Under the pieces are notes generated by a model. It worked only from the letters and a program-made list of their open reading frames with translations, did not search any database and had not been told where the DNA came from. A stretch of 64,000 nt of DNA from Streptantibioticus ferralitis. GTDB lineage: Bacteria; Actinomycetota; Actinomycetes; Streptomycetales; Streptomycetaceae. Each line of letters begins with the position of its first letter. The first letter of the stretch is position 1. Location: NCBI RefSeq assembly GCF_029223525.1, contig NZ_JARHTQ010000026.1:1-64000 (forward strand). Direction: 5' to 3'. The position numbers and the translations under genes were made by a program. Of this stretch, positions 1 to 64,000 are shown one piece after another.

Positions 1-70
1 GAAGCTAAGCCTTTCAGCGCCGATGGTACTGCAGGGGGGACCCTGTGGGAGAGTAGGACACCGCCGAACA
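1..70 (+). rRNA. rrf: 5S ribosomal RNA, 3' part
   Basis: The first 70 bases match the 3' half of an actinobacterial 5S rRNA: the GAAGCTAAGCC stretch, the GCCGATGGTACTGC segment and the closing GGGAGAGTAGGAC region are all present. The 5' half lies outside the window, so an rRNA operon ends here. The 3' end is placed by similarity to Streptomyces 5S rRNA and could be off by a few bases. Confidence 0.93.
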
Positions 71-81
71 AATTGTGAACA

Positions 82-127
82 GCCGTTCTCCCGGGCCCTG
101 TTGAGGGCCCCGGGAGAACGGCTTTTT
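82..127 (+). terminator. Intrinsic terminator of the rRNA operon
   Basis: A 17-bp stem (82-98 pairing with 105-122, one bulged base) with a 6-base loop is followed by TTTTT. It lies 12 bases past the 5S end, as expected for the strong terminator of an rrn operon. Confidence 0.9.
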
Positions 128-151
128 GCGTTGCGCGGCTACAGTGGTCAG

Positions 152-796
152 ATGCGATACGAACTGGTCATCTTCGATAACGACGGTGTCCTGGTGGACA
201 GCGAGCCGATATCCAATCAGATCCTCGCTGGCTACCTCACCGAGCTCGGGCACCCGACCTCCTACGAGGAGTCGATCCGCGACTACATGGGTTCCGCCAT
301 GCACCGTGTCCACGAGCTCGTCATGGAGCGGTCAGACCAGAAGCTGCCCGCTGACTTCAACGAGACCTTTCACAGCAGGGTTTTCGATGCCTTTCGGCGG
401 ACCCTGCAGCCGGTGGCCGGGATCGGTTCCGTACTGGATGACATTGTGTCGCGCTCCATCCCGTACTGCCTCGCCTCGTCAGGAAGCCATGAACGCATCC
501 GGGTCGCCCTGCGGACGACCGGGCTCTACTCGTACTTTGACGAGGAGCGGATCTTCAGCTCGCAGGACGTCGGCCGTGGCAAGCCCGAGCCGGATCTCTT
601 CCTGTACGCGGCGAAGTCGATGGGTGTTCGCCCCGAGCGTTGCGCCGTGATCGAGGACAGTCCGGCGGGTGTCCAGGCCGCGGTGGCGGCCGGGATGGAC
701 GTGTACGGGTTTACGGCGATGACGCCGCCCGCCGAACTCGCTGGTGCCACCGCCCTGTTCGCCGACATGTCGGAGCTTTCGCGGCTGCTGGGCTGA
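152..796 (+). CDS. HAD-family hydrolase (beta-phosphoglucomutase-like)
   Basis: A 214-residue haloacid dehalogenase-superfamily protein. It opens with the nucleophile motif DNDGVLVDSEP, where the first Asp is the expected phosphoryl acceptor. It later has the KPEPDLF lysine motif and the acidic motif VIEDSPAGVQAAVAAGM that binds Mg2+. This is the layout of small-molecule phosphatases and phosphomutases of the beta-phosphoglucomutase/GPH type with a helical cap. The substrate cannot be read from sequence. The ATG at 152 is chosen because the motif starts seven residues in; the longer frame upstream runs through the rRNA terminator. It stands alone just after the rrn operon. Confidence 0.88.
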   Translation: MRYELVIFDNDGVLVDSEPISNQILAGYLTELGHPTSYEESIRDYMGSAMHRVHELVMERSDQKLPADFNETFHSRVFDAFRRTLQPVAGIGSVLDDIVSRSIPYCLASSGSHERIRVALRTTGLYSYFDEERIFSSQDVGRGKPEPDLFLYAAKSMGVRPERCAVIEDSPAGVQAAVAAGMDVYGFTAMTPPAELAGATALFADMSELSRLLG

Positions 797-851
797 GTGC
801 CGCTGCCCAAGGGATACCAATCAGTAGTTCCGGGCCGTACGCTCCACCCCC

Positions 852-2066
852 ATGGACGCACGTTTGCGGCACGGCCGGGCCTCGCTCGCCGTCAGCTTCT
901 TCGTGCAGGGGGTGGTCTTCGCACTTCTGGTGACCAGGATCCCTGCTTTGCAGGATCGTTACGGCATCTCGGATGCCCTGTTGCCGGTCTTCCTCGCTGC
1001 GGTGCCGGTGCTGGCCGGGGTCGGAAGCGTGTGCACCGAGCAGGTGGTCAAACGCGTACGGCCGACGCTGGTGCTGCGCTGTGTGCAACCGTTGGTCTGC
1101 CTGGCGCTGGTCGGTGCGGGCTCGGGTAGCGCGCTGTGGCAGTGCGCGGTCGCCCTGGCGCTGTTCGGGATCACGGTCGGTGGGCTGGACGCGTCCATGA
1201 ACATGCTCGGGGTCAGCCTCCAGCATGCGTATGGGCGGAGCATCATGCTCGGCTTCCATGCCGCGTACAGCCTGGGCGGGATCGCCGGGGCGTCGCTCGC
1301 CTGGGTGGGGGCGCACTGGCATTTGTCCCTTGCCGTGCTGTACGGGCCGACGGTTGTCGTATTGATCCCGGTCGCCGTCGTCGCCGGGCGGTGGTTCGTC
1401 GACCAGGAGGCGGTCAGCGGTGCGGAGGCCGCCGGCGGGGGTGCGGGCGGCTCGGTCGGGTTCCGGTCCCTGCTGCCGTTCTGTCTGGTGATGGCGTTCG
1501 CGTATATAGGGGACTCGACGGTCTCCAACTGGAGTGCCAAGTATCTGCAGGACACCCTGCACGGCTCCGAGCAGCTGGCCACCCTTCCTTACAACGTATA
1601 TATGGTGACGACCCTGCTCGGTAGGGCCGTTGGTGACCTGGGGGTGCGTAGGTTCGGGGCGGTCGCGGTCGTGCGGTTCGGGTCGGTGGTCGCGGCGAGT
1701 GGGTTCGTGGTGGTGGCCACTGCGCCCGGGGCCTGGGTCGGGATGGTGGGCTTCACGGTTCTCGGCCTGGGGCTCTGTGTGATCGTGCCGCAGACCTTCG
1801 CGGCTGCCGGACGGCATGCCTATGACGAGCGCGGTGCGAATGTTTCCGATGCGGCCATCGCGCGCCTCAATGTCTTCAACTACGTGGGTTTCCTTGTCGG
1901 TTCACCCTTGGTGGGGGCGATCGGGGACGCGTGGAACTACCGCGCGGCGATGCTGGTGCCGATGGCGCTGGTTCTGGCGACACTGCTGTATGCCCGTTCG
2001 TTCGGGGCCAAACCCGACCGATACGGTGTTGGCCATGAGCGGCCGCGGGCAGTTGATGTGGGATGA
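852..2066 (+). CDS. MFS transporter
   Basis: A 404-residue hydrophobic protein with about 12 predicted membrane helices and a hydrophilic central loop (about residues 180-200, rich in Gly, Ala and Glu) between two six-helix halves. This is the Major Facilitator Superfamily plan. The N-terminal half has a GITVGGLDASMN stretch like that of YbjJ-type exporters. The substrate is unknown, with export of a small molecule most likely by family resemblance. Its last 32 bases overlap the start of the downstream AcuC-like gene in another frame, which suggests translational coupling. Confidence 0.85.
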   Translation: MDARLRHGRASLAVSFFVQGVVFALLVTRIPALQDRYGISDALLPVFLAAVPVLAGVGSVCTEQVVKRVRPTLVLRCVQPLVCLALVGAGSGSALWQCAVALALFGITVGGLDASMNMLGVSLQHAYGRSIMLGFHAAYSLGGIAGASLAWVGAHWHLSLAVLYGPTVVVLIPVAVVAGRWFVDQEAVSGAEAAGGGAGGSVGFRSLLPFCLVMAFAYIGDSTVSNWSAKYLQDTLHGSEQLATLPYNVYMVTTLLGRAVGDLGVRRFGAVAVVRFGSVVAASGFVVVATAPGAWVGMVGFTVLGLGLCVIVPQTFAAAGRHAYDERGANVSDAAIARLNVFNYVGFLVGSPLVGAIGDAWNYRAAMLVPMALVLATLLYARSFGAKPDRYGVGHERPRAVDVG

Positions 2067-3207
2067 CGCAGTAACCGGCTATGACTTCGGTCCTGGACAT
2101 CCGATGGACCCGGTGCGGCTCTCGCTGACCAGATCGCTGGTCGAGGCCTTCGGGCTGACCAAGCGCATGCCGGTGGTCGCGGCCCCCGCGGCCGGTGAGT
2201 CGACGCTGCGGTTGGTGCACCGGCCGGACTACATCGAGGCGGTCCGCCGTGCCTCGGCCGACCCGGCAAGCGCGAACGGCGACTTCGGGCTCGGCACTCC
2301 GGACGATCCCGCCTTCGCCGGGATGCACGAGGTGTCCGCGCTGATCGCGGGCCAGTCGGTGGGCGCGGCGGAGGCCGTCTGGCACGGCGGTGTCGATCAC
2401 GCGGTGAACTTCGCGGGCGGCCTGCACCACGCGATGCCCGGCTCGGCCTCGGGGTTCTGCATCTACAACGACGCGGCACTGGCCGTGGCCCGGTTGCTGG
2501 AGTTGGGCGCGGAGCGGATCGCTTACGTGGATGTGGACGTGCACCACGGGGACGGGGTGCAGACGGCGTTCTGGGACGACCCCAGGGTGTTGACGATCTC
2601 GCTCCACGAGCATCCGCGCACCCTCTTCCCGCAGACCGGCTTTCCCGAGGAGACCGGCGGTGAAGGCGCCGAGGGCAGCGCGGTCAATGTCGCGCTGCCG
2701 GCCGGGACGGGGGACGAGGGATGGCTGCGGGCGTTCCACGCGGTGGTGCCGGATCTGATCGCGGCGTTCCGGCCGCAGGTGCTGGTCACCCAGCATGGCG
2801 CCGACACGCACTTCGAGGATCCGCTGGCGCACTTGGCGGTGAGCCTGGACGCGCAGCGGGCGGTGGCCGAGGCCTGTCACGAGCTGGCGCACGAGCACGC
2901 CGACGGGCGGTGGGTGGCCCTGGGCGGCGGAGGCTATGCGGTGGTCGACGTCGTACCGCGGTCGTGGACGCACCTGGTCGCGCTGGTGGCGGGTGCACCT
3001 ATCCCGCCGGAGACGCAGACGCCCGAGGACTGGCGGCACGAGGTCTATCGCCGGACCCGGCAGGGCGGGCCGATGCGGATGACGGACGGGCGCCGGCCGA
3101 GCTGGCGCGGGTTCGACGACATGGGGTACGACCCGGCCGATCGGCTGGACCAGGCGGTGCTGGCGACCCGGCGGGCGGTGTTCCCGCTGCACGGGCTGCT
3201 GCCGTAG
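2035..3207 (+). CDS. acuC: AcuC-type deacetylase (histone deacetylase superfamily)
   Basis: A 390-residue zinc-dependent deacetylase of the class I HDAC-like AcuC family. Visible motifs are the catalytic His pair in GGLHHAMPG, the metal-binding DVDVHHGDG and the later QHGADTH motif. In Bacillus, AcuC removes acetyl groups from acetyl-CoA synthetase and so controls acetate use; the same role is inferred here. The ATG at 2035 is used because it gives the family N-terminus (MSGRGQLMWDD); the frame stays open further upstream inside the MFS gene, where translation would be spurious. The 32-bp overlap suggests one transcript with the transporter. Confidence 0.9.
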   Translation: MSGRGQLMWDDAVTGYDFGPGHPMDPVRLSLTRSLVEAFGLTKRMPVVAAPAAGESTLRLVHRPDYIEAVRRASADPASANGDFGLGTPDDPAFAGMHEVSALIAGQSVGAAEAVWHGGVDHAVNFAGGLHHAMPGSASGFCIYNDAALAVARLLELGAERIAYVDVDVHHGDGVQTAFWDDPRVLTISLHEHPRTLFPQTGFPEETGGEGAEGSAVNVALPAGTGDEGWLRAFHAVVPDLIAAFRPQVLVTQHGADTHFEDPLAHLAVSLDAQRAVAEACHELAHEHADGRWVALGGGGYAVVDVVPRSWTHLVALVAGAPIPPETQTPEDWRHEVYRRTRQGGPMRMTDGRRPSWRGFDDMGYDPADRLDQAVLATRRAVFPLHGLLP

Positions 3208-3235
3208 GAGCCTTCCCAGGCGGGGGGATCCGTAC

Positions 3236-3268
3236 CCCCAAGACCCCCCGTACGAGGGGGATTTGGGG
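3236..3268. terminator. Hairpin after acuC
   Basis: A G/C-rich inverted repeat (CCCCAAGACCCCC against GGGGGATTTGGGG, one mismatch and one G-U pair) lies 28 bases after the acuC stop. It has no T-run, so it is probably a weak or factor-assisted terminator. Confidence 0.5.
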
Positions 3269-3311
3269 TATGTCGCAGTGGTGAGCGGCGCCGCGGGCCA
3301 CCATCGACAGC

Positions 3312-4127
3312 GTGTTGAGTGCCGACGAGCTGCGCGCGCATCTGGTGGCCGCTGGACTGGCCGGTACGGTGGCGACGCCGCGGGAGAAGAGCCTGCGCAG
3401 CTACCTGATGTTCGCGCAGCGCGATCCGCGGTTTCTCATCGGGCTTGACCCGGAGGGGCGTTGGACGCCGGACGCACTGCTGCGGCTGATGGCGGACCGG
3501 TGCGGGGTGTCGCCGGATCCTGGCCGCACGTCAGGTTGGGACATGATCGATCCGGACCGTACGCTTGAGGGGCTGGACGCCTTCGCGGGGCGGCTCGCGG
3601 CAGCGGCCAGGGCGCGGGTGCCGGTGTTGCTGGGGACCGGTCATCCGCGTCAACTCCTCGACTTCTACGCCGTGTTGGCGTCAGCGCTTTCGGCGGTGGG
3701 GTGCCCTGTGCTCACTCCCGCGTATGGTCGATGTATCGACATCTCGACCCAGTTTGGACTACGTACCCACACCCTCGACTACGTACACGGGGTCGCGGTG
3801 GTGCGTCCGGTGGATGGGGATCACAGCGGGGGCGCGTCGGCCGCGCACTGCCACTCCCCGCTGCCGGTTCGGGCCGCGTTGGCGGCCGCGGCGGCGGGGG
3901 GCGGTCCGCTGCCGGCGCTCGTGGTCGGGGACCACGGATGGGTCTGCGGGGCAGGTCAGCTGGGTATCGAGGCAATAGGTCTGGCGGATGTGAATGATCC
4001 GGCGCTGTTCGTCGGGGAGCGCGAAGGGCGGGTGTCGGTGGTGGTTCCGGTTGATGACGCTGCGCGGTCTGACTACTACTGGCCGCTTACTCGCTATGTA
4101 CTCAATCGAGCCTGTCTGTCACAGTAG
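3312..4127 (+). CDS. Phosphatase-like conserved actinobacterial protein
   Basis: A 271-residue protein starting at GTG 3312. I recognise it as the conserved actinobacterial family usually annotated simply as phosphatase, found next to the small HTH gene in streptomycetes. It has a LLGTGHPRQLLDFY segment in the middle and, near the end, GDHGWVCGAGQLGIEAIG followed by DVNDPALFV, which suggests a Rossmann-like core. No signal peptide or membrane segment is visible. The biochemical role is not established and the name should be treated as a family label. It is probably co-directional with, but separately transcribed from, acuC, given the hairpin between them. Confidence 0.7.
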   Translation: MLSADELRAHLVAAGLAGTVATPREKSLRSYLMFAQRDPRFLIGLDPEGRWTPDALLRLMADRCGVSPDPGRTSGWDMIDPDRTLEGLDAFAGRLAAAARARVPVLLGTGHPRQLLDFYAVLASALSAVGCPVLTPAYGRCIDISTQFGLRTHTLDYVHGVAVVRPVDGDHSGGASAAHCHSPLPVRAALAAAAAGGGPLPALVVGDHGWVCGAGQLGIEAIGLADVNDPALFVGEREGRVSVVVPVDDAARSDYYWPLTRYVLNRACLSQ

Positions 4128-4256
4128 GCAACCGAACGGTACTCCTCTTCCCCACTTGCCTCACCCGCACCTAATCTGGTGGTGAGTGCACGTGCGTGCA
4201 GGAGTCGTCGGAGGGGAAGCCGGCGGCCGTCATGTGCGGAAGGTCCAGGTGTTGTC

Positions 4257-4469
4257 ATGGCGTCTGACATGAAGCAGCCTTTGAACGAGGTCGTGTTCTT
4301 GACCGTGGCCGAAGTGGCGACGGTGATGCGCGTCTCCAAGATGACCGTGTACCGACTGGTGCACAGCGGTCATCTGCCAGCGATCCGGGTGGGTAGGTCG
4401 TTCCGGGTCCCAGAACAGGCCGTCCACGACTACCTCAGGGAGTCCTACGTAGGGGTGGAGTCGGCCTAG
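4257..4469 (+). CDS. BldC-like small helix-turn-helix protein
   Basis: A 70-residue DNA-binding protein of the MerR-like excisionase/BldC type. The core reads FLTVAEVATVMRVSKMTVYR followed by LVHSGHLPAIRVGRSFRVPE, a winged helix-turn-helix that binds DNA directly and has no effector domain. It ends soon after the wing, as BldC does. It differs in sequence from BldC itself, so it is a paralogue. Streptomyces carry this gene beside the bS22-like and epimerase genes. The ATG at 4257 gives the family length. The function is unknown, with developmental regulation plausible from its relatives. Confidence 0.85.
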   Translation: MASDMKQPLNEVVFLTVAEVATVMRVSKMTVYRLVHSGHLPAIRVGRSFRVPEQAVHDYLRESYVGVESA

Positions 4470-4602
4470 CCGACGCCACGGATCAACTTCGGAGCAACCC
4501 GGATTACGCCCGCCGCATTTTGGCGGGTAGTCTTGGCCGACGTAGGTCGTGTGGGCTCGGACGCCCCGCACCGAGTGATTCCAATCATGAGCGAGGGTAG
4601 TC

Positions 4603-4701
4603 GTGGGCTCTGTCATCAAGAAGCGCCGCAAGCGCATGGCCAAGAAGAAGCACCGCAAGCTGCTCAAGCGCACGCGAGTGCAGCGCCGTAACAAGAAGTA
4701 G
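4603..4701 (+). CDS. bS22-like ribosomal protein (AURKAIP1/COX24 domain)
   Basis: A 32-residue, extremely basic peptide starting at GTG 4603 ([19 protein letters not shown], then [13 protein letters not shown]). This is the AURKAIP1/COX24-type motif found in the extra small-subunit protein bS22 of actinobacteria and in mitochondrial mS38, which binds near the decoding-site rRNA. GAGGG lies just upstream of the start. It is short enough to be missed by most gene finders. A perfect hairpin follows 21 bases after the stop. Identification by pattern is strong because of the [12 protein letters not shown] core. Confidence 0.88.
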
Positions 4702-4722
4702 GCGGGCCTCGCGTTCGCTCTC

Positions 4723-4763
4723 CTGCCCTTCGGCCGCCGCCTGTGGCGGTGGCCGAAGGGCAG
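4723..4763. terminator. Long hairpin after the bS22-like gene
   Basis: A perfect 13-bp inverted repeat (4723-4735 with 4751-4763, CTGCCCTTCGGCC) has further GC pairing inside. It sits 21 bases after the bS22-like stop. There is no clear T-run, but stem strength and position fit a terminator. Confidence 0.65.
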
Positions 4764-4793
4764 TGGCATATCCGGCGGCGGTGGCATATCCGG
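4763..4793 (+). repeat. Two copies of a 13-bp direct repeat
   Basis: GTGGCATATCCGG occurs at 4763-4775 and 4781-4793 with an 18-bp period, directly abutting the preceding hairpin. The 284-bp gap between the bS22-like gene and the epimerase holds only this and the hairpin. Confidence 0.7.
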
Positions 4794-4985
4794 GTGGTAC
4801 CTGTGCGGGTTTCCGGCGGGGCGCCCGGAGGATCGTGGACGGCCTTCACGTGATCGCCGAGGATGGCCGGAGTTCGACACCGACTGGTGTGGGGGCCGTC
4901 ACTTCCCGCATTCCGTGGACATCACAGCGCAATATCGAACCGATACGGTGGCCAGAACAGCCGGGTGAGAAGGAAGGCTTCGATC

Positions 4986-6050
4986 TTGGGCAAGGTCGTG
5001 CTCGTCACGGGAGTGGCTCGTCGGCTCGGCGGTCGGTTCGTCCGGCGCGTTCAGCGTGAACCGGGGATCGACCGGGTGATCGGTGTGGACGCGGTGCCAC
5101 CCGAACATCCACTGGGCGACGCGGACTTCGTACGGGCCGATATCCGCCACCCGATGATCGCCAAGGTTCTCGCCGAGCACGATGTGGACACCGTGGTCCA
5201 TATGGACGTCAACGGCACGCCGCTCGGCCGTTCCCGTGGTCGAGGCAGTCGTTCGGCGGTCAAGGAGACCAATGTCATCGGCACGATGCAGCTGCTCGGC
5301 GCGTGCCAGAAGGCGCCTTCGGTACGACGGCTGGTCGTGAAGTCGACGACGAATGTCTACGGCTCCGCGCCGCGGGATCCCGCCGTTTTCACCGAGACGA
5401 TGCCGCCCAAGTCATTGCCCAGCGGCGGCTTCGCGAAGGACGCGGTCGAGGTCGAGGGATATGTGCGGGGCTTTGCCCGGCGCCGTCCCGACGTGGCGGT
5501 CGCGGTGCTGCGGTTCGCCAATATCCTCGGGCCGAGCGCGGACTCGCCGCTCGCCGAGTATTTCTCGCTTCCGGTGCTGCCGACGGTTTTCGGCTACGAC
5601 CCGCGGTTGCAGTTCGTACACGAGGACGATGTCATCGGGGTGCTGCTGGTCGCCTCCCAGGAGGCCGGTCGCGGCACGCTCAACTCCGGCACGTTCAACA
5701 TCGCGGGTGATGGTGTGCTGCTGCTGTCGCAGACCGCCCGGCGACTGGGCAAGCCCACCGTGCCGGTACTGCTGCCGACCGTGACCTGGGTCGGTTCGGC
5801 GCTGCGCAGCCTGGGTGTCAGCGATTTCTCGCCCGAGCAGATCCGGCTGCTGACGCACGGTCGGGTGGTGGACACCACGCAGATGCGCGAGACGCTGGGA
5901 TTCACGCCGAAATTCACCACCGCGGGCACCTTTCACGATTTCGCGGTCGGCCGCGGTCCCGGTCTGCTGCCACCGGAGCGGCTGGCCCAGGCGGTCGACC
6001 TGGTCGCCGCGGTGCTCCCCTCGGGTGCTTCGGACGGCATCCTGCGGTGA
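4986..6050 (+). CDS. NAD-dependent epimerase/dehydratase family protein
   Basis: A 354-residue extended short-chain dehydrogenase. The Rossmann start is GKVVLVTGVARRLGGRFVRR, and a VKSTTNVYG segment lies where the active-site region is expected. The canonical YxxxK is not obvious, so catalytic activity is uncertain. The TTG at 4986 is preferred because GAAGGAAGG lies 8 bases upstream and the protein then begins at the nucleotide-binding fold; the in-frame ATG at 4863 would add an unlikely Arg-rich leader. The stop overlaps a GTG in the next gene's frame, so the epimerase and acyltransferase are probably co-transcribed. Substrate unknown. Confidence 0.78.
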   Translation: MGKVVLVTGVARRLGGRFVRRVQREPGIDRVIGVDAVPPEHPLGDADFVRADIRHPMIAKVLAEHDVDTVVHMDVNGTPLGRSRGRGSRSAVKETNVIGTMQLLGACQKAPSVRRLVVKSTTNVYGSAPRDPAVFTETMPPKSLPSGGFAKDAVEVEGYVRGFARRRPDVAVAVLRFANILGPSADSPLAEYFSLPVLPTVFGYDPRLQFVHEDDVIGVLLVASQEAGRGTLNSGTFNIAGDGVLLLSQTARRLGKPTVPVLLPTVTWVGSALRSLGVSDFSPEQIRLLTHGRVVDTTQMRETLGFTPKFTTAGTFHDFAVGRGPGLLPPERLAQAVDLVAAVLPSGASDGILR

Positions 6051-6133
6051 GCTCCACGAACGATGCGAGTCCTGGCAACGGGCCCAACGCCAACAGCCCT
6101 GAACCCCACGAGCCCACGAGGAGGATCGGACCC

Positions 6134-7381
6134 ATGGCGGACGCCAAGGTCATCCCGTTCGACGAGGACACGCGTGCGCGTCGGGGGGCGCGGGCTGGTG
6201 ATGCGGCGGGCGCGCGCAGCGGCTCCGGCGAGGGCGGTGGAGGGCGACGCGCGGGCAGGAGTTCCGGTGCGCGGCGGAAGGCCAAGCCCGCGGGCCAGCC
6301 GGGCCTGGCGGCGGTCACGCCGGAGGAGGACACGGTCCGGCGCGGCGGGGCCCGACAGGGGAAGCAGCCGGTGGGTGTCGAGGCGGCCGGGCCGGACGAG
6401 CGCGGGCAGGAAGACGTTTCGGTACCCGATGAGACGGATACCGACGCGCAGGCGGCGGGAGGCGACACCGCCCGCGGGCTGCCCGCGCCGCTCGGTGCGC
6501 TGACGGACGCGCTCGGCGGTGCCGCCGACCGGCTGCTGGGCGGTCGCTGGGACCGCAGGGTCGCCGGTGGTCTGGCGTTCCTACGGCGCAGGATCACCGG
6601 GGACTACGAGGTCGATGAGTTCGGGTACGACGAGGAACTCACCGACCAGGTGCTGATGTCGTTGCTGCGGCCGTTGTTCGACACGTACTTCCGTATCGAG
6701 GTCAAGGGCGTGGAGAACATCCCGTCGCAGGGCGGGGCGCTGGTGGTCGCCAACCACTCCGGCACATTGCCGCTGGACGCGTTGATGGCCCAGGTTGCGG
6801 TGCACGACCACCATCCGGCCGGGCGCCATCTGCGGCTGCTGGCCGCGGATCTGGTCTTCGTGCTGCCGGTGGTGAACGAGTTGGCGCGCAAGGCCGGACA
6901 TACGCTGGCCTGCACCGAGGACGCTCAGCTGCTGTTGGAGCGGGGCGAGGTCGTCGGGGTGATGCCGGAGGGCTTCAAGGGGCTTGGGAAGCCGTTCTCC
7001 GACCGGTACAAGCTGCAGCGGTTCGGCCGCGGTGGCTTTGTGTCGACGGCGCTGCGGACCGGGGTGCCGATCGTGCCGTGCTCGATCGTCGGCGCCGAGG
7101 AGATCTATCCGATGGTCGGGAACGCGAAGATGCTCGCGCGGCTGCTGGGCTTCCCGTACTTCCCGCTGACGCCGACGTTCCCGTGGCTGGGGCCGCTGGG
7201 GATGGTGCCGCTGCCGACCAAGTGGACGATTCAGTTCGGGGAGCCGATCGCCACGGACGGGTTCGCGCCGGAGGCGGCCGATGACCCGATGCTGGTCTTC
7301 AACTTGACGGATCAGGTGCGGGAAACCATTCAGCACACCCTGTACAAGTTGCTGGTGCAGCGGCGTTCGGTGTTCTTCTGA
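6134..7381 (+). CDS. Lysophospholipid acyltransferase family protein (PlsC-like)
   Basis: A 415-residue protein with a long, low-complexity, charged N-terminal region (about residues 10-150) and a C-terminal PlsC/glycerol-phosphate acyltransferase domain. The catalytic HX4D motif appears as NHSGTLPLD, and the substrate-binding EGFKGLGKPF block follows about 85 residues later. It probably transfers acyl chains in membrane lipid synthesis. The ATG at 6134 is chosen because GAGGAGG lies 9-10 bases upstream and MADAKVIPFDED is the usual streptomycete start; the frame is open from GTG 6047, which overlaps the epimerase stop. The disordered N-terminus is typical of actinobacterial members. Confidence 0.87.
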   Translation: MADAKVIPFDEDTRARRGARAGDAAGARSGSGEGGGGRRAGRSSGARRKAKPAGQPGLAAVTPEEDTVRRGGARQGKQPVGVEAAGPDERGQEDVSVPDETDTDAQAAGGDTARGLPAPLGALTDALGGAADRLLGGRWDRRVAGGLAFLRRRITGDYEVDEFGYDEELTDQVLMSLLRPLFDTYFRIEVKGVENIPSQGGALVVANHSGTLPLDALMAQVAVHDHHPAGRHLRLLAADLVFVLPVVNELARKAGHTLACTEDAQLLLERGEVVGVMPEGFKGLGKPFSDRYKLQRFGRGGFVSTALRTGVPIVPCSIVGAEEIYPMVGNAKMLARLLGFPYFPLTPTFPWLGPLGMVPLPTKWTIQFGEPIATDGFAPEAADDPMLVFNLTDQVRETIQHTLYKLLVQRRSVFF

Positions 7382-7431
7382 GGCATGGCGTCCTTCTGAG
7401 ACACGGTACTTCTGAGACACGGTGCCAACGG

Positions 7432-7486
7432 CTGGGGGGCCTTCGCTCCCAGACCCCCCGAGGGCCTGGGAGCGAAAGCCCCCCAG
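7432..7486. terminator. Bidirectional terminator between acyltransferase and rsbN
   Basis: A long inverted repeat (CTGGGGGGC plus CTTCGCTCCCAG against CTGGGAGCGAA plus GCCCCCCAG) is followed by TTTC. It lies between two convergent genes and can serve both. Confidence 0.82.
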
Positions 7487-7509
7487 TTTCCTGCTACTTC
7501 GGCTTCGCG

Positions 7510-8715
7510 CTATTTCGGGCCGTGTTCCGCGTCGCCGTTGAGGCCCAGGCCGGGGAGCAGCCCGGGCAGCAGCGGGGGCACGCTGACGTCCGGCTGCGGC
7601 TTGTCCGCGGTGCCGCCGTTGACGGTCGAGGACGGCTGGCCGCCGCTCGCGGAGGGCGGGTTGAGCAGCCCGGTGCCGCCGAGCAGACCCTGACCGGGGC
7701 TAGCGGGCGCCGACGGAGTGGTGTTGCCCTTGGCACCGTCGTCGCCCTGTGGGACAGAGCCGGATGACGGCGTCGATTCCTGCCGGATGGAGTCGTGACG
7801 GGTGCCCCCGGCGGGCTTGCCGGTCTGCCGGTCCCTGGCGCCGCTGCCACCGGAAGCGGGCGGCAACAGGTGCTGCAGCGGCGCGACTTCCTGGTCTATG
7901 GCGTCGAAGACCGAACTGACCTGGGTACCGACCTGGTGGAGTTGTGGCGGGAGCTTGCCGCGTAGCTGGCTCCAGGTCGTCCGGTGCGCCTGGGAGAACG
8001 CGTTGAGTGCCTCGATGGGGGCGAGCGAACCGTCCCGCTGGTAGGCGCCGCTGAGCAGGTCGTGGCCCTGGGAGGCCTCGTTGTGCATACCGGCAAGTGC
8101 GTTGCCGACCTCACGCACCGAGTCGGCGTCGAGCGGGCCGGAACGGCCACGCTCCAGCAGGCGGCGGGCTTCCTGCATACGGGTCGAGGCCATGTCGAGC
8201 AGCACCTTGCCGCGTGCCGCGTCATCGCCGGTCATCCCGAGCCGCAGGTCTTCCATACCGCGTTTGAGCCCGTACAGCGTGTCGCCGGGCAGGGCGTCGG
8301 TGCTCGCGGCGGCGATTCCGCTGAAGGCGCCCGCCGCGACCCCCACGGTCAGCCCGCCCGCGGCGAGCCGCCGGGACCAGCGTGACCGGGGCCGTAGCCT
8401 GCGCAGGTCGACCGGGCCGGCGGGCGCGCGCTGCTCGGGCACCCGGCCCGAGGTATCCAGTGAGCCGTCGGCCAGGGCGGCCTCCATGGCCGCGATGAGC
8501 TGAGCCCGCTGGACCATCTTGACCTCTGGGTCCAGCTCCGGTCTTGGTACGTCGGCGAGCGCGTCCGCCATGGCAAGCAGTCGACCCTGGTGCGGATCGG
8601 CGTGCCGATCCGCGGCATGGGCCGCGCGTTCCGGGGTGGCTTCACGGGTGTCCGCCGACTCCAGGGCCTGGGCGAAGGCGTTCGCCCGCCGGTGCGCCGT
8701 TGCTTGTCCGATCAC
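7510..8715 (-). CDS. rsbN: RsbN, membrane-bound anti-sigma factor for BldN
   Basis: A 401-residue protein immediately downstream of bldN on the same strand. The cytoplasmic N-terminus (about residues 1-110) is followed by one membrane segment (about 115-137, LAAGGLTVGVAAGAFSGIAA) and a DUF5667 domain, then a Pro/Gly/Ser-rich tail. In Streptomyces, RsbN holds the sigma factor BldN inactive and so delays aerial hypha genes such as chaplins and rodlins. The GTG at 8715 is used because GAGGAGG lies about 9 bases upstream; a GTG at 8724 overlaps that ribosome-binding site. Identification rests on architecture and on adjacency to bldN. Confidence 0.88.
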   Translation of the reverse strand: MIGQATAHRRANAFAQALESADTREATPERAAHAADRHADPHQGRLLAMADALADVPRPELDPEVKMVQRAQLIAAMEAALADGSLDTSGRVPEQRAPAGPVDLRRLRPRSRWSRRLAAGGLTVGVAAGAFSGIAAASTDALPGDTLYGLKRGMEDLRLGMTGDDAARGKVLLDMASTRMQEARRLLERGRSGPLDADSVREVGNALAGMHNEASQGHDLLSGAYQRDGSLAPIEALNAFSQAHRTTWSQLRGKLPPQLHQVGTQVSSVFDAIDQEVAPLQHLLPPASGGSGARDRQTGKPAGGTRHDSIRQESTPSSGSVPQGDDGAKGNTTPSAPASPGQGLLGGTGLLNPPSASGGQPSSTVNGGTADKPQPDVSVPPLLPGLLPGLGLNGDAEHGPK

Positions 8716-8845
8716 GGGCGGCACCTCCTCTCGTCATCACCTTCGACTCCCCGAAGTGGCCGAAGGGTTGCGCAGCTTGAGCACATCCACCCGATCGAGT
8801 GATCGGGGAACGGTCGTGCGCGACCGTGGGGGGTCTGCATCCCTT

Positions 8846-8874
8846 GCAACGAGCGCCGCGCCAGCCGGGTTACG
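8846..8874 (-). promoter_or_regulatory. Putative sigma-BldN promoter for rsbN
   Basis: Reading the minus strand, CGTAAC (8869-8874) and CGTTGC (8846-8851) are separated by 17 bases. The published sigma-BldN consensus, as I recall it, is CGTAAC then about 16-17 bases then CGTTGA, so only the last base differs. It lies about 130 bases upstream of the rsbN start, inside the bldN-rsbN gap. This fits the known BldN-dependent transcription of rsbN. Confidence 0.65.
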
Positions 8875-8922
8875 CGGCGCGGTCCGAGCGCCCGGGGCGA
8901 TGCCGCTCCCGGGGAATCGCGG

Positions 8923-9762
8923 TCATCGTGCGTCGTCCGGCAGCAGCCGGGCGAGCGTCCGTACCGCGCGGTACTGCAGGGTTTTGATCGCGCCTTCGTT
9001 CTTGCCCATGATGCGGGCGGTCTCGGCGACCGAAAGGCCCTGCAGGAAGCGGAGCGTCACGCACTCCTGCTGCTGCGGGTTGAGCTTGCGCACCGCCTGC
9101 AGCAGGGCCTCGTTGGAGAGCGATTCGAGGACGGAGTCCTCGGGGCTGCGCTCCACCTCGTTGGCGTCCAGCATCTCGCCGGTGGTCACTTCCAGTCGGA
9201 AACGGCTCGACTTGAAGTGGTCGGCGACCAGATTGCGTGCGATGGTGACCAGCCAGGCGCCGAAGTCGCGGCCCTGCCAGGTGAAGGTGCCGATCCGGCG
9301 CAGCGCCCGCAGAAAGGTCTCGCTGGTGAGGTCCTCGGCGGTGGCCTTACCGCCGACCCGGTAGTAGATGTACCGGTAGACGGTGTCCGAGTAGTGGTCG
9401 TACAGCCGCCCGAAGGCCTCGGTCTCACCGGCCTGGGCCCGCTCCACCAGCTCCATCATGCGCAGGCTGTCGCTGTCGGCCGGGGGGCGCCGGGACGACG
9501 TGCCGGTGCCCGCGGTGCGGGTGCCGCTGCGCTGGGCGGGGTTGCCGGTGTGGCGGGGGGTCCGTCTGCCGGCCAACGGGCTGCCCGTGCCGGAGGCTAC
9601 GGGGGTTCCGCCGACCGCCGTGGCGTAGACGGGTGTGTGCGTGGGTACGGGGACGGCGTACGCGGGGACGGCGTACGCGGGGAGGACCAGGCGCAGGCGG
9701 TGGGCCACCTGTGCGCGCAGCGCGGCCAGGCCTGAGGCGTCAACCCCGACGAGTGGGTACAC
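8923..9762 (-). CDS. bldN: ECF sigma factor BldN
   Basis: A 279-residue extracytoplasmic-function sigma factor. An Ala/Pro-rich N-terminal extension (residues 1 to about 95, starting MYPLVGVDASGLAALRAQV) matches the pro-sequence that is cleaved to activate S. coelicolor BldN. Region 2 follows (AFGRLYDHYSDTVYRYIYYR, then ATAEDLTSETFLRALRRI), and region 4 carries GLSVAETARIMGKNEGAIKT for -35 recognition. BldN drives bldM and the chaplin/rodlin genes needed for aerial growth. The GTG at 9762 gives the characteristic N-terminus and has GGGAG nearby. It is adjacent to its anti-sigma factor gene rsbN. The pro-region makes the assignment strong. Confidence 0.95.
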   Translation of the reverse strand: MYPLVGVDASGLAALRAQVAHRLRLVLPAYAVPAYAVPVPTHTPVYATAVGGTPVASGTGSPLAGRRTPRHTGNPAQRSGTRTAGTGTSSRRPPADSDSLRMMELVERAQAGETEAFGRLYDHYSDTVYRYIYYRVGGKATAEDLTSETFLRALRRIGTFTWQGRDFGAWLVTIARNLVADHFKSSRFRLEVTTGEMLDANEVERSPEDSVLESLSNEALLQAVRKLNPQQQECVTLRFLQGLSVAETARIMGKNEGAIKTLQYRAVRTLARLLPDDAR

Positions 9763-9920
9763 GGGACTCCCAGAGGCAGAACTTCCATCACGTGCAGTAC
9801 GGGACCGTTCACCCGTCGTAGGGACGCGTGGGTACCGGTGTGCGTCTGAGGAGAATAACGCTTCGTGCAGACGACGCTACACCGAGTTGCTGAATTCGTC
9901 GGTTCCGCCCACTCTGTAAC

Positions 9921-9941
9921 TAATTGACGATCGATCAATTA
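9921..9941. promoter_or_regulatory. AT-rich palindrome upstream of bldN
   Basis: TAATTGA and TCAATTA flank a 7-base centre (CGATCGA), about 160 bases before the bldN start and within an unusually AT-rich patch (about 9890-9970). It looks like a regulator site in the bldN control region. Nearby TTACAGAGTG (minus strand) partly resembles half of a BldD box, but the match is incomplete. No assignment to a named regulator is made. Confidence 0.45.
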
Positions 9942-10016
9942 TTGAATCTGGTATGGAAGTTGACCGATTTCTTTCGTCGTTTGCCCGGTTGGAGGGCGTG
10001 TTGTGGCGCGGAGTCA

Positions 10017-10055
10017 GTTGTGCGACTGGGTTGTGCGACTGGGTTGTGCGACTGG
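10017..10055 (+). repeat. Three exact tandem copies of a 13-bp unit
   Basis: GTTGTGCGACTGG is repeated three times without spacers at 10017-10029, 10030-10042 and 10043-10055, in the 410-bp non-coding gap between bldN and the HAD-IB gene. The copies are identical, suggesting recent slippage or an iterated binding site. Confidence 0.85.
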
Positions 10056-10127
10056 GGGGAGCCGGAAGGGGGTAGGAAGGGGGGAATGCCTACCCGTAGT
10101 TGGTTTACGGCCGCTGCTGACACAGAA

Positions 10128-10153
10128 GGCGACGGTCCGTGACGACCGTCGCC
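10128..10153 (-). terminator. Terminator-like hairpin after the HAD-IB gene
   Basis: A perfect 10-bp stem (GGCGACGGTC with GACCGTCGCC) and 6-base loop lie 20 bases past the stop of the minus-strand HAD-IB gene, followed on that strand by TTCTG. Confidence 0.65.
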
Positions 10154-10172
10154 GGGAAACCGGGTACGGAGT

Positions 10173-11114
10173 TCAGCGACGGCGGCGGTGCAGGGCCACC
10201 GCGGCCGCCGCGCCGCCCGCCACCGCGCCGATGCCGGCCGCCGCGGGCAGCCCGATCCTGGCCGCCTTGCGGCCGGTGCGGTAGTCGCGCAGTCGCCACT
10301 CGTGCTTGCGGGCGTGCTTGCGCAGCGCGCTGTCCGGGTTGATCGCGTACGGGTGGCCGACCAGCGACAGCATCGGGATGTCGTTGGACGAGTCGCTGTA
10401 CGCGGCGCAGCGCTGGAGGTCCAGGCCGCGCGCGGTGGCCAGTGCCTTGACGGCCTCGGCCTTCGCCGGGCCGTGCAGGGGTTCGCCGACCAGGCGGCCG
10501 GTGTAGACGCCGTTCACCGACTCGGCGACCGTGCCCAGGGCGCCGGTCAGTCCGAGCCTGCGGGCGATGATCGTGGCCGTCTCGACCGGCGCGGCGGTCA
10601 CCAGCCAGACACGCTGGCCCGCGTCGAGGTGGGCCTGCGCCAGGGCGCGGGTGCCCGGCCAGATCTTCCCGGCCATGTACTCGTCGTAGATCTCCTCGCC
10701 GATGGCCATGAGTTCTTCGACACGATGGCCCTTGACGATGGACAGCGCGCTGTTGCGCGCGTCCTCCATGTGCGCGGGGTCCTCGGATCCGGCCATCCGG
10801 AACCAGGTCTGCTGCCAGGCGAACCGCAGCAGATCGCGCTTGTGGAAGAACTTGCGCTTGTACAGGCCGCGGCCGAAGTGGAACAGCGCCGCGCCCTGCA
10901 TCACCGTGTTGTCGAGATCGAAGAAGGCCGCGGCCTTCGGGTCACCCACGACCGGGAAGGCGGCTTCCAGCTCGGCCTGTTGTTCCGTCGGTGGCAGTGT
11001 TCCGTCCTTCTCGGGGGCCGCGAGCGCGGCCTCGGCGGCGGCCTCGCCCGCCAGTACGCTGCGCGGGGTCGCCGAACGCCTACGCGATGGGAGCCATCCA
11101 AGCAGTGCCGCCAT
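10173..11114 (-). CDS. HAD-IB family phosphatase (SerB-like)
   Basis: A 313-residue haloacid dehalogenase-superfamily phosphatase of subclass IB. Motif I is [20 protein letters not shown], motif [12 protein letters not shown], and motif [16 protein letters not shown], where the two Asp residues bind Mg2+. A hydrophobic helix (about residues 288-308) just before the Arg-rich C-terminus suggests membrane attachment. The ATG at 11114 gives [14 protein letters not shown], the usual streptomycete start; the frame stays open far upstream but through non-coding sequence. It belongs to the conserved block next to bldN. The substrate is unknown, possibly a lysophospholipid or phosphoserine-like compound. 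Confidence 0.85.
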
Positions 11115-11214
11115 ACGGCGAGCATAGCCACTGTGTTCGGAGTGAACTGGACCGGCCGGGTCCGGTCTTATGAACTCTTCGAGTCCGGCGCGTAACGGGG
11201 GCACAATGTCATGA

Positions 11215-11496
11215 ATGAGCCCGCTTATCGGCCGTAGTGCCAGCAAGAAGCCACCGCATGAGCGCACCGTCACGCTGATCGGCAAGCCCGGCTGCCATCT
11301 GTGCGACGAGGCGCGTGCCGTGATCGAGAAGGTCGCCTCGGAGCTGGGTACCGCGGTGGAGGAACGTGACATCACCCAGGACGAGGAGCTGTACCGCAAG
11401 TACTGGGAGCAGATTCCTGTCGTCCTTGTCGACGGGGCGCAGCACGATTTCTGGCGGGTGGACGAGCAGCGGTTGCGCAAGGCCCTCGGCGCGTAG
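11215..11496 (+). CDS. Glutaredoxin-family protein
   Basis: A 93-residue thioredoxin-fold protein with the redox motif CHLC in [21 protein letters not shown], followed by a cis-Pro in [10 protein letters not shown]. Proteins of this small DUF836-like glutaredoxin group reduce disulfides or mixed disulfides, but their electron donor in actinobacteria (mycothiol or thioredoxin) is not visible from sequence. The ATG at 11215 starts this frame; another ATG at 11211 is out of frame. It sits upstream of rex in streptomycetes, which fits a redox-related neighbourhood. It is divergent from the HAD-IB gene, with about 100 bases for both promoters. Confidence 0.85.
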
Positions 11497-11540
11497 TGCC
11501 CTCCCGGCGGGTTCGGGGATCTTCGCGGTGCGGCCGGTTC

Positions 11541-11600
11541 GGCTGCGCCGGGCTGCGCGGGGCTGCGTCGGGCTCCGCCGGGCTGCGCGGGGCTCCGCCG
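11541..11600 (+). repeat. Six tandem copies of a 10-bp GC-rich unit
   Basis: Six units of the form GGCTGCGCCG (variants GGCTGCGCGG, GGCTGCGTCG and GGCTCCGCCG) lie end to end. They are in the 459-bp non-coding stretch between the glutaredoxin and exonuclease genes, which otherwise holds only the hairpin repeat at 11618-11690. Confidence 0.8.
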
Positions 11601-11617
11601 GGGTGGCTTGTGGATGC

Positions 11618-11690
11618 TTCGGACCGCCGGTCTACGCCGTTGTGGTTGCTCGCCGTCGCGGCGGGATTCTGTTGCCGCCGCAGCGGCGGG
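11618..11690 (+). repeat. Dispersed hairpin repeat, copy A
   Basis: This contains TTCGGACCGCCGG, then GTGGTTGCTCGCCGTCGCGG, followed by an imperfect inverted copy (11651-11664 with 11675-11688). Related sequences occur at about 23515-23600 and 32839-33070, always between genes. It resembles a REP-type palindromic repeat family. Confidence 0.65.
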
Positions 11691-11955
11691 GAGCTCTGCG
11701 GCGCGGCCGGTTCGGCCGCGCCGGGTTGCGCCGGTCCGTCCGGTGACGGTGGCACCCCACTTCTTCCTTCGCGACGGTGAGTGACCGCGACGATGCGGAC
11801 CGGCGGTGGCGGATCCGCCGCACTCCGCCCGGGCCGCAAACGCCCCCGGGCGGGCGTGGTCGTCTGCCCGGTCCGTCTGGTTCCGTCGTGGTCGCGTATT
11901 CGATTACCATCTAGTGGTTTTTGGCCGTCGGGGGCATACGTAGGAAGGTGGGCGC

Positions 11956-12660
11956 GTGCTCCCGAGGGTTCAGGGGGCGACGGTTACCCCTGGCTCTGGA
12001 CTCGGGGGGTACGCCGTGGTCGACATCGAGGCGACCGGGTCCAGTTCACGCCGCCACCGGATCGTCGAGCTCGCCGTGGTGCAGCTGGATCGCGGGCTGC
12101 GGGTGCAGGGCGAGTTCAGCACCCTTGTGGATCCCGAGGGGCCGGTGGGCCCCACCCACATCCACGGCATCGAGCCGGGTGATCTGACGAGCGCGCCGCG
12201 CTTCGCCGACATCGCGGCGCGGCTGCTGGGACTGCTGCGCGGCCGGGTGCTGGTGGGGCACAACGTCGGCTGCGACCGGGCGTTCCTGGTGGCGGAGTAC
12301 GCGCGGCTGGGCGTCGAACTGCCGTCGGTGCCCGAGGCGTGCACGATGCGTCTGGCGGAGCGGTACTTTCGGTCACCGCGCGGCCTGTCGTTGCGGGCCT
12401 GCGCCGAGGCCGCCGGGCTGCCCGGCTGGTCCGAGCACACGGCGCTGGGTGATGCCCGCACCTGTGGGCGGCTGTTCGCGCGGTACGCCGCCGAGGACGA
12501 GGCGGAACTGGCGGAGGCGGCGGCGGTGGAGTGGCCACGGCTGTCGCATATGACAGAGGCGCAGGCCCCGTGGATCGGGCGCCAGGGCCGCTCCAGGGCC
12601 TTGGAAGAGAACGTTCCAGGCCGTCGAATGGTTTCGTTTGCCGGGAACGGGGGCGCGTGA
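11956..12660 (+). CDS. DnaQ-like 3'-5' exonuclease
   Basis: A 234-residue DEDDh-family exonuclease. Exo I is seen in YAVVDIEATG, Exo II in VLVGHNVGCDRAFL and Exo III in HTALGDARTCGRLF, giving the four acidic residues plus the catalytic His. The fold matches the proofreading epsilon subunit, but the protein is free-standing, so a repair or RNA-processing role is also possible. The GTG at 11956 is preceded by AGGAAGG. It ends 37 bases before the Rex operator. The substrate, DNA or RNA, is not determined by the sequence. Confidence 0.86.
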   Translation: MLPRVQGATVTPGSGLGGYAVVDIEATGSSSRRHRIVELAVVQLDRGLRVQGEFSTLVDPEGPVGPTHIHGIEPGDLTSAPRFADIAARLLGLLRGRVLVGHNVGCDRAFLVAEYARLGVELPSVPEACTMRLAERYFRSPRGLSLRACAEAAGLPGWSEHTALGDARTCGRLFARYAAEDEAELAEAAAVEWPRLSHMTEAQAPWIGRQGRSRALEENVPGRRMVSFAGNGGA

Positions 12661-12697
12661 TGCCCGTCACTTCCCGCGGACAAAGCGGACACCATCT

Positions 12698-12736
12698 TTG
12701 TGCACGCGTTCACAAAGACATAGCCTGGCGTATACG
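12698..12736 (+). promoter_or_regulatory. Rex operator and promoter of the rex-hem operon
   Basis: TTGTGCACGCGTTCACAA (12698-12715) matches the Rex operator consensus, an inverted TTGTG(AA)...TTCACAA. Its right half supplies a candidate -35 (TTCACA, 12709-12714), spaced 16 bases from a candidate -10 (TATACG, 12731-12736). Rex binds such sites when NADH is low, so the operon should be derepressed when respiration is limited. The arrangement implies autoregulation of rex and control of heme synthesis. Confidence 0.88.
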
Positions 12737-12791
12737 GGGCGGCCCCACGGACGGCGGTCGTCCGCAGCCCAGCTCTACCCGCAGGAGCATC

Positions 12792-13577
12792 GTGGCAACT
12801 GGCCGAACTCACCGACCGGCGACCCGGAGCCGAGGGATTCCCGAGGCCACCGTCGCCAGGCTTCCGCTGTACCTGCGGGCGCTCACCGCTCTGTCCGAGC
12901 GGTCCGTCCCCACGGTGTCCTCGGAGGAACTCGCCACCGCGGCGGGTGTGAACTCCGCGAAGCTGCGCAAGGACTTCAGCTACCTCGGCTCGTACGGCAC
13001 CCGCGGTGTCGGCTACGACGTCGAGTACCTCGTCTACCAGATCTCCCGCGAACTGGGCCTGACCCAGGACTGGCCGGTCGTCATCGTCGGTATCGGTAAC
13101 CTCGGCGCCGCGCTCGCCAACTACGGCGGCTTCGCCTCCCGGGGCTTCCGGGTGGCCGCGTTGATAGACGCCGATCCCGCGCAGACCGGGAAGATGGTCG
13201 CCGGGCTGCCGGTGCGGCACACCGACGAGCTGGAAGACATCGTCGAGCACAACCAGGTGTCGATCGGTGTGATCGCCACCCCCGCCGGGGCCGCCCAGGA
13301 AGTCTGCGACCGGCTGGTCGCCGCGGGCGTCACCTCGATCCTCAACTTCGCGCCCACCGTGCTGTCGGTGCCGGACGGAGTCGACGTGCGCAAGGTCGAC
13401 CTGTCCATAGAACTGCAGATCCTCGCCTTCCACGAGCAGCGCAAGGCCGGTGAGGACCTGGGCGAGGCAGTGGCCGCGGCGCGCGACACCCTGCCGAAGG
13501 CGGTGGCCGAGCCCGTCACCGAGCCGGCCAGACGACCAGGACCCGACGGGGACGTACCCGCCGTGATGCCGGCATGA
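12792..13577 (+). CDS. rex: Redox-sensing transcriptional repressor Rex
   Basis: A 261-residue repressor. The N-terminal winged helix is seen in VARLPLYLRALTALSERSV followed by the TVSSEELATAAGVNSAKLRK recognition region. The Rossmann domain starts at VVIVGIGNLGAALANYGGF, the NAD(H)-binding glycine motif. Rex senses the NADH/NAD+ ratio and represses respiratory genes. The GTG at 12792 is preceded by GCAGGAG and a Rex operator lies about 80 bases upstream. The stop overlaps the hemA ATG (ATGA), so rex heads the heme operon, as in S. coelicolor. The C-terminus carries a short Pro/Ala tail common in streptomycetes. Confidence 0.97.
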   Translation: MATGRTHRPATRSRGIPEATVARLPLYLRALTALSERSVPTVSSEELATAAGVNSAKLRKDFSYLGSYGTRGVGYDVEYLVYQISRELGLTQDWPVVIVGIGNLGAALANYGGFASRGFRVAALIDADPAQTGKMVAGLPVRHTDELEDIVEHNQVSIGVIATPAGAAQEVCDRLVAAGVTSILNFAPTVLSVPDGVDVRKVDLSIELQILAFHEQRKAGEDLGEAVAAARDTLPKAVAEPVTEPARRPGPDGDVPAVMPA

Positions 13578-14893
13578 GCCTTCTTGTCGTGGGCCTGAGT
13601 CACCGCAGCGCACCGGTCAGCGTGCTGGAGCGGGCGGCGCTGAGCGCGGACGCCAAGGCCAAGCTGCTGCAGGACACGCTCGCCGCGGAACCGGCCGCCG
13701 AGGCCGCGGTGCTGGGCACCTGCAACCGCATCGAGCTGTACGCGGACGTGGACAAGTTCCACGCGGGCGTCGCCGAACTGTCCACGCTGCTCGCGCTGCA
13801 CAGCGGGCTCGGGCTGGACGAACTCACCCCGCACCTGTACGTGCACTACGAGGACCGGGCGGTCCACCACCTGTTCTCGGTCGCCTGCGGCCTGGACTCG
13901 ATGGTCGTCGGCGAGGGCCAGATCCTCGGCCAGATCAAGGACGCGCTCGGCATCGGGCAGCAACTGCACACCGCGGGCCGCACCCTGAACGACCTGTTCC
14001 AGCAGGCGCTGCGGGTCGGCAAGCGGGCGCACAGCGAGACCGGCATCGACAAGGCGGGCCAGTCCCTGGTCACCTTCGGCCTCGGTCAGCTGACGCGTGA
14101 CATCGGTGAACTGTCGGCGAAGCGGGCGCTGGTGGTCGGCGCCGGTTCGATGTCCTCGCTGGCCGCCGCCACGCTGGCGCGCGAGGGCGTGGCGGAACTG
14201 GTCATCGCCAACCGCACGGTGGACCGCGCCGAGCGGCTGGCCGCCTCGCTCGGCGGGCGCGCCGTACCGTTCGCCGATGTCTTCCGTGAGCTGGCCGCCG
14301 CCGACGTGGTCGTCTCGTGTACCGGGTCGACCGGTCTGGTACTGGACCGGGACGCGGTCAGTGCGGCGCTGCGGGCGCGCACCGCGAGCGGCCCCCTGGG
14401 GCTGCTCGACCTGGCCATGCCGCGCGACATCGACGGCGCGGTGCACGACCTCGACGGTGTCCACCTGGTCGACATCGAGGACCTCGCGGCGGCCGCCGCC
14501 GATGCCCCGATGGCCGCCGACGTGGACGCGGTGCGGCGGATCGTCTCCGCTGAGGTGGCCGCGTTCGGCGCGGCGCAGCGTGCCGAGCGGATCACGCCGA
14601 CCGTGGTGGCGCTGCGCACCATGGCCGCCGACGTGGTCAGTTCCGAACTCGCCCGGCTGGACGGGCGACTCCCAGACCTGGACGACAAGCAGCGCGCGGA
14701 GATCACCCAGACCGTGCGCCGGGTCGTCGACAAGCTCCTGCACGCGCCGACCGTGCGGGTCAAGCAGCTCGCGGGCGAACCCGGCGGCGCCGGGTACGCG
14801 GACGCGCTGCGGGAACTGTTCGACCTCGACCCGCAGGCGGTCGCCGCCGTCAGCCGGGCCGACTCTGGCGACCCGAATCGAGACCGGGCATGA
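13574..14893 (+). CDS. hemA: Glutamyl-tRNA reductase
   Basis: A 439-residue enzyme that reduces glutamyl-tRNA(Glu) to glutamate-1-semialdehyde with NADPH, the first committed step of C5-route tetrapyrrole synthesis. Diagnostic parts are the start VVGLSHRSAPVSVLERAALS, the catalytic Cys in VLGTCNRIELYADV, the GLDSMVVGEGQILGQIKDA motif and the NADPH-binding LVVGAGSMSSLAAATL. The start codon overlaps the rex stop, so the two are translationally coupled. It also overlaps hemC downstream by 4 bases. Its product is used by HemL, encoded about 31 kb away in this window. Confidence 0.97.
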   Translation: MSLLVVGLSHRSAPVSVLERAALSADAKAKLLQDTLAAEPAAEAAVLGTCNRIELYADVDKFHAGVAELSTLLALHSGLGLDELTPHLYVHYEDRAVHHLFSVACGLDSMVVGEGQILGQIKDALGIGQQLHTAGRTLNDLFQQALRVGKRAHSETGIDKAGQSLVTFGLGQLTRDIGELSAKRALVVGAGSMSSLAAATLAREGVAELVIANRTVDRAERLAASLGGRAVPFADVFRELAAADVVVSCTGSTGLVLDRDAVSAALRARTASGPLGLLDLAMPRDIDGAVHDLDGVHLVDIEDLAAAAADAPMAADVDAVRRIVSAEVAAFGAAQRAERITPTVVALRTMAADVVSSELARLDGRLPDLDDKQRAEITQTVRRVVDKLLHAPTVRVKQLAGEPGGAGYADALRELFDLDPQAVAAVSRADSGDPNRDRA

Positions 14894-15852
14894 ACGACAA
14901 GCACGTACCCCTGAGGCTGGGCACGCGACGCAGCAAGCTCGCGATGGCCCAGTCCGGCCAGGTCGCCGACCGGGTCAGGCAGTTGACCGGCCGCCCCGTC
15001 GAGCTGGTCGAGATCACCACCTACGGCGACACCTCGCGAGAGGCGCTGGCGCAGATCGGCGGCACCGGCGTGTTCGTCTCCGCGCTGCGGGACGCACTGC
15101 TGGCGGGCGAGGTGGACTTCGCCGTGCACTCGCTGAAGGACCTGCCCACCGCCGACCCCGAGGGCCTGGTGCTCGCCGCGGTCCCGGTCCGCGAGGACCC
15201 GCGCGATGTGCTGGTGGCCCGTGACGGGCGCACCTTCGAGCAGCTGCCCGACGGCGCCCGGGTGGGCACCGGCTCGCCGCGCCGGATGTGCCAACTGAAC
15301 GCCTGGGCACGGGAGTCGGGCCGCCGTATCGAGACCGTAGCGATCCGCGGGAACATCGACACCCGGGTCGGGTACGTCACCTCCGGTGAGCTCGACGCCG
15401 TCGTGCTCGCCGCGGCCGGGCTGAACCGTATCGGCCGAATCGACGTCGTCACCCAGTTCCTGGACACCGACGTGGTACTTCCCGCTCCCGGACAGGGAGC
15501 GTTGGCCATCGAGTGTTCCGCCGTGAACACCGCGCTGGCCGAGGCGCTCGCCGAGCTCGACGACCCGGTCACCCGGGCCGCCGTGACGGCCGAGCGATCC
15601 CTGCTCGCCGCCCTTGAGGCCGGCTGTTCCGCCCCGGTGGGCGCGCTGGCCGATCCGGGCGAGCATGAGCATGTAACCGAGCTGCGCCTGCGCGGTGTCG
15701 TCGGCACGACCGACGGCGCCGAGTTGGTGCAGATGTCCGCCACCGGCACCCTGCCCGCATCCCGCGAGGAGGCCATGGCCCTCGGCCGCGGTCTCGCCGC
15801 CGAGATGCTGGCCAAGGGCGCGGCCGGTCTGATGGGGGAGCGAGCACTTTGA
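14890..15852 (+). CDS. hemC: Porphobilinogen deaminase (hydroxymethylbilane synthase)
   Basis: A 320-residue enzyme that joins four porphobilinogens into hydroxymethylbilane. It shows the start RLGTRRSKLAMAQSGQVAD, the DFAVHSLKDLPT substrate-binding motif (catalytic Asp) and the dipyrromethane cofactor Cys in ALEAGCSAPVGALA. The ATG overlaps the hemA stop, and the end overlaps the hemD start by 4 bases. The length matches the family. It is part of the Rex-controlled operon. Confidence 0.97.
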   Translation: MNDKHVPLRLGTRRSKLAMAQSGQVADRVRQLTGRPVELVEITTYGDTSREALAQIGGTGVFVSALRDALLAGEVDFAVHSLKDLPTADPEGLVLAAVPVREDPRDVLVARDGRTFEQLPDGARVGTGSPRRMCQLNAWARESGRRIETVAIRGNIDTRVGYVTSGELDAVVLAAAGLNRIGRIDVVTQFLDTDVVLPAPGQGALAIECSAVNTALAEALAELDDPVTRAAVTAERSLLAALEAGCSAPVGALADPGEHEHVTELRLRGVVGTTDGAELVQMSATGTLPASREEAMALGRGLAAEMLAKGAAGLMGERAL

Positions 15853-17468
15853 GCCCCACCGCCACGCACAAGCCTGCCGCAGGGCACGTCACCTTCCTCG
15901 GTGCCGGGCCCGGAGACCCCGGGCTGCTGACACTGCGCGCCGTAGAGGCGCTGTCCGAAGCGGATGTCCTTGTCGCAGACCCGCAGGTGCTCGACGTGGT
16001 GCGCCAGCACGCGCGGGCCGCTACGGAGGCACCCGAAATCACGGCGATCGACGGCGCGTTGGGCGCCGCCTCGCACGCGTCCAAGCTTGTCATGGCGTCC
16101 GCGAGCAACGGCAAGCGGGTGGTACGAGCCGTCGCGGGCGACCCCGGACTCGACGGCGAGGCGGCCGAGGAGATGCTCGCCTGCGCCCAGGCGGGCATCC
16201 CGTTCGAGGTGGTGCCCGGTGTCGCCACGGCGGTCGGCGTGCCCGCCTACGCCGGTGTGCCCATCGGCCATGACGTGCGGTTCATCGACGCGGTCACCGC
16301 GGACCAGCGGTGCTGGACCGAGGCCGGGGCGAGCGACTCCACGCTGGTGGTCAGCACCACGCTGGAGACCGTCGCGGGCAATGCCGCCGAGCTGATCGCG
16401 AGCGGCCGCAAGCCGGACACCACGCTCACCGTGACCGTCGCCGGAACCACCACCCGGCAGCGCACCTGGACCGCCACGCTCGGCACCATCGCCGCCGAGC
16501 TGAAGGCCAGCAAGGCGCTGCCGTCGCCGGAGCCGGGCCAGTCGGCGATAGCCGTGGTGGGCGAGCGCACGGCGGGCGAACGCGGCCAGCTGTCGTGGTT
16601 CGAGACCAAGCCGCTGTTCGGCTGGCGGGTCCTGGTGCCGCGCACCAAGGAGCAGGCCGCTTCGCTCTCGGAGCAACTGCGTTCCTACGGCGCCGTGCCG
16701 CACGAGGTGCCGACGATCGCCGTCGAACCGCCGCGTACCCCGCAGCAGATGGAACGTGCCGTCAAGGGCCTGGTCACCGGACGCTACGAGTGGATCGCCT
16801 TCACCTCGGTGAACGCGGTCAAGGCGGTACGGGAGAAGTTCGAGGAGTACGGGCTCGACGCGCGGGCCTTCGCCGGGATCAAGGTGGCCGCGGTCGGCGA
16901 GCAGACCGCCAGGTCGCTGATCGAGTTCGGCGTCAAGCCGGACCTCGTGCCGTCGGGCGAGCAGTCGGCCGCCGGACTGCTGGAGGACTGGCCGCCGTAC
17001 GACCCGGTCTTCGACCCGATCGACCGGGTGTTCCTGCCGCGCGCCGACATCGCCACCGAGACCCTCGTCGCCGGGCTGATCGAGCTGGGCTGGGAGGTCG
17101 ACGACGTGACCGCGTACCGCACGGTCCGCGCTTCGCCGCCGCCCGCCGAGACCCGTGAGGCCATCAAGGGCGGTGGATTCGACGCGGTGCTGTTCACCTC
17201 TTCGAGTACGGTCCGCAACCTCGTCGGCATCGCGGGCAAGCCGCACAACGTCACCGTGATCGCGTGCATCGGCCCGGCCACCGCCAAGACGGCCGAGGAG
17301 CACGGGCTGCGGGTTGACGTGATGGCACCGGAGCCCTCGGTGCACGCGCTCGCCGAGGCGCTGGCAGACTTCGGCCGGGCGCGCCGGGCGGCGGCCGTCG
17401 AGGCCGGGGACCCGGTCACCCGCCCGAGTGAGCGGCGCCCTGGATCGCGCAGGAGGGCTCGAGGATGA
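15849..17468 (+). CDS. hemD: Fused uroporphyrinogen-III methyltransferase-like / uroporphyrinogen-III synthase
   Basis: A 539-residue two-domain protein. Residues about 10-250 resemble uroporphyrinogen-III C-methyltransferase ([40 protein letters not shown]). Residues about 260-520 form uroporphyrinogen-III synthase, which closes hydroxymethylbilane to uroporphyrinogen III ([20 protein letters not shown], ending before an Arg-rich tail). The methyltransferase part lacks the usual KGGDP and FGR residues (it reads [12 protein letters not shown]) and the THR motif, so it may be inactive. Start is TTG 15849, coupled to the hemC stop. The synthase function is well supported by operon position. Confidence 0.93.
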
Positions 17469-18505
17469 CCACTGATGACTCTGCGGCGCGCAGCGCCTCG
17501 TTTGAGGGCGGTGGGCGACGGGCGGGAGAGTTCCCGTTGGTCAGGCCGCGTCGGCTGCGTACCACCGCCGCGATGCGGCGGATGGTCGCCGAGACCCGGC
17601 TGCATCCGGCCGACCTGATCCTCCCGGCGTTCGTACGGGAGGGCAGCAGCGAGCCGACGCCGATCAACGCGATGCCGGGCGTGGTCCAGCACACCCGTGA
17701 CACCCTGCGGAAGGCGGCCGCCGAGGCCGTCGCCGCGGGGGTCGGCGGGATCATGCTGTTCGGCCTGCCGCTGGTCAAGGACGCGGTCGGCAGCCAGGGC
17801 ACCGATCCGGAGGGCATCCTCCAGCGGGCGATCCGCGATGTGAAGGCCGAGGTCGGCGACGACCTGGTGGTCATGTCCGACCTGTGCCTGGACGAGTACA
17901 CCGACCACGGCCACTGCGGGGTGCTGGACGCCCGGGGCCGGGTCGACAACGACGCGACGCTGGAGCGCTACGCCGAGATGGCGCGGGTGCAGGCGGACGC
18001 GGGCGTGGACGTGGTCGGCGCGAGCGGCATGATGGACGGCCAGGTCCGGGTGATCCGTGAGGCGCTGGACGCGGCGGGCCACCAGGAGGTGTCCGTACTG
18101 GCCTACACCGCCAAGTACGCCTCGGCGTTCTACGGTCCGTTCCGCGAGGCGGTCAACTCCTCGCTCAAGGGCGACCGCAAGACGTACCAGCAGGATCCGG
18201 CCAATGCGCGTGAGGCCATGCGGGAGTTGGCGCTGGACCTCGCCGAGGGCGCGGACATGGTCATGGTGAAGCCCGCCCTGCCGTATCTGGACATTCTGCG
18301 CCAGGTCGCGGACGCGGTGGATGTGCCGGTCGCGGCGTACCAGATCTCCGGCGAGTACGCGATGGTCGAGGCGGCCGCGGCCAACGGTTGGATCGACCGG
18401 GACGCCGCGATCATGGAGACACTGCTGGGCGTTCGGCGCGCTGGTGCCGGGATGGTGCTCACGTACTGGGCGACTGAGGTCGCCGTGCGGCTGCGCGGCG
18501 CCTGA
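17465..18505 (+). CDS. hemB: Delta-aminolevulinic acid dehydratase (porphobilinogen synthase)
   Basis: A 346-residue enzyme that condenses two 5-aminolevulinates into porphobilinogen. It has the signature [18 protein letters not shown] near the N-terminus, the Schiff-base Lys regions ([19 protein letters not shown] and [17 protein letters not shown]) and the metal-site segment [18 protein letters not shown]. That segment keeps two of the three zinc-ligand Cys residues but has Asp at the middle position, so its metal use may differ from classical zinc enzymes. It overlaps hemD by 4 bases and is the last gene of the operon, followed by a strong terminator. Confidence 0.97.
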
Positions 18506-18527
18506 CGGATCGTGCTGGGTGCTCCTT

Positions 18528-18590
18528 GGCGGGCGGGTGCGGGAAGGCTCTGGCTGAGGCCGGATCTTTCCCCACCCGCCCGCCCTTTTT
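18528..18590 (+). terminator. Intrinsic terminator of the rex-hem operon
   Basis: GGCGGGCGGGTG pairs with CACCCGCCCGCC across a loop that contains further structure, and is followed by TTTTT. It starts 22 bases after the hemB stop. The rest of the 303-bp gap to the next gene shows only a weak CCTTAC/GTAAGG repeat (18722-18745) that could be an operator. Confidence 0.88.
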
Positions 18591-18808
18591 CGCCGCACCG
18601 ACCGCTGTTCCGCCCGGACGCCCGGCCTTTTTCCGGGCCTGTCGCCCCGATATCTCAACCGGCCGTCCGGCCCGGGGAGGCCTATATCCGGCCACCCCGT
18701 TAACAGCTACCGCCAACTCACCCTTACAGTACGGAAGTTGTAAGGACGTTCGACGGGTGAAGCGCGTGACTGACGTCGAGCGGACCCCGGCTGGAGGTGC
18801 GCACCCCG

Positions 18809-20362
18809 ATGACGACGACGGCGAAGCCGCCTGCCCTGGCCGCCGAGGCACCATCCGTCGGCCGCCGGTGCGCTCGGTGCGGATGTCTGCTCAGTTCGTA
18901 CAACACCGATGAACTGTGCGGCGCTTGCACGCGGGCCGCCCTGCCGCCCGCCGACGACACCCCGCGGGTGCCTGTGCGGGTCTGGGCCGACCCTGAGGTC
19001 CGTGAGGCGCTCGCCGCGTGGAACTTCGGGCAGGTCAGCCGACTGGTGCGGCAGCGCGGCTCGATCCGGCAGGAGGACGTGGCCCAACTCACCGGCCTCA
19101 GCCAGGGATTCCTGTCCATGCTGGAGTCCGGTGCCCGCCGGCTGACCAGCATCGACCGCATCGTGGACTTCCTCGACGGGCTCGCCGTTCCGGCCGATCT
19201 CGTCCGGGTGCCGAGGCGGCGCCCGGTCCCGCGCAGTGCGCCCGCCGCGCCGCAGGGCTCCGCCATCTCGCTGCCCGCACAGGTGCGCAGGCAGGAGCCG
19301 GACGCGCCGTGGACCGCGGAGCACGCCGTCGCCGCGCTCGCCGAGGCGACGGCTGCGCTCACCGCGGGCGGTACCGGCAGCGGCCCGGCCGCCTCCCGGC
19401 TGCCGGACCTGTCGGCGGTGGCCCAGGCCTGGGCAACCGCCACGCCGTACGGGCTGGCCCGTCCGCACCGCACCGGCGCGGACGTCCCCGCGGATCTGCT
19501 CGACCAGCTCCAGGCCACCACCGACCTGCTGCGCGGGATGGACGCCGAGCACGGCGGCGGCAGTCTCGCCCAGGCCGGGGCCGCCCATCTCGGCGTGATC
19601 GTCGGCCTGTTGCGCGGTGCCCGCTACGACGAGGCGACCGGTCGGCGGCTTGCCGCGATCGCCGCCGACGCGGCCGGTCAGGCGGCCTGGTACCAACTGG
19701 ACTCCGGGCGCCCGGCCGCCGCCGCGCAGCGCCTGATGCTCGCCGGGCTGCGCACCGCGCACGCCTCCGGTGACGCCCGGGTCGGCGCGACCCTGCTGGT
19801 GCATCTGGCGGTCAGCGCCTACCGGACCGACCGCCCGCAGGTGATGGTCGACGCGGTACGCGCCGGTCAGGAGCGCACCCGCACTCTCGACGCGCCCGCG
19901 CTGCACGCCGTGCTGCTGGGCTGGGAGGCGCGCGGGCACGCCAAACTGGGCCGCCGCCGGGAGACGCTGCGCGCGCTGGGGCTCGCCGCCGAACTGTGCA
20001 TCCGCGGCCGTGGCGACGACGAGCCGCACTGGCTGCCCCGGATCGACGAGGGCGACATCCATGCCCAGGCGGGCAGTTGCCATCTCGACCTCGGTGACCA
20101 CCACCAGGCGGTCACCTCGTTCGACCTGGCCGCCGAGACGCTGCGCCCCGCGCTGGTGCGCACCCGCGGGCTGGTGCTCGCCAGGACCGCCACCGCGCGG
20201 CTGCGGCTCGGTGACCCCAAGGGCGCGTACGAGGCCGGTGAGCGGGCGGTGGAACTGGCCGCGCGGATCCGTTCCGCCTTCCTCGACGAGCAGATCCGCG
20301 GCCTGGCCGATGCCCTCCCTGGCCTTTCCCGACGTACGTCCGTAAATCGTCCCGGCGCGTAG
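18809..20362 (+). CDS. Large XRE-type transcriptional regulator with N-terminal Cys4 motif
   Basis: A 517-residue protein. Residues 21-40 hold a CxxC...CxxC pair (C21, C24, C37, C40) that looks like a zinc knuckle. Residues about 70-125 form a helix-turn-helix (IRQEDVAQLTGLSQGFLSML). The rest is helical and Ala-rich with a TPR-like pattern, similar to NsdA-type and other streptomycete regulators with a C-terminal repeat domain. The ATG at 18809 is chosen with GGAGG 11 bases upstream; the GTG at 18797 overlaps that site. It is monocistronic by position. The regulated genes are unknown; a role in development or antibiotic control is only an analogy. Confidence 0.75.
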   Translation: MTTTAKPPALAAEAPSVGRRCARCGCLLSSYNTDELCGACTRAALPPADDTPRVPVRVWADPEVREALAAWNFGQVSRLVRQRGSIRQEDVAQLTGLSQGFLSMLESGARRLTSIDRIVDFLDGLAVPADLVRVPRRRPVPRSAPAAPQGSAISLPAQVRRQEPDAPWTAEHAVAALAEATAALTAGGTGSGPAASRLPDLSAVAQAWATATPYGLARPHRTGADVPADLLDQLQATTDLLRGMDAEHGGGSLAQAGAAHLGVIVGLLRGARYDEATGRRLAAIAADAAGQAAWYQLDSGRPAAAAQRLMLAGLRTAHASGDARVGATLLVHLAVSAYRTDRPQVMVDAVRAGQERTRTLDAPALHAVLLGWEARGHAKLGRRRETLRALGLAAELCIRGRGDDEPHWLPRIDEGDIHAQAGSCHLDLGDHHQAVTSFDLAAETLRPALVRTRGLVLARTATARLRLGDPKGAYEAGERAVELAARIRSAFLDEQIRGLADALPGLSRRTSVNRPGA

Positions 20363-20405
20363 ACTGGGCCGTCGGTTCGCACGTCGGTGGAGGGGAGGGC
20401 GACCG

Positions 20406-20825
20406 GTGGCCAGAGAAGGCGCGGGTTTCCACGATCCGCCGAGCCGTCTGCCCTCGCCGCCCGCACAGGACGTGCCGCACTCCGCCGATCCGCCGGCCGA
20501 GGTGCTCCAGGAGGCCGCCGCGGCGTTCGGACTGCTGGCCTCGCCCGCGCGGCTGCACATCGTCTGGGTGCTGGCGCAGGGCGAGTGTGATGTGAGCGGT
20601 CTGGCCGAGCGGGTGGGCGGTGCGCTGCCCGCGGTGAGCCAGCATCTGGCCAAGCTGAAGCTGGCCGGCCTCGTACGGTCCCGGCGCGAGGGGCGCCGCC
20701 AGGTGTATCTGGTGGACGACCCGGATGTGGTGACCATCGTGTGCCTGATGGTGGGGCAGTTGGCCGACCGCGGGCCGGGGCGTCGCTCCGGGCGCCCGGA
20801 GGGCCTTCGTGGCCTCGGCGCGTAG
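20406..20825 (+). CDS. ArsR-family transcriptional repressor
   Basis: A 139-residue winged-helix repressor of the ArsR/SmtB family: FGLLASPARLHIVWVLAQGE, the recognition helix ALPAVSQHLAKLKLAGLVRS and the wing RREGRRQVYLVDD. Cys58, just before recognition, and Cys114 in the C-terminal helix could take part in metal sensing. A strong GGAGGGGAGGG ribosome-binding site precedes the GTG at 20406. Its 3' end overlaps the P-type ATPase start by 17 bases, so it is likely the metal-responsive regulator of that transporter. Which metal it senses is not determined. Confidence 0.88.
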   Translation: MAREGAGFHDPPSRLPSPPAQDVPHSADPPAEVLQEAAAAFGLLASPARLHIVWVLAQGECDVSGLAERVGGALPAVSQHLAKLKLAGLVRSRREGRRQVYLVDDPDVVTIVCLMVGQLADRGPGRRSGRPEGLRGLGA

Positions 20826-23493
20826 CGCTGTCCCGGCGGGGGCCAGGGAAGCACCGGACGTCACGCTGACCGGGGTGGCGGGGGCCGGTCTCACACCGTT
20901 GGAAGTGCTGCGGCGGCTGGACGCCGGGCCGCGCGGCCTGGTCGAGAGCGAGGCACAGCGGCGGCTGGAGCGGTACGGGGAGAACGCCGTGCTGCCGCAG
21001 CGGCCGGCCGCCTGGGCGTGGCGGCTGCTGGGCACGCTGCGCGATCCGTTCACCGCCGTGCTGCTCGGACTCGGGGTGATCTCGGCCGTCGCCACCTCGT
21101 GGAACACCGCCTGTGTGATAGCGGTGCTCGTCGCGGTGAGCTGTGTGCTGCGGTCGGCGGGGGAGTACCGCGCCGACCGGTCGGTCGCCACCCTGCGGGA
21201 ACTCATCGCGACCACCGCGACCGTGCAGCGGCGGGCGGCCGAGGAGTCGGCGCCGCTGGTGCGGGAGATCCCGGTGGAGGAACTCGTCCCCGGTGACGTG
21301 GTGCGGCTCGGTCCCGGCGACATGGTCCCAGCCGACGTCCGGCTGCTGCGGGCCGACGGACTCGCCGTCCACCAGGCGGCGCTCACCGGCGAGTCGGCGC
21401 CGGTGCCCAAGCGGGTGCCGGACACCCCGGCCGACCTGGCGCGGCCGCTGTTCGACCAGCCGCATCTGTGCTTCGCGGGCAGCAGCGTGACCGCCGGGAC
21501 GGCCACCGCCGTGGTGACCGCCACCGGACCCGGCACCCACTTCGCCGGCGCCCACCGGGGAGTGGCGCGGCGCCGCACCAGCGCGTTCGACCGGTCGGTG
21601 AACGGGATCTCCTGGACGCTGATCCGCTTCATGCTGCTGGCCGCGCCGCTGGTGCTGGTGGTCAACGCGGTGGTGCGCGGCCGCGGCCTGGAGACGCTGC
21701 CGTTCGCGGTCGCGGTCGCGGTCGGGCTCACGCCCGAGATGCTGCCGGTCATAGTGACCACCGCACTGGCGCGCGGCGCGGCCGACCTCGCGCGGCGGGT
21801 CGGCGTCATCGTCAAGCGGCTGCCCGCGCTGCACGACATGGGCGCGATCGACGTGCTGTGTGTGGACAAGACCGGCACCCTCACCCAGGACCAGTTGGCC
21901 GTCGACTGCTACCTGGACGCCGACGGCCGCACCGACCCGGCCGTACTGCACTGGGCGGCCGTCAACAGCCTGTGGACGATCCAGCTGGCCGACGTCCCGG
22001 CGCCCGACGCCCTGGACGAGGCGATCCTGCTGGCCGCCGAATCGCTGGGCGACACCGCGGCCGACAGCGCTGATTGGGTCGCTTCTCCGCCCGCGCGGCG
22101 AGAGCGCACGGTGTCGGCTGTCCGCGACCCGGCGGCCGCGCGTGCGACGCTCACGGATGTGACCGGTATCGACGTGATCCCGTTCGATCCGGCGCGCCGA
22201 CTGGTCACCGCGGTCGTCGCCTGTCCGGGGCGGCACGGTGTGCACACCCTGGTGGTCAAGGGCGCGGTCGAGGACGTGGTGGACCGGTGCGCGCTCGACG
22301 ACGAGACCCGCGCCCGGGTGCTGCGGCTGGCCGAGCGGCGGGCCGCGGACGGCCTGCGGCTGCTTGCGGTCGCGACGGCCGACCGCCCGGCGCGGGCCCG
22401 CCCGTACACCCCGGCGGATGAGCGCGGTCTGACGCTGCTGGGCCTCGTCGGGCTACGGGACGAGCTGGCGGTCACCGCCGACGACGCCCTGGCGGCGCTG
22501 GCCCGGCGCGGCGTCGACGTCAAGGTGCTCACCGGCGACCATCCGGGCACCGCCGCCCGGGTCTGCGCCGAACTGGGCCTGGAGCCGGGCGAGATCGTCA
22601 CCGGCGAGCAGATCGACCAGCTGGACGATGCCCGGCTGGCCCAACTCGCCGCCGACCGGGTGGTGTTCGCCCGCTGCACGCCAGCGCACAAGGCGCGCAT
22701 CGTGCGTGCGCTGCGGCGCGGCGGCCACACCGTGGGGTTCCTCGGCGACGGCGTCAACGACGTACCCGCGATGCACGCCGCCGATGTCGCGCTCTGCCCG
22801 CGGGACGCCGTCGACATCACCCGCGAGGCCGCCGATGTGGTGCTGGCCGACAAGGATCTGACCGCGATCGACTCCGCGGTGGCCAGCGGCAGGCGCGGCA
22901 CCGGCAACATCGCCACCTATCTGCGGATCGCCGTCTCCTCCAACGTCGGCAACGTCATCTCCATGATGGTGGCCGGAGTGCTGCTGCCGTTCCTGCCGAT
23001 GCTGCCGGCCCAGGTGCTGGTGCAGAACCTCTGCTTCGACGTCTCCCAGCTGGCGTTCGCCTACGACCGGCCCGGTGCGGCCGACGGCGGCCGCCCCTCG
23101 GTGCTGCGCCCGTACGCCTTCAGCCGCTACATCACCGTCTTCGGGCTGATCAACGCCGCCGCGGACCTGGCGACCTTCGCCATCCTCGGCCTGGTCAGCG
23201 GCGGCCAGACCGCCTTCCACTCGGGCTGGTTCACCGAGAACCTCATCACCCAGGCGCTGGTGATGCTGCTGCTGCGTACCGCCCCCGGCCGGGTGCCCGG
23301 CGCGCTGCGCTGGTCAACCGGCGCGCTCGCCGCTGTGGGCCTGCTGCTGCCGCTCTCGCCGCTGGGCGCGGCGTTGGGCCTGCACGCCCTGCCTTATCCG
23401 TACTACCCGCTGCTCGCGGTGGTGCTGGTGGCGTACGGGGCGGCGCTGGCGGTCGCCCGCCGGTCCCCGTTGGCCGCGGCCAACGGGGCGTGA
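20809..23493 (+). CDS. MgtA/MgtB-type P-type ATPase (P3B)
   Basis: An 894-residue cation-transporting ATPase. It shows the actuator loop LTGESAPVPKR, the phosphorylation motif CVDKTGTLTQDQ, the hinge KVLTGDHPGTAARV and GDGVNDVPAM. The transmembrane motif before the P domain is AVGLTPEMLPVIVTTALARG, which is characteristic of magnesium-importing P3B ATPases. About ten membrane helices are predicted. GTG start at 20809, inside the ArsR gene. Mg2+ import is the family function, but ArsR control is unusual for it and another divalent ion remains possible. The hairpin repeat at 23549-23600 may terminate it. Confidence 0.88.
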   Translation: MASARSAVPAGAREAPDVTLTGVAGAGLTPLEVLRRLDAGPRGLVESEAQRRLERYGENAVLPQRPAAWAWRLLGTLRDPFTAVLLGLGVISAVATSWNTACVIAVLVAVSCVLRSAGEYRADRSVATLRELIATTATVQRRAAEESAPLVREIPVEELVPGDVVRLGPGDMVPADVRLLRADGLAVHQAALTGESAPVPKRVPDTPADLARPLFDQPHLCFAGSSVTAGTATAVVTATGPGTHFAGAHRGVARRRTSAFDRSVNGISWTLIRFMLLAAPLVLVVNAVVRGRGLETLPFAVAVAVGLTPEMLPVIVTTALARGAADLARRVGVIVKRLPALHDMGAIDVLCVDKTGTLTQDQLAVDCYLDADGRTDPAVLHWAAVNSLWTIQLADVPAPDALDEAILLAAESLGDTAADSADWVASPPARRERTVSAVRDPAAARATLTDVTGIDVIPFDPARRLVTAVVACPGRHGVHTLVVKGAVEDVVDRCALDDETRARVLRLAERRAADGLRLLAVATADRPARARPYTPADERGLTLLGLVGLRDELAVTADDALAALARRGVDVKVLTGDHPGTAARVCAELGLEPGEIVTGEQIDQLDDARLAQLAADRVVFARCTPAHKARIVRALRRGGHTVGFLGDGVNDVPAMHAADVALCPRDAVDITREAADVVLADKDLTAIDSAVASGRRGTGNIATYLRIAVSSNVGNVISMMVAGVLLPFLPMLPAQVLVQNLCFDVSQLAFAYDRPGAADGGRPSVLRPYAFSRYITVFGLINAAADLATFAILGLVSGGQTAFHSGWFTENLITQALVMLLLRTAPGRVPGALRWSTGALAAVGLLLPLSPLGAALGLHALPYPYYPLLAVVLVAYGAALAVARRSPLAAANGA

Positions 23494-23548
23494 TCACCGG
23501 ATGTTCGTGGGTGGCGGTCGGCTCGGCACCGGCGGGCTGTGTCGTCGT

Positions 23549-23600
23549 GGTTGCTCGCCGTGGCGGCGGCAGGAGATGTCCGCCGCCACGGCGACCAACC
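23549..23600. repeat. Dispersed hairpin repeat, copy B
   Basis: A 21-bp stem (23549-23569 with 23580-23600, one mismatch) and 10-base loop: GGTTGCTCGCCGTGGCGGCG and its complement. The left flank, from about 23515 (CGGCTCGGCACCGGCGGGCT), resembles copy C. It lies between two convergent genes and could act as a bidirectional terminator. Confidence 0.75.
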
Positions 23601-23604
23601 CGGT

Positions 23605-25164
23605 TCACCCGTAGGAGAGGTTGGAGCAGGGGTTGTCGTCGGCCGACCGGGCCTGGCTGGCGTCCTGCGACGGCAGTGCGCTCGGGGCCGGGGAGGAACC
23701 CGAGGACGAGCCCGCCGAGGAGCCCGAGGCGTTGGCCGCGTAGTCCTGGCCCAGCACCAGGTTGATGCCGGAGGTCGCGGTCTGCTCCAACTGGGCGCCC
23801 GGGAACAGCTTGGCGAGGGTCTGGGCGCCCTGCAGATGCGCGGCGCCGTACTCGATGACGGTGGTCGCGTGGTGCTGCGAGGCGGCGGTGGCGGTACCCG
23901 TCACGGTGAAGTTGTCGGAGCGCAGCTTCTGCGCTGCCTTGCTCGCCAGACCCGGATCGGTGGTGCCGTTGTAGACGGCGACGACGATGCCGGTACCGGT
24001 GACGTCGGAGGCGGCGGTCGCGGAGGCCGAGGCGGCCGGTGCGGGCTTCTTGCCGCCGCTGGCGTCCTGCCCGTCGAGCGTGCGGTCCGCCTTCAACGAG
24101 GCCCACAGGCTGTCGACGTCGGGGTGGACCAGCGCGACCCGGTTGCCCGCGTAGCGCCACGGCGCGGTGATGAACTTGATGTTGTGCAGGTCGATGCCCT
24201 TGAGCCCCATGGCGAACGACATCAGCTTGCTGGCGGAGCCGAGGCCGGGGTCGACGGTGAGCGACTTGGTCGCCGCGTCCGCCAGTGGCAGCAGCGTCGT
24301 CGGGTTGAACCCCTGTCCCTGGATCTTCTTGATCAGGGCGGACAGGAACGCCTGTTGCCGCTTCATCCGGCCTATGTCCGAGTTGTCACCGATGCCGTGC
24401 CGGATGCGTACGTAGTCCAGCGCCTTGTCACCCGAGACGGTCTGCAGGCCCTTCGGCAGGACCATGTTGCCCTTGTGGCCCAGATTGGGGTTCATGTCGC
24501 CCTGGTAGACGGCGTTGGGCAGGCAGACCGGGACACCGCCCACGGCGGAGGTCATCGCGGCGAAGCCCTTGAAGTCCACGACCATGGTGTGGTCGACGCG
24601 CAGGCCGGTGAGCTTCTCCACGGTGTTCTGCGTGCACGCCGGGTTGCCGACGCTTGAATTGCCCTGGGTGAACGCCGTGTTGAACTGGCCGGTGGGCTGG
24701 TCGGCGGTCCACTTGCCGTCGGGCATCAGACAGGGCGGGATGTCGACCATCGAGTCCCGCGGTATGGAGACCCCGACCGCGTGCTTGTTGTCGGAGTAGA
24801 CGTGCAGCAGGATCGTGGTGTCGGAGTGGGCCACGTCCCCCGCGGCGCCGCCGAGGGCGTCATTGCCGTTGGCCCGCGAGTCCGACCCGATCAGCAGCAC
24901 GTTCTGGCCCGCGGTGTCCGCCGGGCGGTCCTTGCTCAGGCCGTTGGCGTCGAACGTGGTGATGTTGCCGTTGAGCTTCAGGTACAGCGCGCCGATGCCC
25001 GCCACCAGCAGGACCGCGACGGCGATGCTGACCATCGCGAACATCCGCTTGGGGTCGCGCTTGCCCTTGCGGGCTCGGGCCGCCGCGCGGCCCTGGCCCT
25101 TGGCCGGTATCTGACCGCGCGCAGCGCGCCGTCCTCCGGTGCCTGCCCCACGGCTGCCAGTCAT
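23605..25164 (-). CDS. LytR-CpsA-Psr (LCP) family protein with LytR C-terminal domain
   Basis: A 519-residue protein. A basic, disordered cytoplasmic N-terminus (to about residue 40) precedes one membrane helix (about 42-65), then the extracellular LCP domain with NVLLIGSDSRA, ISIPRDS-like VSIPRDSMVDIP and RIRHGIGDNSDIGRMKRQQ, the Arg residues that bind the polyprenyl pyrophosphate. A C-terminal LytR_C domain (about 400-490) and a Ser-rich tail follow. LCP enzymes attach teichoic acids or other glycopolymers to peptidoglycan. The ATG at 25164 has GAGGG seven bases upstream. It faces the P-type ATPase convergently. Confidence 0.9.
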   Translation of the reverse strand: MTGSRGAGTGGRRAARGQIPAKGQGRAAARARKGKRDPKRMFAMVSIAVAVLLVAGIGALYLKLNGNITTFDANGLSKDRPADTAGQNVLLIGSDSRANGNDALGGAAGDVAHSDTTILLHVYSDNKHAVGVSIPRDSMVDIPPCLMPDGKWTADQPTGQFNTAFTQGNSSVGNPACTQNTVEKLTGLRVDHTMVVDFKGFAAMTSAVGGVPVCLPNAVYQGDMNPNLGHKGNMVLPKGLQTVSGDKALDYVRIRHGIGDNSDIGRMKRQQAFLSALIKKIQGQGFNPTTLLPLADAATKSLTVDPGLGSASKLMSFAMGLKGIDLHNIKFITAPWRYAGNRVALVHPDVDSLWASLKADRTLDGQDASGGKKPAPAASASATAASDVTGTGIVVAVYNGTTDPGLASKAAQKLRSDNFTVTGTATAASQHHATTVIEYGAAHLQGAQTLAKLFPGAQLEQTATSGINLVLGQDYAANASGSSAGSSSGSSPAPSALPSQDASQARSADDNPCSNLSYG

Positions 25165-25601
25165 ACTCACACCCTCGTCTGCGCCCCGACGAAAAGAAGA
25201 CGTTTGATCGGGGGTTTTGGTTGTCCTGTTGCGGAACCCACGCAACTGTGCGGGCGAACCCGGACCCTCGAAGCTACCCGACGATGCACCGCGGGCCTGA
25301 GAAAGTCCTGAGAGCCCCCGGTGCGCGGTACGCAGAACCATAGGGCACGTGCGGGAGGTGCGGGCGACGAGGTGGTTGTGCCGTGTTTCCGCCGTGTTCG
25401 CCTGCCGATCCGCCGAACATAACGGGTCGAGCGGGCAGTCGGACAGGCCACCTGACGCGAATTCGGCGCGGCTCTTTCACGTTTTTCCAAAAGATCTTCA
25501 CTCGGCCCGGCGGCCGACGCTCAGGTCGCGGACCGGCGGTCACTCGTCTAGCCTCATACCCCGGGGGAACAAACCGGTCGTAATCGGTAAGGAGCTATGT
25601 C
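25165..25601. other. Intergenic region upstream of LCP gene and small ORF
   Basis: These 437 bases hold the divergent promoters of the LCP gene and the 84-residue protein gene. A moderately AT-rich patch (about 25475-25500) lies in the middle. I found no convincing -35/-10 pair, repeat or RNA gene. Confidence 0.4.
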
Positions 25602-25856
25602 ATGGCTCAGGACCTGCAACTCTTCACCGACCCCGACATGAACGGCAACGAACGCGACCTCAAGGCCCGCCCGGGCGACCAGCAGCTGAAACCGGCCTTC
25701 CACGTCGAGAGCGTACGGAACACCAGCGACCTCGCCGCTGAGCTGTATCCGAGCCCCGCCGCCTCCGGCCCGCCCATCGAGGTGATCCAGCCCCACGACG
25801 ACATACCGGCGACACAGCCCATGGACATCAGGTCGGTACGGTTCGTCGAGCCGTAA
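25602..25856 (+). CDS. Hypothetical small acidic protein
   Basis: An 84-residue protein with a good ribosome-binding site (AAGGAG about 8 bases before the ATG). It begins MAQDLQLFTDPDMNGNERDL and ends SVRFVEP. It is acidic, Pro-rich in its second half, has no Cys, no signal peptide and no membrane segment. I do not recognise a family. It is flanked by a divergent LCP gene and a convergent DUF397 gene, and a perfect hairpin lies 14 bases after its stop. Composition and the ribosome-binding site support a real gene. Confidence 0.6.
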   Translation: MAQDLQLFTDPDMNGNERDLKARPGDQQLKPAFHVESVRNTSDLAAELYPSPAASGPPIEVIQPHDDIPATQPMDIRSVRFVEP

Positions 25857-25870
25857 CCCCTCGACACCAG

Positions 25871-25896
25871 GAGCCCGCGCCTTCAGGCGCGGGCTC
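25871..25896. terminator. Perfect 11-bp hairpin at converging gene ends
   Basis: GAGCCCGCGCC and GGCGCGGGCTC with a TTCA loop. It lies just after the small ORF and overlaps the last codons of the convergent DUF397 gene. There is no T-run. Confidence 0.6.
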
Positions 25897-26152
25897 GCCC
25901 CTCACCAGGCGCCTGCGCGGCGGCGAAGGCGGCGAAGGCCGCCCAGGCGGCGGGGGTGAAGGTGAGGGTGGGACCCTGCGGGTCCTTGGAGTCGCGGATG
26001 TGGACGGCGGTGGGGTGGCTGGCGATCTCGATGCAGTTGCCGCCCTCGCTTCCGCTGTAGCTGGACTTGCGCCAGGCGTAGGCGACTTCGACGCAGTCGC
26101 CGCCTTGCTCGCTGCTGTAGCTGGACTTGAACCACTCCAATGCGTCGTTCAT
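25883..26152 (-). CDS. DUF397 domain-containing protein
   Basis: An 89-residue protein with the duplicated DUF397 signature: WFKSSYSSEQGGDCVEVA and then WRKSSYSGSEGGNCIEIA, followed by VHIRDSKDPQGPTLTFTPAAW. DUF397 proteins occur only in actinobacteria, normally beside an XRE/DUF5753 regulator. They may act as its partner, as in the WhiJ system. The start overlaps the upstream regulator stop (ATGA). The first SSYS repeat is an extra N-terminal half-copy, so the domain looks partly duplicated. Confidence 0.9.
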   Translation of the reverse strand: MNDALEWFKSSYSSEQGGDCVEVAYAWRKSSYSGSEGGNCIEIASHPTAVHIRDSKDPQGPTLTFTPAAWAAFAAFAAAQAPGEGRARA

Positions 26153-26976
26153 TGCTCTCCTAGCAGCCGGTCCAACAGACCCTTGTTTTCCTCGGGGTTG
26201 AGGGCTTGCGTCCGCAGCATCGCATACTTCCGGGCGAGGATGCTGACCTCGTCCGGGTCGGAAATGAGCAGGCTTCCGCGCTGGGTTTCGGCGTAGGCGA
26301 GCAGGTTGTGGTCTGGGGTCTCCAGCAGGATGAACGGGCCGGACAGCCCAGCGTGTGTCATGCGGCCTAGCGGCATGACCTGAAGGGACAGGCCTGGCAG
26401 GTCGGCGCATTCGCGTAGGTGCCGCAGTTGTTCCACGTACACCTCGTCGCCGCCTAGGCGATCCGTTAGTACGGCCTCGGAGATGATGAAGCTGGCGCTG
26501 GGCGGGATCTTGCGGCGCAGGATGGCCTGACGCTCGATGCGCGCCGCGACGCGCTGCTCAAGGTCCACCTCGCTCAGGAGCGGAATCTCATTGCGGAAGA
26601 CCGCGCGGGCGTAACTCTCGGTCTGGAGCAATCCGGGAACGACCTGGTTCTGGTACGAGGAGAGGGCGATCGCTTTCCGCTCGTAGTCGATGAACTCCGC
26701 TGCCCACACAGGAAACTTGGCCCGCTCCGGCAGATTCTCCACCGCCACCACCAGCGCGCCCTTGGTCTCCAGTAGTTCGTCCAGCACCTCGGCGTGGTCA
26801 AGCTTCAGTGGTCGTCGCCCCTGCTCAATGGAGGCGATGGTCTCCTCGTGGACGCCCAGCCGTTGCGCCAGCTCCCGCTGCGTCAAGCGGGCCGCCCTGC
26901 GGAACAGTGCCACCTGGGCGCCGACAAGTCGTTCAGCGGACGCGTTCTTCTTCGGCTTCGGTGATGAGGCGCGCAT
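26149..26976 (-). CDS. XRE-family regulator with DUF5753 (WhiJ-like)
   Basis: A 275-residue regulator. The N-terminal helix-turn-helix is seen in ARLTQRELAQRLGVHEETIA followed by SIEQGRRPLKLDH. The C-terminal DUF5753 domain (about residues 95-270) carries the typical ALSSYQNQVVPGLLQTESYA stretch. Members such as WhiJ repress differentiation and are relieved by their DUF397 partner. The ATG at 26976 is chosen because the HTH starts about 30 residues in; the longer frame enters the divergent promoter region. It forms a two-gene unit with the DUF397 gene and is divergent from the RsbW-like ATPase gene. Confidence 0.9.
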   Translation of the reverse strand: MRASSPKPKKNASAERLVGAQVALFRRAARLTQRELAQRLGVHEETIASIEQGRRPLKLDHAEVLDELLETKGALVVAVENLPERAKFPVWAAEFIDYERKAIALSSYQNQVVPGLLQTESYARAVFRNEIPLLSEVDLEQRVAARIERQAILRRKIPPSASFIISEAVLTDRLGGDEVYVEQLRHLRECADLPGLSLQVMPLGRMTHAGLSGPFILLETPDHNLLAYAETQRGSLLISDPDEVSILARKYAMLRTQALNPEENKGLLDRLLGEQ

Positions 26977-27020
26977 GCCTGACCAACTCCCCACCCCCGC
27001 CCGTACGTCACCTCGAACAA

Positions 27021-27045
27021 GCCCGTACGGAGAATCCGTACGGGC
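27021..27045. promoter_or_regulatory. Perfect palindrome between divergent regulator and ATPase genes
   Basis: The 11-bp arms GCCCGTACGGA (27021-27031) and TCCGTACGGGC (27035-27045) flank a GAA loop. They lie midway between the XRE/DUF5753 start and the ATPase start. Another CCCGTACG half-site occurs at about 26999. This is the likely operator of the WhiJ-like regulator. Confidence 0.7.
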
Positions 27046-27090
27046 TGACGCACTGGTTCCACTTCGATACGCACCGCAACCATCTGTCGC

Positions 27091-27531
27091 ATGAGCGACA
27101 GCTTTCAACCGTCGTGCTTCAGCAAGCACTTCTACCCACGCACGCGCCGATCCGTGCCCGCCGCACGGGAGTTCGCGCGGCGGGCGCTGCGGCACTGGAA
27201 CATCGTGTCCCGCGCGGACGACATCCTGCTCTGCGTAAGCGAGTTGGCCACCAACGCGCTGCTGCACGGCGTCCCGCCGGGGCGTGGTTACCAGGTCTCG
27301 CTGGGGCTGTCCGGGGACGGCGTACTGCGCGTGGAGGTGGACGACAGCGGCGACGGCGATCCACGCATCCCCGACACGGCAGCCGAGGACGAATCCGGCC
27401 GTGGCCTACGGCTGGTGGCCGCCCTCGCCGACAAGTGGGGTGTGGGGGAGCGAGTGCCCGGAAAGTTCGTGTGGTGTGAGTTCGACCTCTCGCGACGTTC
27501 CACATACGGGTACGGGTACGTACCCGTATGA
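27091..27531 (+). CDS. RsbW-like ATP-binding protein (anti-sigma kinase fold)
   Basis: A 146-residue GHKL-type ATPase of the RsbW/SpoIIAB class. The N-box is LCVSELATNALLHG, the G1 box VEVDDSGDGDP and the G2 region GRGLRLVAALADKWGV. Streptomycetes encode dozens of these; most are anti-sigma kinases or orphan partners of DUF397/XRE pairs. ATG start at 27091. Divergent from the regulator with a perfect palindrome between them, so it probably belongs to the same WhiJ-like locus. Its last codons lie within another palindrome (27511-27528). No target sigma factor is visible nearby. Confidence 0.88.
   Translation: MSDSFQPSCFSKHFYPRTRRSVPAAREFARRALRHWNIVSRADDILLCVSELATNALLHGVPPGRGYQVSLGLSGDGVLRVEVDDSGDGDPRIPDTAAEDESGRGLRLVAALADKWGVGERVPGKFVWCEFDLSRRSTYGYGYVPV
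27511..27528. promoter_or_regulatory. 18-bp perfect palindrome upstream of the toxin-antitoxin genes
   Basis: TACGGGTACGTACCCGTA is a perfect 18-bp palindrome, nested in a wider 11-bp-arm repeat (27503-27513 with 27520-27530). It covers the end of the ATPase gene and ends 30 bases before the antitoxin start. It is probably the operator for antitoxin autoregulation. It also shares the CGTACGG/ACGGGTAC flavour of the palindrome at 27021. Confidence 0.65.
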
Positions 27532-27557
27532 TCTCAACGTCGGGAAGGAGCCGCACA

Positions 27558-27815
27558 GTGGCTGACGCCAACATCCGTATCCCTGAAGCAGCTCGTGATC
27601 GCCTCGCCGAGGTCGCCGCAGCCGAAGGCATGTCGCTGCGGGCATATCTCGCCCGCCTCGCCGACACGCTGCTCACGCCGTCCGAACGTGCGGAACGCGC
27701 TGCCAGGGCCCGTGAGGTGCTGCGGGAGTGGAACGGATACAACCCCACCGAAGCCGAGGAGCGCCGAATCGACGCGGAGATCGACAGGCGCCTCGCTGAG
27801 GCGACGGCCCGATGA
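27558..27815 (+). CDS. Antitoxin, ribbon-helix-helix type (VapB-like)
   Basis: An 85-residue protein. The N-terminal strand and helices (ANIRIPEAARDRLAEVAAAE, GMSLRAYLARLADTLL) fit a ribbon-helix-helix DNA-binding domain. The charged, helical C-terminus (ERRIDAEIDRRLAEAT) fits a toxin-wrapping tail. The GTG at 27558 is preceded by GGGAAGGAG. It overlaps the next gene by 4 bases, the usual antitoxin-first order. A perfect palindrome lies just upstream and is the likely autoregulatory site. Confidence 0.82.
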   Translation: MADANIRIPEAARDRLAEVAAAEGMSLRAYLARLADTLLTPSERAERAARAREVLREWNGYNPTEAEERRIDAEIDRRLAEATAR

Positions 27816-28192
27816 GCGATGAGGCGCACGTCGTGTTCGACGACACGGCCATGGTGGCAGCGGGTCGCGGGAATGTGATTGCTTCCAGGCTGATTTACCA
27901 GGCACACGCCCAATCGGGGTGGTATCTCTACGCTCCAGCGTGCGCCGTGGTGGAAGCCGACCGCACCCGCCCGGGCACCGCTGAGCACATCGCCGCCCTG
28001 CCCGGCATCACCGTGCTTGAGTTGGACCTGCCCGCCGCCCTTGCGGTCGCACGGGAGACCACGTGGGCGGCTGCACATGTTCAGTACGCGGCTGCCCCGA
28101 CAGCTGAGCGACCTGACGGCGCGATCATCGCCACGGCCGCTCCCAACCGGTGGACGGGACTATCTGTGCGCGTACTCGACGTCAATCCCTGA
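27812..28192 (+). CDS. PIN-domain-like toxin (VapC-like)
   Basis: A 126-residue protein coupled to the antitoxin by an ATGA overlap. Acidic residues sit at PIN-like positions: an Asp pair near the start (VVFDDTAMVAAGRGN), Glu in ACAVVEADRTR and Asp in RPDGAIIATAAPNRW. This matches the VapC ribonuclease pattern D...E...D, although the usual DAS start is replaced by DDTA. The family cleaves tRNA or rRNA. Assignment rests on gene order and on these motifs; the fold should be treated as probable. Confidence 0.72.
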   Translation: MSDEAHVVFDDTAMVAAGRGNVIASRLIYQAHAQSGWYLYAPACAVVEADRTRPGTAEHIAALPGITVLELDLPAALAVARETTWAAAHVQYAAAPTAERPDGAIIATAAPNRWTGLSVRVLDVNP

Positions 28193-28228
28193 CCATGAAA
28201 ACGAGCCTCGATCAGACGGCCAGGCTGA

Positions 28229-28435
28229 CAGGTAGCACACCAGGCCCGCGAAGAAGACCAGGCGAAGCGCGAAACGCTGCACGAGGGATATAGCGTTCTG
28301 CCGCCCGACTCGGCCGACCGCATCGACCTCTACCGGCTCTATCACGCGCTGGAGCTGTGGGACTGGTTCGCGACCATCGGCCAGACCGCGCCCCTGCCCG
28401 GCATCGCCGAGGACATCAGGCGGATGACCGCCTGA
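28229..28435 (+). pseudogene. 3' remnant of an aminoglycoside/fructosamine kinase-like phosphotransferase
   Basis: An open frame of 68 codons without a start codon (a stop lies at 28226) encodes LYRLYHALELWDWFATIGQT followed by APLPGIAEDIRRMTA. That is the typical C-terminal end of APH-family phosphotransferases in streptomycetes. The upstream 30 codons are poor in family features and no N-terminal or kinase core is present nearby. It is therefore read as a truncated gene left in the accessory island between the toxin-antitoxin pair and the Uma2 gene. Confidence 0.6.
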
Positions 28436-28447
28436 CTGGGGGTGAGG

Positions 28448-29017
28448 TCAGGCCAAGAGGAGCGAGTCCACGTCCAACTCGACCTTGGCACCGATGGATT
28501 CGGGCAGGACGAAGGTCTGCCCCTTCCCGTACACCGAGCGGGAGCGGTACTCACCGTTGAGGGGATCGCTGAGCACGACGACCTCCTCGTGCTTGCGGTC
28601 GCCGATGACGTACACAGGAATTCCGGCCACCGCGTACAGCTCGGGCTTGGTGTAGAGATCCGTGCGCCAGTTGGACGAGGTGACCTCCAGGACGAGGCGG
28701 CAGGCCGCGGGTTCCACGCAGTTGTACTGGACCACATGGTCCTGGTGGTCCGCGTCCACGATCGCCAGGTCCGGGATCGCGTAGTCCTCCTCACCCGTCG
28801 GCAGCCAGATGCCGATCGCCTGGACGACGCGGGTTTCGCCGCGGTGCAGGTTCGCGGCCAGGAGCGGCATCATCACGTCGGTGAGCGACTCCGCGTGCGG
28901 AGTGTCGGCGCGCGGCGTCACGATCAGCTGTCCTCCGAGGATCTCGGGGCGGTAGCCCGGAAGGTTCTGGAACGCCAACTCGGCCACGTCGATGAGGCGT
29001 TCCGGGGTAGCCGTCAT
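28448..29017 (-). CDS. Uma2 family protein (putative restriction-like endonuclease)
   Basis: A 189-residue DUF820/Uma2 protein with a PD-(D/E)XK nuclease fold. It has IPDLAIVDADHQD (acidic residue), LVLEVTSSNWRTDLYTKPE (Glu...Lys) and YAVAGIPVYVIGDRK. These proteins are very numerous in streptomycetes and cyanobacteria and their biological role is unknown. The ATG at 29017 has AGGAGAAG just upstream; an earlier in-frame ATG at 29053 is less well placed. Its 3' end faces the phosphotransferase remnant. Confidence 0.86.
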   Translation of the reverse strand: MTATPERLIDVAELAFQNLPGYRPEILGGQLIVTPRADTPHAESLTDVMMPLLAANLHRGETRVVQAIGIWLPTGEEDYAIPDLAIVDADHQDHVVQYNCVEPAACRLVLEVTSSNWRTDLYTKPELYAVAGIPVYVIGDRKHEEVVVLSDPLNGEYRSRSVYGKGQTFVLPESIGAKVELDVDSLLLA

Positions 29018-29084
29018 GTCGCTTCTCCTGCTTGCCTCGTCCTTCTTGGCCACGGGACCTCACCTTTAGGACCTAACGACGAAA

Positions 29085-29117
29085 CGGCTGCCCCGGCAGT
29101 AGTAGCCGGGGCAGCCG
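29085..29117 (-). terminator. Terminator of argS
   Basis: A perfect 13-bp stem (29085-29097 with 29105-29117) and 7-base loop lie 22 bases after the argS stop. Reading the minus strand, it is followed by TTTCGTCG. Confidence 0.8.
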
Positions 29118-29138
29118 CAAGGGGGCGCGTGGAAGCAT

Positions 29139-30899
29139 TCAGAGGCGCTCGGGCGTCCGGATCCCCAGCAGGGCCATGCCCTGGCGCAGGGTGCGGGCGG
29201 TCAGGTCGCAGAGGAAGAGGCGGTTCTCCACCATCACCTGGCCGCCCTCGGCCTTGAGGACCGGGCAGTGCTCGTAGAACGCGGTGTACGCGGACGACAG
29301 GCCGTACAGGTACGAGGCCAGCTTGTGCGGCTCGTAGGTCTCCCGTACCGAGGCCAGCGTGTCGCCGAACTCGTCGAGCGCCAGGCCGAGCTGGCGCTCG
29401 GCCGGGGCCAGCGGCAGCTCCGGGTGGGCCACCGGGCCGATGTCGCCCGCCTTGCGGATGATGGAGCGGATCCGCGCGTACGCGTACTGCAGGTACACAC
29501 TGGTGTCGCCGCTGAGCGAGACCATCCGGTCCAGATCGAAGGTGTAGTCCCGGGTGAGCGAGGTCGACAGGTCCGCGTACTTCACGGCGCCGATGCCGAC
29601 CTGCTCGGCCCGCTCGTCGATCTCCTGCGGCGTGAGGTCCTTGCTCTTCTCGGCGATCACCGTGCGGGCCCGGTCCACCGCCTCGTCGAGCAGGTCGATC
29701 AGCCGGAACGTCTCGCCCTCACGGGTCTTGAACGGCTTGCCGTCCTTGCCCAGCACCGTGCCGAACGGCAGGTGCCTCACGGTGACCTCGTCGGTCAGCC
29801 AGCCCGCCCGGCGGGCGGTCTCGAAGACCATCTTGAAGTGCAGCGCCTGGCGAGCGTCGACCACGTACAGCAGCGCGTCCGCGTGCAGGTTGCCGGTACG
29901 GTCCCGGATCGCGGACAGGTCGGTGGCCGCGTAGCCGTAACCGCCGTCGGCCTTGCGGACGATCAGCGGGACCGGGGTGCCGTCCTTGGCCTTGATGTCG
30001 TCGAAGAAGACGCACAGCGCACCGTTGGACTCGACGGCGACGCCGGACTCCTCCAGCAGCTTGCAGGTCTCCGCCAGCATGTCGTTGTACGCGCTCTCGC
30101 CGACGATGTCGGCGTCGTGCATCTCGACGTCCAGCTTGTCGTAGACCGAGTAGAAGTAGATCTTCGACTCGTCGACGATCTTGTGCCAGAGGGCGAGCGT
30201 CTGCTCGTCGCCCGCCTGCAGGTCGACCACCCGGCGGCGGGCCCGGTCCTTGAACTCCGGGTCGGAGTCGAACAGCGCCCGCGACGCCTTGTAGAGGCGG
30301 TTGAGCCGCGACATCGCGCCTTCGCCGCTGTCCCCGTCGGAAGGGTGGTCCAGCTCGTGCGGGTGCTCGATCAGGTACTGGATGAGCATGCCGAACTGGG
30401 TGCCCCAGTCGCCGATGTGGTGGCGCCGGATCACCGTCTCGCCCGCGAACTCCAGGATCTTCACGATCGCGTCGCCGATCACCGTGGAGCGCAGATGGCC
30501 GACGTGCATCTCCTTGGCCACGTTCGGCTGCGAGTAGTCGATCACGGTGCGGCCCGGGTCGTCCGCGAGCGGGACACCGAGGCGGTCGTCTTCGGCGCGT
30601 GCGGCCAGGGTGCGCACGATGGCGGCGTCCGAGACCGTGATGTTGAGGAAGCCGGGACCCGAGACCTCGACCTCGGCGATCAGCTCGTCGGACGGCAGTG
30701 ACTCCACGACCTGCGCTGCCAGCTCCCGCGGATTGGCCTTGTTCCGCTTGGCCAGCCCCAGCACCCCGTTGGCCTGGAAGTCCGCCCGGTCGCTACGTCG
30801 CAGCAGCGGATCGGCGTCGGCGGCCGACGGCACTGCGGCCGCGAGGGCGGCCGAGACACGCTGCTGGATCGAGGCGGAGAGGGAAGGGACCGAAGCCAT
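29139..30899 (-). CDS. argS: Arginyl-tRNA synthetase
   Basis: A 586-residue class I aminoacyl-tRNA synthetase charging tRNA(Arg). The N-terminal Add-1 domain (about residues 1-110) is followed by the HIGH motif as [20 protein letters not shown]. The C-terminus ends with the family [16 protein letters not shown] (DALR anticodon-binding domain). As in many ArgRS enzymes, a canonical KMSKS is absent. The ATG at 30899 gives [15 protein letters not shown], the streptomycete start. An in-frame ATG lies 57 bases upstream, and both starts sit in the arms of one hairpin. It is divergent from lysS. Confidence 0.96.
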
Positions 30900-30958
30900 G
30901 GGATGGATGCCGTTCCTTAGAAGGATGGAGGATTCGAATCCATCCGAGTATCCCATGG
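30896..30958 (-). promoter_or_regulatory. Nested inverted repeat over the argS start codon
   Basis: CCATGGGA (30896-30903) pairs with TCCCATGG (30951-30958). Inside lies a second repeat with a GGATTCGAATCC core and GGATGGA/TCCATCC arms. In the argS mRNA this would fold around the argS ATG, with an in-frame upstream ATG in the opposite arm. It could control initiation or be a relic of another RNA. Confidence 0.5.
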
Positions 30959-31065
30959 CGAAGGGCGGCTCCCCGGGGATGGGACAATCGACTGGGGACG
31001 TGTAGCCGTCCAGGCCGCATCCCCCAGCAGGATGGCAGCCGACCAACTGGAAGGAAGCAGAGACA

Positions 31066-32736
31066 GTGGCTCAGAGCACCGAAGCCGACTGGGTCGCCCG
31101 CGCTGCGGACGACATCATCGCGGAAGCCGAGCGGCGGGCTCCGGGCAAAAAGATTGTCTGCGCCTCCGGCATCAGCCCTTCCGGACCGATCCACCTGGGC
31201 AACCTGCGCGAGATCATGGTCCCGCACCTGGTCGCCGACGAGATCAAGCGGCGCGGGGTCGACTGTGAGCACATCCTGTCCTGGGACGACTACGACCGGC
31301 TGCGCAAGGTACCGGCCGGGCAGCCGGCGTCCTTCGCCGAGCACATCGGCCGTCCGCTGACCGCCGTCCCCGACCCGACCGGCGAGCACGCCAGCTGGTC
31401 CGACCACTTCAAGGCGCCGTTCCGGGCCGCGCTGAAGGAACTCGGGGTCGAGGTCCGGGAGATCAGCCAGACCGAGATGTACACCTCCGGTGCCTACCGC
31501 CAGCAGATCCTGCACGCCATGCGCGAGCGGCGGCAGATCGACGCCGTGCTCGGCCGGTACCGCACCAAGAAGGCCAAGACCGACGAGGGCTCGGAAGGCG
31601 CCGCCGAGGACGACGAGGGCGGCGCGGGCACCGCGTACTACCCGTACAAGCCGTACTGCGGCGCGTGCAACCGCGACCTGACCGCGGTCACCTCGTACGA
31701 CGACGAGACCACCGAGATCGCCTACACCTGCACCGCCTGCGGGCACTCCGAGTCGTTCCGGCTGGACAGCCACGACCAGGGCAAGCTGGTGTGGAAGGTC
31801 GACTGGCCGATGCGCTGGGCGTATGAGGGCGTGACCTTCGAGTCCGGTGGCGTCGACCACTCCTCGCCCGGTTCCTCCTTCACCGTCGGCGGGCAGCTGG
31901 TCCGCGAGATCTTCGACGGGCTGCCGCCGGTCTACCTGCCGTACTCCTTCGTCGGGATCAGCGGCATGGCGAAGATGAGCAGTTCCAAGGGCGGTGTGCC
32001 GACCGCGGGTGACGCGCTGCGCATCATGGAGCCGCAGTTGCTGCGCTGGCTGTACGCCCGCCGTCAGCCCAAGCAGGCCTTCAACATCTCCTTCGACCAG
32101 GAGATCAGCCGCACCTACGACGAGTGGGACGCGCTGGAGCGCAAGATCGAGGCGGGCACCGCCGCGCCGGTCGACATCGCGATCCACTCCCGCGCCGCCC
32201 GCACCGCGGCCGGTGAACTGCCCACCACTGAGCGGAAGTTGCCATTCCGTACGCTGGCCTCGGTGGTCGACATCACCACCGGCCACGAGGAGCAGACCCT
32301 GCGGATCCTGCGTGACTTCACCATCGAGAACCCGATCTCCTCGCTGGACGAGACGCGTCCGCGGCTGGACAAGGCGGAGAACTGGGTCTCCACGCACGTG
32401 GACGAGGACGAGCGCACCCGGGTGCGCACCGAACCGGACCGCGAGACCCTCGCCACCCTCGGCGACGCCGACCGCGAGGCGCTCAAGCTGCTGGTCGACG
32501 GCCTGGACGAGCACTGGTCGCTGGACGGGCTGACCACGCTGGTCTACGCGGTGCCGAAGCTGCAGGCCGGCTTGGCTCCGGACGCCAAGCCGACCCCGGA
32601 GCTGAAGGTCGCCCAGCGGCAGTTCTTCGCGCTGCTCTACCAGCTGCTCGTCGGCCGCGACACGGGTCCGCGGCTGCCCACCCTGCTGCTCGCCGTGGGC
32701 GCCGACCGAGTCCGCGAGCTGCTCGCGGCCAGCTAG
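31066..32736 (+). CDS. lysS: Lysyl-tRNA synthetase, class I
   Basis: A 556-residue class I-type LysRS, unrelated in fold to the class II enzyme of most bacteria. It shows the HIGH-like [20 protein letters not shown], the KMSKS-like [10 protein letters not shown] and a zinc-binding YCGACNRDL...CTACG insertion. GTG start at 31066 with GGAAG upstream. Streptomycetes commonly carry this gene next to argS, and often a class II enzyme elsewhere. It is divergent from argS, with 166 bases between the starts. Confidence 0.95.
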
Positions 32737-33167
32737 CGGCTTTGTTCCGGCGGCGGGTTGGCACGATGGCCGGCCCGCCGCCGGTTCGCCGGGTCCGCTG
32801 CGCGGGCTCCGTCGGCGTTTCCCGGCGGGTTGCGGTGGTTCGGCACCGCCGGGCTCCGGCACTGTGCTTGCTCGCCGTCGCGGCGGAGATTTTGTTGTTG
32901 CCCGGCAACGGCGGGTGGCCGACGGCACCGTTCGGCGGGGATGTTGTCGCCTCGGTGGCGGCGGGTGGCCGCGATGACGTGGGCTGGTGGTTGCGGACAT
33001 GGTGCCGTCGCGGCGGATAGCCCTTTCCGCCGCAGTGGTGCGCAACCACGACGTTGTGGACCGGCGGTTTTCGAGCTCACCGCAACCGGCACCAGCGGCG
33101 GCCCCTGGGAGCGGCTCACCGCGACCGGGCGAAGAACCGTTACGCCAGGCGCGCTAGCCGATAGGCG
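32737..33167. repeat. Non-coding block with dispersed hairpin repeats, copies C1 and C2
   Basis: This 431-bp gap between lysS and the DUF2637 gene is almost entirely palindromic and GC-rich. C1 (32839-32886: TTCGGCACCGCCGGGCT, then TTGCTCGCCGTCGCGGCGG) matches copies A and B. C2 (32987-33070) is an inverted copy with GTGGTTGCG/CGCAACCAC arms and an inner GCGGCGGA/TCCGCCGC stem. Its right end, read in reverse, matches 23 of 27 bases of copy A. No gene is visible. Confidence 0.65.
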
Positions 33168-34313
33168 CTAGCCGACCTGTTCCACCTCAAGGTGGTAGCG
33201 CTCGCGCAGTTCGCGCAGGTACAGGCGGAGGTACTGCTCGCTGAGCGGGCCGCCGTTCTCGGCGGTGATGCCGTAGCCGTCCGTCAAGTACAGCCCGAAC
33301 TGGCGGGCGTTGGGCGGTTCCCCGTGGTTCGTGACGTATGAGCTGAAGGCAGTGAAGAACGCCTCCTCCACCGTGACGCCATCGGGCAGTACCGGCTGCT
33401 CCGGTTCCGGCTGCGGAGGAATGAGCGTCCGGCGCCGACCGGGCCCGACCGGCACGGTCACCGGCGGAGCAGCGGGCTCCGCCGGTGCGGGCTGTGGTGC
33501 AGCGGTGTACTCCGCCGGTACGGGTTCGGGTTCGGGCTGCGGTTGCGGGGCCGCCTCGACGGGGGCTGCGGTGACGGGAGTCGCCGCGACCGGGGCGGGC
33601 AGCGCCTCGGTGGCCGCCTCTGGAACCGTGATGCCCGCCGCGGCGAGACCGGCCGCCGCGGTCTCGGCGATCGGCACGCCGTACCGTGCCAGCCGCAGCG
33701 GCATCAGCGACTCGACCGGTGCTTTGCGCCGCCAGGCGCGCCCGTACTTGGCGCGCAGCCGTGCCCGGTACACCAGCCGGTGCTGCTCCAGCCGGATCAC
33801 CTCGTCGTAGGAGCGCAGCTCCCACAGCTTCATGCGCCGCCACAGCCGGAACGTGGACGGAAAGGCGAGCAACCAGCGCGCCACCCGCACCGACTCCATA
33901 TGGCGGTCGGCGGTGATGTCCGCCACCCGCCCGATCGCATGCCGGGCCGCCTCGACGGAGACCACGAACAGCACCGGAATCACCGCGTGCATCCCGACGC
34001 CGAGCAGATCGGGCCAGGCCGCCGCGCCGTTGAACGCGATGGTGGCGGCCGTCAGCAGCCAGGCGGTCTGCCGCAGCAGCGGGAACGGGATCCGGAACCA
34101 GGTCAGCAGCAGATCGAGCGCCAGCAGTACGACGATCCCGGCATCGACGCCTATCGGAAAGACGTTGGCGAACCAGCCGAACCCCTTGCGCAGCGCCAAG
34201 TCCCGTACCGCCGCATAGGAACCGGCGAAGCCGATCGCGGCGATGACCACCGCTCCGGCGACGACGACACCGACCAACAGCCGGTGCGTGCGGCCCATAC
34301 GTATCGCGGACAT
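33168..34313 (-). CDS. DUF2637 (Spd-like) membrane protein
   Basis: A 381-residue protein. The N-terminal part has four predicted membrane helices (residues about 10-30, 45-70, 78-98 and 105-125) typical of DUF2637, a family that includes plasmid spread (SpdB) proteins. A basic cytoplasmic helical segment follows (about 145-190), then a Pro/Ala/Glu-rich linker (about 230-300) and a C-terminal helical domain (EEAFFTAFSSYVTNHGEPPN). ATG start at 34313. Such proteins are common in integrative elements, but no integrase is present here, so mobility is not claimed. Confidence 0.75.
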   Translation of the reverse strand: MSAIRMGRTHRLLVGVVVAGAVVIAAIGFAGSYAAVRDLALRKGFGWFANVFPIGVDAGIVVLLALDLLLTWFRIPFPLLRQTAWLLTAATIAFNGAAAWPDLLGVGMHAVIPVLFVVSVEAARHAIGRVADITADRHMESVRVARWLLAFPSTFRLWRRMKLWELRSYDEVIRLEQHRLVYRARLRAKYGRAWRRKAPVESLMPLRLARYGVPIAETAAAGLAAAGITVPEAATEALPAPVAATPVTAAPVEAAPQPQPEPEPVPAEYTAAPQPAPAEPAAPPVTVPVGPGRRRTLIPPQPEPEQPVLPDGVTVEEAFFTAFSSYVTNHGEPPNARQFGLYLTDGYGITAENGGPLSEQYLRLYLRELRERYHLEVEQVG

Positions 34314-34418
34314 CCCGCGGCCCTCCCGCGCTCGGCAACTGGCGCGGCACAGCCTGCCATACGAGCCGGGCGCCGAGGGCGGGAGGATCCGCAGCGGGCC
34401 GGGACGTTGGCCCAGTCG

Positions 34419-35099
34419 TTACTTCAGGGACGCCAGGGCTTCCTTGGCGGCCTGCTGGGTGTCCTTGTCCATTTCGTCGGCCTTGGGCTTGTCATCACCC
34501 TGCATACCCGCGCCGTTGAAGTCGACCACCACCACGACGTTGGCGGAGCGGGCCACCACGGTCGCGTTGTGGTAGGCGTCGTCGCCCTTCTTGTCGTCCC
34601 AGGTGACGAGGGTGGCGCCGTCGCCGAGGCCGCTCAGCTGGGTGGCCTTGGGGCTGGACGCCTTGCCGGTGGTGCTCGTTACGGCCTGCTGGTACGAGGT
34701 CTTGGCCTGGTCCTCCGCGGAAGCGGTGGGTATCGAGTCGAACCGCTGGAAGGAGTCGTCCAGGTAGCGGAACTGGTACCCGTCCAGACCGTTCCAGGAG
34801 CAGCCGCCGCGGGTCTTGGAATCGGTCGACTTCGCCGCCGATCCGTTCGGGTCCTTCGCGCTCTGCACCAGGTGGTTGACGGTGTCCGGGGACATGGCCT
34901 TGCACGGGTCCGGAATCGCCTTGTACTTGGCCGCGGCGAGGGACGAAGAGGTGGCGGACGCGGTGGACGGCGATCCGCTCTGCCCCTGCTGGCCGTTCGG
35001 CGAGGAACCGGATCCCGAGGAGCAGCCGGTGATCAGCATCACCGGCACGGCGGCGCATGCGAGCAGGCGGGCGAGGCGCGGAGCAGCTGGTCTGTGCAT
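34419..35099 (-). CDS. DUF3558 family lipoprotein
   Basis: A 226-residue secreted lipoprotein. The signal peptide (about residues 1-24) ends in a lipobox (VMLITGCSSGS), followed by a Gly/Ser-rich linker. The globular domain contains PDPCKAMSPDTVNHLVQSAK and GGCSWNGLDGYQFRYLDDSF, where the two Cys residues are typical of DUF3558 and likely form a disulfide. Function unknown; members are found on the outer face of the actinobacterial membrane. It lies downstream of a paralogue, and the pair likely arose by duplication. Confidence 0.85.
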   Translation of the reverse strand: MHRPAAPRLARLLACAAVPVMLITGCSSGSGSSPNGQQGQSGSPSTASATSSSLAAAKYKAIPDPCKAMSPDTVNHLVQSAKDPNGSAAKSTDSKTRGGCSWNGLDGYQFRYLDDSFQRFDSIPTASAEDQAKTSYQQAVTSTTGKASSPKATQLSGLGDGATLVTWDDKKGDDAYHNATVVARSANVVVVVDFNGAGMQGDDKPKADEMDKDTQQAAKEALASLK

Positions 35100-35248
35100 G
35101 GGTCCTTCTGTCGTTGTGGGGCGGTTGTTGCGTGACGCGCGACCGTCCCGGCCGCAGACGTAAATGGACACAATACGTGCTCTGCGTGGCGCGCTGTCCT
35201 TGTGCGCACCGGATGTGCTATTCGTCTCGCCGGTGCCTGGTGGGCACT

Positions 35249-36115
35249 CTATTCTTCGATTTTCTTGGCCAGTTCCTGTGCGAGGCCGTGCGCGCCCAGC
35301 TGCAGATCGAGGCTCTGCGGCATCACCGACGCATTGCTGGACCACTGCGAGAACTCGATGGTGACCAGCACGTTGGCGGTACGGAACACCACCGTCACGT
35401 CCCGGTGCACGCCGGAATCGCGGGTCATCAGGGCGTCGTTGAGGAATGCCTCGTCGCCGATGCCGCCGACCCGCCGGGGGGCGGTGTCGGGGGCGGCGCT
35501 CGCGGAGGCGCTCCCGGAGGGCGGGGGTGTCGACGGTGACTGCGAGGGCGACGCGTTGGCGCTGGCGCCGGGGGTCGGGCTCTGGCTCGGCCCCGGGCTC
35601 TGGCCGGGGGTCCCGCTGGGGGCGGGTGTCTCGACCGGGATGTGCGCGGCCGCCGCCAGCTGCTGGTACTCCTGTGCCGCCTTGTCCTCGTCGCTGACGG
35701 CCGGGTCGTAGCTGACCACTCGCTCGAAGTCGACGTGCAGATAGCGGTTGCCCCCCGAGACCGAGCCGCTCCACTTGCAGCCGACCCGGCGGTCGGTGTC
35801 GAAGGTGACCGCGGCCTCGCCGCCGTAGTCCTGCGAGTTGGGCAGCAGCTGGTGCAGCGTGCCGGAGCTCACGGCGCCGCAGGGCTCGGGGAGGGTGCGG
35901 TACTTGCCGGGCGGGGCGGCGCTCGCGGAGTCGGTGCGACTGCTGATGCCCGAGTTGTCGGTGGCGCTACCGGTGCTGCCGGGGCCTGAGCAGCCGGTGA
36001 GGGCGGCCAGCGCGGTGAGCGAGAGGACGCCCGCTATGGCGCCACCGGTGCGGCGCATCCTGGGCGTGGGTGTGTTGCCGGTCAGTCCTTCCCCGGGCAC
36101 TCCCCTTGGCGTCAC
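35249..36115 (-). CDS. DUF3558-like lipoprotein, paralogue of the neighbour
   Basis: A protein of up to 288 residues with a signal peptide and lipobox (ALAALTGCSGPG). It shares the PEPCGAVSSGTLHQLLPN and VGCKWSG pattern with the DUF3558 gene just downstream. A long Pro/Ser/Ala insert (about residues 160-215) splits the domain, and the C-terminal part (VVFRTANVLVTIEFSQW) resumes the fold. The start is uncertain: GTG at 36115 has an AAAGGGG site, while ATG at 36058 would give a shorter, more usual signal peptide (MRRTGGAIAGVLSLTA). Function unknown. Confidence 0.78.
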   Translation of the reverse strand: MTPRGVPGEGLTGNTPTPRMRRTGGAIAGVLSLTALAALTGCSGPGSTGSATDNSGISSRTDSASAAPPGKYRTLPEPCGAVSSGTLHQLLPNSQDYGGEAAVTFDTDRRVGCKWSGSVSGGNRYLHVDFERVVSYDPAVSDEDKAAQEYQQLAAAAHIPVETPAPSGTPGQSPGPSQSPTPGASANASPSQSPSTPPPSGSASASAAPDTAPRRVGGIGDEAFLNDALMTRDSGVHRDVTVVFRTANVLVTIEFSQWSSNASVMPQSLDLQLGAHGLAQELAKKIEE

Positions 36116-36335
36116 TGGCCTGGCCCCTTTCGAAAACGCGTTGCCGCTGCGGGGCGGCCCGTGAACACAATGTCTATCGCAGACATCGGCGGTGCCGCCG
36201 GTCGCGTGTGTTGATTGGGTTGTTTCGCCCCCGAATCTTGTTTTGACTAAGAAGCGCTAAATTTTGCCCGTTTTGTCGTTAGTTTCAGCCGGTAAGTCCA
36301 ACACTGAAAGCAGTGAGTCCGACCCAGGGGGAGAG

Positions 36336-37529
36336 ATGACGTACACCGAGGTGCCCGGCGTCCGGGTACCGATCCGCATGTGGACCGATCCGGCCACCGT
36401 CGAGGACGTGGCGATGCAGCAGCTGCGCAACGTCTCGTCGCTGCCGTGGATCGAGGGACTGGCCGTGATGCCGGACGTGCACTACGGCAAGGGCGCGACC
36501 GTCGGTTCGGTCATCGCCATGAGGGGTGCCGTCTGCCCGGCGGCGGTCGGCGTGGACATCGGCTGCGGGATGAGCGCGGTGCGGACCTCGCTGACCGAGA
36601 ACGACCTGCCCGGTGACCTCTCCCGCCTCCGATCCAAGATCGAACAGGCCATTCCGGTCGGCCGCGGCATGCACGACGACCCGGTTGACCCGCGCCGCCT
36701 GTACGGGGTCCCGGCCGCGGACTGGGACGGGTTCTGGTCCGGGTTCGACGGCCTGGCGGAAGCGGTGAAGTTCCGGGAGGAGCGGGCGACCAAGCAGATG
36801 GGAACGCTTGGGTCCGGAAACCACTTCATCGAAGTGTGTACGGACGCCACCGGTTCCGTCTGGCTGATGCTGCACTCCGGGTCCCGCAACATCGGCAAGG
36901 AGCTGGCCGAGTACCACATCGGCGAGGCCCGGAAGCTGCCGCACAACCAGGGCCTGATCGATCGCGACCTGGCGGTGTTCATCGCGGACACCCCGCAGAT
37001 GGCCGCCTACCGCCGTGACCTCTTCTGGGCGCAGGAGTACGCCAGGCGGAACCGTTCCATCATGATGGCGCTGCTGCAGGACGTGGTGCGCAGGGAGTTC
37101 AGGAAGGCGAAGGTGACCTTCGACGAGGTGATCTCCTGCCACCACAACTACGTCAGCGAGGAGCGCTACGAGGGCATGGACCTGCTCGTCACGCGCAAGG
37201 GCGCGATCAAGGCGGGCGGCGGGGACTACGGCATCATCCCGGGTTCCATGGGCACCGGTTCGTACATCGTGCGCGGCCTGGGCAACGAGGCGTCGTTCAA
37301 CTCGGCCTCGCACGGCGCCGGTCGGAAGATGAGCCGCAACGCCGCGAAGAAGCGGTTCTCCACACGCGATCTGGAAGAGCAGACGCGCGGCGTGGAGTGC
37401 CGCAAGGACTCCGGCGTGGTCGACGAGATCCCAGGCGCCTACAAGCCGATCGAGCGCGTCATCGACCAGCAGCGCGACCTCGTGGAGGTCGTGGCAAGGC
37501 TCAAGCAGGTCGTCTGCGTCAAGGGCTGA
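36336..37529 (+). CDS. rtcB: RtcB-family RNA ligase
   Basis: A 397-residue RNA-splicing ligase that joins 2',3'-cyclic phosphate or 3'-phosphate ends to 5'-OH RNA, using GTP and Mn2+. Motifs include VMPDVHYGKGATVGSVIAM, the metal site VGVDIGCGMSAVRT (catalytic Cys), GTLGSGNHFIEV, the HSGSRNIG stretch and the C-terminal SHGAGRKMSR with the guanylylated His. ATG at 36336 follows GGGGGAGAG. It stands alone here, without archease or an RtcR regulator. The upstream 150 bases are markedly AT-rich and probably hold the promoter. Confidence 0.94.
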   Translation: MTYTEVPGVRVPIRMWTDPATVEDVAMQQLRNVSSLPWIEGLAVMPDVHYGKGATVGSVIAMRGAVCPAAVGVDIGCGMSAVRTSLTENDLPGDLSRLRSKIEQAIPVGRGMHDDPVDPRRLYGVPAADWDGFWSGFDGLAEAVKFREERATKQMGTLGSGNHFIEVCTDATGSVWLMLHSGSRNIGKELAEYHIGEARKLPHNQGLIDRDLAVFIADTPQMAAYRRDLFWAQEYARRNRSIMMALLQDVVRREFRKAKVTFDEVISCHHNYVSEERYEGMDLLVTRKGAIKAGGGDYGIIPGSMGTGSYIVRGLGNEASFNSASHGAGRKMSRNAAKKRFSTRDLEEQTRGVECRKDSGVVDEIPGAYKPIERVIDQQRDLVEVVARLKQVVCVKG

Positions 37530-37551
37530 TTCCCTGCACCACGAGGCGCGA

Positions 37552-37571
37552 CCCGGCGGAGGAGCGCCGGG
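37552..37571. terminator. Small hairpin after rtcB
   Basis: A 7-bp stem (CCCGGCG with CGCCGGG) lies 22 bases past the rtcB stop, before the convergent gene at 37630. There is no T-run, so the support is weak. Confidence 0.4.
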
Positions 37572-37629
37572 AAGGGCCGGCGATCGGACGATCCGTAGGT
37601 AACGGAGCTGCCCGGTGGGGCGGTTGACG

Positions 37630-38139
37630 TCAGCCGCGCCTGCGCGAGACCAGGAACACCGCGGCGCAGACGGCGACCAGGGTGGCGGCAGCGGCGGCGC
37701 TCCAGAGCCAGACCGTGGGGCCGGATGACGAGTGGGTGGCGATGGCCGCCTTCGGGGCGGCGCCGTCCGGCACGGTCATGGTCGCCTCGCCACGGCCCAG
37801 CGCGGGAAAGCCGGACTCCACGCTGACCTTCCACCGCCCGGCGGGCAGTGCCTCGGCGGTGGTGAACGTCGCGGTGCCGCCCGGCACCTCCACCAGGCGC
37901 CACGGCCCTGCGGTCCGCCGGCCGTCGGCGGAGACCGCGCTGAGCGTCGCGGACAGGGTCTCGGTGACCGGATCGCCGTCGTTGTCCCAGCTGGCGACGG
38001 TCCGTACGTGTCCGCCGTCCTGGCCGCTGATCCGGAAGTCGATGGTGTCGCCGTGGGCGGCGGCGGACCCGGCGGTGCCGAGGACGACCGCCCCGCAGAG
38101 CGCGATCACGGCGGGCAGGGCGGCGAAGTGCTTACGCAT
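37630..38139 (-). CDS. Secreted, membrane-anchored protein of unknown function
   Basis: A 169-residue protein with a cleavable signal peptide (about residues 1-28, ending GSAAA before HGDTIDF), a beta-rich extracellular domain and a C-terminal membrane helix (about 143-165) followed by SRRRG. This gives a single-pass surface protein. It starts AHGD after cleavage, reminiscent of CopC-like or YtkA-like domains, but I cannot confirm a family. It lies downstream of the secreted metalloprotease gene, separated from it by a strong terminator. Confidence 0.68.
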   Translation of the reverse strand: MRKHFAALPAVIALCGAVVLGTAGSAAAHGDTIDFRISGQDGGHVRTVASWDNDGDPVTETLSATLSAVSADGRRTAGPWRLVEVPGGTATFTTAEALPAGRWKVSVESGFPALGRGEATMTVPDGAAPKAAIATHSSSGPTVWLWSAAAAATLVAVCAAVFLVSRRRG

Positions 38140-38166
38140 GGGGCTCCTCAGGGGGTGCGGGGGAAG

Positions 38167-38204
38167 GCGGTACGGGCCTGCCGGGCGAGGCAGGCCCGTA
38201 CCGC
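38167..38204 (-). terminator. Strong hairpin after the metalloprotease gene
   Basis: A perfect 16-bp stem (38167-38182 with 38189-38204; GCGGTACGGGCCTGCC and its complement) with a 6-base loop lies 8 bases beyond the metalloprotease stop. Confidence 0.75.
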
Positions 38205-38211
38205 GAGGGGG

Positions 38212-40344
38212 TCAGGCGACCGGCTGAACGGTCCAGTTCTGGTAGCCCTGGTCATCGGGCTGCTGGAGCTCCAGCAACTGACCGCCGTAGTACTCGCGGC
38301 CGCTGATGCCGAGGGCGAGGGAGGAACCCTCGGGCGTGAGCGTGTAGCCGCCGCCGCTGGGAGTGAGCTTCCAGTGCTGTACGGCGGAGTCGGTGCACGG
38401 CTCCTGCATCACGAACTGGCCCTCGACGAGATCACCGCCAGGCTGCAGGCACTTGCCGGACAGCGCCGACTTGATCCGTACCAGACCGCTGCCCGCGTCG
38501 TCGAAGATCCACTGCTGGTTCGCGTACCCGGTGCGCTGGTAGCCGATCAGGACCGTACCGTCGTTGGTGGAGCCGCCCCACATGTCCGCGGACTGCCCGG
38601 TGAGGCTGTTGAACATCAGGTACGGCTTCCCGGGCTGGGTCGTGCCGTCGCCGGAACCGCCCTGCTTCAGCGTGTGGAAGGCCGCCTGGTGGCCGGGCGT
38701 GGAGACGTTGCCGTTCTGGTCCCGTACGGCGATGGCGAGGGTGTAGGCGGTGTCCGGCCGCAGGTAGACCACGCGCGCCACGGTCGACCGCACGGTGCCG
38801 AGCGAGTGGCCGTTCAGCACGATCTCGTAGCCCGCCGCCGAGGAGACGGCCTGCCAGCTGACCGTGGCCGAGTTCTGCGTCACCTGGCTGACCGCCGCGT
38901 CCGGTCCGCTGGACGTCGAGGTGGACGTCGGGGACGGCGTGGGGCCCGGGTTGGGGTTGGGGCCGGTCCCGTTGGCGCCGATCAGGAACTGGTTGTTGGC
39001 CACGTTCCAGTGCGAGGACAGATAACTACCCGTCTTGGGGTTGGTGTTGAAGTAGTCGTCGTGCCGGCAGTCGAGTCGCTCGGCGTAGACCGGATCCGCA
39101 CATACGACGTGCATCTGCGGATAGTACGGGTAGTCCGAGTAGCACATCAGGTCGTTGGTGTCGGTGCAGTGGCCGCCCTTGCTGGAGTCGGGGGCGCTGT
39201 TGTTCACCGCCCCGAGGTTGTGGCCGAGTTCATGGGCCGCGGTGGCACCGCTCCAGCAGCCGCTGTCCGTCCGTCCGTACGACGGGCCGAAGTTGCTGGT
39301 GTTGTCCTGCCCGGGACGCTCGTCCCCGTTGAACGTACCGATGCCGCAGTACACCTGCGCGTCGGCGAAGACCATGTACTTGCGGTCGCGGCGGTTGAAG
39401 CCCTGCGCGGCCAACGCGTCGTTGGTGGCGCCGAACTCCTTGAGGGTCGAGGCCGACAGTTCGACGTCCAGCACCGATACCGTGCAGTCCGACTCGGTGA
39501 CGAACCGGACGTGGCGGGTGCCACCGGTCTCCTGCGCGCTGGCGTTGTAGATGACGTCGGTGTCCGCCGCCCACTTCTTGAACGACGGCAGGTACTGCGC
39601 GTACCGGTCCTGCCCGGGGGCGTGGGCGTACAGCACCTGTACGCGGTTACCGGTGATGCCGTCGCCGTCGCACGCCACCTTGGAGCCGGACGGCGTGTCG
39701 GCCCGCGAGGACGGTTTGGTGGAGGCCGCCACGGTGGAGCCGTTGCGGGCGTCCAGCACCGGCGGCGCGCCCTTCAACAGGTCGGCGGTGGACGGGTTCT
39801 GCGCCGTGGTCTGGCCGCCGTGCAGCACCGGAGCCTTGGCGGACGCCTGCACGGCGGGCGCGGTCAGCTTGTGGATGTCCACACCCTTGGGTGCCGCGTC
39901 CGGCCCGTGCGTACACAGCCGGGCCTTGGCCACCTGGTACTCGCCGGTGCACCGGTCGTCCTTGGGGGCGGCGACCAGACCGGCGTAGACCATGCCGCGA
40001 CGCGGGTCGCTCTTGGGCACGGTGCGCAGCGGGGTGGGCGGTTCGTCGTGCTGCGGGGTGGCGGCGGGGGCGGCGGGTACGGCCACGGCCGGTGCCGCCG
40101 TCGTCGGCCGCCCGCCGGTTCCGGCGCCGACGGCGACGGCGCCCGCGACGAGCCCGGCGGCGGTCGCCATCGCGGCGGCGAGGAGGACGCCGCGGCGCTT
40201 GCGGGTACGCCGGTGGGTGGCTCTCGGTATCTGCCTTCTGTGCGCGTTTCCGCGCGTCTCTCTGTGTGACAACGCCGTCACCAATCTGGTCAATTTTGGA
40301 TCAACAGGGCGGATATCGGGTGTGCTTGGCGGCGGGGCTGGCAA
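38212..40344 (-). CDS. Secreted zinc metalloprotease with FN3 and ricin-type lectin domains
   Basis: A protein of up to 710 residues. A basic N-terminus and hydrophobic segment (about 52-73) serve as signal or anchor. The reprolysin-like metalloprotease domain (about 225-460) has TAAHELGHNLGAVNNSAP and a Met-turn at NDLMCYSD. An FN3 domain (about 480-565) and a ricin-B beta-trefoil (about 575-708, two Q-x-W-like repeats) follow. The position of the usual third zinc ligand is Asn, so the metal site may use another residue. The start is uncertain because the first 40 codons lie in AT-rich DNA; a GTG near 40284 is also possible. Probably degrades an extracellular protein after binding carbohydrate. 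Confidence 0.83.
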   Translation of the reverse strand: MPAPPPSTPDIRPVDPKLTRLVTALSHRETRGNAHRRQIPRATHRRTRKRRGVLLAAAMATAAGLVAGAVAVGAGTGGRPTTAAPAVAVPAAPAATPQHDEPPTPLRTVPKSDPRRGMVYAGLVAAPKDDRCTGEYQVAKARLCTHGPDAAPKGVDIHKLTAPAVQASAKAPVLHGGQTTAQNPSTADLLKGAPPVLDARNGSTVAASTKPSSRADTPSGSKVACDGDGITGNRVQVLYAHAPGQDRYAQYLPSFKKWAADTDVIYNASAQETGGTRHVRFVTESDCTVSVLDVELSASTLKEFGATNDALAAQGFNRRDRKYMVFADAQVYCGIGTFNGDERPGQDNTSNFGPSYGRTDSGCWSGATAAHELGHNLGAVNNSAPDSSKGGHCTDTNDLMCYSDYPYYPQMHVVCADPVYAERLDCRHDDYFNTNPKTGSYLSSHWNVANNQFLIGANGTGPNPNPGPTPSPTSTSTSSGPDAAVSQVTQNSATVSWQAVSSAAGYEIVLNGHSLGTVRSTVARVVYLRPDTAYTLAIAVRDQNGNVSTPGHQAAFHTLKQGGSGDGTTQPGKPYLMFNSLTGQSADMWGGSTNDGTVLIGYQRTGYANQQWIFDDAGSGLVRIKSALSGKCLQPGGDLVEGQFVMQEPCTDSAVQHWKLTPSGGGYTLTPEGSSLALGISGREYYGGQLLELQQPDDQGYQNWTVQPVA

Positions 40345-40420
40345 CGCCCGCGCGCGGCGACACCCGTGTGGGGGTAAGGGGTATGGGGTGGGCGGAGCGG
40401 TCCGCGGACCTACCGAACGG

Positions 40421-42226
40421 TCACAGCCGCGTTCCGAAGTCCTGGGTCCACCAGGGGCCGCCGGAGCCGTAGTCGACCCCGATGCCGACCTCCTGCAAAG
40501 AGCAGTTGAGGATGTTCGCCCGGTGCCCCGGGCTGTGCATCCACTCGTCCATCACCTGGGCCGGGCCCTGCTGCCCGTAGGCGATGTTCTCCGCGTAGGC
40601 GCTCCACTGGTATCCGGCGGCGGTGATGCGGTCGCCTGGACCGGCGCCGTCCGGGTTGGTGTGGTCGAAGAAGTGGCGGGCGGACATGTCGTCGGACTGC
40701 CGCTGGGCCGCGGTCTGCAGCGCGTTGTTCATGCGCAGCGGCGCGCAACCGTGTTGCCCGCGTGCGGCGTTGAGCAGGTACAGCACCTGCTGCTGGACGG
40801 TCGGCGGCGGCGCCGTGGTGGGGCGCGGGCGGGGGCGGGGTGCGACGGGCCGGTGGGTCGGCGGCTTCGCCGTCCTGGTGGGCCGCGGGGTCGGGGTGGG
40901 GCTGGGGGAGAGGGAGACGGCGGGCGGCGGTGTGGTCCGCGCGGCGGCCACGGGAGCGGCCGGGGCCGGATCATCCGGCGCCACTGTGAAGTACAGGGCC
41001 CCCGCGAGAACGGCCGCCGCGGCCGCGCCCGCGACCCGCGGCCGGTTGCCGAACCGCCGCCGCCCGTGCCGGCCGGACGGCCGCCGGGGCGCGTCCGCCG
41101 AGTGCCGTCCGGCGCTGTGATGACCCGCGGCCGGACCCGGGTTGGCGGCGGCGCCGCCGTGGCCGCCCGTGCTCTGGGCGGGGATGCTGTGCGGCTGGCC
41201 GGTAGCGGCTGGGCCGTGGCCGGTGGCGTGCGGGGTGCCGGTGGGGTGCTGCCAGGGCGGGGTGGCGTGGCTGGGTGCCTGGGTGTTGCCGAATGCGTGG
41301 GTGGCGGCTGCGTGGCCGCCGGCCATGTGCCCGCTCGCGCCGTGGGCGCCCGCGCCGTGCCCCGCAGTTCCGCTGTGTCCCGCGGTCCCGCTGTGTCCCG
41401 CGGTCCCGCTGTGTCCGGTGGCCGCGTGGAGGGCCGAGGGTATCGCCCCGCCGCCCGCGGCCAGGCCGGCCGGTAGCGGGAGGAGCGCACAGCCGACCAG
41501 GAGGCCCTCGGCGGGGACCAGATCGGTCCACTGGCCGCAGCAGGCCGCGCACTCGCGGGTGTGGCGGGCTATTCGCTTGCGCCACAGGGCGCTGGGCGCG
41601 CCGTCCCAAGCCGCCGTGACCAGATCCAACTCCGTGCAGCGCGGTACCGCCCACAGAGCGCGGACCACCACACGGGCGGTCTCCAACTGGGCCTTCATCC
41701 GCTGGATCCGTACCGCGGCATGCTGCGGGGAGAGCTCCAGCGCGATGGCCACCTCCGCGCGGGTCAGCTCCCCGGCGGCCTCCAGCCACCACAGCGACAG
41801 CAGCGCGCGGTCGTCGGCGTCCAGCCAGCGGGTCGCCTCGGCGACCTGGCGCCGCTGGCCGGACAGTCCCAGCCGCACGATGGTCAGATCCACGAAGTCC
41901 GCGCCGGGGTCGGCCACATCAAGGGCGTCGTCCAAGCCGCCACCGGTGGAGCCGAGTTGCCGGAACCGCCAGTTCCGGCGCACCTGGTTCATCGCGATGG
42001 CCACCAGCCACGACCTGAAGCACGCCGGATCACGCAGCCCGGCGAGCCCGTCGATCATGTGGAGCATGGTCTCCTGCACCACATCGTCGACGTCCGGGTG
42101 ACCGTTGAGCGCCCGGCCGACGACGTTGTACACCAACGGCAGGTACTCGGCGACGAGTTCGTCCTGCGCCCGAGGGTCCCCGCTCTGCGCCGCCACCACG
42201 GTGGTGGCCCCCCGTGTGTTCTCCAC
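40421..42226 (-). CDS. Membrane-tethered sigma-70 family factor fused to a CAP/SCP domain
   Basis: A 601-residue fusion. Region 2 (about residues 22-88: LVAEYLPLVYNVVGRAL, VDDVVQETMLHMIDGL) and region 4 (about 125-190: LTRAEVAIALELSPQHAAVR) form an ECF-type sigma factor. Residues 222-230 (HTRECAACC) resemble the zinc motif of anti-sigma factors. A His-rich Gly/Ala/Ser segment (about 265-385) with three GHSGTA repeats follows, then Arg-rich residues and one membrane helix (about 398-415), a Pro/Thr-rich wall-spanning stretch and a CAP domain (about 476-601: ARHFFDHTNPDG, YAENIAYG, MHSPGHRANIL). The CAP domain would be outside the cell. GTG 42226 is used with GAAGAAGG upstream. It lies upstream of the metalloprotease gene on the same strand. 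Confidence 0.88.
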   Translation of the reverse strand: MENTRGATTVVAAQSGDPRAQDELVAEYLPLVYNVVGRALNGHPDVDDVVQETMLHMIDGLAGLRDPACFRSWLVAIAMNQVRRNWRFRQLGSTGGGLDDALDVADPGADFVDLTIVRLGLSGQRRQVAEATRWLDADDRALLSLWWLEAAGELTRAEVAIALELSPQHAAVRIQRMKAQLETARVVVRALWAVPRCTELDLVTAAWDGAPSALWRKRIARHTRECAACCGQWTDLVPAEGLLVGCALLPLPAGLAAGGGAIPSALHAATGHSGTAGHSGTAGHSGTAGHGAGAHGASGHMAGGHAAATHAFGNTQAPSHATPPWQHPTGTPHATGHGPAATGQPHSIPAQSTGGHGGAAANPGPAAGHHSAGRHSADAPRRPSGRHGRRRFGNRPRVAGAAAAAVLAGALYFTVAPDDPAPAAPVAAARTTPPPAVSLSPSPTPTPRPTRTAKPPTHRPVAPRPRPRPTTAPPPTVQQQVLYLLNAARGQHGCAPLRMNNALQTAAQRQSDDMSARHFFDHTNPDGAGPGDRITAAGYQWSAYAENIAYGQQGPAQVMDEWMHSPGHRANILNCSLQEVGIGVDYGSGGPWWTQDFGTRL

Positions 42227-42304
42227 GCCCGTCCACCTTCTTCCCCGGCCTCGCGGCCAACATCTCTCCGACACATGGGAGATCTGGTCAGCGGACCGGG
42301 ATAA

Positions 42305-42333
42305 CGGAAAACCGCCGAAGATTTTCTGGCGGG
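42305..42333 (-). terminator. Intrinsic terminator after the SDR gene
   Basis: On the minus strand, CCGCC pairs with GGCGG around an 11-base loop and is followed by TTTTCC. It begins just beyond the SDR stop, ahead of the sigma-CAP gene. Confidence 0.55.
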
Positions 42334-42337
42334 TGCG

Positions 42338-43093
42338 TCAGCCCTCGCGGTGCACCTTGTAGTTGGACGCCTGGGCGCGTGGCCGGACGACCAGCAGGTC
42401 GATGTTGACGTGCGAGGGACGGGTGACCGCCCAGTCCACCGTGTCGGCGATGTCCTCGGCGGTGAGCGGCTCGGCGACGCCCGCGTAGACGGCGGCGGCC
42501 TTGTCCTCGTCGCCCGCGTAGCGGTTCTTGGCGAACTCCTCCGTCTTGACCATGCCCGGCGCGATCTCGATGACCCGTACCGGCTCGCCGCACAGTTCCA
42601 GGCGCAGCGTCTCGGCGATGACATGGGCGCCGTGCTTGGCGGCCACGTAGCCGCCGCCGCCTTCGTAGGTGGCCAGGCCCGCGGTGGAGGACAGCACGAC
42701 GATCGTGCCGTCGCCGCTGGCCCGCAGGGCGGGCAGCAGGGCCTGGGTGAGGTGCAGCACGCCGAGGACGTTGACCTCGTACATGGCACGCCAGTCGGCG
42801 GGTTCCGCCGCGTCGATCCGGTCGGCGCCGAGCGCGCCGCCCGCGTTGTTGACCAGTACGTCGCAGCGGTCCAGGCTCGCGGCGAAGGCGTTCACGGCCG
42901 CGCGGTCGGTCACATCGAGGGCGTGGGCGACCGCCTCCTGGCCCGCCTCCGCCAGCTCGGCGGCGAGCGCCTCGACGCGATCGGTGCGGCGGGCGGCGAG
43001 CACGACGCGGTATCCGGACGCGGCGAGCCGACGGGCCGTGGCGGCACCGATCCCGCTGCTCGCTCCGGTGACTACTGCGGTGCGGCGGCTCAT
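42338..43093 (-). CDS. SDR-family NAD(P)-dependent oxidoreductase
   Basis: A 251-residue classical short-chain dehydrogenase. It has TAVVTGASSGIGAATARRLA (cofactor glycines), ALDVTD, VLVNNAGGALG and the catalytic Ser plus YxxxK (VLSSTAGLATYEGGGGYVAAK). Arg residues after the second strand (LAARRTDR) suggest NADP(H). ATG start at 43093. Substrate unknown; serine or 3-hydroxy acid dehydrogenases of the YdfG type are similar. It is upstream of the sigma-CAP gene with a terminator between them. Confidence 0.9.
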   Translation of the reverse strand: MSRRTAVVTGASSGIGAATARRLAASGYRVVLAARRTDRVEALAAELAEAGQEAVAHALDVTDRAAVNAFAASLDRCDVLVNNAGGALGADRIDAAEPADWRAMYEVNVLGVLHLTQALLPALRASGDGTIVVLSSTAGLATYEGGGGYVAAKHGAHVIAETLRLELCGEPVRVIEIAPGMVKTEEFAKNRYAGDEDKAAAVYAGVAEPLTAEDIADTVDWAVTRPSHVNIDLLVVRPRAQASNYKVHREG

Positions 43094-43295
43094 TCTGCGC
43101 GTCTCCCTCGGTGCGTCCGGATCTTTGTGCGGTCAGCGTAACGCCGTACCGGAACCACCTGTGGCTGACTGATCCGGCGGGCCGCCCGCCGCGCCCGGCG
43201 TGGGCGTATGAACCGCGGCGCAGTCGACCGCCCCCGCGGCATCGGCCGCACGCCGAGGCGCGGACCGTGCCGCACGGCCCGGCGGAGGGGGAGCG

Positions 43296-43541
43296 GTGAC
43301 CGTACCCGTCGGGGTTCTGCCGCCCGCCCGGGAAGCGGCGATGACCGGCCGCTGGGATCCGGCCCCGCTGCTCGCCCTGGCCGGGCTCGTGGAGCGGTCC
43401 GGGTACGACTCGCTCTGGGACGGCGACTCGCTCGCCGCACGTCCCCCACGCCCCTGCCCGGTCCTGCTGGTCTGTCCGGATCCGGCGCCCGGCATCGCCA
43501 CCATCCCGCCGCCGCCCCCGCATCCGCCGCACCACCACTAG
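43296..43541 (+). pseudogene. Truncated N-terminus of an LLM-class flavin/F420-dependent oxidoreductase
   Basis: An 81-codon frame whose first 50 residues (REAAMTGRWDPAPLLALAGL, VERSGYDSLWDGDSLAARP) match the start of luciferase-like monooxygenases, normally about 300 residues. The reading then collapses into a Pro/His-rich tail (PPPPPHPPHHH) and stops. The rest of the barrel is missing in all frames downstream. It is best read as a gene fragment at a deletion boundary, although a short expressed peptide cannot be excluded. Confidence 0.58.
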
Positions 43542-43644
43542 TCGCCCGACTCGCCTCCGAGCCCCGACGGGCGCCCGTACAAGGGCAGTTGACCGTCAAC
43601 GGGTACGAATCGGTCGGCGCCCGCGGGCCACGGCTGGGTGCCCG

Positions 43645-44244
43645 TCATTCCGCGGTCAACACCAGGCAGACCAACTCCCCGTTCTCGTCCCGCCCTTCGT
43701 AGCAGCTGGCGTTCTCGGCCTGCACCGGGAACGCCAGGACGTTGGAGCCGGTGTCCGGGTTGACGGTGATGTCCACCCACGGTGCCCGCCCGGCGGCCTG
43801 TGCGGCGGCCAGTTCGGACGCGGCGTGGGTCAGGAAGGCGTCGAGGTCGGGATAGTCGGCGGGCCGGGGGCCGGAGAACCGCAGGGAGTCCATGGCGGCG
43901 TCGTCCCACAGCAGCCCGATCTCATGGGTGAGAGGCTGGGCGTCCTCGTAGGCGTCCTCGAACGTCGCCCTCGCGATGACCTCGGGGTCCGCCAGCGGGA
44001 TCACCGCCATGCTGACGTAGGCCGCTCCCGCCGCGGCGGTCTCCTCGCTCAGCCGCGCCACGCCTATGTACACCGGGTGCTTGCCGTGCGGCACTCCACC
44101 GCACGTGGACCACTCCGCCGGGTCGGGTTCGCTGAACACCACGGCTCCGGCGACCACCAGGTCACCGGCGCGTTGGAACTCCTGGGGGCGGTCCCCCACG
44201 AACGTCACGTACTCGTCTGCGAGCTGCCACAGCAGCGCGTCCAA
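43645..44244 (-). CDS. DUF4241 domain-containing protein
   Basis: A protein of about 199 residues matching the DUF4241 family: RAGDLVVAGAVVFSEPDP, GKHPVYIGVARLSEE, YVSMAVIPLADPEVI and a closing GRDENGELVCLVLTAE. Function unknown; members occur sporadically and sometimes sit with immunity or toxin genes. No good ATG or GTG is available; the TTG at 44244 is a guess, and the N-terminus may be slightly truncated relative to other members. No signal peptide. It lies downstream of the hypothetical gene at 44342 on the same strand. Confidence 0.68.
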   Translation of the reverse strand: MDALLWQLADEYVTFVGDRPQEFQRAGDLVVAGAVVFSEPDPAEWSTCGGVPHGKHPVYIGVARLSEETAAAGAAYVSMAVIPLADPEVIARATFEDAYEDAQPLTHEIGLLWDDAAMDSLRFSGPRPADYPDLDAFLTHAASELAAAQAAGRAPWVDITVNPDTGSNVLAFPVQAENASCYEGRDENGELVCLVLTAE

Positions 44245-44341
44245 TGCCGCGGATACTGTCAGACGACGCTGACAACGCCCGCCCCGGCCAACCGGCCTTC
44301 GTAGGACCAGCGTCGCTGGCCCTACCCCGCGAACCCCCGCC

Positions 44342-44770
44342 TCACGGCCATACCAGGCAGTACATCTGATGCCCCGTCTCATGACATCGCTGGGCGAAGT
44401 CCTGCCATTCGTGGAGCATTTGGTAGATCACGAAGGCGTCGCGGGGGCCCCGGCGGTCGGGGACGGTGGACCAGATGAAGGCCGCGGCGCCCAGTTGTTC
44501 CTCGCCGGCCTTGCGGAGGGGCTCGACGACATTGACGGGAAGTTTCACCACGGCGTAATCGGGGTGAAGGACGACGAGTTCCAGCGGTGGAACCTTGGCC
44601 AGGGGTATGCCCTCGATGCCGGTGAGCACCATCGCTGACATCGTTTCCGGTTTGACCTTGGTAAACATGCCGTTGCCGAGTTCATCGCCACCGAGTTCCT
44701 CGGGGCGCATGGAGATCGGCACCCGAGCCGCTGTGGCGCCGTCGGGCGCGCCGAAATACTTGTAGGTCAC
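44342..44770 (-). CDS. Conserved hypothetical protein
   Basis: About 142 residues from GTG 44770 (MTYKYFGAPDGATAARVPIS). It continues with RPEELGGDELGNGMFTKVKP and LHPDYAVVKLPVNVVEPLRK, and ends HEWQDFAQRCHETGHQMYCL. It has no signal peptide or membrane segment and mixes strands and helices. I do not recognise the family. The frame extends far upstream but is Arg-rich and unlikely to be coding. It is divergent from hemL, with about 265 bases between starts. Confidence 0.6.
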   Translation of the reverse strand: MTYKYFGAPDGATAARVPISMRPEELGGDELGNGMFTKVKPETMSAMVLTGIEGIPLAKVPPLELVVLHPDYAVVKLPVNVVEPLRKAGEEQLGAAAFIWSTVPDRRGPRDAFVIYQMLHEWQDFAQRCHETGHQMYCLVWP

Positions 44771-45036
44771 CCCCACTCGGCCACCCCTGTTTCCACCCTC
44801 CGTGGCTCGCTGGCGCCCCGTTCCAGTGGTTCGGCGCCGTTTGCCGGTGGGGCGGGCGTGCTGGGGTTCACGGTCGCCCGTCCCCTCGCCCAGTTCGCCA
44901 CCTGGCTGCATTTCACTACCCGACCATTCGCAAGCCCAACCGCGCAACCCGATCATCGTCTCAGATACGAGGTCGAGACCTGATGATGAAACGCCCGGCC
45001 CGGCGAAACGGTTCAAGCCTCTGAGACCATGTGTAT

Positions 45037-46350
45037 GTGAGCATTCCCTACGCGTACGAAGCACCAGTCTCGCAGACCCTCTTCGACCGGGCTGCCGCTG
45101 TGACGCCTGGTGGCGTGAACTCTCCGGTCCGCGCCTTCCGGGCGGTGGGTGGTACGCCCCGTTTCATGGTGTCCGGTACCGGTCCCTACCTCACCGATGC
45201 CGATGGCCGGGAATATGTTGACCTGGTGTGCTCGTGGGGACCGATGATCCTCGGGCACGCGCACCCGGCCGTGCTCGAAGCGGTACAGGCCGCCGTAGCG
45301 CGCGGTACGTCCTTCGGCACGCCCGGTCAGGGCGAGGTCGAGCTGGCGGAGGAGATCGTGGCCCGGGTGGCGCCGGTCGAGCAGGTGCGCCTGGTCTCGT
45401 CGGGCACCGAGGCGACGATGTCGGCGATCCGGCTGGCCCGCGGGTTCACCGGCCGGGCGAAGGTGATCAAGTTCGCGGGCTGCTACCACGGGCATGTGGA
45501 CGCGCTGCTGGCGGCGGCGGGCTCGGGGGTGGCGACCTTCGGCCTGCCGGACACCCCGGGCGTGACCGGCGCCCAGGCGGGCGAGACCATCGTGCTGCCG
45601 TACAACGACCTCGACGCGGTACGGACGGCCTTCGCGGCGCACCCGGGCGAGATCGCCTGTGTGATCACCGAGGCCTCGCCGGGGAACATGGGCGTGGTGC
45701 CGCCGCTGCCCGGCTTCAACCAGGGCTTGGCCGACCTGTGTCGCGACAACGGCGCGTTGTACATCTCCGACGAGGTGATGACCGGCTTCCGCGTCTCGAA
45801 GGCGGGCTGGTTCGGGATCGACGGGGTCACCGCGGACCTGATGACCTTCGGCAAGGTGATGGGCGGCGGCTTCCCGGCGGCGGCGTTCGGCGGGCGCGCC
45901 GATGTGATGGCGCACCTCGCCCCGGCCGGGCCGGTCTACCAGGCGGGCACGCTGTCCGGTAACCCGGTGGCGACGGCGGCGGGCCTGGCGCAGCTCCGGC
46001 TGCTGGACGACGCGGTGTACGGGCGGGTGGACGCGGTGGCGGCCCAGGTGGCGTCGTTGGTCGGCGACGCGCTGGCCAAGGCGGGCGTACCGCACCGGGT
46101 GCAGACCGCGGGCAATATGTTCTCGGTCTTCTTCACCGAGGAGCCGGTCACCAACTTCGACGAGGCCAGGGCCCAGCAGTCGTACCGTTTCATCCCCTTC
46201 TTCCACTCGATGCTGGCGCAGGGCGTCTATCTGCCGCCGTCGGCGTTCGAGTCGTGGTTCGTCTCCTCGTCGCACGACGACGCGGCGATCGAGCGGATCG
46301 CGGCGGCGCTTCCGGCCGCCGCCACAGCAGCGGCGGAGGCCACCCAGTGA
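45037..46350 (+). CDS. hemL: Glutamate-1-semialdehyde 2,1-aminomutase
   Basis: A 437-residue PLP enzyme of the class III aminotransferase fold that converts glutamate-1-semialdehyde to 5-aminolevulinate, linking HemA to HemB. Visible are [20 protein letters not shown], the phosphate-binding [16 protein letters not shown], the [10 protein letters not shown] Asp that contacts the pyridine nitrogen and the Schiff-base Lys in [18 protein letters not shown] 45037 gives the usual [10 protein letters not shown] start; GTG 45031 is an alternative. No obvious ribosome-binding site is present, so the mRNA may be leaderless. Coupled to the next gene at GTGA. Confidence 0.96.
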
Positions 46351-47027
46351 CCGACAATCAGGACATCACGGTTGTCCATCTGATGCGCCACGGCGAGGTG
46401 CACAATCCGGAAGGCGTGCTCTATGGCCGCCTGCCCGGCTATCACCTCTCCGAACTGGGCCGGAAGATGGCAGACCGGGTCGCCGAGCATCTGGCGGACC
46501 GCGACATCCGGTATGTCGTCGCCTCGCCGCTGGAGCGGGCGCAGGAGACCGCGGCGCCGATCGCCGCCGCCCACGAGCTGGCCGTGGCCACCGACGAACG
46601 GCTGATCGAGGCGGACAACGTCTTCCAGGGCAAGACCTTCGGCGTCGGCGACGGCGCCCTGAAGAAACCGGCAAACTGGAAATATCTGACAAACCCCTTC
46701 AAGCCAAGCTGGGGTGAGCCGTACATCGAGCAGGTCGTACGGATGATGGCGGCGCTCGGCGCGGCACGGGACGCGGCGCGCGGCCACGAAGCGGTGTGCG
46801 TCAGCCACCAGTTGCCGATCTGGGTGGTGCGCAGCTTCGCGGAGCGGCGGCGGCTGTGGCACGACCCGCGCAAGCGGCAGTGCACGCTGGCCAGCCTGAC
46901 CAGCTTCACGTACCGCGGCGACAAGATCGTTTCGGTGGGGTACAGCGAGCCCGCCCGCGATCTGGTGCCCGCGCATCTGCTGGCGGGTGCAAAGGCCAAG
47001 GGGGGCGCGAAGGGCTTCGGGGCCTAG
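46347..47027 (+). CDS. Histidine phosphatase family protein
   Basis: A 226-residue phosphoglycerate-mutase-like phosphatase. The catalytic RHG motif is in [20 protein letters not shown], with [14 protein letters not shown] following, and the second His in [10 protein letters not shown]. The substrate is unknown. The GTG at 46347 overlaps the hemL stop, so the two are translationally coupled, a conserved streptomycete arrangement. A perfect palindrome follows 5 bases after the stop. Confidence 0.88.
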
Positions 47028-47032
47028 CGGGC

Positions 47033-47056
47033 CCGCGGGGCTTCGAAGCCCCGCGG
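47033..47056. terminator. Palindrome after the histidine phosphatase gene
   Basis: Uninterrupted 12-bp arms (CCGCGGGGCTTC and its complement) start just after the stop, followed by TATTGATT. The position fits a terminator for the hemL unit. Confidence 0.65.
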
Positions 47057-47174
47057 TATTGATTCCATGAAGAACATGTAGCGGCCGGATGGCGATTTCC
47101 CGCCACTCGGCCGCAGTGTGATTTTCCGCCAACTGGCCAGGAACCATGGGACGGAGCGTGCCGTCTTATCCCGC

Positions 47175-47197
47175 GTGAGTGCGCATTGCGCACTCAC
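47175..47197. promoter_or_regulatory. Palindromic operator candidate upstream of the deacetylase-like lipoprotein
   Basis: GTGAGTGCGC and GCGCACTCAC flank a 3-base loop, a perfect 10-bp inverted repeat, 52 bases before the likely start. It could be a repressor site or an RNA hairpin in the leader. Confidence 0.5.
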
Positions 47198-47248
47198 AGT
47201 GATGTGACGACGGCAGTAGAAACACGACCGCGGACGGCGGGAAACAGC

Positions 47249-48478
47249 ATGCGTTCGATGACCCGGAGGGGCTTGCTCACTTTGACCGCGGGGGCCGCCG
47301 TGGGAGCGGCCGCCGGATGCTCCAGCAGCAACTCGTCCAAACCCGACACGGCCGCGCCGGCGGGCGGCGGCTCCGCGGGCCCGAGTCAACCCGCGGGCAC
47401 GCCGATAGGCGACGGCTCGACCTCCGACACCGGACCGCAGCCCTTCCAGCCGGCCGCGGAGCGGCTGGAACCCGGGCAGACGCCCCCGCAGTTCGTGATC
47501 TTCTCCTGGGACGGCGCGGGCGAACTCGACAACGGCCTGTTCCAGCGGTTCCGTAAGCTCGCCCAGGACCACAACGCGAAGATGACCTTCTTCCTCTCCG
47601 GCCTGTACTGCCTGCCGGAGTCGAAGAAGCACCTGTACCGGCCGCCGAACAACCCGGTGGGCGCCTCCGCGATCGGGTACTTCAGCGACCAGCACATCAA
47701 GATGACCCTTGAGCAGGTGCGCAACGCGTGGCTGGAGGGCCACGAGATAGGCACCCACTTCAACGGCCACTTCTGTGACGGCCACGGCTCGGTCGGCAAG
47801 TGGACCCCAACCCAGTGGGAGAGCGAGACCCAGCAGGCCGTCGACTTCGTCACCAAGTGGAGGACGAACACCGGCTTCACCGATGTGCAGTCGCTGCCGT
47901 TCGACTACCGCAAGGAAATGGTCGGCGGCCGCACCCCGTGCCTGCTCGGTCAGGACAACTGGCTGCCGACCGCGAAGAAGCTCGGCTTCCGCTATGACGC
48001 CAGTTCGCCCGGCGGCCTGCAGATCTGGCCGACGAAGAAGCACGGCATATGGGACCTCCCGCTGCAGCAAATACCCTTCCCGGGGCGGAAGTTCGAAGTC
48101 CTGTCGATGGACTTCAACATGTTGTACAACCAGTCGCAGAACGCCACAAAGAGTGACCCGCGCAACTATCCCGGCTGGCGCGAGCAGGCGACCGGGTCTT
48201 ATGTCGGCGGTTTCCAGCGCGCATACGAAACCAACCGCGCGCCCTTCTACATCGGCAACCACTTCGAGCAGTGGAACGGCGGCATATACATGGACGCCGT
48301 CGAGGAAGCCTTCAAGCAGATCGCGGACGAGAAACGGCAGGACGTCCGACTGGTCTCGTTCAAGCAGTACGTGAACTGGCTGGATGCCCAGGACCCCCGG
48401 CTGCTGGCCAAGCTGCGCACCCTGAACGTCGGCGAGAAGCCCAAGGAAGGCTGGCAGGCCTTCACCCAGAACGTCTGA
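47249..48478 (+). CDS. Secreted polysaccharide deacetylase-like lipoprotein
   Basis: A 409-residue protein. A Tat-type signal (MTRRGLLTLTAGAAVGAA) ends in a lipobox (AAGCSSS), followed by a Gly/Ser/Pro linker. The NodB-like barrel starts at FVIFSWDGAGELDN, where one catalytic Asp replaces the usual DD pair, and includes EGHEIGTHFNGHFC with the two metal-binding His residues. Carbohydrate esterase family 4 enzymes remove acetyl groups from glycans; the divergent first motif makes activity uncertain. ATG 47249 is favoured; an in-frame ATG at 47186 would lie in the palindrome. It sits between the hemL unit and the cytochrome c maturation genes. Confidence 0.8.
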   Translation: MRSMTRRGLLTLTAGAAVGAAAGCSSSNSSKPDTAAPAGGGSAGPSQPAGTPIGDGSTSDTGPQPFQPAAERLEPGQTPPQFVIFSWDGAGELDNGLFQRFRKLAQDHNAKMTFFLSGLYCLPESKKHLYRPPNNPVGASAIGYFSDQHIKMTLEQVRNAWLEGHEIGTHFNGHFCDGHGSVGKWTPTQWESETQQAVDFVTKWRTNTGFTDVQSLPFDYRKEMVGGRTPCLLGQDNWLPTAKKLGFRYDASSPGGLQIWPTKKHGIWDLPLQQIPFPGRKFEVLSMDFNMLYNQSQNATKSDPRNYPGWREQATGSYVGGFQRAYETNRAPFYIGNHFEQWNGGIYMDAVEEAFKQIADEKRQDVRLVSFKQYVNWLDAQDPRLLAKLRTLNVGEKPKEGWQAFTQNV

Positions 48479-48496
48479 CCCGCGCGACTGCCCCGC

Positions 48497-48530
48497 CCCC
48501 GCCACGCCTCGCGGGTGGCGGGGCGTTTTA
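48497..48530 (+). terminator. Intrinsic terminator after the deacetylase-like gene
   Basis: CCCCGCCAC pairs with GTGGCGGGG across a 9-base loop and is followed by CGTTTTA. It begins 18 bases after the stop. Confidence 0.82.
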
Positions 48531-48606
48531 GCTGGTGGGCAGGGACTTGTAGGGCAATGTCGGGGGGTGCTAAAGGGCGCCGGAACTCCCATGCGAAACT
48601 TTTCAC

Positions 48607-49224
48607 ATGAGTCTGACGCGCCTCCCGCAATCGGGCCCCCGCCGCCGCGCCGCCGCGCTGGTCACGGGAGCCGCCCTGGTGCTGGCCCTTGCCGGGTGCG
48701 GATCGATGTCCGGCGGGTCGTCGTCGGGCTCGTCGGACACCAAGTTCGTCCAGGGCACCGGCCAGATCACCACGGTGTCCAAGGCCGACCGGCCCACCGC
48801 GCCTGACATCTCCGGCAAATCGGTCGACGGTCAGCAGTTGTCGCTGTCCCAGTACAAGGGCAAGGTCATCGTCCTCAACGTCTGGGGCTCGTGGTGCGAC
48901 CCGTGCCGCGCCGAGGCTCCCAACCTCGCCCAGGTCGCCAAGGACACCGCGGCCAAGGGCGTGCAGTTCGTCGGCATCAACATCCGCGACTACGACACCG
49001 CGCAGTCCAAGAGCTTCGAGCGCAGCTTCGGGATCACCTATCCGAGCTTCTTCGACCCGGACGGCAAGCTGCTGGTGAAGTTCCCGCGCGGCAGCCTGCC
49101 CCCGCAGTCCATCCCCACCACCTTGATCATCGACCGTGACCAGAAGATCGCGGTACGCGCGCTCAAGGCGCTCACCACCGACGACCTGCGCAAGGCGCTC
49201 GACCCGATCGTCGCGGAGAAGTGA
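48607..49224 (+). CDS. resA: TlpA/ResA-like thioredoxin-fold lipoprotein
   Basis: A 205-residue secreted lipoprotein: signal peptide, lipobox [11 protein letters not shown], then a thioredoxin fold with the redox motif [17 protein letters not shown] and a cis-Pro in [13 protein letters not shown]. In cytochrome c system II, such a protein keeps apocytochrome haem-binding Cys residues reduced, taking electrons from CcdA. It is the first gene of the four-gene maturation operon and ends two bases before the ccdA start, so the two are coupled. Confidence 0.9.
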
Positions 49225-49225
49225 C

Positions 49226-49993
49226 GTGACCTTCCTGGCCGCCGCCGGCACCGCGCCCAACCAGACCGTGATGTCCGGGGCGCTGCTGCTGGCCATCCCC
49301 GTCGCGCTCATCGGCGGTCTGGTCTCCTTCTTCTCGCCCTGTGTGCTGCCGCTGGTGCCCGGTTACCTCTCCTATGTGACGGGGGTCTCCGGCGCCGATC
49401 TGGGCGACGCCAAGCGGGGTCGGATGGCGGCCGGGGCCGCGCTGTTCGTGCTGGGCTTCACCGCCGTGTTCGTCTCCGGCGGCGCGTTCTTCGGCTTCTT
49501 CGGCACCACCCTCCAGGCGCACAAGGACGTCATCACCAAGGTGCTGGGCGTCCTCACCATCCTGCTCGGGGTGGCCTTCATGGGGCTGGTACCGGGCTTG
49601 TTCCAGCGCGAGTTCCGGCTGCACAAGCGCCCGGCCGTCGGGCTGGCCGGGGCGCCGGTGCTCGGTGTGCTGTTCGGGCTCGGCTGGACGCCGTGCCTGG
49701 GGCCGACGCTCTCCGCGGTCAACGCGCTGTCGATCAACCAGGCGAGCGCGGGCCGCGGTGCGCTGCTCACCGCCGTCTACTGCGTCGGCCTGGGGCTGCC
49801 GTTCATCCTGGCCGCGATAGCGTTCCGGCGGGCGCTCGGCGCCTTCGCGGTCGTCAAACGGCACTACGCCTGGGTGATGCGGATCGGCGGCGGCATGCTC
49901 GTCGCGGTCGGTGTGCTGCTGGTGACGGGGGCCTGGGACCGGATCGTCTACCAGATGCAGATCTGGGCCACCGGCTTCAATGTGGGGATCTGA
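49226..49993 (+). CDS. ccdA: CcdA, cytochrome c biogenesis thiol-disulfide transporter
   Basis: A 255-residue protein with six predicted membrane helices. The two redox Cys residues are in [20 protein letters not shown] and in [14 protein letters not shown]. It moves electrons across the membrane from cytoplasmic thioredoxin to the extracellular ResA-like lipoprotein. The GTG at 49226 gives [11 protein letters not shown]. It lies immediately after the thioredoxin gene and 3 bases before resB. Confidence 0.93.
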
Positions 49994-49996
49994 TCA

Positions 49997-51730
49997 ATGA
50001 GCACGACGGACACCGGCACCGGTACGGGTGTGGACGACGCCGCCGAGGCGCTGAGCACCGCGCCGCGTGAGGACGGCGACACCGCCGGCGGCAGCCCGAA
50101 CCTGCCCAGGCTCGGCGTCCTCGGCTGGCTCCGCTGGTTCTGGCGGCAGCTGACCTCGATGCGGGTCGCGCTGATCCTGCTGTTCCTGCTCTCACTGGCG
50201 GCGATCCCCGGCTCGCTCGTCCCGCAGGAAGGCGTCGACCCGGTCAAGGTCGCGGACTTCCTCAAGGCCCACACCACGCTCGGCCCGATCTACACGAAGC
50301 TCGGACTGTTCCACGTCTACAGCTCGGTGTGGTTCTCGGCGATCTACATCCTGCTGTTCGTCTCGCTGGCGGGCTGCATCATCCCGCGCAGCTGGCAGTT
50401 CGTCGGCCAGCTGCGCTCGCAGCCGCCGCGCGCCCCGCGCAAGCTGGACCGGATGCCCGCCTACTCGACCTGGCGTACCCAGGCCGAGCCGGAGGCGGTC
50501 CTGGCATCGGCCCGGGACACCCTGCGCGCACGGCGCTACCGGGTCGCGCCCGGCGAGGAATCGGTCGCCGCCGAGAAGGGCTATCTGCGCGAGGCCGGCA
50601 ACCTGCTGTTCCACATCGCGCTGTTCGGCATGCTGATCGCCTTCGCCGTCGGCACGCTCTACAAGTCGGACGGCAACAAGCTGGTCGTCACCGGTGGCGG
50701 CTTCACCAACAACCAGACGCAGTACGACGACCTCAAGCACGGCGCCTTCTTCGAGCCGGACAACATGGCCCCGTTCGGCTTCACGCTCAACGCGTTCCAC
50801 GCCACGTACGAGAGGTCAGGACCGCAGAAGGGCACCCCGCGCAGCTACGCCGCCGACGTCACGTACTTCGGTGCCGACGGCAAGGACCACCAGCGGACCA
50901 TCCATGTCAACGAGCCGCTGGAAGTGGCGGGCAACAAGGTCTATCTGACCTCCCACGGCTACTCGACGGTGGTGACGGTCAAGGACGGCCAGGGCAACGT
51001 CGCCTACCACGGCCCGGTGCCGTTCCTGCCGCTGGACGGCAACGTCACCTCGCAGGGCGTCATCAAGGTGCCGGATGCCGTGGGCAAGGACGGCAAGCGC
51101 GACCAGCTGGGCTTCGCCGGACTGTTCACCCCGACGATGGCGATCGACCCGGTGAACGGCCCGCACTCGACCTTCCCGGCGCTGGACCGCCCCGCGCTGT
51201 TCCTCTCCGCGTACCACGGTGACCTCGGCATGGACAGCGGGCTGGCGCAGAACGTCTACCAGCTCGACACCAGCAACAAGAACCTCCAGCAGTTCAAGGA
51301 CGCCAAGGGCACCCCGATCAAGGCCCTGATGGTGCCCGGCGACACCTGGACGCTGCCGAACGGTGCCGGATCGATCACCCTCAACCGCATCGACCAGTGG
51401 GCCAACTTCGAGATCGTCTACCAGCCGGGCAACTCGCTGGCCCTCACCAGCGCCGTGTGCATGCTGATCGGGCTCGCCGGTTCGCTGTTCATCCAGCGCC
51501 GCCGGGTCTGGGTACGGGCGCGGCGTACGGAGGACGGGCACACCCTGGTCGAGTTGGCCGGGCTCGGCCGCAGCGAGTCGCGGAAGGTCGCCGAGGAGCT
51601 GGCCGTGCTGGTGACGGCCGTGCACGCCGAGGCACCCACCGCGGCCGAAGAACCGCAAGAAGCCCAGCCGGATTCCGTGCCATCAGATTCCCTGCCACAT
51701 GAGGACCACTCGGACAAGGAGCAGGCGTGA
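49997..51730 (+). CDS. resB: ResB/Ccs1 cytochrome c biogenesis protein
   Basis: A 577-residue membrane protein. After a disordered cytoplasmic start it has membrane helices at about 52-75, 105-130 and 205-230, a large extracellular domain (about 232-470) and a last helix (about 478-500), with a charged cytoplasmic tail. ResB and CcsB form the system II haem lyase that attaches haem to apocytochrome c outside the membrane. ATG start at 49997; its stop overlaps the ccsB start (GTGA). Confidence 0.93.
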   Translation: MSTTDTGTGTGVDDAAEALSTAPREDGDTAGGSPNLPRLGVLGWLRWFWRQLTSMRVALILLFLLSLAAIPGSLVPQEGVDPVKVADFLKAHTTLGPIYTKLGLFHVYSSVWFSAIYILLFVSLAGCIIPRSWQFVGQLRSQPPRAPRKLDRMPAYSTWRTQAEPEAVLASARDTLRARRYRVAPGEESVAAEKGYLREAGNLLFHIALFGMLIAFAVGTLYKSDGNKLVVTGGGFTNNQTQYDDLKHGAFFEPDNMAPFGFTLNAFHATYERSGPQKGTPRSYAADVTYFGADGKDHQRTIHVNEPLEVAGNKVYLTSHGYSTVVTVKDGQGNVAYHGPVPFLPLDGNVTSQGVIKVPDAVGKDGKRDQLGFAGLFTPTMAIDPVNGPHSTFPALDRPALFLSAYHGDLGMDSGLAQNVYQLDTSNKNLQQFKDAKGTPIKALMVPGDTWTLPNGAGSITLNRIDQWANFEIVYQPGNSLALTSAVCMLIGLAGSLFIQRRRVWVRARRTEDGHTLVELAGLGRSESRKVAEELAVLVTAVHAEAPTAAEEPQEAQPDSVPSDSLPHEDHSDKEQA

Positions 51731-52803
51731 ACATCGCTGCCGGGGTCAACGAGCACATGGCCCAAATCAGCAACTACCTGGTCTATTCGGCCATGGCCGT
51801 CTACACCCTGGCCTTCCTCGCACACATCACCGAGTGGATCTTCGGCAGCCGCAGCCGGGTGGGCCGCACCGCGCGAGCGGTGGCCGCTCCGGCCGCCACC
51901 GCGTCGGCTCCGGCGGTGCGGGTCAAGCAGCGCGGCGGCGGTACGGCGGTGCTCGACCGTCCGAAGGTCGTCACCCGTGACGCGTCCGAGGACCGCGGCG
52001 CCACCGACGGTCCCGGAGCCGCGGGCGGCAGCGAGAAGGGCGACCTCTACGGCCGGATCGCGATCTCGCTGACCACGCTGGCGTTCCTGCTGCACGTAGG
52101 CGGGGTGCTCGCCCGCGCGCTGTCCGTGGGCAGGGCGCCGTGGGGCAACATGTACGAGTTCTCCGTCGCCCTGGGCATGGTCGCGGTGGGCGTGTACCTC
52201 GCGCTGCTGGCGCTCGGCAAGAACGTCCGCTGGGTCGGCCTGTTCCTGATCACCTCCGTCCTGCTCGACCTGGGGCTGGCGGTCACGGTGCTCTACGCCG
52301 ACTCCGACCAGCTCGTGCCCGCGCTGCACTCGTACTGGCTGTGGATCCACGTCAGTTGCGCCATCATCTGCGGCGCGGTACTCCACCTGGGGGCGCTGGC
52401 GACGCTGCTCTACCTGTTCCGTGACGGCTACGAGGTGCGGCAGGCACAGGGGCGTCTCGGCAAGCTGGACTCCATGATGGAGCGGCTGCCCGCGGCGGCG
52501 TCGCTCGACAAGTTCGCGTACCGGATCAACGCGGCGATCTTCCCGCTGTGGACGTTCACCATCATCGCCGGATCCATCTGGGCCGAGTCGGCGTGGGGCC
52601 GCTACTGGGGCTGGGACCCCACCGAGACCTGGTCGTTCATCACCTGGGTCGCCTACGCCTGCTACCTGCACGCTCGCGCGACCGCGGGCTGGAAGGGCCG
52701 CAAGGCGGCGTACCTGTGCCTGATCGCCTTCGGCTGCTACCTCTTCAACTTCTACTGCGTCAACATCTTCATCGTCGGCAAGCACAGCTACGCCGGGCTG
52801 TAA
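51727..52803 (+). CDS. ccsB: CcsB/CcsA cytochrome c biogenesis protein
   Basis: A 358-residue polytopic membrane protein of the haem-handling family. The tryptophan-rich WWD motif is visible as SAWGRYWGWDPTETWSFITW, and conserved His residues lie at LHLGALATLLYLF and at LHARATAGWKG. It brings haem to the outer face and, with ResB, ligates it to c-type cytochromes such as QcrC. GTG start at 51727 overlaps the resB stop. An N-terminal helix and an Ala/Arg-rich cytoplasmic loop (about 40-95) precede the main domain. Confidence 0.94.
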   Translation: MNIAAGVNEHMAQISNYLVYSAMAVYTLAFLAHITEWIFGSRSRVGRTARAVAAPAATASAPAVRVKQRGGGTAVLDRPKVVTRDASEDRGATDGPGAAGGSEKGDLYGRIAISLTTLAFLLHVGGVLARALSVGRAPWGNMYEFSVALGMVAVGVYLALLALGKNVRWVGLFLITSVLLDLGLAVTVLYADSDQLVPALHSYWLWIHVSCAIICGAVLHLGALATLLYLFRDGYEVRQAQGRLGKLDSMMERLPAAASLDKFAYRINAAIFPLWTFTIIAGSIWAESAWGRYWGWDPTETWSFITWVAYACYLHARATAGWKGRKAAYLCLIAFGCYLFNFYCVNIFIVGKHSYAGL

Positions 52804-52843
52804 GCCCGGCTGTAAGGGGACCTTTCCCGGCGCGGGGCGGTGT

Positions 52844-52927
52844 GGGGTCCGGGGCTTCGCCCCAGACCCCTTCCGGGGGCTCCGCCCCCGTCCCCGGCAA
52901 GCCCTTGGGGGCTGGGGCGCAGCCCCC
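52844..52927. terminator. Three tandem hairpins between ccsB and the phospholipase gene
   Basis: Three successive GC-rich stems (52844-52870, 52874-52890 and 52907-52927) lie between convergent genes. They probably end transcription from both sides. Confidence 0.7.
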
Positions 52928-52942
52928 GAACCAAGAAGCCCC

Positions 52943-54370
52943 CTACCGCCGGTGCCGCTGCCCGGGTTCCTGGTGGGGCGGGGTCTGCCGGGCCCCGGGC
53001 AGAGTGGGCTTGGGCAGATGGGCCACCTCCCACTGCGCCTCGGCGAGCTGCTCCGCCGTGTTCGTGGGCAGGCCCGGCGGCCGCTTCGCGGTGTGGTCGA
53101 AGCCGAAGGCGGAGGTCAGATCGCCGAACGTACGGCGCCGCCACCGGCTGATGTTGGGCTCCCGCACGCCGGTGAAGCGCTCAAGGAACTGCAGTACGGA
53201 GGTGTGGTCGAACGCCTCACCCGCAGCCCAACCGCCCACCGTCCAGGGCGAGATGATCATGCACGGCACGCGGAAGCCGCCGCCGATCGGCAGGCCGTGG
53301 ATGAACTCGTCCGGCGTCCCCGGGTTCGGGGTGGGCGGCGGCACGTGGTCGAACAGGCCGTCGTTCTCGTCGTAGTTGAGGATGAAGGCGGTCTTCGCCC
53401 ACACCTTGGGGTTCGAGGCGATCGCCTCGATCTTGGCGGCGACGAAGTCGGCGCCCGCGGCGGGCAGATAGTCCGGGTGCTCCGACTGGTAGCTGGTCGG
53501 AATGATCCAGGAGACCGCGGGCAGCCGGTCGCGCCGGGCGTCCTCCTCGAAGGCGCCCGCGGCCCGGAACCGCAGGCCCCGCTCGTAGAGCGGGTTGCCG
53601 GGCTTGGCGTTCTGGAAGGTCTGGAAGTTCTCCAGCATGTTGCAGCCGTAGTTGTCCAGCTCCTGGTACACCTGCCAGCTGATCCCGGCGGTCTCCAGCC
53701 GCTCGGCGTAGGTGGTCCAGCGGTACGGCGTCGGTGCGTCGTTGGAGATGATCGGGCCGCCGTGGGTGCCGTTCGGGTCGTTGGTGCCCGTCATCCAGAA
53801 CAGCCGGTTGGGCCAGGTGGGTCCGAAGACCGAGCAGAAGTAGTTGTCGCAGACGGTGAAGGTCTCGGCCAGCGCGAACTGGAACGGGATGTCCTCGCGC
53901 GTGTGGTAGCCCATGACGTACGGGCCGTTGACGCCGTCGGCCGCCCGGTGCGCGGGCAGCCATCTGTCCATCCGGCCGTTGTTCCACGCCTGGTGCTGCA
54001 CCTCCCAGGCGTGACTGGTGGACGGGATGGCCTGGGCGCTGCTCTTGTGGGTGTCCAGGTGGAAGGGGAGCAGATAGCCGTCGGGGTTCTTCGCGTCCGG
54101 CTGGTAGAAGACCGAACGGCCGGTGCTCAGCCGCAGCGCGTCGGGGTCGGCGAACCCCCGTACGCCCTTGAGGGTGCCGAAGTAGTGGTCGAAGGACCGG
54201 TTTTCCTGCATCAGCAGGACGACATGTTCGATGTCCGCCAGCGATCCGTGCCGGGCCGGTCCGGCCGCGACCGCCTGCTGAACGCTCGGCGGTAGTAGTG
54301 ACAGCGCCGCGGCGCCGCCGAGCGCGCCCGCCGCCGAGCCGAGGAGTCTGCGTCGGGTGATGTCGGGCAT
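52943..54370 (-). CDS. Secreted phosphoesterase/phospholipase C family protein
   Basis: A 475-residue Tat-exported enzyme. The signal contains ITRRRLLGSAAGALGGAAA. The phosphoesterase domain begins at IEHVVLLMQENRSFDHYFGT, the nucleophile/metal region of bacterial non-hemolytic phospholipase C and AcpA-type acid phosphatases, and includes PTWPNRLFWMTGTNDP and FILNYDENDGLFDHVPPP with metal-binding residues. It lacks the C-terminal DUF756 repeats of phosphocholine-specific enzymes, so the substrate (phospholipid or phosphate monoester) is open. A Pro/Arg-rich tail ends the protein. ATG start at 54370. Confidence 0.9.
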   Translation of the reverse strand: MPDITRRRLLGSAAGALGGAAALSLLPPSVQQAVAAGPARHGSLADIEHVVLLMQENRSFDHYFGTLKGVRGFADPDALRLSTGRSVFYQPDAKNPDGYLLPFHLDTHKSSAQAIPSTSHAWEVQHQAWNNGRMDRWLPAHRAADGVNGPYVMGYHTREDIPFQFALAETFTVCDNYFCSVFGPTWPNRLFWMTGTNDPNGTHGGPIISNDAPTPYRWTTYAERLETAGISWQVYQELDNYGCNMLENFQTFQNAKPGNPLYERGLRFRAAGAFEEDARRDRLPAVSWIIPTSYQSEHPDYLPAAGADFVAAKIEAIASNPKVWAKTAFILNYDENDGLFDHVPPPTPNPGTPDEFIHGLPIGGGFRVPCMIISPWTVGGWAAGEAFDHTSVLQFLERFTGVREPNISRWRRRTFGDLTSAFGFDHTAKRPPGLPTNTAEQLAEAQWEVAHLPKPTLPGARQTPPHQEPGQRHRR

Positions 54371-54592
54371 GGATATCCCTCTCCCTCGAATCGCGTACGC
54401 CCTCTCCGGGCCTTCGCCGACTCTCCTGCGCCGATCGGATCGGAGGGAGGAGTATTTGCGTTAACTATGCAGCAATTGACCGTGTACGGATGAGGCTTTG
54501 GGGATAGCTCGGCGTGTCGTGGACGTGCGTCATCGGCGGGCGGCGCGGCGGTTGGTGAGCCGACGTCAGAACGGAAGAGCGGCGGCCGTCCG

Positions 54593-55024
54593 TCAGGAGG
54601 CGGGTGCGGCGTCGTCAGGACCGGAACCGCCGCCGTGCTGCTTGCGGCGCAGCTCCTCCTCGCGGCGGCGCAGATCCGCCTCCCACTCCTTGAGCGTGGC
54701 CTCGTCCCGCTGGTTCGCCACGCTCAACGAGCGCAGGAACTCGGGGTTGTCGTCCGGTGCGACCCAGTGCGTCTGCTCCGCGGGCGCGGTCATCCCGTAG
54801 CCCCCGGCGCTCGTCGCCGGACCGGCGTGCCGCAAGCCCGCGCGCGGGCGCCCCGCGGCGAGCCAGGCGATCGGTCCGATCAGCACCTCGCCGAACAGCA
54901 GGATGATGAGCACCCACACCACCTTGGGCAGGTTGCGGACCTGCTGCTCGGGTGTGTTCAGGCAGTCGATGAACGCGTAGATCCACAGCGCGAGCACCAG
55001 CAGGAAGGGCAGATACCTGGTCAT
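54593..55024 (-). CDS. PLDc_N domain membrane protein
   Basis: A 143-residue protein with two membrane helices (about residues 4-20 and 38-58) in the phospholipase D N-terminal pattern: FLLVLALWIYAFIDCLNTPE and VVWVLIILLFGEVLIGPIAW. There is no phospholipase domain. A cytoplasmic tail with a short coiled-coil (EATLKEWEADLRRREEELRR) follows. Function unknown. ATG start at 55024. Divergent from mqnL, with about 175 bases between. Confidence 0.82.
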   Translation of the reverse strand: MTRYLPFLLVLALWIYAFIDCLNTPEQQVRNLPKVVWVLIILLFGEVLIGPIAWLAAGRPRAGLRHAGPATSAGGYGMTAPAEQTHWVAPDDNPEFLRSLSVANQRDEATLKEWEADLRRREEELRRKQHGGGSGPDDAAPAS

Positions 55025-55201
55025 GCCGACGCGGTCCCCCTGAGTACGGCGACGGGCCCCGGACGGCCCAGTGACGGACCAAGGGTAGACCGCGCGGCCA
55101 CGGGTCGCTCCGCCGCCGGCGCACACACCGGTGGGCGCGCTGAACGGCAAGGCGTGCGCCCGGCGACAAGCGGTGGCGACCGATGTCGGATACTGGAACG
55201 C

Positions 55202-56659
55202 ATGGCTTACGACGATCTTCGCTCGTTCCTGAGGGCGCTGGAGCGGGAAGGCGACCTCAAGCGCATCAAGGTCGAGGTCGACCCCCATCTGGAGGTCGGC
55301 GAGATCGTCGATCGGGTGAACAAGGCGGGAGGTCCCGCGCTGCTCTTCGAGAACGTGCGCGGCTCGGCCATGCCGCTGGCCATGAACGTCTTCGGCACCG
55401 ACCGGCGGCTGCTCAAGGCGCTCGGACTCAGGTCGTACGACGACATCAGCGACAAGATCGCGGGCCTGCTCAAGCCCGAGCTGCCGCACGGTTTCACCGG
55501 TGTGCGCGAGGCCTTCGGAAAGCTCGCCGGGATGACCCACGTACCGCCGAAGAAGGTCAAGCCGGGCGACGCGCCGGTGCAGGAGGTCGTCCTCACCGGC
55601 GATGACGTCGACCTGGAGCGGCTGCCCGCGCTGTTCACCTGGCCGCAGGACGGCGGCTCCTTCTTCAACCTCGGCCTGACGCACACCAAGGACCCGGAGA
55701 CGGGCGTACGGAACCTCGGCCTCTACCGGTTGCAGCGGCATGACGCGCGGACGATCGGCATGCACTGGCAGATCCACAAGGACAGCCGCAACCACTACCA
55801 GGTCGCGCAGCGGCGCGGCGAGCGGCTGCCGGTCGCCATCGCGTTCGGCTGTCCGCCCGCCGTGACGTACGCGGCCACGGCGCCGCTGCCCGGTGACATC
55901 GACGAGTACCTCTTCGCGGGCTTCGTCCAGGGCAAGCGGGTGGAGATGGTCGACTGCAAGACGGTCCCGCTGCAGGTTCCGGCCGCCGCCGAAGTGGTCC
56001 TGGAAGGCTGGCTGGAGCCCGGAAAGACGCTGCCCGAGGGGCCGTTCGGCGACCACACCGGCTTCTACACCCCGCAGGAGCCGTTTCCGGCGCTGACCAT
56101 CGACTGTGTGACGATGCGTCGGCGGCCGCTGCTCCAGTCGATCGTCGTGGGCCGCCCGCCGACCGAGGACGGTCCGCTGGGCAAGGCCACCGAACGCTTC
56201 TTCCTGCCCCTGCTCAAGGTCATCATCCCGGACATCGTCGACTACGACCTGCCCGAGGCGGGCGGCTTCCACAACTGCGCGATCGTCTCGATCGACAAGA
56301 AGTACCCCAAGCACGCGCAGAAGGTGATGCACGCCATCTGGGGGGCGCACATGATGTCGCTCACCAAGCTGATCATCGTGGTCGACGCGGACTGCGATGT
56401 GCACGACTACCACGAGGTCGCCTGGCGGGCGTTCGGCAACACCGACTACGCCCGCGACCTGACCGTGGTCGAGGGGCCGGTCGACCACCTCGACCACGCC
56501 TCCTACCAGCAGTTCTGGGGTGGCAAGGCGGGGATCGACGCGACCCGGAAGCTGCCCGAGGAGGGCTACACCCGCGACGGTGGCTGGCCCGAGATGGTCG
56601 TCTCCGACCCGGAGACATCCGATCGGGTGACGAGGCGATGGAAGGAGTACGGGCTGTGA
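55202..56659 (+). CDS. mqnL: UbiD-like decarboxylase of the futalosine menaquinone pathway
   Basis: A 485-residue UbiD-family decarboxylase (MAYDDLRSFLRALEREGDLK; ELPHGFTGVREAFGKLAGMT; LPEGPFGDHTGFYTPQEPFP with acidic prenylated-FMN site residues; IWGAHMMSLTKLIIVVDADC). In S. coelicolor, the UbiD, UbiA and UbiX homologues beside mqnE (SCO4490-4492) act in late menaquinone synthesis, decarboxylating prenylated dihydroxynaphthoate. The same neighbours occur here (mqnP, mqnM, mqnE). ATG start at 55202. Its 3' end carries a sequence that is duplicated before mqnP. Confidence 0.93.
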   Translation: MAYDDLRSFLRALEREGDLKRIKVEVDPHLEVGEIVDRVNKAGGPALLFENVRGSAMPLAMNVFGTDRRLLKALGLRSYDDISDKIAGLLKPELPHGFTGVREAFGKLAGMTHVPPKKVKPGDAPVQEVVLTGDDVDLERLPALFTWPQDGGSFFNLGLTHTKDPETGVRNLGLYRLQRHDARTIGMHWQIHKDSRNHYQVAQRRGERLPVAIAFGCPPAVTYAATAPLPGDIDEYLFAGFVQGKRVEMVDCKTVPLQVPAAAEVVLEGWLEPGKTLPEGPFGDHTGFYTPQEPFPALTIDCVTMRRRPLLQSIVVGRPPTEDGPLGKATERFFLPLLKVIIPDIVDYDLPEAGGFHNCAIVSIDKKYPKHAQKVMHAIWGAHMMSLTKLIIVVDADCDVHDYHEVAWRAFGNTDYARDLTVVEGPVDHLDHASYQQFWGGKAGIDATRKLPEEGYTRDGGWPEMVVSDPETSDRVTRRWKEYGL

Positions 56660-56741
56660 GCCAGAAGTCCACGATGGAGCCGCGGAAGGCGGGGACTCGG
56701 CCCCGCACCCGCGGGGATGACCCGGAGTACGGGCTGTGAGC
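56644..56741 (+). repeat. 18-bp direct repeat duplicating the mqnL-mqnP junction
   Basis: GGAGTACGGGCTGTGAGC occurs at 56644-56661 (end of mqnL) and again at 56724-56741 (mqnP ribosome-binding site and start). Between them a 22-codon frame (56674-56739) starts at ATG and ends in the same PEYGL-stop as mqnL, overlapping the mqnP GTG. Confidence 0.85.
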
Positions 56742-57659
56742 GTTGAGTCGGCAACCTCGGATCTGCTCGGACCTGAGCCCGCGCCCCCCGGCAAGGTCAA
56801 GGCCTTCCTACGGCTGGTGATGATCGAGCACTCGGTCTTCGCCCTCCCCTTCGCCTACATCGCCGCGCTCACCGCCATGCAGGCGCAGTCGGCTTCCATC
56901 CACTGGTGGCAGCTGTTCCTGGTCACCGTCGCGATGGTGGGCATGCGCACCTTCGCGATGGCCTGCAACCGGATCATCGACCGCGAGATCGACGCCCGTA
57001 ACCCGCGCACGGCCAGCCGTGAACTGGTCACCGGCGCGGTCTCGGTGCGCTCCGCGTGGACCGGTGCGCTGGTCGCCCTGGTGGTCTTCCTGGGCGCCGC
57101 GGCGTCGCTCAACAGGCTGTGCCTGTACCTCGCACCGCTCGCCGTCGTGCCGATGGTCGTCTATCCCTACGGGAAGCGGTTCACCAACTTCCCGCACGCG
57201 ATCCTCGGCCTCGCGCAGGCGATCGGTCCGGTCGGCGCATGGCTGGCGGTCACCGGCAGCTGGTCCTGGGACGCGGTGATCCTCGGCCTGGCCGTGGGCG
57301 TGTGGATCGGCGGCTTCGACCTGATCTTCGGCTGCCAGGACGTGGCGGCGGACCGCGCCCATGGCGTGAAGTCCGTCCCGGCCCGGTTCGGCATCGCCGG
57401 TGCGCTGTACGGCGCCCGCGCCTGCCATGTGGTGACCACCGCGCTGCTCGCCTGGTACGGGATCGCCTCCGGCGCCGGTGCCTTCTGGTGGATCGGCCTG
57501 CTGATCGTCGCGGTCGCGTTCCTCTACGAGCACTCGATCGTCAGGCCGGACGACCTGTCCAGGCTGAACCGGGCGTTCTTCACGGTCAACGGCTTCATCG
57601 GCATCGCGCTGTTCTTCTGCGCGCTGCTCGACCTGCTGACCCGCGGGCTGGGCGTCTGA
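56736..57659 (+). CDS. mqnP: UbiA-like prenyltransferase of menaquinone synthesis
   Basis: A 307-residue membrane prenyltransferase with about eight helices. The two Asp-rich motifs are ACNRIIDREIDARNPRTASR and FGCQDVAADRAHGVKSVPAR, which bind the prenyl diphosphate through Mg2+. It attaches the polyprenyl chain to the dihydroxynaphthoate ring precursor. GTG start at 56736, with GGAG eight bases upstream in the second copy of the junction repeat. It lies between mqnL and mqnM. Confidence 0.92.
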   Translation: MSVESATSDLLGPEPAPPGKVKAFLRLVMIEHSVFALPFAYIAALTAMQAQSASIHWWQLFLVTVAMVGMRTFAMACNRIIDREIDARNPRTASRELVTGAVSVRSAWTGALVALVVFLGAAASLNRLCLYLAPLAVVPMVVYPYGKRFTNFPHAILGLAQAIGPVGAWLAVTGSWSWDAVILGLAVGVWIGGFDLIFGCQDVAADRAHGVKSVPARFGIAGALYGARACHVVTTALLAWYGIASGAGAFWWIGLLIVAVAFLYEHSIVRPDDLSRLNRAFFTVNGFIGIALFFCALLDLLTRGLGV

Positions 57660-57698
57660 CGCCACGTCACCGGGGCGGGCGCGGACGGTGCGGCGGGC

Positions 57699-58307
57699 TC
57701 AGGGTATGAGCTCGCCGGCCCGGCGCTCGCGGAACAGGAACGCCGCGAGCACACCGCCCACCAGGCCGAACAGATGGCCCTGCCAGGACACGCCGGCCGC
57801 GTTCGGCAGCACGCCCCACAGGATCGAGCCGTAGAGCACGGCGACCACCACGCCGAGCGCTATGTCCAGCGGACGGCGGTCGACGAAACCGCGGACCACC
57901 AGATAGGCGAACAGCCCGAAGATCAGGCCGGAGGCCCCCGCCGTATTGGTGCCGGACGGCGCCACGAACCACACGCCCAGGCCGCTGACGACGATGATCA
58001 GCAGGGAGATGGCGAGGAAGCGGCCTATCCCGCGCAGCGCGGCGAGGAAGCCGAGGACCAGCAGCGGCAGGCTGTTCGCCGCGACATGGCCGAAGCCGAA
58101 GTGGACGAAGGCCGCCGGGATGATGTCGATCAGGCCCCGGGCCTGCCGCGGCACGATCCCGAAGTGGTCCAGCGAGCCGTGCGACACCGCGTCCACGGCC
58201 TCCAGCACCCACAGCAGCGCCACCCAGCCCGCCATGAGCGCGCCCGCCGCGACCACGTTCGTCAGGCCACCGCCGCGTCCGCGCAGAGTCTTCGCATACG
58301 CCACCAT
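57699..58307 (-). CDS. Rhomboid-family intramembrane serine protease
   Basis: A 202-residue protein with six predicted membrane helices. The catalytic Ser lies in NTAGASGLIFGLFAYLV (the GASG motif) and the catalytic His in VSWQGHLFGLVGG; FGFGHVAANSLPLLVLG matches the conserved His/Asn of the second helix. It cleaves membrane-anchored proteins within the bilayer. ATG start at 58307. It interrupts the menaquinone gene run on the opposite strand, convergent with mqnP and divergent from mqnM. Confidence 0.92.
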   Translation of the reverse strand: MVAYAKTLRGRGGGLTNVVAAGALMAGWVALLWVLEAVDAVSHGSLDHFGIVPRQARGLIDIIPAAFVHFGFGHVAANSLPLLVLGFLAALRGIGRFLAISLLIIVVSGLGVWFVAPSGTNTAGASGLIFGLFAYLVVRGFVDRRPLDIALGVVVAVLYGSILWGVLPNAAGVSWQGHLFGLVGGVLAAFLFRERRAGELIP

Positions 58308-58498
58308 TCGCTGCCCCCTCGATCCCCACCGGTCCCAGGCCGGTCCTCGTGCTCCCGGGCTGTTCCCGGATCAGTCCCCGGTCGGGAGATGTGCTTCCAC
58401 GGTAGACAACGGGTCTGACATCCGCCCCGGTTCCGTACTCCCCGGGTTCTGCGGGCATCCGGGCCGATCGGGCCCGTCAGGCCGGATAGGCTCCCGGT

Positions 58499-59197
58499 GT
58501 GGAGCCGCGACAGACGCCATCAACACCGGACGACCGGCGACGTCCCTGGATGGTCGGAGTCTCCGGGGCGTCCGGCACCCCGTTCGCGGCCGCGGTCGTC
58601 CGGGCGCTGCTGTACGCCGGGGAGGCCGTCGACCTGGTGGTCAGCCGGGCCGCCCGGCTGACAGTGCTGGACGAGACCGGTCACCCCTTCCGGGACGCCC
58701 ACTGGCAGGAGGACCTGACGCGCCTGCTGGCGCGCGGCGCCGACGGCACGCCGGACGCGTACGACGTCGATCTCAGCGGGGTCCGCTGCTGGCCGGCCGG
58801 GGACCTGGCGGCCGGGCCGTCCTCCGGTTCGTACCCGGCGAAGGGGATGCTGATCGTTCCGGCGAGCACGGCGTGTGTGGCCGGAGTGGCGCTGGGGCTG
58901 TCGAAGGACCTGCTGCAGCGTGCGGCGAGCGTGACGCTCAAGGAGCGGCGACCGTTGGTGGTCGTGGTGCGCGAGACCCCGCTCAGCGGCCCGACGCTCA
59001 GGCAACTCGTCGCCCTCGACGAGGCGGGCGCCGTGGTGCTGCCCGCCGCGCCCGCCTTCTACGCGGGCGCCGTCAGCGCCCAGGACCTGGTCGACTTCGT
59101 GGCGGGGCGGACGCTGGACGCGGTCGGCGTCCAGCACAAGCTGTACCGCAGGTGGGCGGGTGACCTCGGCGGCGGTCGGGCGGAAGCCGGGTCCTGA
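58499..59197 (+). CDS. mqnM: UbiX-like flavin prenyltransferase
   Basis: A 232-residue protein of the UbiX/Pad1 family. The FMN-binding VGVSGASGTPFAAAVVRALL and later VPASTACVAGVALGLSKDLL and RRPLVVVVRETPLSGPTLRQ match the family. UbiX makes prenylated FMN, the cofactor that the UbiD partner (mqnL here) needs. GTG start at 58499. The C-terminus ends in a Gly/Arg-rich tail. Confidence 0.92.
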   Translation: MEPRQTPSTPDDRRRPWMVGVSGASGTPFAAAVVRALLYAGEAVDLVVSRAARLTVLDETGHPFRDAHWQEDLTRLLARGADGTPDAYDVDLSGVRCWPAGDLAAGPSSGSYPAKGMLIVPASTACVAGVALGLSKDLLQRAASVTLKERRPLVVVVRETPLSGPTLRQLVALDEAGAVVLPAAPAFYAGAVSAQDLVDFVAGRTLDAVGVQHKLYRRWAGDLGGGRAEAGS

Positions 59198-59276
59198 CGG
59201 CGGGTTCTCGACGCCGCGTGCCTTAGATTCAATCCGTAAGCGCGGGATCAAAGTAGGAATGGAAGGCTCCAGGTAC

Positions 59277-59732
59277 ATGGACGCGGTGGACAGGCAGCTC
59301 ATCCAGGCCCTGCGTGAGAACGGCAGGGCGTCCTATGCCGAGCTGGGCAGGCTTGTCGGCCTCTCCGGCCCCAGCGTCACCGACCGCATCAACCGCCTTG
59401 AGCAGGCCGGGGTCATCACCGGTTACCGAGCTACCGTGGCCCCCGCCGCACTGGGGCTCGGCGCCACCGCGCTGGTCGGCATCCAGCTCAGCGACGCCGC
59501 CGACCACGAGGACGTGGCGCGCCGGATGCAGGACCTGGACGAGATCGAGGACTGCTGGTTCATCGCGGGTGACGACTCGTTCATGCTCAAGGTCCGGGTG
59601 CCCGACGTCGACGGTCTGGAGCACACCATCCGGCGGCTGTCCGGCATCAGGGGCGTGGCCCGTACCCGTACCACCGTCGTGCTGTCCACGAAGTGGGAGA
59701 ACCGGGTCGGCGAGCTGCCCGACGACGTCTGA
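59277..59732 (+). CDS. Lrp/AsnC-family transcriptional regulator
   Basis: A 151-residue regulator. The N-terminal HTH is MDAVDRQLIQALRENGRASY followed by ELGRLVGLSGPSVTDRINRL. The C-terminal RAM ligand domain begins near ALGATALVGIQLSDAAD. Members sense amino acids or related metabolites as octamers. The ATG at 59277 is preferred, with GGAAGG 10 bases upstream; an in-frame ATG at 59259 would overlap that site. It sits between mqnM and mqnE and may control the menaquinone genes, as its conserved position suggests. Confidence 0.92.
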   Translation: MDAVDRQLIQALRENGRASYAELGRLVGLSGPSVTDRINRLEQAGVITGYRATVAPAALGLGATALVGIQLSDAADHEDVARRMQDLDEIEDCWFIAGDDSFMLKVRVPDVDGLEHTIRRLSGIRGVARTRTTVVLSTKWENRVGELPDDV

Positions 59733-59801
59733 TCCAGGCCCTGTCAGCGCTGTCAGGGGCAGGGCGTAGTCTCGATCGGGTCTAGGTGAGAAGGAGGCGG
59801 C

Positions 59802-60965
59802 ATGGACGCTGGGCTCAAGCGTGAGCTGGAGGAGAAGGTCTACGCGGGAGAGCGGCTGACCCGCGAGGACGGGATCGCCCTCTACGAGTCCGACGACCTC
59901 GCCTGGCTCGGCGGTCTCGCACACCACGTGCGGACGCAGAAGAACGGCGACGTCGTCCACTTCAACGTCAACCGCCACCTGAACATGACGAACGTGTGCA
60001 CCGCGTCCTGTGCGTACTGCTCGTTCCAGCGCAAGCCGGGCGAGAAGGACGCGTACACGATGCGCATCGAGGAGGCGGTCCGGCTCGCCAAGTCGATGGA
60101 GGGCGAGAACCTCACGGAGCTGCACATCGTCAACGGCCTGCACCCGACGCTCCCTTGGCGCTACTACCCGCGCTCGCTGCGCGCGCTGAAGGAGGCGCTG
60201 CCGGAGGTCGGGCTGAAGGCCTTCACCGCCACCGAGATCCACCACTTCGAGACGATCTCCGGGCTCGACGCCTCCGAGATCCTCGACGAGTTGATCGACG
60301 CCGGACTCGAGTCGCTGACCGGCGGCGGCGCCGAGATCTTCGACTGGGAGGTCCGCCAGCACATCGTGGACCACCGCACGCACTGGGAGGACTGGTCCCG
60401 GATCCACCGCCTGGCGCACTCCAAGGGCCTGAAGACGCCGAGCACCATGCTCTACGGGCACATCGAGGAGCCGCGCCACCGCGTCGACCATGTGCTGCGG
60501 CTGCGTGAACTCCAGGACGAGACCGGCGGTTTCCAGGTCTTCATCCCGCTGCGCTACCAGCACGACTTCGTGGACATGAAGGACGGCAAGGTCCGCAACC
60601 GCCTTCAGGCGCGCACCACGATGGCCTCCGGCGCCGAGGCGCTGAAGACCTTCGCGGTCTCCCGGCTGCTGTTCGACAACGTGCCGCACGTCAAGGTGTT
60701 CTGGGTGATGCACGGTCTGGCCACCGCCCAACTCGCCCTGAACCACGGCGCGGACGACATGGACGGCTCGGTGGTCGAGTACAAGATCACGCATGACGCG
60801 GACGACTTCGGCACCCCGAACAAGCTGACCCGCGAGGACCTGCTGGACCTGATCCGCGACGCGGGCTTCCGCCCGGTCGAGCGCAACACCCGGTACGAGA
60901 TCATCCGCGAGTACCCGGGCCCGGACGCCGACCGCCGGGAGTCGCCGCAGCCCATGCGGGTGTGA
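59802..60965 (+). CDS. mqnE: Aminofutalosine synthase (radical SAM)
   Basis: A 387-residue radical SAM enzyme that joins the chorismate-derived enolpyruvyl benzoate to adenosine, forming aminofutalosine. The iron-sulfur motif is CTASCAYCSF (CxxxCxxC) in MTNVCTASCAYCSFQRKPGE; also visible are ELHIVNGLHPTLPWRYYPR and SLTGGGAEIFDWEV. ATG start at 59802 follows AAGGAGG. It is one of the futalosine-pathway genes clustered here; mqnA, B, C and D are not in the window. Confidence 0.95.
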   Translation: MDAGLKRELEEKVYAGERLTREDGIALYESDDLAWLGGLAHHVRTQKNGDVVHFNVNRHLNMTNVCTASCAYCSFQRKPGEKDAYTMRIEEAVRLAKSMEGENLTELHIVNGLHPTLPWRYYPRSLRALKEALPEVGLKAFTATEIHHFETISGLDASEILDELIDAGLESLTGGGAEIFDWEVRQHIVDHRTHWEDWSRIHRLAHSKGLKTPSTMLYGHIEEPRHRVDHVLRLRELQDETGGFQVFIPLRYQHDFVDMKDGKVRNRLQARTTMASGAEALKTFAVSRLLFDNVPHVKVFWVMHGLATAQLALNHGADDMDGSVVEYKITHDADDFGTPNKLTREDLLDLIRDAGFRPVERNTRYEIIREYPGPDADRRESPQPMRV

Positions 60966-61058
60966 CGCCGGCTACCTGAGCCCCCGGCTTGATCGTCTGG
61001 GAAGCGTGCTTCACTGGTGAGGTATGTACCTAACGGACGAGGAAAGAGTGGAAACGCC

Positions 61059-61373
61059 GTGAGCTGGAAGCCGAGCCCCATGCTCCGCTACACCGCGATG
61101 CGAGCTGGCCTGTTCGTGGCGAGCTTCGTCGTCATCTGGGCCCTCGTCTATGTGCGTATCCTCCCGGCCGGTCTCGGCAGCTCCAACCTGCTGTGGGTGC
61201 TGCTGCTGGCGCTGGTGATCTCCGGCGTGCTCAGCTACGTGCTGCTGCGCAACGCCCGTGAGTCGGCGTCCGTGCAGATCTCGGAGCGGGTGGACCGGAC
61301 CCGTCGGGCCTTCGACGCCAAGGCCGGGGACGAGGACGCCGCCGACGACGCCGTCCGCACCGCACAGAGCTGA
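61059..61373 (+). CDS. DUF4229 domain-containing membrane protein
   Basis: A 104-residue protein with two membrane helices (about residues 16-36 and 43-63) and a charged cytoplasmic tail: YTAMRAGLFVASFVVIWALV and LLWVLLLALVISGVLSYVLL. It matches DUF4229, a family found next to mqnE in streptomycetes, with unknown function. GTG start at 61059. It is followed by a strong terminator and is probably in the same unit as mqnE. Confidence 0.82.
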   Translation: MSWKPSPMLRYTAMRAGLFVASFVVIWALVYVRILPAGLGSSNLLWVLLLALVISGVLSYVLLRNARESASVQISERVDRTRRAFDAKAGDEDAADDAVRTAQS

Positions 61374-61418
61374 GCCCGCGGCCGCACACCCCCGCGTGAC
61401 AGCCGTCACGCACTTCGC

Positions 61419-61457
61419 AACGCCCCGCGGGGAATCGCCTTTCCCCTGCGGGGCGTT
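61419..61457. terminator. Terminator after the DUF4229 gene
   Basis: AACGCCCCGC pairs with GCGGGGCGTT, with an inner GGGGA/TCCCC stem. It starts 46 bases after the stop and is followed by GGTGTTCTTC. Confidence 0.75.
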
Positions 61458-61597
61458 GGTGTTCTTCGTCAGCGCCAACCCAAAGGGTCACTTTGGGTTC
61501 ATCACAGTGCGAGTGTCGGCATGACCGACATATCCTGGACGAGCCGCGGCAGGTGGCCGCCGCCGCGTGAACGCCGCTGGCGCCGTACCGTGTCGGG

Positions 61598-62197
61598 GTG
61601 ACCGACTTCACTGCGGCGACCCGCGCGACGTACGACACCATCGCGGCGGAGTACGCCCGCCAGTGGAGTACGCCCCCGGCGTGGGTGGCCGCCGAACTCG
61701 ACCGCCTGGCGGCGCTGCTTCCGGCCGGGTCCCGGATCGCGGACATCGGCTGCGGGCCCGGGCACCACACCCGGGCGCTGCGGGAACGCGGGTTCCGGGT
61801 CACCGGCTTCGACCTGTCCCGGCGGATGCTTGGCGCGGCCCGCGTGCCCGGTCTGGTCCAGGCCGATATGCGGGCGCTGCCGCTGGCGGCGCGGTCGCTC
61901 GGCGCGGTGTGGTGCGTGGCCGCGCTGCTGCACGTGCCCAGGCCCGAAGTGCCGCAGGTGCTGGGCGAGTTCGGGCGGGTACTGCGTCCGGGCGGTGAGT
62001 TGCTGCTGAGCGTCGCGGAGGGCGACGGCGAGGGCTGGGACGAGCGGGCCTACGGGGCGAGTCTGCGCCGCTGGTTCGTTCTGCACCGGTTCGAGGCGCT
62101 GGCCGCGCTGCTGGCCGAAGCGGGCTTCGGCATCGTCGGCCATGAGCGTGAGGCGACTCACCGGGACTGGCTGCGGATCCACGCCCGGCGCCGCTGA
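61598..62197 (+). CDS. Class I SAM-dependent methyltransferase
   Basis: A 199-residue methyltransferase. Motif I is IADIGCGPGHHTRALRERGF, the acidic strand-2 end is VTGFDLS, and VLRPGGELLLSV is motif III. The N-terminus (ATRATYDTIAAEYARQW) is typical of small-molecule methyltransferases. The substrate is unknown. GTG start at 61598. It is convergent with the SH3 protein gene, with a perfect hairpin between. Confidence 0.87.
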   Translation: MTDFTAATRATYDTIAAEYARQWSTPPAWVAAELDRLAALLPAGSRIADIGCGPGHHTRALRERGFRVTGFDLSRRMLGAARVPGLVQADMRALPLAARSLGAVWCVAALLHVPRPEVPQVLGEFGRVLRPGGELLLSVAEGDGEGWDERAYGASLRRWFVLHRFEALAALLAEAGFGIVGHEREATHRDWLRIHARRR

Positions 62198-62207
62198 GGG
62201 CAGACGG

Positions 62208-62238
62208 GTGCCCCTGCCGCGGGTCACGGCAGGGGCAC
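62208..62238. terminator. Bidirectional hairpin terminator
   Basis: GTGCCCCTGCCG pairs perfectly with CGGCAGGGGCAC across a 7-base loop, between convergent genes. Confidence 0.75.
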
Positions 62239-62257
62239 GCTGGTTACCGGAGACGCG

Positions 62258-62875
62258 TCAGTCGTGGTAGATGCGGGCGCGGTGGGTGACCGCGGAGCTC
62301 TGCGTGCTGGCGCTGGCCGCGGCGCTCGGCGACAGCTGCGGGGCGGGGGCGGTCACCTTGCCCGGCAGGACGGTCGGGCTCTGGCTCGGCATCGGCTGGG
62401 TCGGAAGCTGACCGGGCATGGTCTGGGTGGGGTGGTGGCCCGGCATGGTCTGGGTGGGGTGGTGGCCCGGCATGGTCTGGGTGGGGTGGTGGCCCGGCAG
62501 GCTCGGCGCAGGCTTGAGGTTGCGGCACCAGCGCGGGATCCGGCCCATGTTCTTGACGTAACTCGCGCTCACCCACTCCCGCGGGCGGGTGTCCAGCTTG
62601 TACCAGATCGAGTTGCCGCGGACCTGCTGGCCGCGGACCTTGCAGATGATGTGGACGATCCGGCCGCTGGCTAGACGGCCGACGACCCGGTACCGGGTGC
62701 TTGGTCCGCTTCTGACCACAACGCCGTGGCGGGCGACAACGCGGCCCTTGGCGGTGGGGGCGAGCGTCGTATGGGGGCCGGGCCGGCCGACCGGCATGCC
62801 GGTGTCGGCCTGGGCGGGAAGGGCGGGGACGCTCAGGAGTCCGGCGACTCCGATTGCTACGGCGAGACGGCGCAT
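62258..62875 (-). CDS. Secreted SH3-domain protein with Pro/His repeats
   Basis: A 205-residue secreted protein. The signal peptide (about 1-23) ends before ADTGMPVGRP. An SH3b domain (about 43-110) contains GVVVRSGPSTRYRVVGRLAS and the WVSASYVKNM ending. It is followed by three nine-residue repeats (PGHHPTQTM) and a Ser/Ala tail. Bacterial SH3 domains bind peptidoglycan peptides, so a cell-wall location is likely. The DNA repeats behind the PGHHPTQTM units are nearly exact. Confidence 0.82.
   Translation of the reverse strand: MRRLAVAIGVAGLLSVPALPAQADTGMPVGRPGPHTTLAPTAKGRVVARHGVVVRSGPSTRYRVVGRLASGRIVHIICKVRGQQVRGNSIWYKLDTRPREWVSASYVKNMGRIPRWCRNLKPAPSLPGHHPTQTMPGHHPTQTMPGHHPTQTMPGQLPTQPMPSQSPTVLPGKVTAPAPQLSPSAAASASTQSSAVTHRARIYHD
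62416..62496. repeat. Three tandem 27-bp repeats inside the SH3 gene
   Basis: A 27-bp unit beginning GCATGGTCTGGGTGGGGTGG starts at 62416, 62443 and 62470. It encodes PGHHPTQTM three times on the minus strand. The near identity suggests recent expansion. Confidence 0.9.
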
Positions 62876-63083
62876 AGGAACCTCAGTTCTCGTGCGTGAG
62901 CGGTGCGCTCGTGGCGAAGGGGTGCGCTCAGCATGCGCGGACCGGTCCTCGGAAACCCTGATGTGGGATTGGAAGACACGGCCAATCCCTCGGACGGACG
63001 TACGAGTTCACGCTCTTGCGTCATATGCCGGTTGAGGGCCGGAACAGGCAACCCATTGGCCTGATCCCTACCGTGCAGTAAGT

Positions 63084-63096
63084 TTACCGCCGGTAA
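63084..63096. promoter_or_regulatory. Palindromic operator candidate upstream of the acyl-CoA ligase gene
   Basis: TTACCGCCGGTAA is a perfect odd palindrome (6-bp arms around a central C) 27 bases before the ATG. The form suits a TetR- or GntR-type repressor of fatty acid metabolism. No specific regulator is assigned. Confidence 0.55.
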
Positions 63097-63122
63097 CTCA
63101 CTTGGCCGTACCGGAGACGCCC

Positions 63123-64000
63123 ATGTCCCATGACGTGTCACCACAACTCAGCCCACCGGAACCCGAGTTGACCACAGAGGCGGCCCGTGTCGTCCAGGCC
63201 GTCGCGGCGCCCATCGCTCCGGTCGTCACCACCGGCAGCCTCGCCGACATCCCGTTCCACAACGCCACCGAGGCCCCCGCCGACCCGGTACTCAGCCGCA
63301 AGGACGAGACCGGCAACTGGCTGGACGTGACCGCAGCCGCCTTCCGTGACGAGGTGCTGGCCGTCGCCAAGGGACTGATCGCCTCCGGGCTGCGCCCCGG
63401 TGAACGGCTCGCGATCATGGCGCACACGTCGTACGAGTGGACGCTGCTGGACTTCGCCGCGTGGGCGGCGGGCGCGATCACCGTTCCGGTCTACCCTTCG
63501 TCCTCCGCGGCCCAGGTCGGCTGGATCCTGGCCGACTCCGCGGCGGTGGCCTGCGCGGTGCAGAACGTCCAGCAGGCGCGACTGGTCACCGGCGTACGCG
63601 GGCAACTGACCGCGCTGCGTGAGCTGTGGCAGTTGGACACCGCGGCGATCGCCCAACTGAAGGCCGCCGGACGCGGCGTACCCGATCGGGCGGTGCACGA
63701 GCGCCGGGCCGCCGTCACCCCGCGCCATATCGCCACCCTGGTCTACACCTCGGGCACCACCGGCAACCCCAAGGGCTGCGTGCTGACCCACGCCAACTTC
63801 TTCGCCGAGGTCGACAACGCCATCGAGCTGCTGCACCCGGTCTTCCGGGCGGTCAGCACCGAGCCCGCGTCGACCCTGCTGTTCCTGCCGCTCTCGCATG
63901 TCTTCGGCCGGATGGTCGCGGTCGGCTGCCTACGGGCCCGGGTGCGGCTCGGGCACGCGCCGAGCGTGGCCACCGACGAGTTGCTCGCCGACCTCGCCGG
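63123..64000 (+). CDS. Long-chain fatty acid-CoA ligase (AMP-binding), 5' part
   Basis: 292 codons are visible and the gene runs off the window. The AMP-binding signature is ATLVYTSGTTGNPKGCVLTH, and AITVPVYPSSSAAQVGWILA is typical of FadD/FACS-type enzymes. It activates fatty acids to acyl-CoA with ATP. ATG 63123 gives MSHDVSPQLSPPEPELT. It is divergent from the SH3 gene, with a palindrome just upstream. Confidence 0.92.
   Translation, partial: MSHDVSPQLSPPEPELTTEAARVVQAVAAPIAPVVTTGSLADIPFHNATEAPADPVLSRKDETGNWLDVTAAAFRDEVLAVAKGLIASGLRPGERLAIMAHTSYEWTLLDFAAWAAGAITVPVYPSSSAAQVGWILADSAAVACAVQNVQQARLVTGVRGQLTALRELWQLDTAAIAQLKAAGRGVPDRAVHERRAAVTPRHIATLVYTSGTTGNPKGCVLTHANFFAEVDNAIELLHPVFRAVSTEPASTLLFLPLSHVFGRMVAVGCLRARVRLGHAPSVATDELLADLA

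Follow-up and report, generated by a model that had tools for sequence, protein, structure and literature searches.

A predicted one-protein transmembrane signaling system joining an ECF sigma factor to an extracellular CAP domain in Streptantibioticus ferralitis

Results

The sigma-CAP locus

The window analyzed in this study comprises 64,000 nucleotides, the start of contig NZ_JARHTQ010000026.1 of the soil actinomycete Streptantibioticus ferralitis. Its minus strand encodes a protein, here called sigma-CAP, in which an ECF sigma factor is fused to a zinc motif, a membrane helix and a CAP domain, and two genes for secreted proteins follow. The features are listed below; residue numbers refer to the 617-aa frame throughout.

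42278..42305 (-), predicted autoregulatory promoter GTTATC-N17-TCTCC
40421..42226 (-), sigma-CAP coding sequence, 601 aa from GTG 42226; the open frame extends to 42274 (617 aa)
41678..42169 (-), ECF sigma factor regions 2 and 4, residues 36-199
41540..41638 (-), fused zinc anti-sigma-like motif C-x24-H-x3-C-x2-C, residues 213-245
41447..41503 (-), conserved hydrophobic segment LLVGxxLxPxP, residues 258-276
41036..41431 (-), His-rich disordered linker with tandem GHSGTA repeats, residues 282-413
40979..41035 (-), single transmembrane helix, predicted N-in, residues 414-432
40799..40978 (-), Pro/Thr/Ser-rich stalk, predicted extracellular, disordered in the model
40436..40783 (-), predicted extracellular CAP domain, residues 498-613, with the cysteine pair C510/C591
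38212..40344 (-), secreted metalloprotease-like protein (HExxH, fn3, ricin lectin)
37630..38139 (-), small secreted protein with a C-terminal anchor

The open frame runs from 42274 to 40421 without interruption. The initial annotation had described one continuous frame joining the sigma part, a zinc-like motif, a membrane helix and a CAP domain, and this description is confirmed by the frame itself, profile searches, the AlphaFold model and Foldseek comparisons. Its start at GTG 42226 is also upheld as the better candidate: this codon is preceded by the Shine-Dalgarno-like sequence GAAGAAGG and lies some 50 nt downstream of the predicted promoter, and the alternative GTG 42274 falls at, or even upstream of, the point where transcription is expected to begin (the -10 element of the conserved promoter ends at 42278).

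The metalloprotease gene lies directly downstream, 77 nt from sigma-CAP, and is probably co-transcribed with it; the same gene follows sigma-CAP in seven loci, the window and six others. The small secreted protein, third in this conserved array, has no Pfam match. A diverged sigma-CAP paralog on contig 18 of the same genome, together with its relatives, adjoins a papain-family protease gene. We looked for a universal partner among the conserved neighbors and rejected the idea, as neighbors differ by clade.

Domain structure of the fusion protein

The sigma part matches Pfam Sigma70_r2 (E 7.5e-12) and, over residues 36-199, the NCBIfam profile sigma70-ECF TIGR02937 (61.8 bits against a cut-off of 42.9). 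Region 4 has no separate Pfam match in this protein; AlphaFold predicts confident helices at 127-208, and Foldseek finds that the sigma part resembles ECF sigma factors (1or7). Regions 2 and 4 are the only sigma regions present, as recognized from the start, and together with the sigma70-ECF match they define an ECF sigma factor. The AlphaFold model, built with 61 natural homologs, is confident for the helices of the sigma part, for the zinc region and for CAP, and shows disorder in between.

The HxxxCxxC motif noted originally is present and turns out to be part of a larger set of four ligands, C213-x24-H238-x3-C242-x2-C245, invariant in 61 of 61 close and 50 of 50 more distant homologs and lying in a region confidently predicted to be helical. 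It has the H-x3-C-x2-C pattern with an upstream Cys/His ligand that defines zinc anti-sigma (ZAS) domains. Pfam zf-HC2 gave no match in sigma-CAP up to E 1; it is matched by two DUF642-ended ECF fusions of the same genome.

Beyond the zinc motif, the conserved segment at 258-276 contains prolines, has a weak insertion score and is followed by a strongly basic stretch; we judge it to be the probable end of the anti-sigma region and not a second membrane helix. The linker that follows is indeed rich in histidine (14%), as first described, but this property is not conserved (family median 3%), and the linker was rejected as a metal sensor for this reason. The single membrane helix of the initial annotation is borne out by hydropathy at 414-432 and by charge asymmetry, with a basic stretch before the helix and a slightly acidic one after it in 137 of 142 homologs, a pattern that places the N-terminus of sigma-CAP, by prediction, in the cytoplasm and the CAP domain outside the cell. 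A two-helix topology, in which 258-276 also spans the membrane and CAP lies inside, was rejected given the prolines and weak insertion of that segment, the basic residues that precede 414-432 and the pairing of cysteines described below.

The C-terminal domain matches Pfam CAP PF00188 at 498-613 (E 6.7e-22, 79 bits against a cut-off of 21.1) and an NCBIfam YkwD-type CAP profile at 494-613. AlphaFold models a confident CAP fold at 493-617, and Foldseek matched it to bacterial CAP structures (4ifa, E 3.7e-7; a further match to 4ifa has E 8.8e-11), so that both fold and profile assign it to the CAP superfamily. Its cysteines covary perfectly in pairs, 510/591 being present in 50 aligned rows, 534/540 in 10 and neither in the CAP-less row; the replacement of one whole pair by the other is as expected of disulfides formed outside the cell. 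The His and Glu residues (H538, E562, E577, H584), earlier described as in place, are all present in the window protein, and H538, E562 and H584 are mostly conserved among aligned homologs, but E577 varies widely, and four homologs (L015, L020, L057, L059), all with the same downstream metalloprotease as in the window, have lost the set. Because these four keep the domain without its acid/His set, a binding role for CAP seems favored over an enzymatic one.

Distribution and exchangeable outer domains

A scan of GTDB genomes yielded 280 tblastn-confirmed relatives, of which 80 were retained; nearly all complete retained relatives carry CAP at the C-terminus. Orthologs of the contig-18 paralog occur in two congeners, and the unit of sigma factor and zinc motif was found in 111 of 148 genomes searched within the order. 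Viral contigs yielded no relatives. These data answer the concern that a frameshift or sequencing error had fused two genes, or that close relatives lack the fusion. We found no point in favor of such an artefact, and its probability is negligible, because the same fusion recurs in the paralog, in congeners and in scores of independent assemblies across most of the order. In four loci (L034, L038, L082, L192) the sigma-CAP frames are out of register at the end, apparently through frameshifts, pseudogene formation or assembly errors.

Among 50 family members, chosen with weight on distant ones, 18 end in CAP, eight in AbfB, six in Glyco_hydro_cc, three in GH99 and one in a ricin lectin, the C-terminal domain of the others being unassigned. 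In a FastTree phylogeny the types of outer domain mostly form clades on one chassis, and the ricin-ended member adjoins a CAP-ended one. We conclude from these sequence comparisons that the sigma/zinc/membrane unit is in all likelihood a chassis with an exchangeable C-terminal domain, CAP being the commonest.

The genome encodes three other one-protein ECF fusions, far away in the tree, which end in NPCBM (contig 30) or DUF642 (contigs 38 and 33). The DUF642 fusions (L203:779-2623 on contig 38 and L205:1287-3080 on contig 33) combine zf-HC2 with extracellular DUF642, and are distinct from both the ECF52-like NPCBM protein and sigma-CAP.

A conserved candidate promoter

Alignment of upstream regions gave the motif TTTCYGTTATC-N17/18-RTCTCC. 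Its core, GTTATC...TCTCC, precedes 89 of 155 homologs; the 3.2 Mb of locus DNA hold only some 100 matches in all (the loci are not all independent), and the spacing is only 17 (59 cases) or 18 (21 cases). The site upstream of sigma-CAP is the sole match in the window, where 0.01 would be expected. In the whole 8.8-Mb genome, the N17/18 spacing is found only before the two sigma-CAP genes, and 81 genomes of the family contain 161 matches versus 10 for the reversed pattern. Strict-pattern matches at C33 and C63 were set aside, as their spacings of 15 and 16 fall outside 17/18 and no obvious secreted target is present. The relaxed pattern GTYATC-N17/18-TCNCC proved too loose, with 71 matches in the genome, mostly GTCATC, versus 17 for the reversed control. 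The canonical ECF promoter (GGAAC...CGT) was found upstream of homologs in a handful of loci only and is not conserved.

We therefore predict GTTATC-N17/18-TCTCC to be the promoter recognized by the sigma factor of sigma-CAP itself, the pairing being deduced from position and conservation. The same motif might instead serve as the operator for another regulator, one that acts on the sigma gene as well, and such a reading would accommodate the finding that the strict motif is missing before many more distant homologs and one clade beside cellulase genes. We consider it quite unlikely, since the motif consists of two non-palindromic boxes that occur at 17/18 spacing only, at a near-constant distance to the start, and is tied to the sigma-CAP family in genomes that contain few other matches.

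Predicted regulon

Candidate targets were sought in 60 regions downstream of motif matches, selected mostly from genomes with several hits; the examples come from related genera. Approximately 15 of these 60 regions run into sigma genes, seven into stand-alone CAP proteins (some like sigma-CAP minus its sigma part, others lipoproteins) and five into proteins 56-65% identical to the window metalloprotease. A homolog of the small secreted protein (L289) has its own promoter copy. Thus homologs of both window neighbors carry their own promoter copy where they are located elsewhere. The window metalloprotease has no such copy, and its predicted regulon membership rests on the probable co-transcription. 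Other genes below the motif encode an M9 collagenase, an M11-like peptidase, alginate lyase and thaumatin-family proteins, and some matches lead to unrelated genes or to no obvious gene. In three loci (L028, L031, L033) the stretch that separates sigma-CAP from its papain-like protease neighbor contains a second motif copy; no convincing copy was found at the papain-like protease gene beside the contig-18 paralog, and none within two mismatches at the stand-alone CAP gene of the same genome (C22).

The predicted outputs appear to follow the type of sensor. In genus g12, where the sigma factor ends in Glyco_hydro_cc (in two g12 genomes it is cut by a contig end), the motif precedes nine of 13 thaumatin genes, whereas in CAP-sensor genomes it precedes CAP and protease genes and is absent at both thaumatin genes found in Kitasatospora-like genomes with a CAP-ended sigma. 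Proteins of the thaumatin-like and Glyco_hydro_cc (GH128) families are both known in connection with beta-1,3-glucan. Six g12 genomes (G177, G155, G200, G185, G206, G197) have thaumatin-family (PR-5-like) proteins of Streptomycetaceae under this same promoter of the sigma type.

Discussion

Our data favor, with a probability of about 0.7, a one-protein transmembrane signaling system, in which a membrane-held sigma factor is governed by a CAP reader, released by cleavage and directed to motif-driven genes for secreted proteins. In this model, the sigma factor would be kept at the membrane, its activity blocked by the zinc anti-sigma-like domain to which it is fused, while the CAP domain, borne outside on the stalk, would read an extracellular ligand. 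By analogy to ECF52 and RsgI, a signal would lead to cleavage of the protein within the membrane or close to it, and the zinc domain would be removed or degraded, freeing the sigma factor. Free sigma would then bind GTTATC-N17/18-TCTCC promoters, as predicted from their conservation, its own first, and the array of sigma-CAP, metalloprotease and small secreted protein would be amplified. In relatives it would also switch on stand-alone CAP proteins and other secreted enzymes, so that the family as a whole may be a chassis with a constant sigma/zinc/membrane unit and exchanged outer domains, each paired with a set of secreted outputs. The self-contained surface sensor proposed in the initial annotation is in agreement with the invariant zinc motif, the N-in charge pattern and the covarying CAP cysteine pairs; its further proposals, detection of a wall or extracellular signal by CAP and release of the sigma part by proteolysis, are retained here as putative steps.

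The C-terminal part could instead be a tether or a displayed CAP protein, with control exerted mainly by transcription, phosphorylation or constitutive clipping. Little is known about the chemistry of bacterial CAP proteins, the layout of basic N-terminus, helix and stalk recurs in the closest stand-alone CAP proteins, and the ECF52 sigma factor SCO4117 is phosphorylated (PMC5826349). However, outer domains have been swapped between related sigma factors while the zinc motif stayed invariant, some CAP domains are retained despite the loss of the acid/His set, and outputs tracking the sensor type would be unexpected of a passive tether; we regard this explanation as unlikely.

Release might also occur by conformational change without proteolysis, an outside ligand or an inside zinc or redox change loosening the zinc domain while the sigma factor stays membrane-bound. 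The invariance of the four Cys/His ligands speaks for such a mechanism, and several zinc anti-sigma factors are redox sensors. On the other hand, the long disordered linkers would hinder mechanical coupling across the membrane, and a membrane-bound sigma factor would need to recruit RNA polymerase there, which makes this route similarly improbable next to release by cleavage.

The layout of sigma-CAP has precedents, and in this respect the initial statement that no characterized example with a CAP sensor was known needs qualification: the CAP version does seem to be undescribed in the papers searched, but the one-component arrangement itself is known. Membrane-tethered ECF sigma factors with zinc and extracellular domains have been placed in ECF48, ECF52 and ECF53, groups with a predicted one-component design, and proteolytic release is the published expectation for them (PMC8999054). 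Only SCO4117 (ECF52) of Streptomyces coelicolor has been characterized among them, and there release is backed by a truncation experiment (PMC5826349). SCO4117 likewise combines an ECF sigma factor, zinc finger, membrane helix, Pro-rich stalk and extracellular domain in one protein, with release by proteolysis proposed and positive autoregulation suggested (PMC5826349). It differs in having a carbohydrate-binding module outside in place of CAP, and in its proposed promoter, CSGYN-17-SRHA (PMC5826349). Sigma-CAP thus has the zinc finger, membrane helix and Pro-rich stalk of ECF52 but not its extracellular carbohydrate-binding domain, and a very long branch separates it from the NPCBM-ended ECF52-like protein of its own genome, which served as the ECF52 comparator in the tree, and from the two DUF642-ended fusions.

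ECF53 and ECF48 are likewise actinobacterial ECF groups with zinc-finger and membrane extensions of up to 400 residues, and domains of glycosyl hydrolase or carbohydrate-binding type occur in some ECF52/53 members, as in the CAP-less relatives described here (PMC8999054; PMC10766802). A CAP domain does not figure in the ECF53 and ECF48 descriptions with which we compared our protein (PMC8999054; PMC10766802); that sigma-CAP is an ECF53 member is our guess. In IutY of Pseudomonas putida (ECF243), a sigma factor is also fused to a membrane anti-sigma part and activated by regulated proteolysis, in the setting of Gram-negative siderophore signaling and with other domains (PMC8999054). YkwD/SCP-type CAP proteins (4ifa, TIGR02909) share the CAP fold and most residues with the outer domain of sigma-CAP; they are stand-alone secreted proteins with no attached sigma factor.

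A functional parallel is offered by the SigI/RsgI systems of Clostridium thermocellum, where several paralogs have an outer domain (CBM, PA14, GH10) matched to secreted enzymes, are autoregulated and are cut within the membrane (PMC4711584, PMC12203970). The GH10 domain of RsgI6 resembles the xylanases under its control (PMC4711584), and the last processing that RsgI undergoes once it has been cleaved in the membrane has also been investigated (PMC12203970). Judging by predicted promoters, the sigma-CAP family would work like these systems, with matching of sensor to output and autoregulation, and yet is not a member of them: sigma and anti-sigma are separate proteins there, the sigma factor is of another type and the sensors bind polysaccharides (PMC4711584, PMC12203970). 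In the open-access literature searched, we found no published description of the CAP version, of the promoter or of a sensor-matched regulon.

Eukaryotic CAP proteins bind sterols and fatty acids (PMC10189770). It is conceivable, though very unlikely in our estimate, that the CAP domain senses eukaryotic, for example fungal, lipids or sterols, and that the family recognizes foreign cell surfaces and induces secreted relatives of plant defense proteins, with CAP (PR-1-like), thaumatin (PR-5-like), proteases and glycan lyases as its outputs. If true, a bacterial CAP domain acting as a lipid receptor that controls transcription would be new.

For most groups of ECF sigma factors that carry a fused membrane extension, neither the signal nor the promoter or regulon is known. 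This widespread family of actinobacterial proteins now has a precise predicted promoter, a short predicted target list and a natural series of sensor exchanges, so that reporter and domain-swap tests of what the sigma factor senses and controls become simple; bacterial CAP domains, still poorly understood in function, gain a likely receptor role.

Several further arrangements were observed in relatives. In eight loci (L050, L051, L055, L063, L068, L070, L077, L087) a GH6 cellulase gene lies 46-123 nt upstream of sigma-CAP, with a GH48 gene and, in most loci, a GH10 gene further up. The usual promoter is absent from those loci of this cellulase-linked group that could be tested, and the sigma factor may possibly have been recruited into a cellulase operon. 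Secreted repeat proteins with an anchor-like C-terminal end are encoded 5-45 nt below the promoter in four loci (L299, L300, L302, L287). Finally, in four Kitasatospora-like loci (L245, L254, L256, L291) the promoter precedes the gene for a protein of about 300 aa, without a Pfam match and rich in MDHGM-type (Met/His) motifs, which is possibly a metal-handling output.
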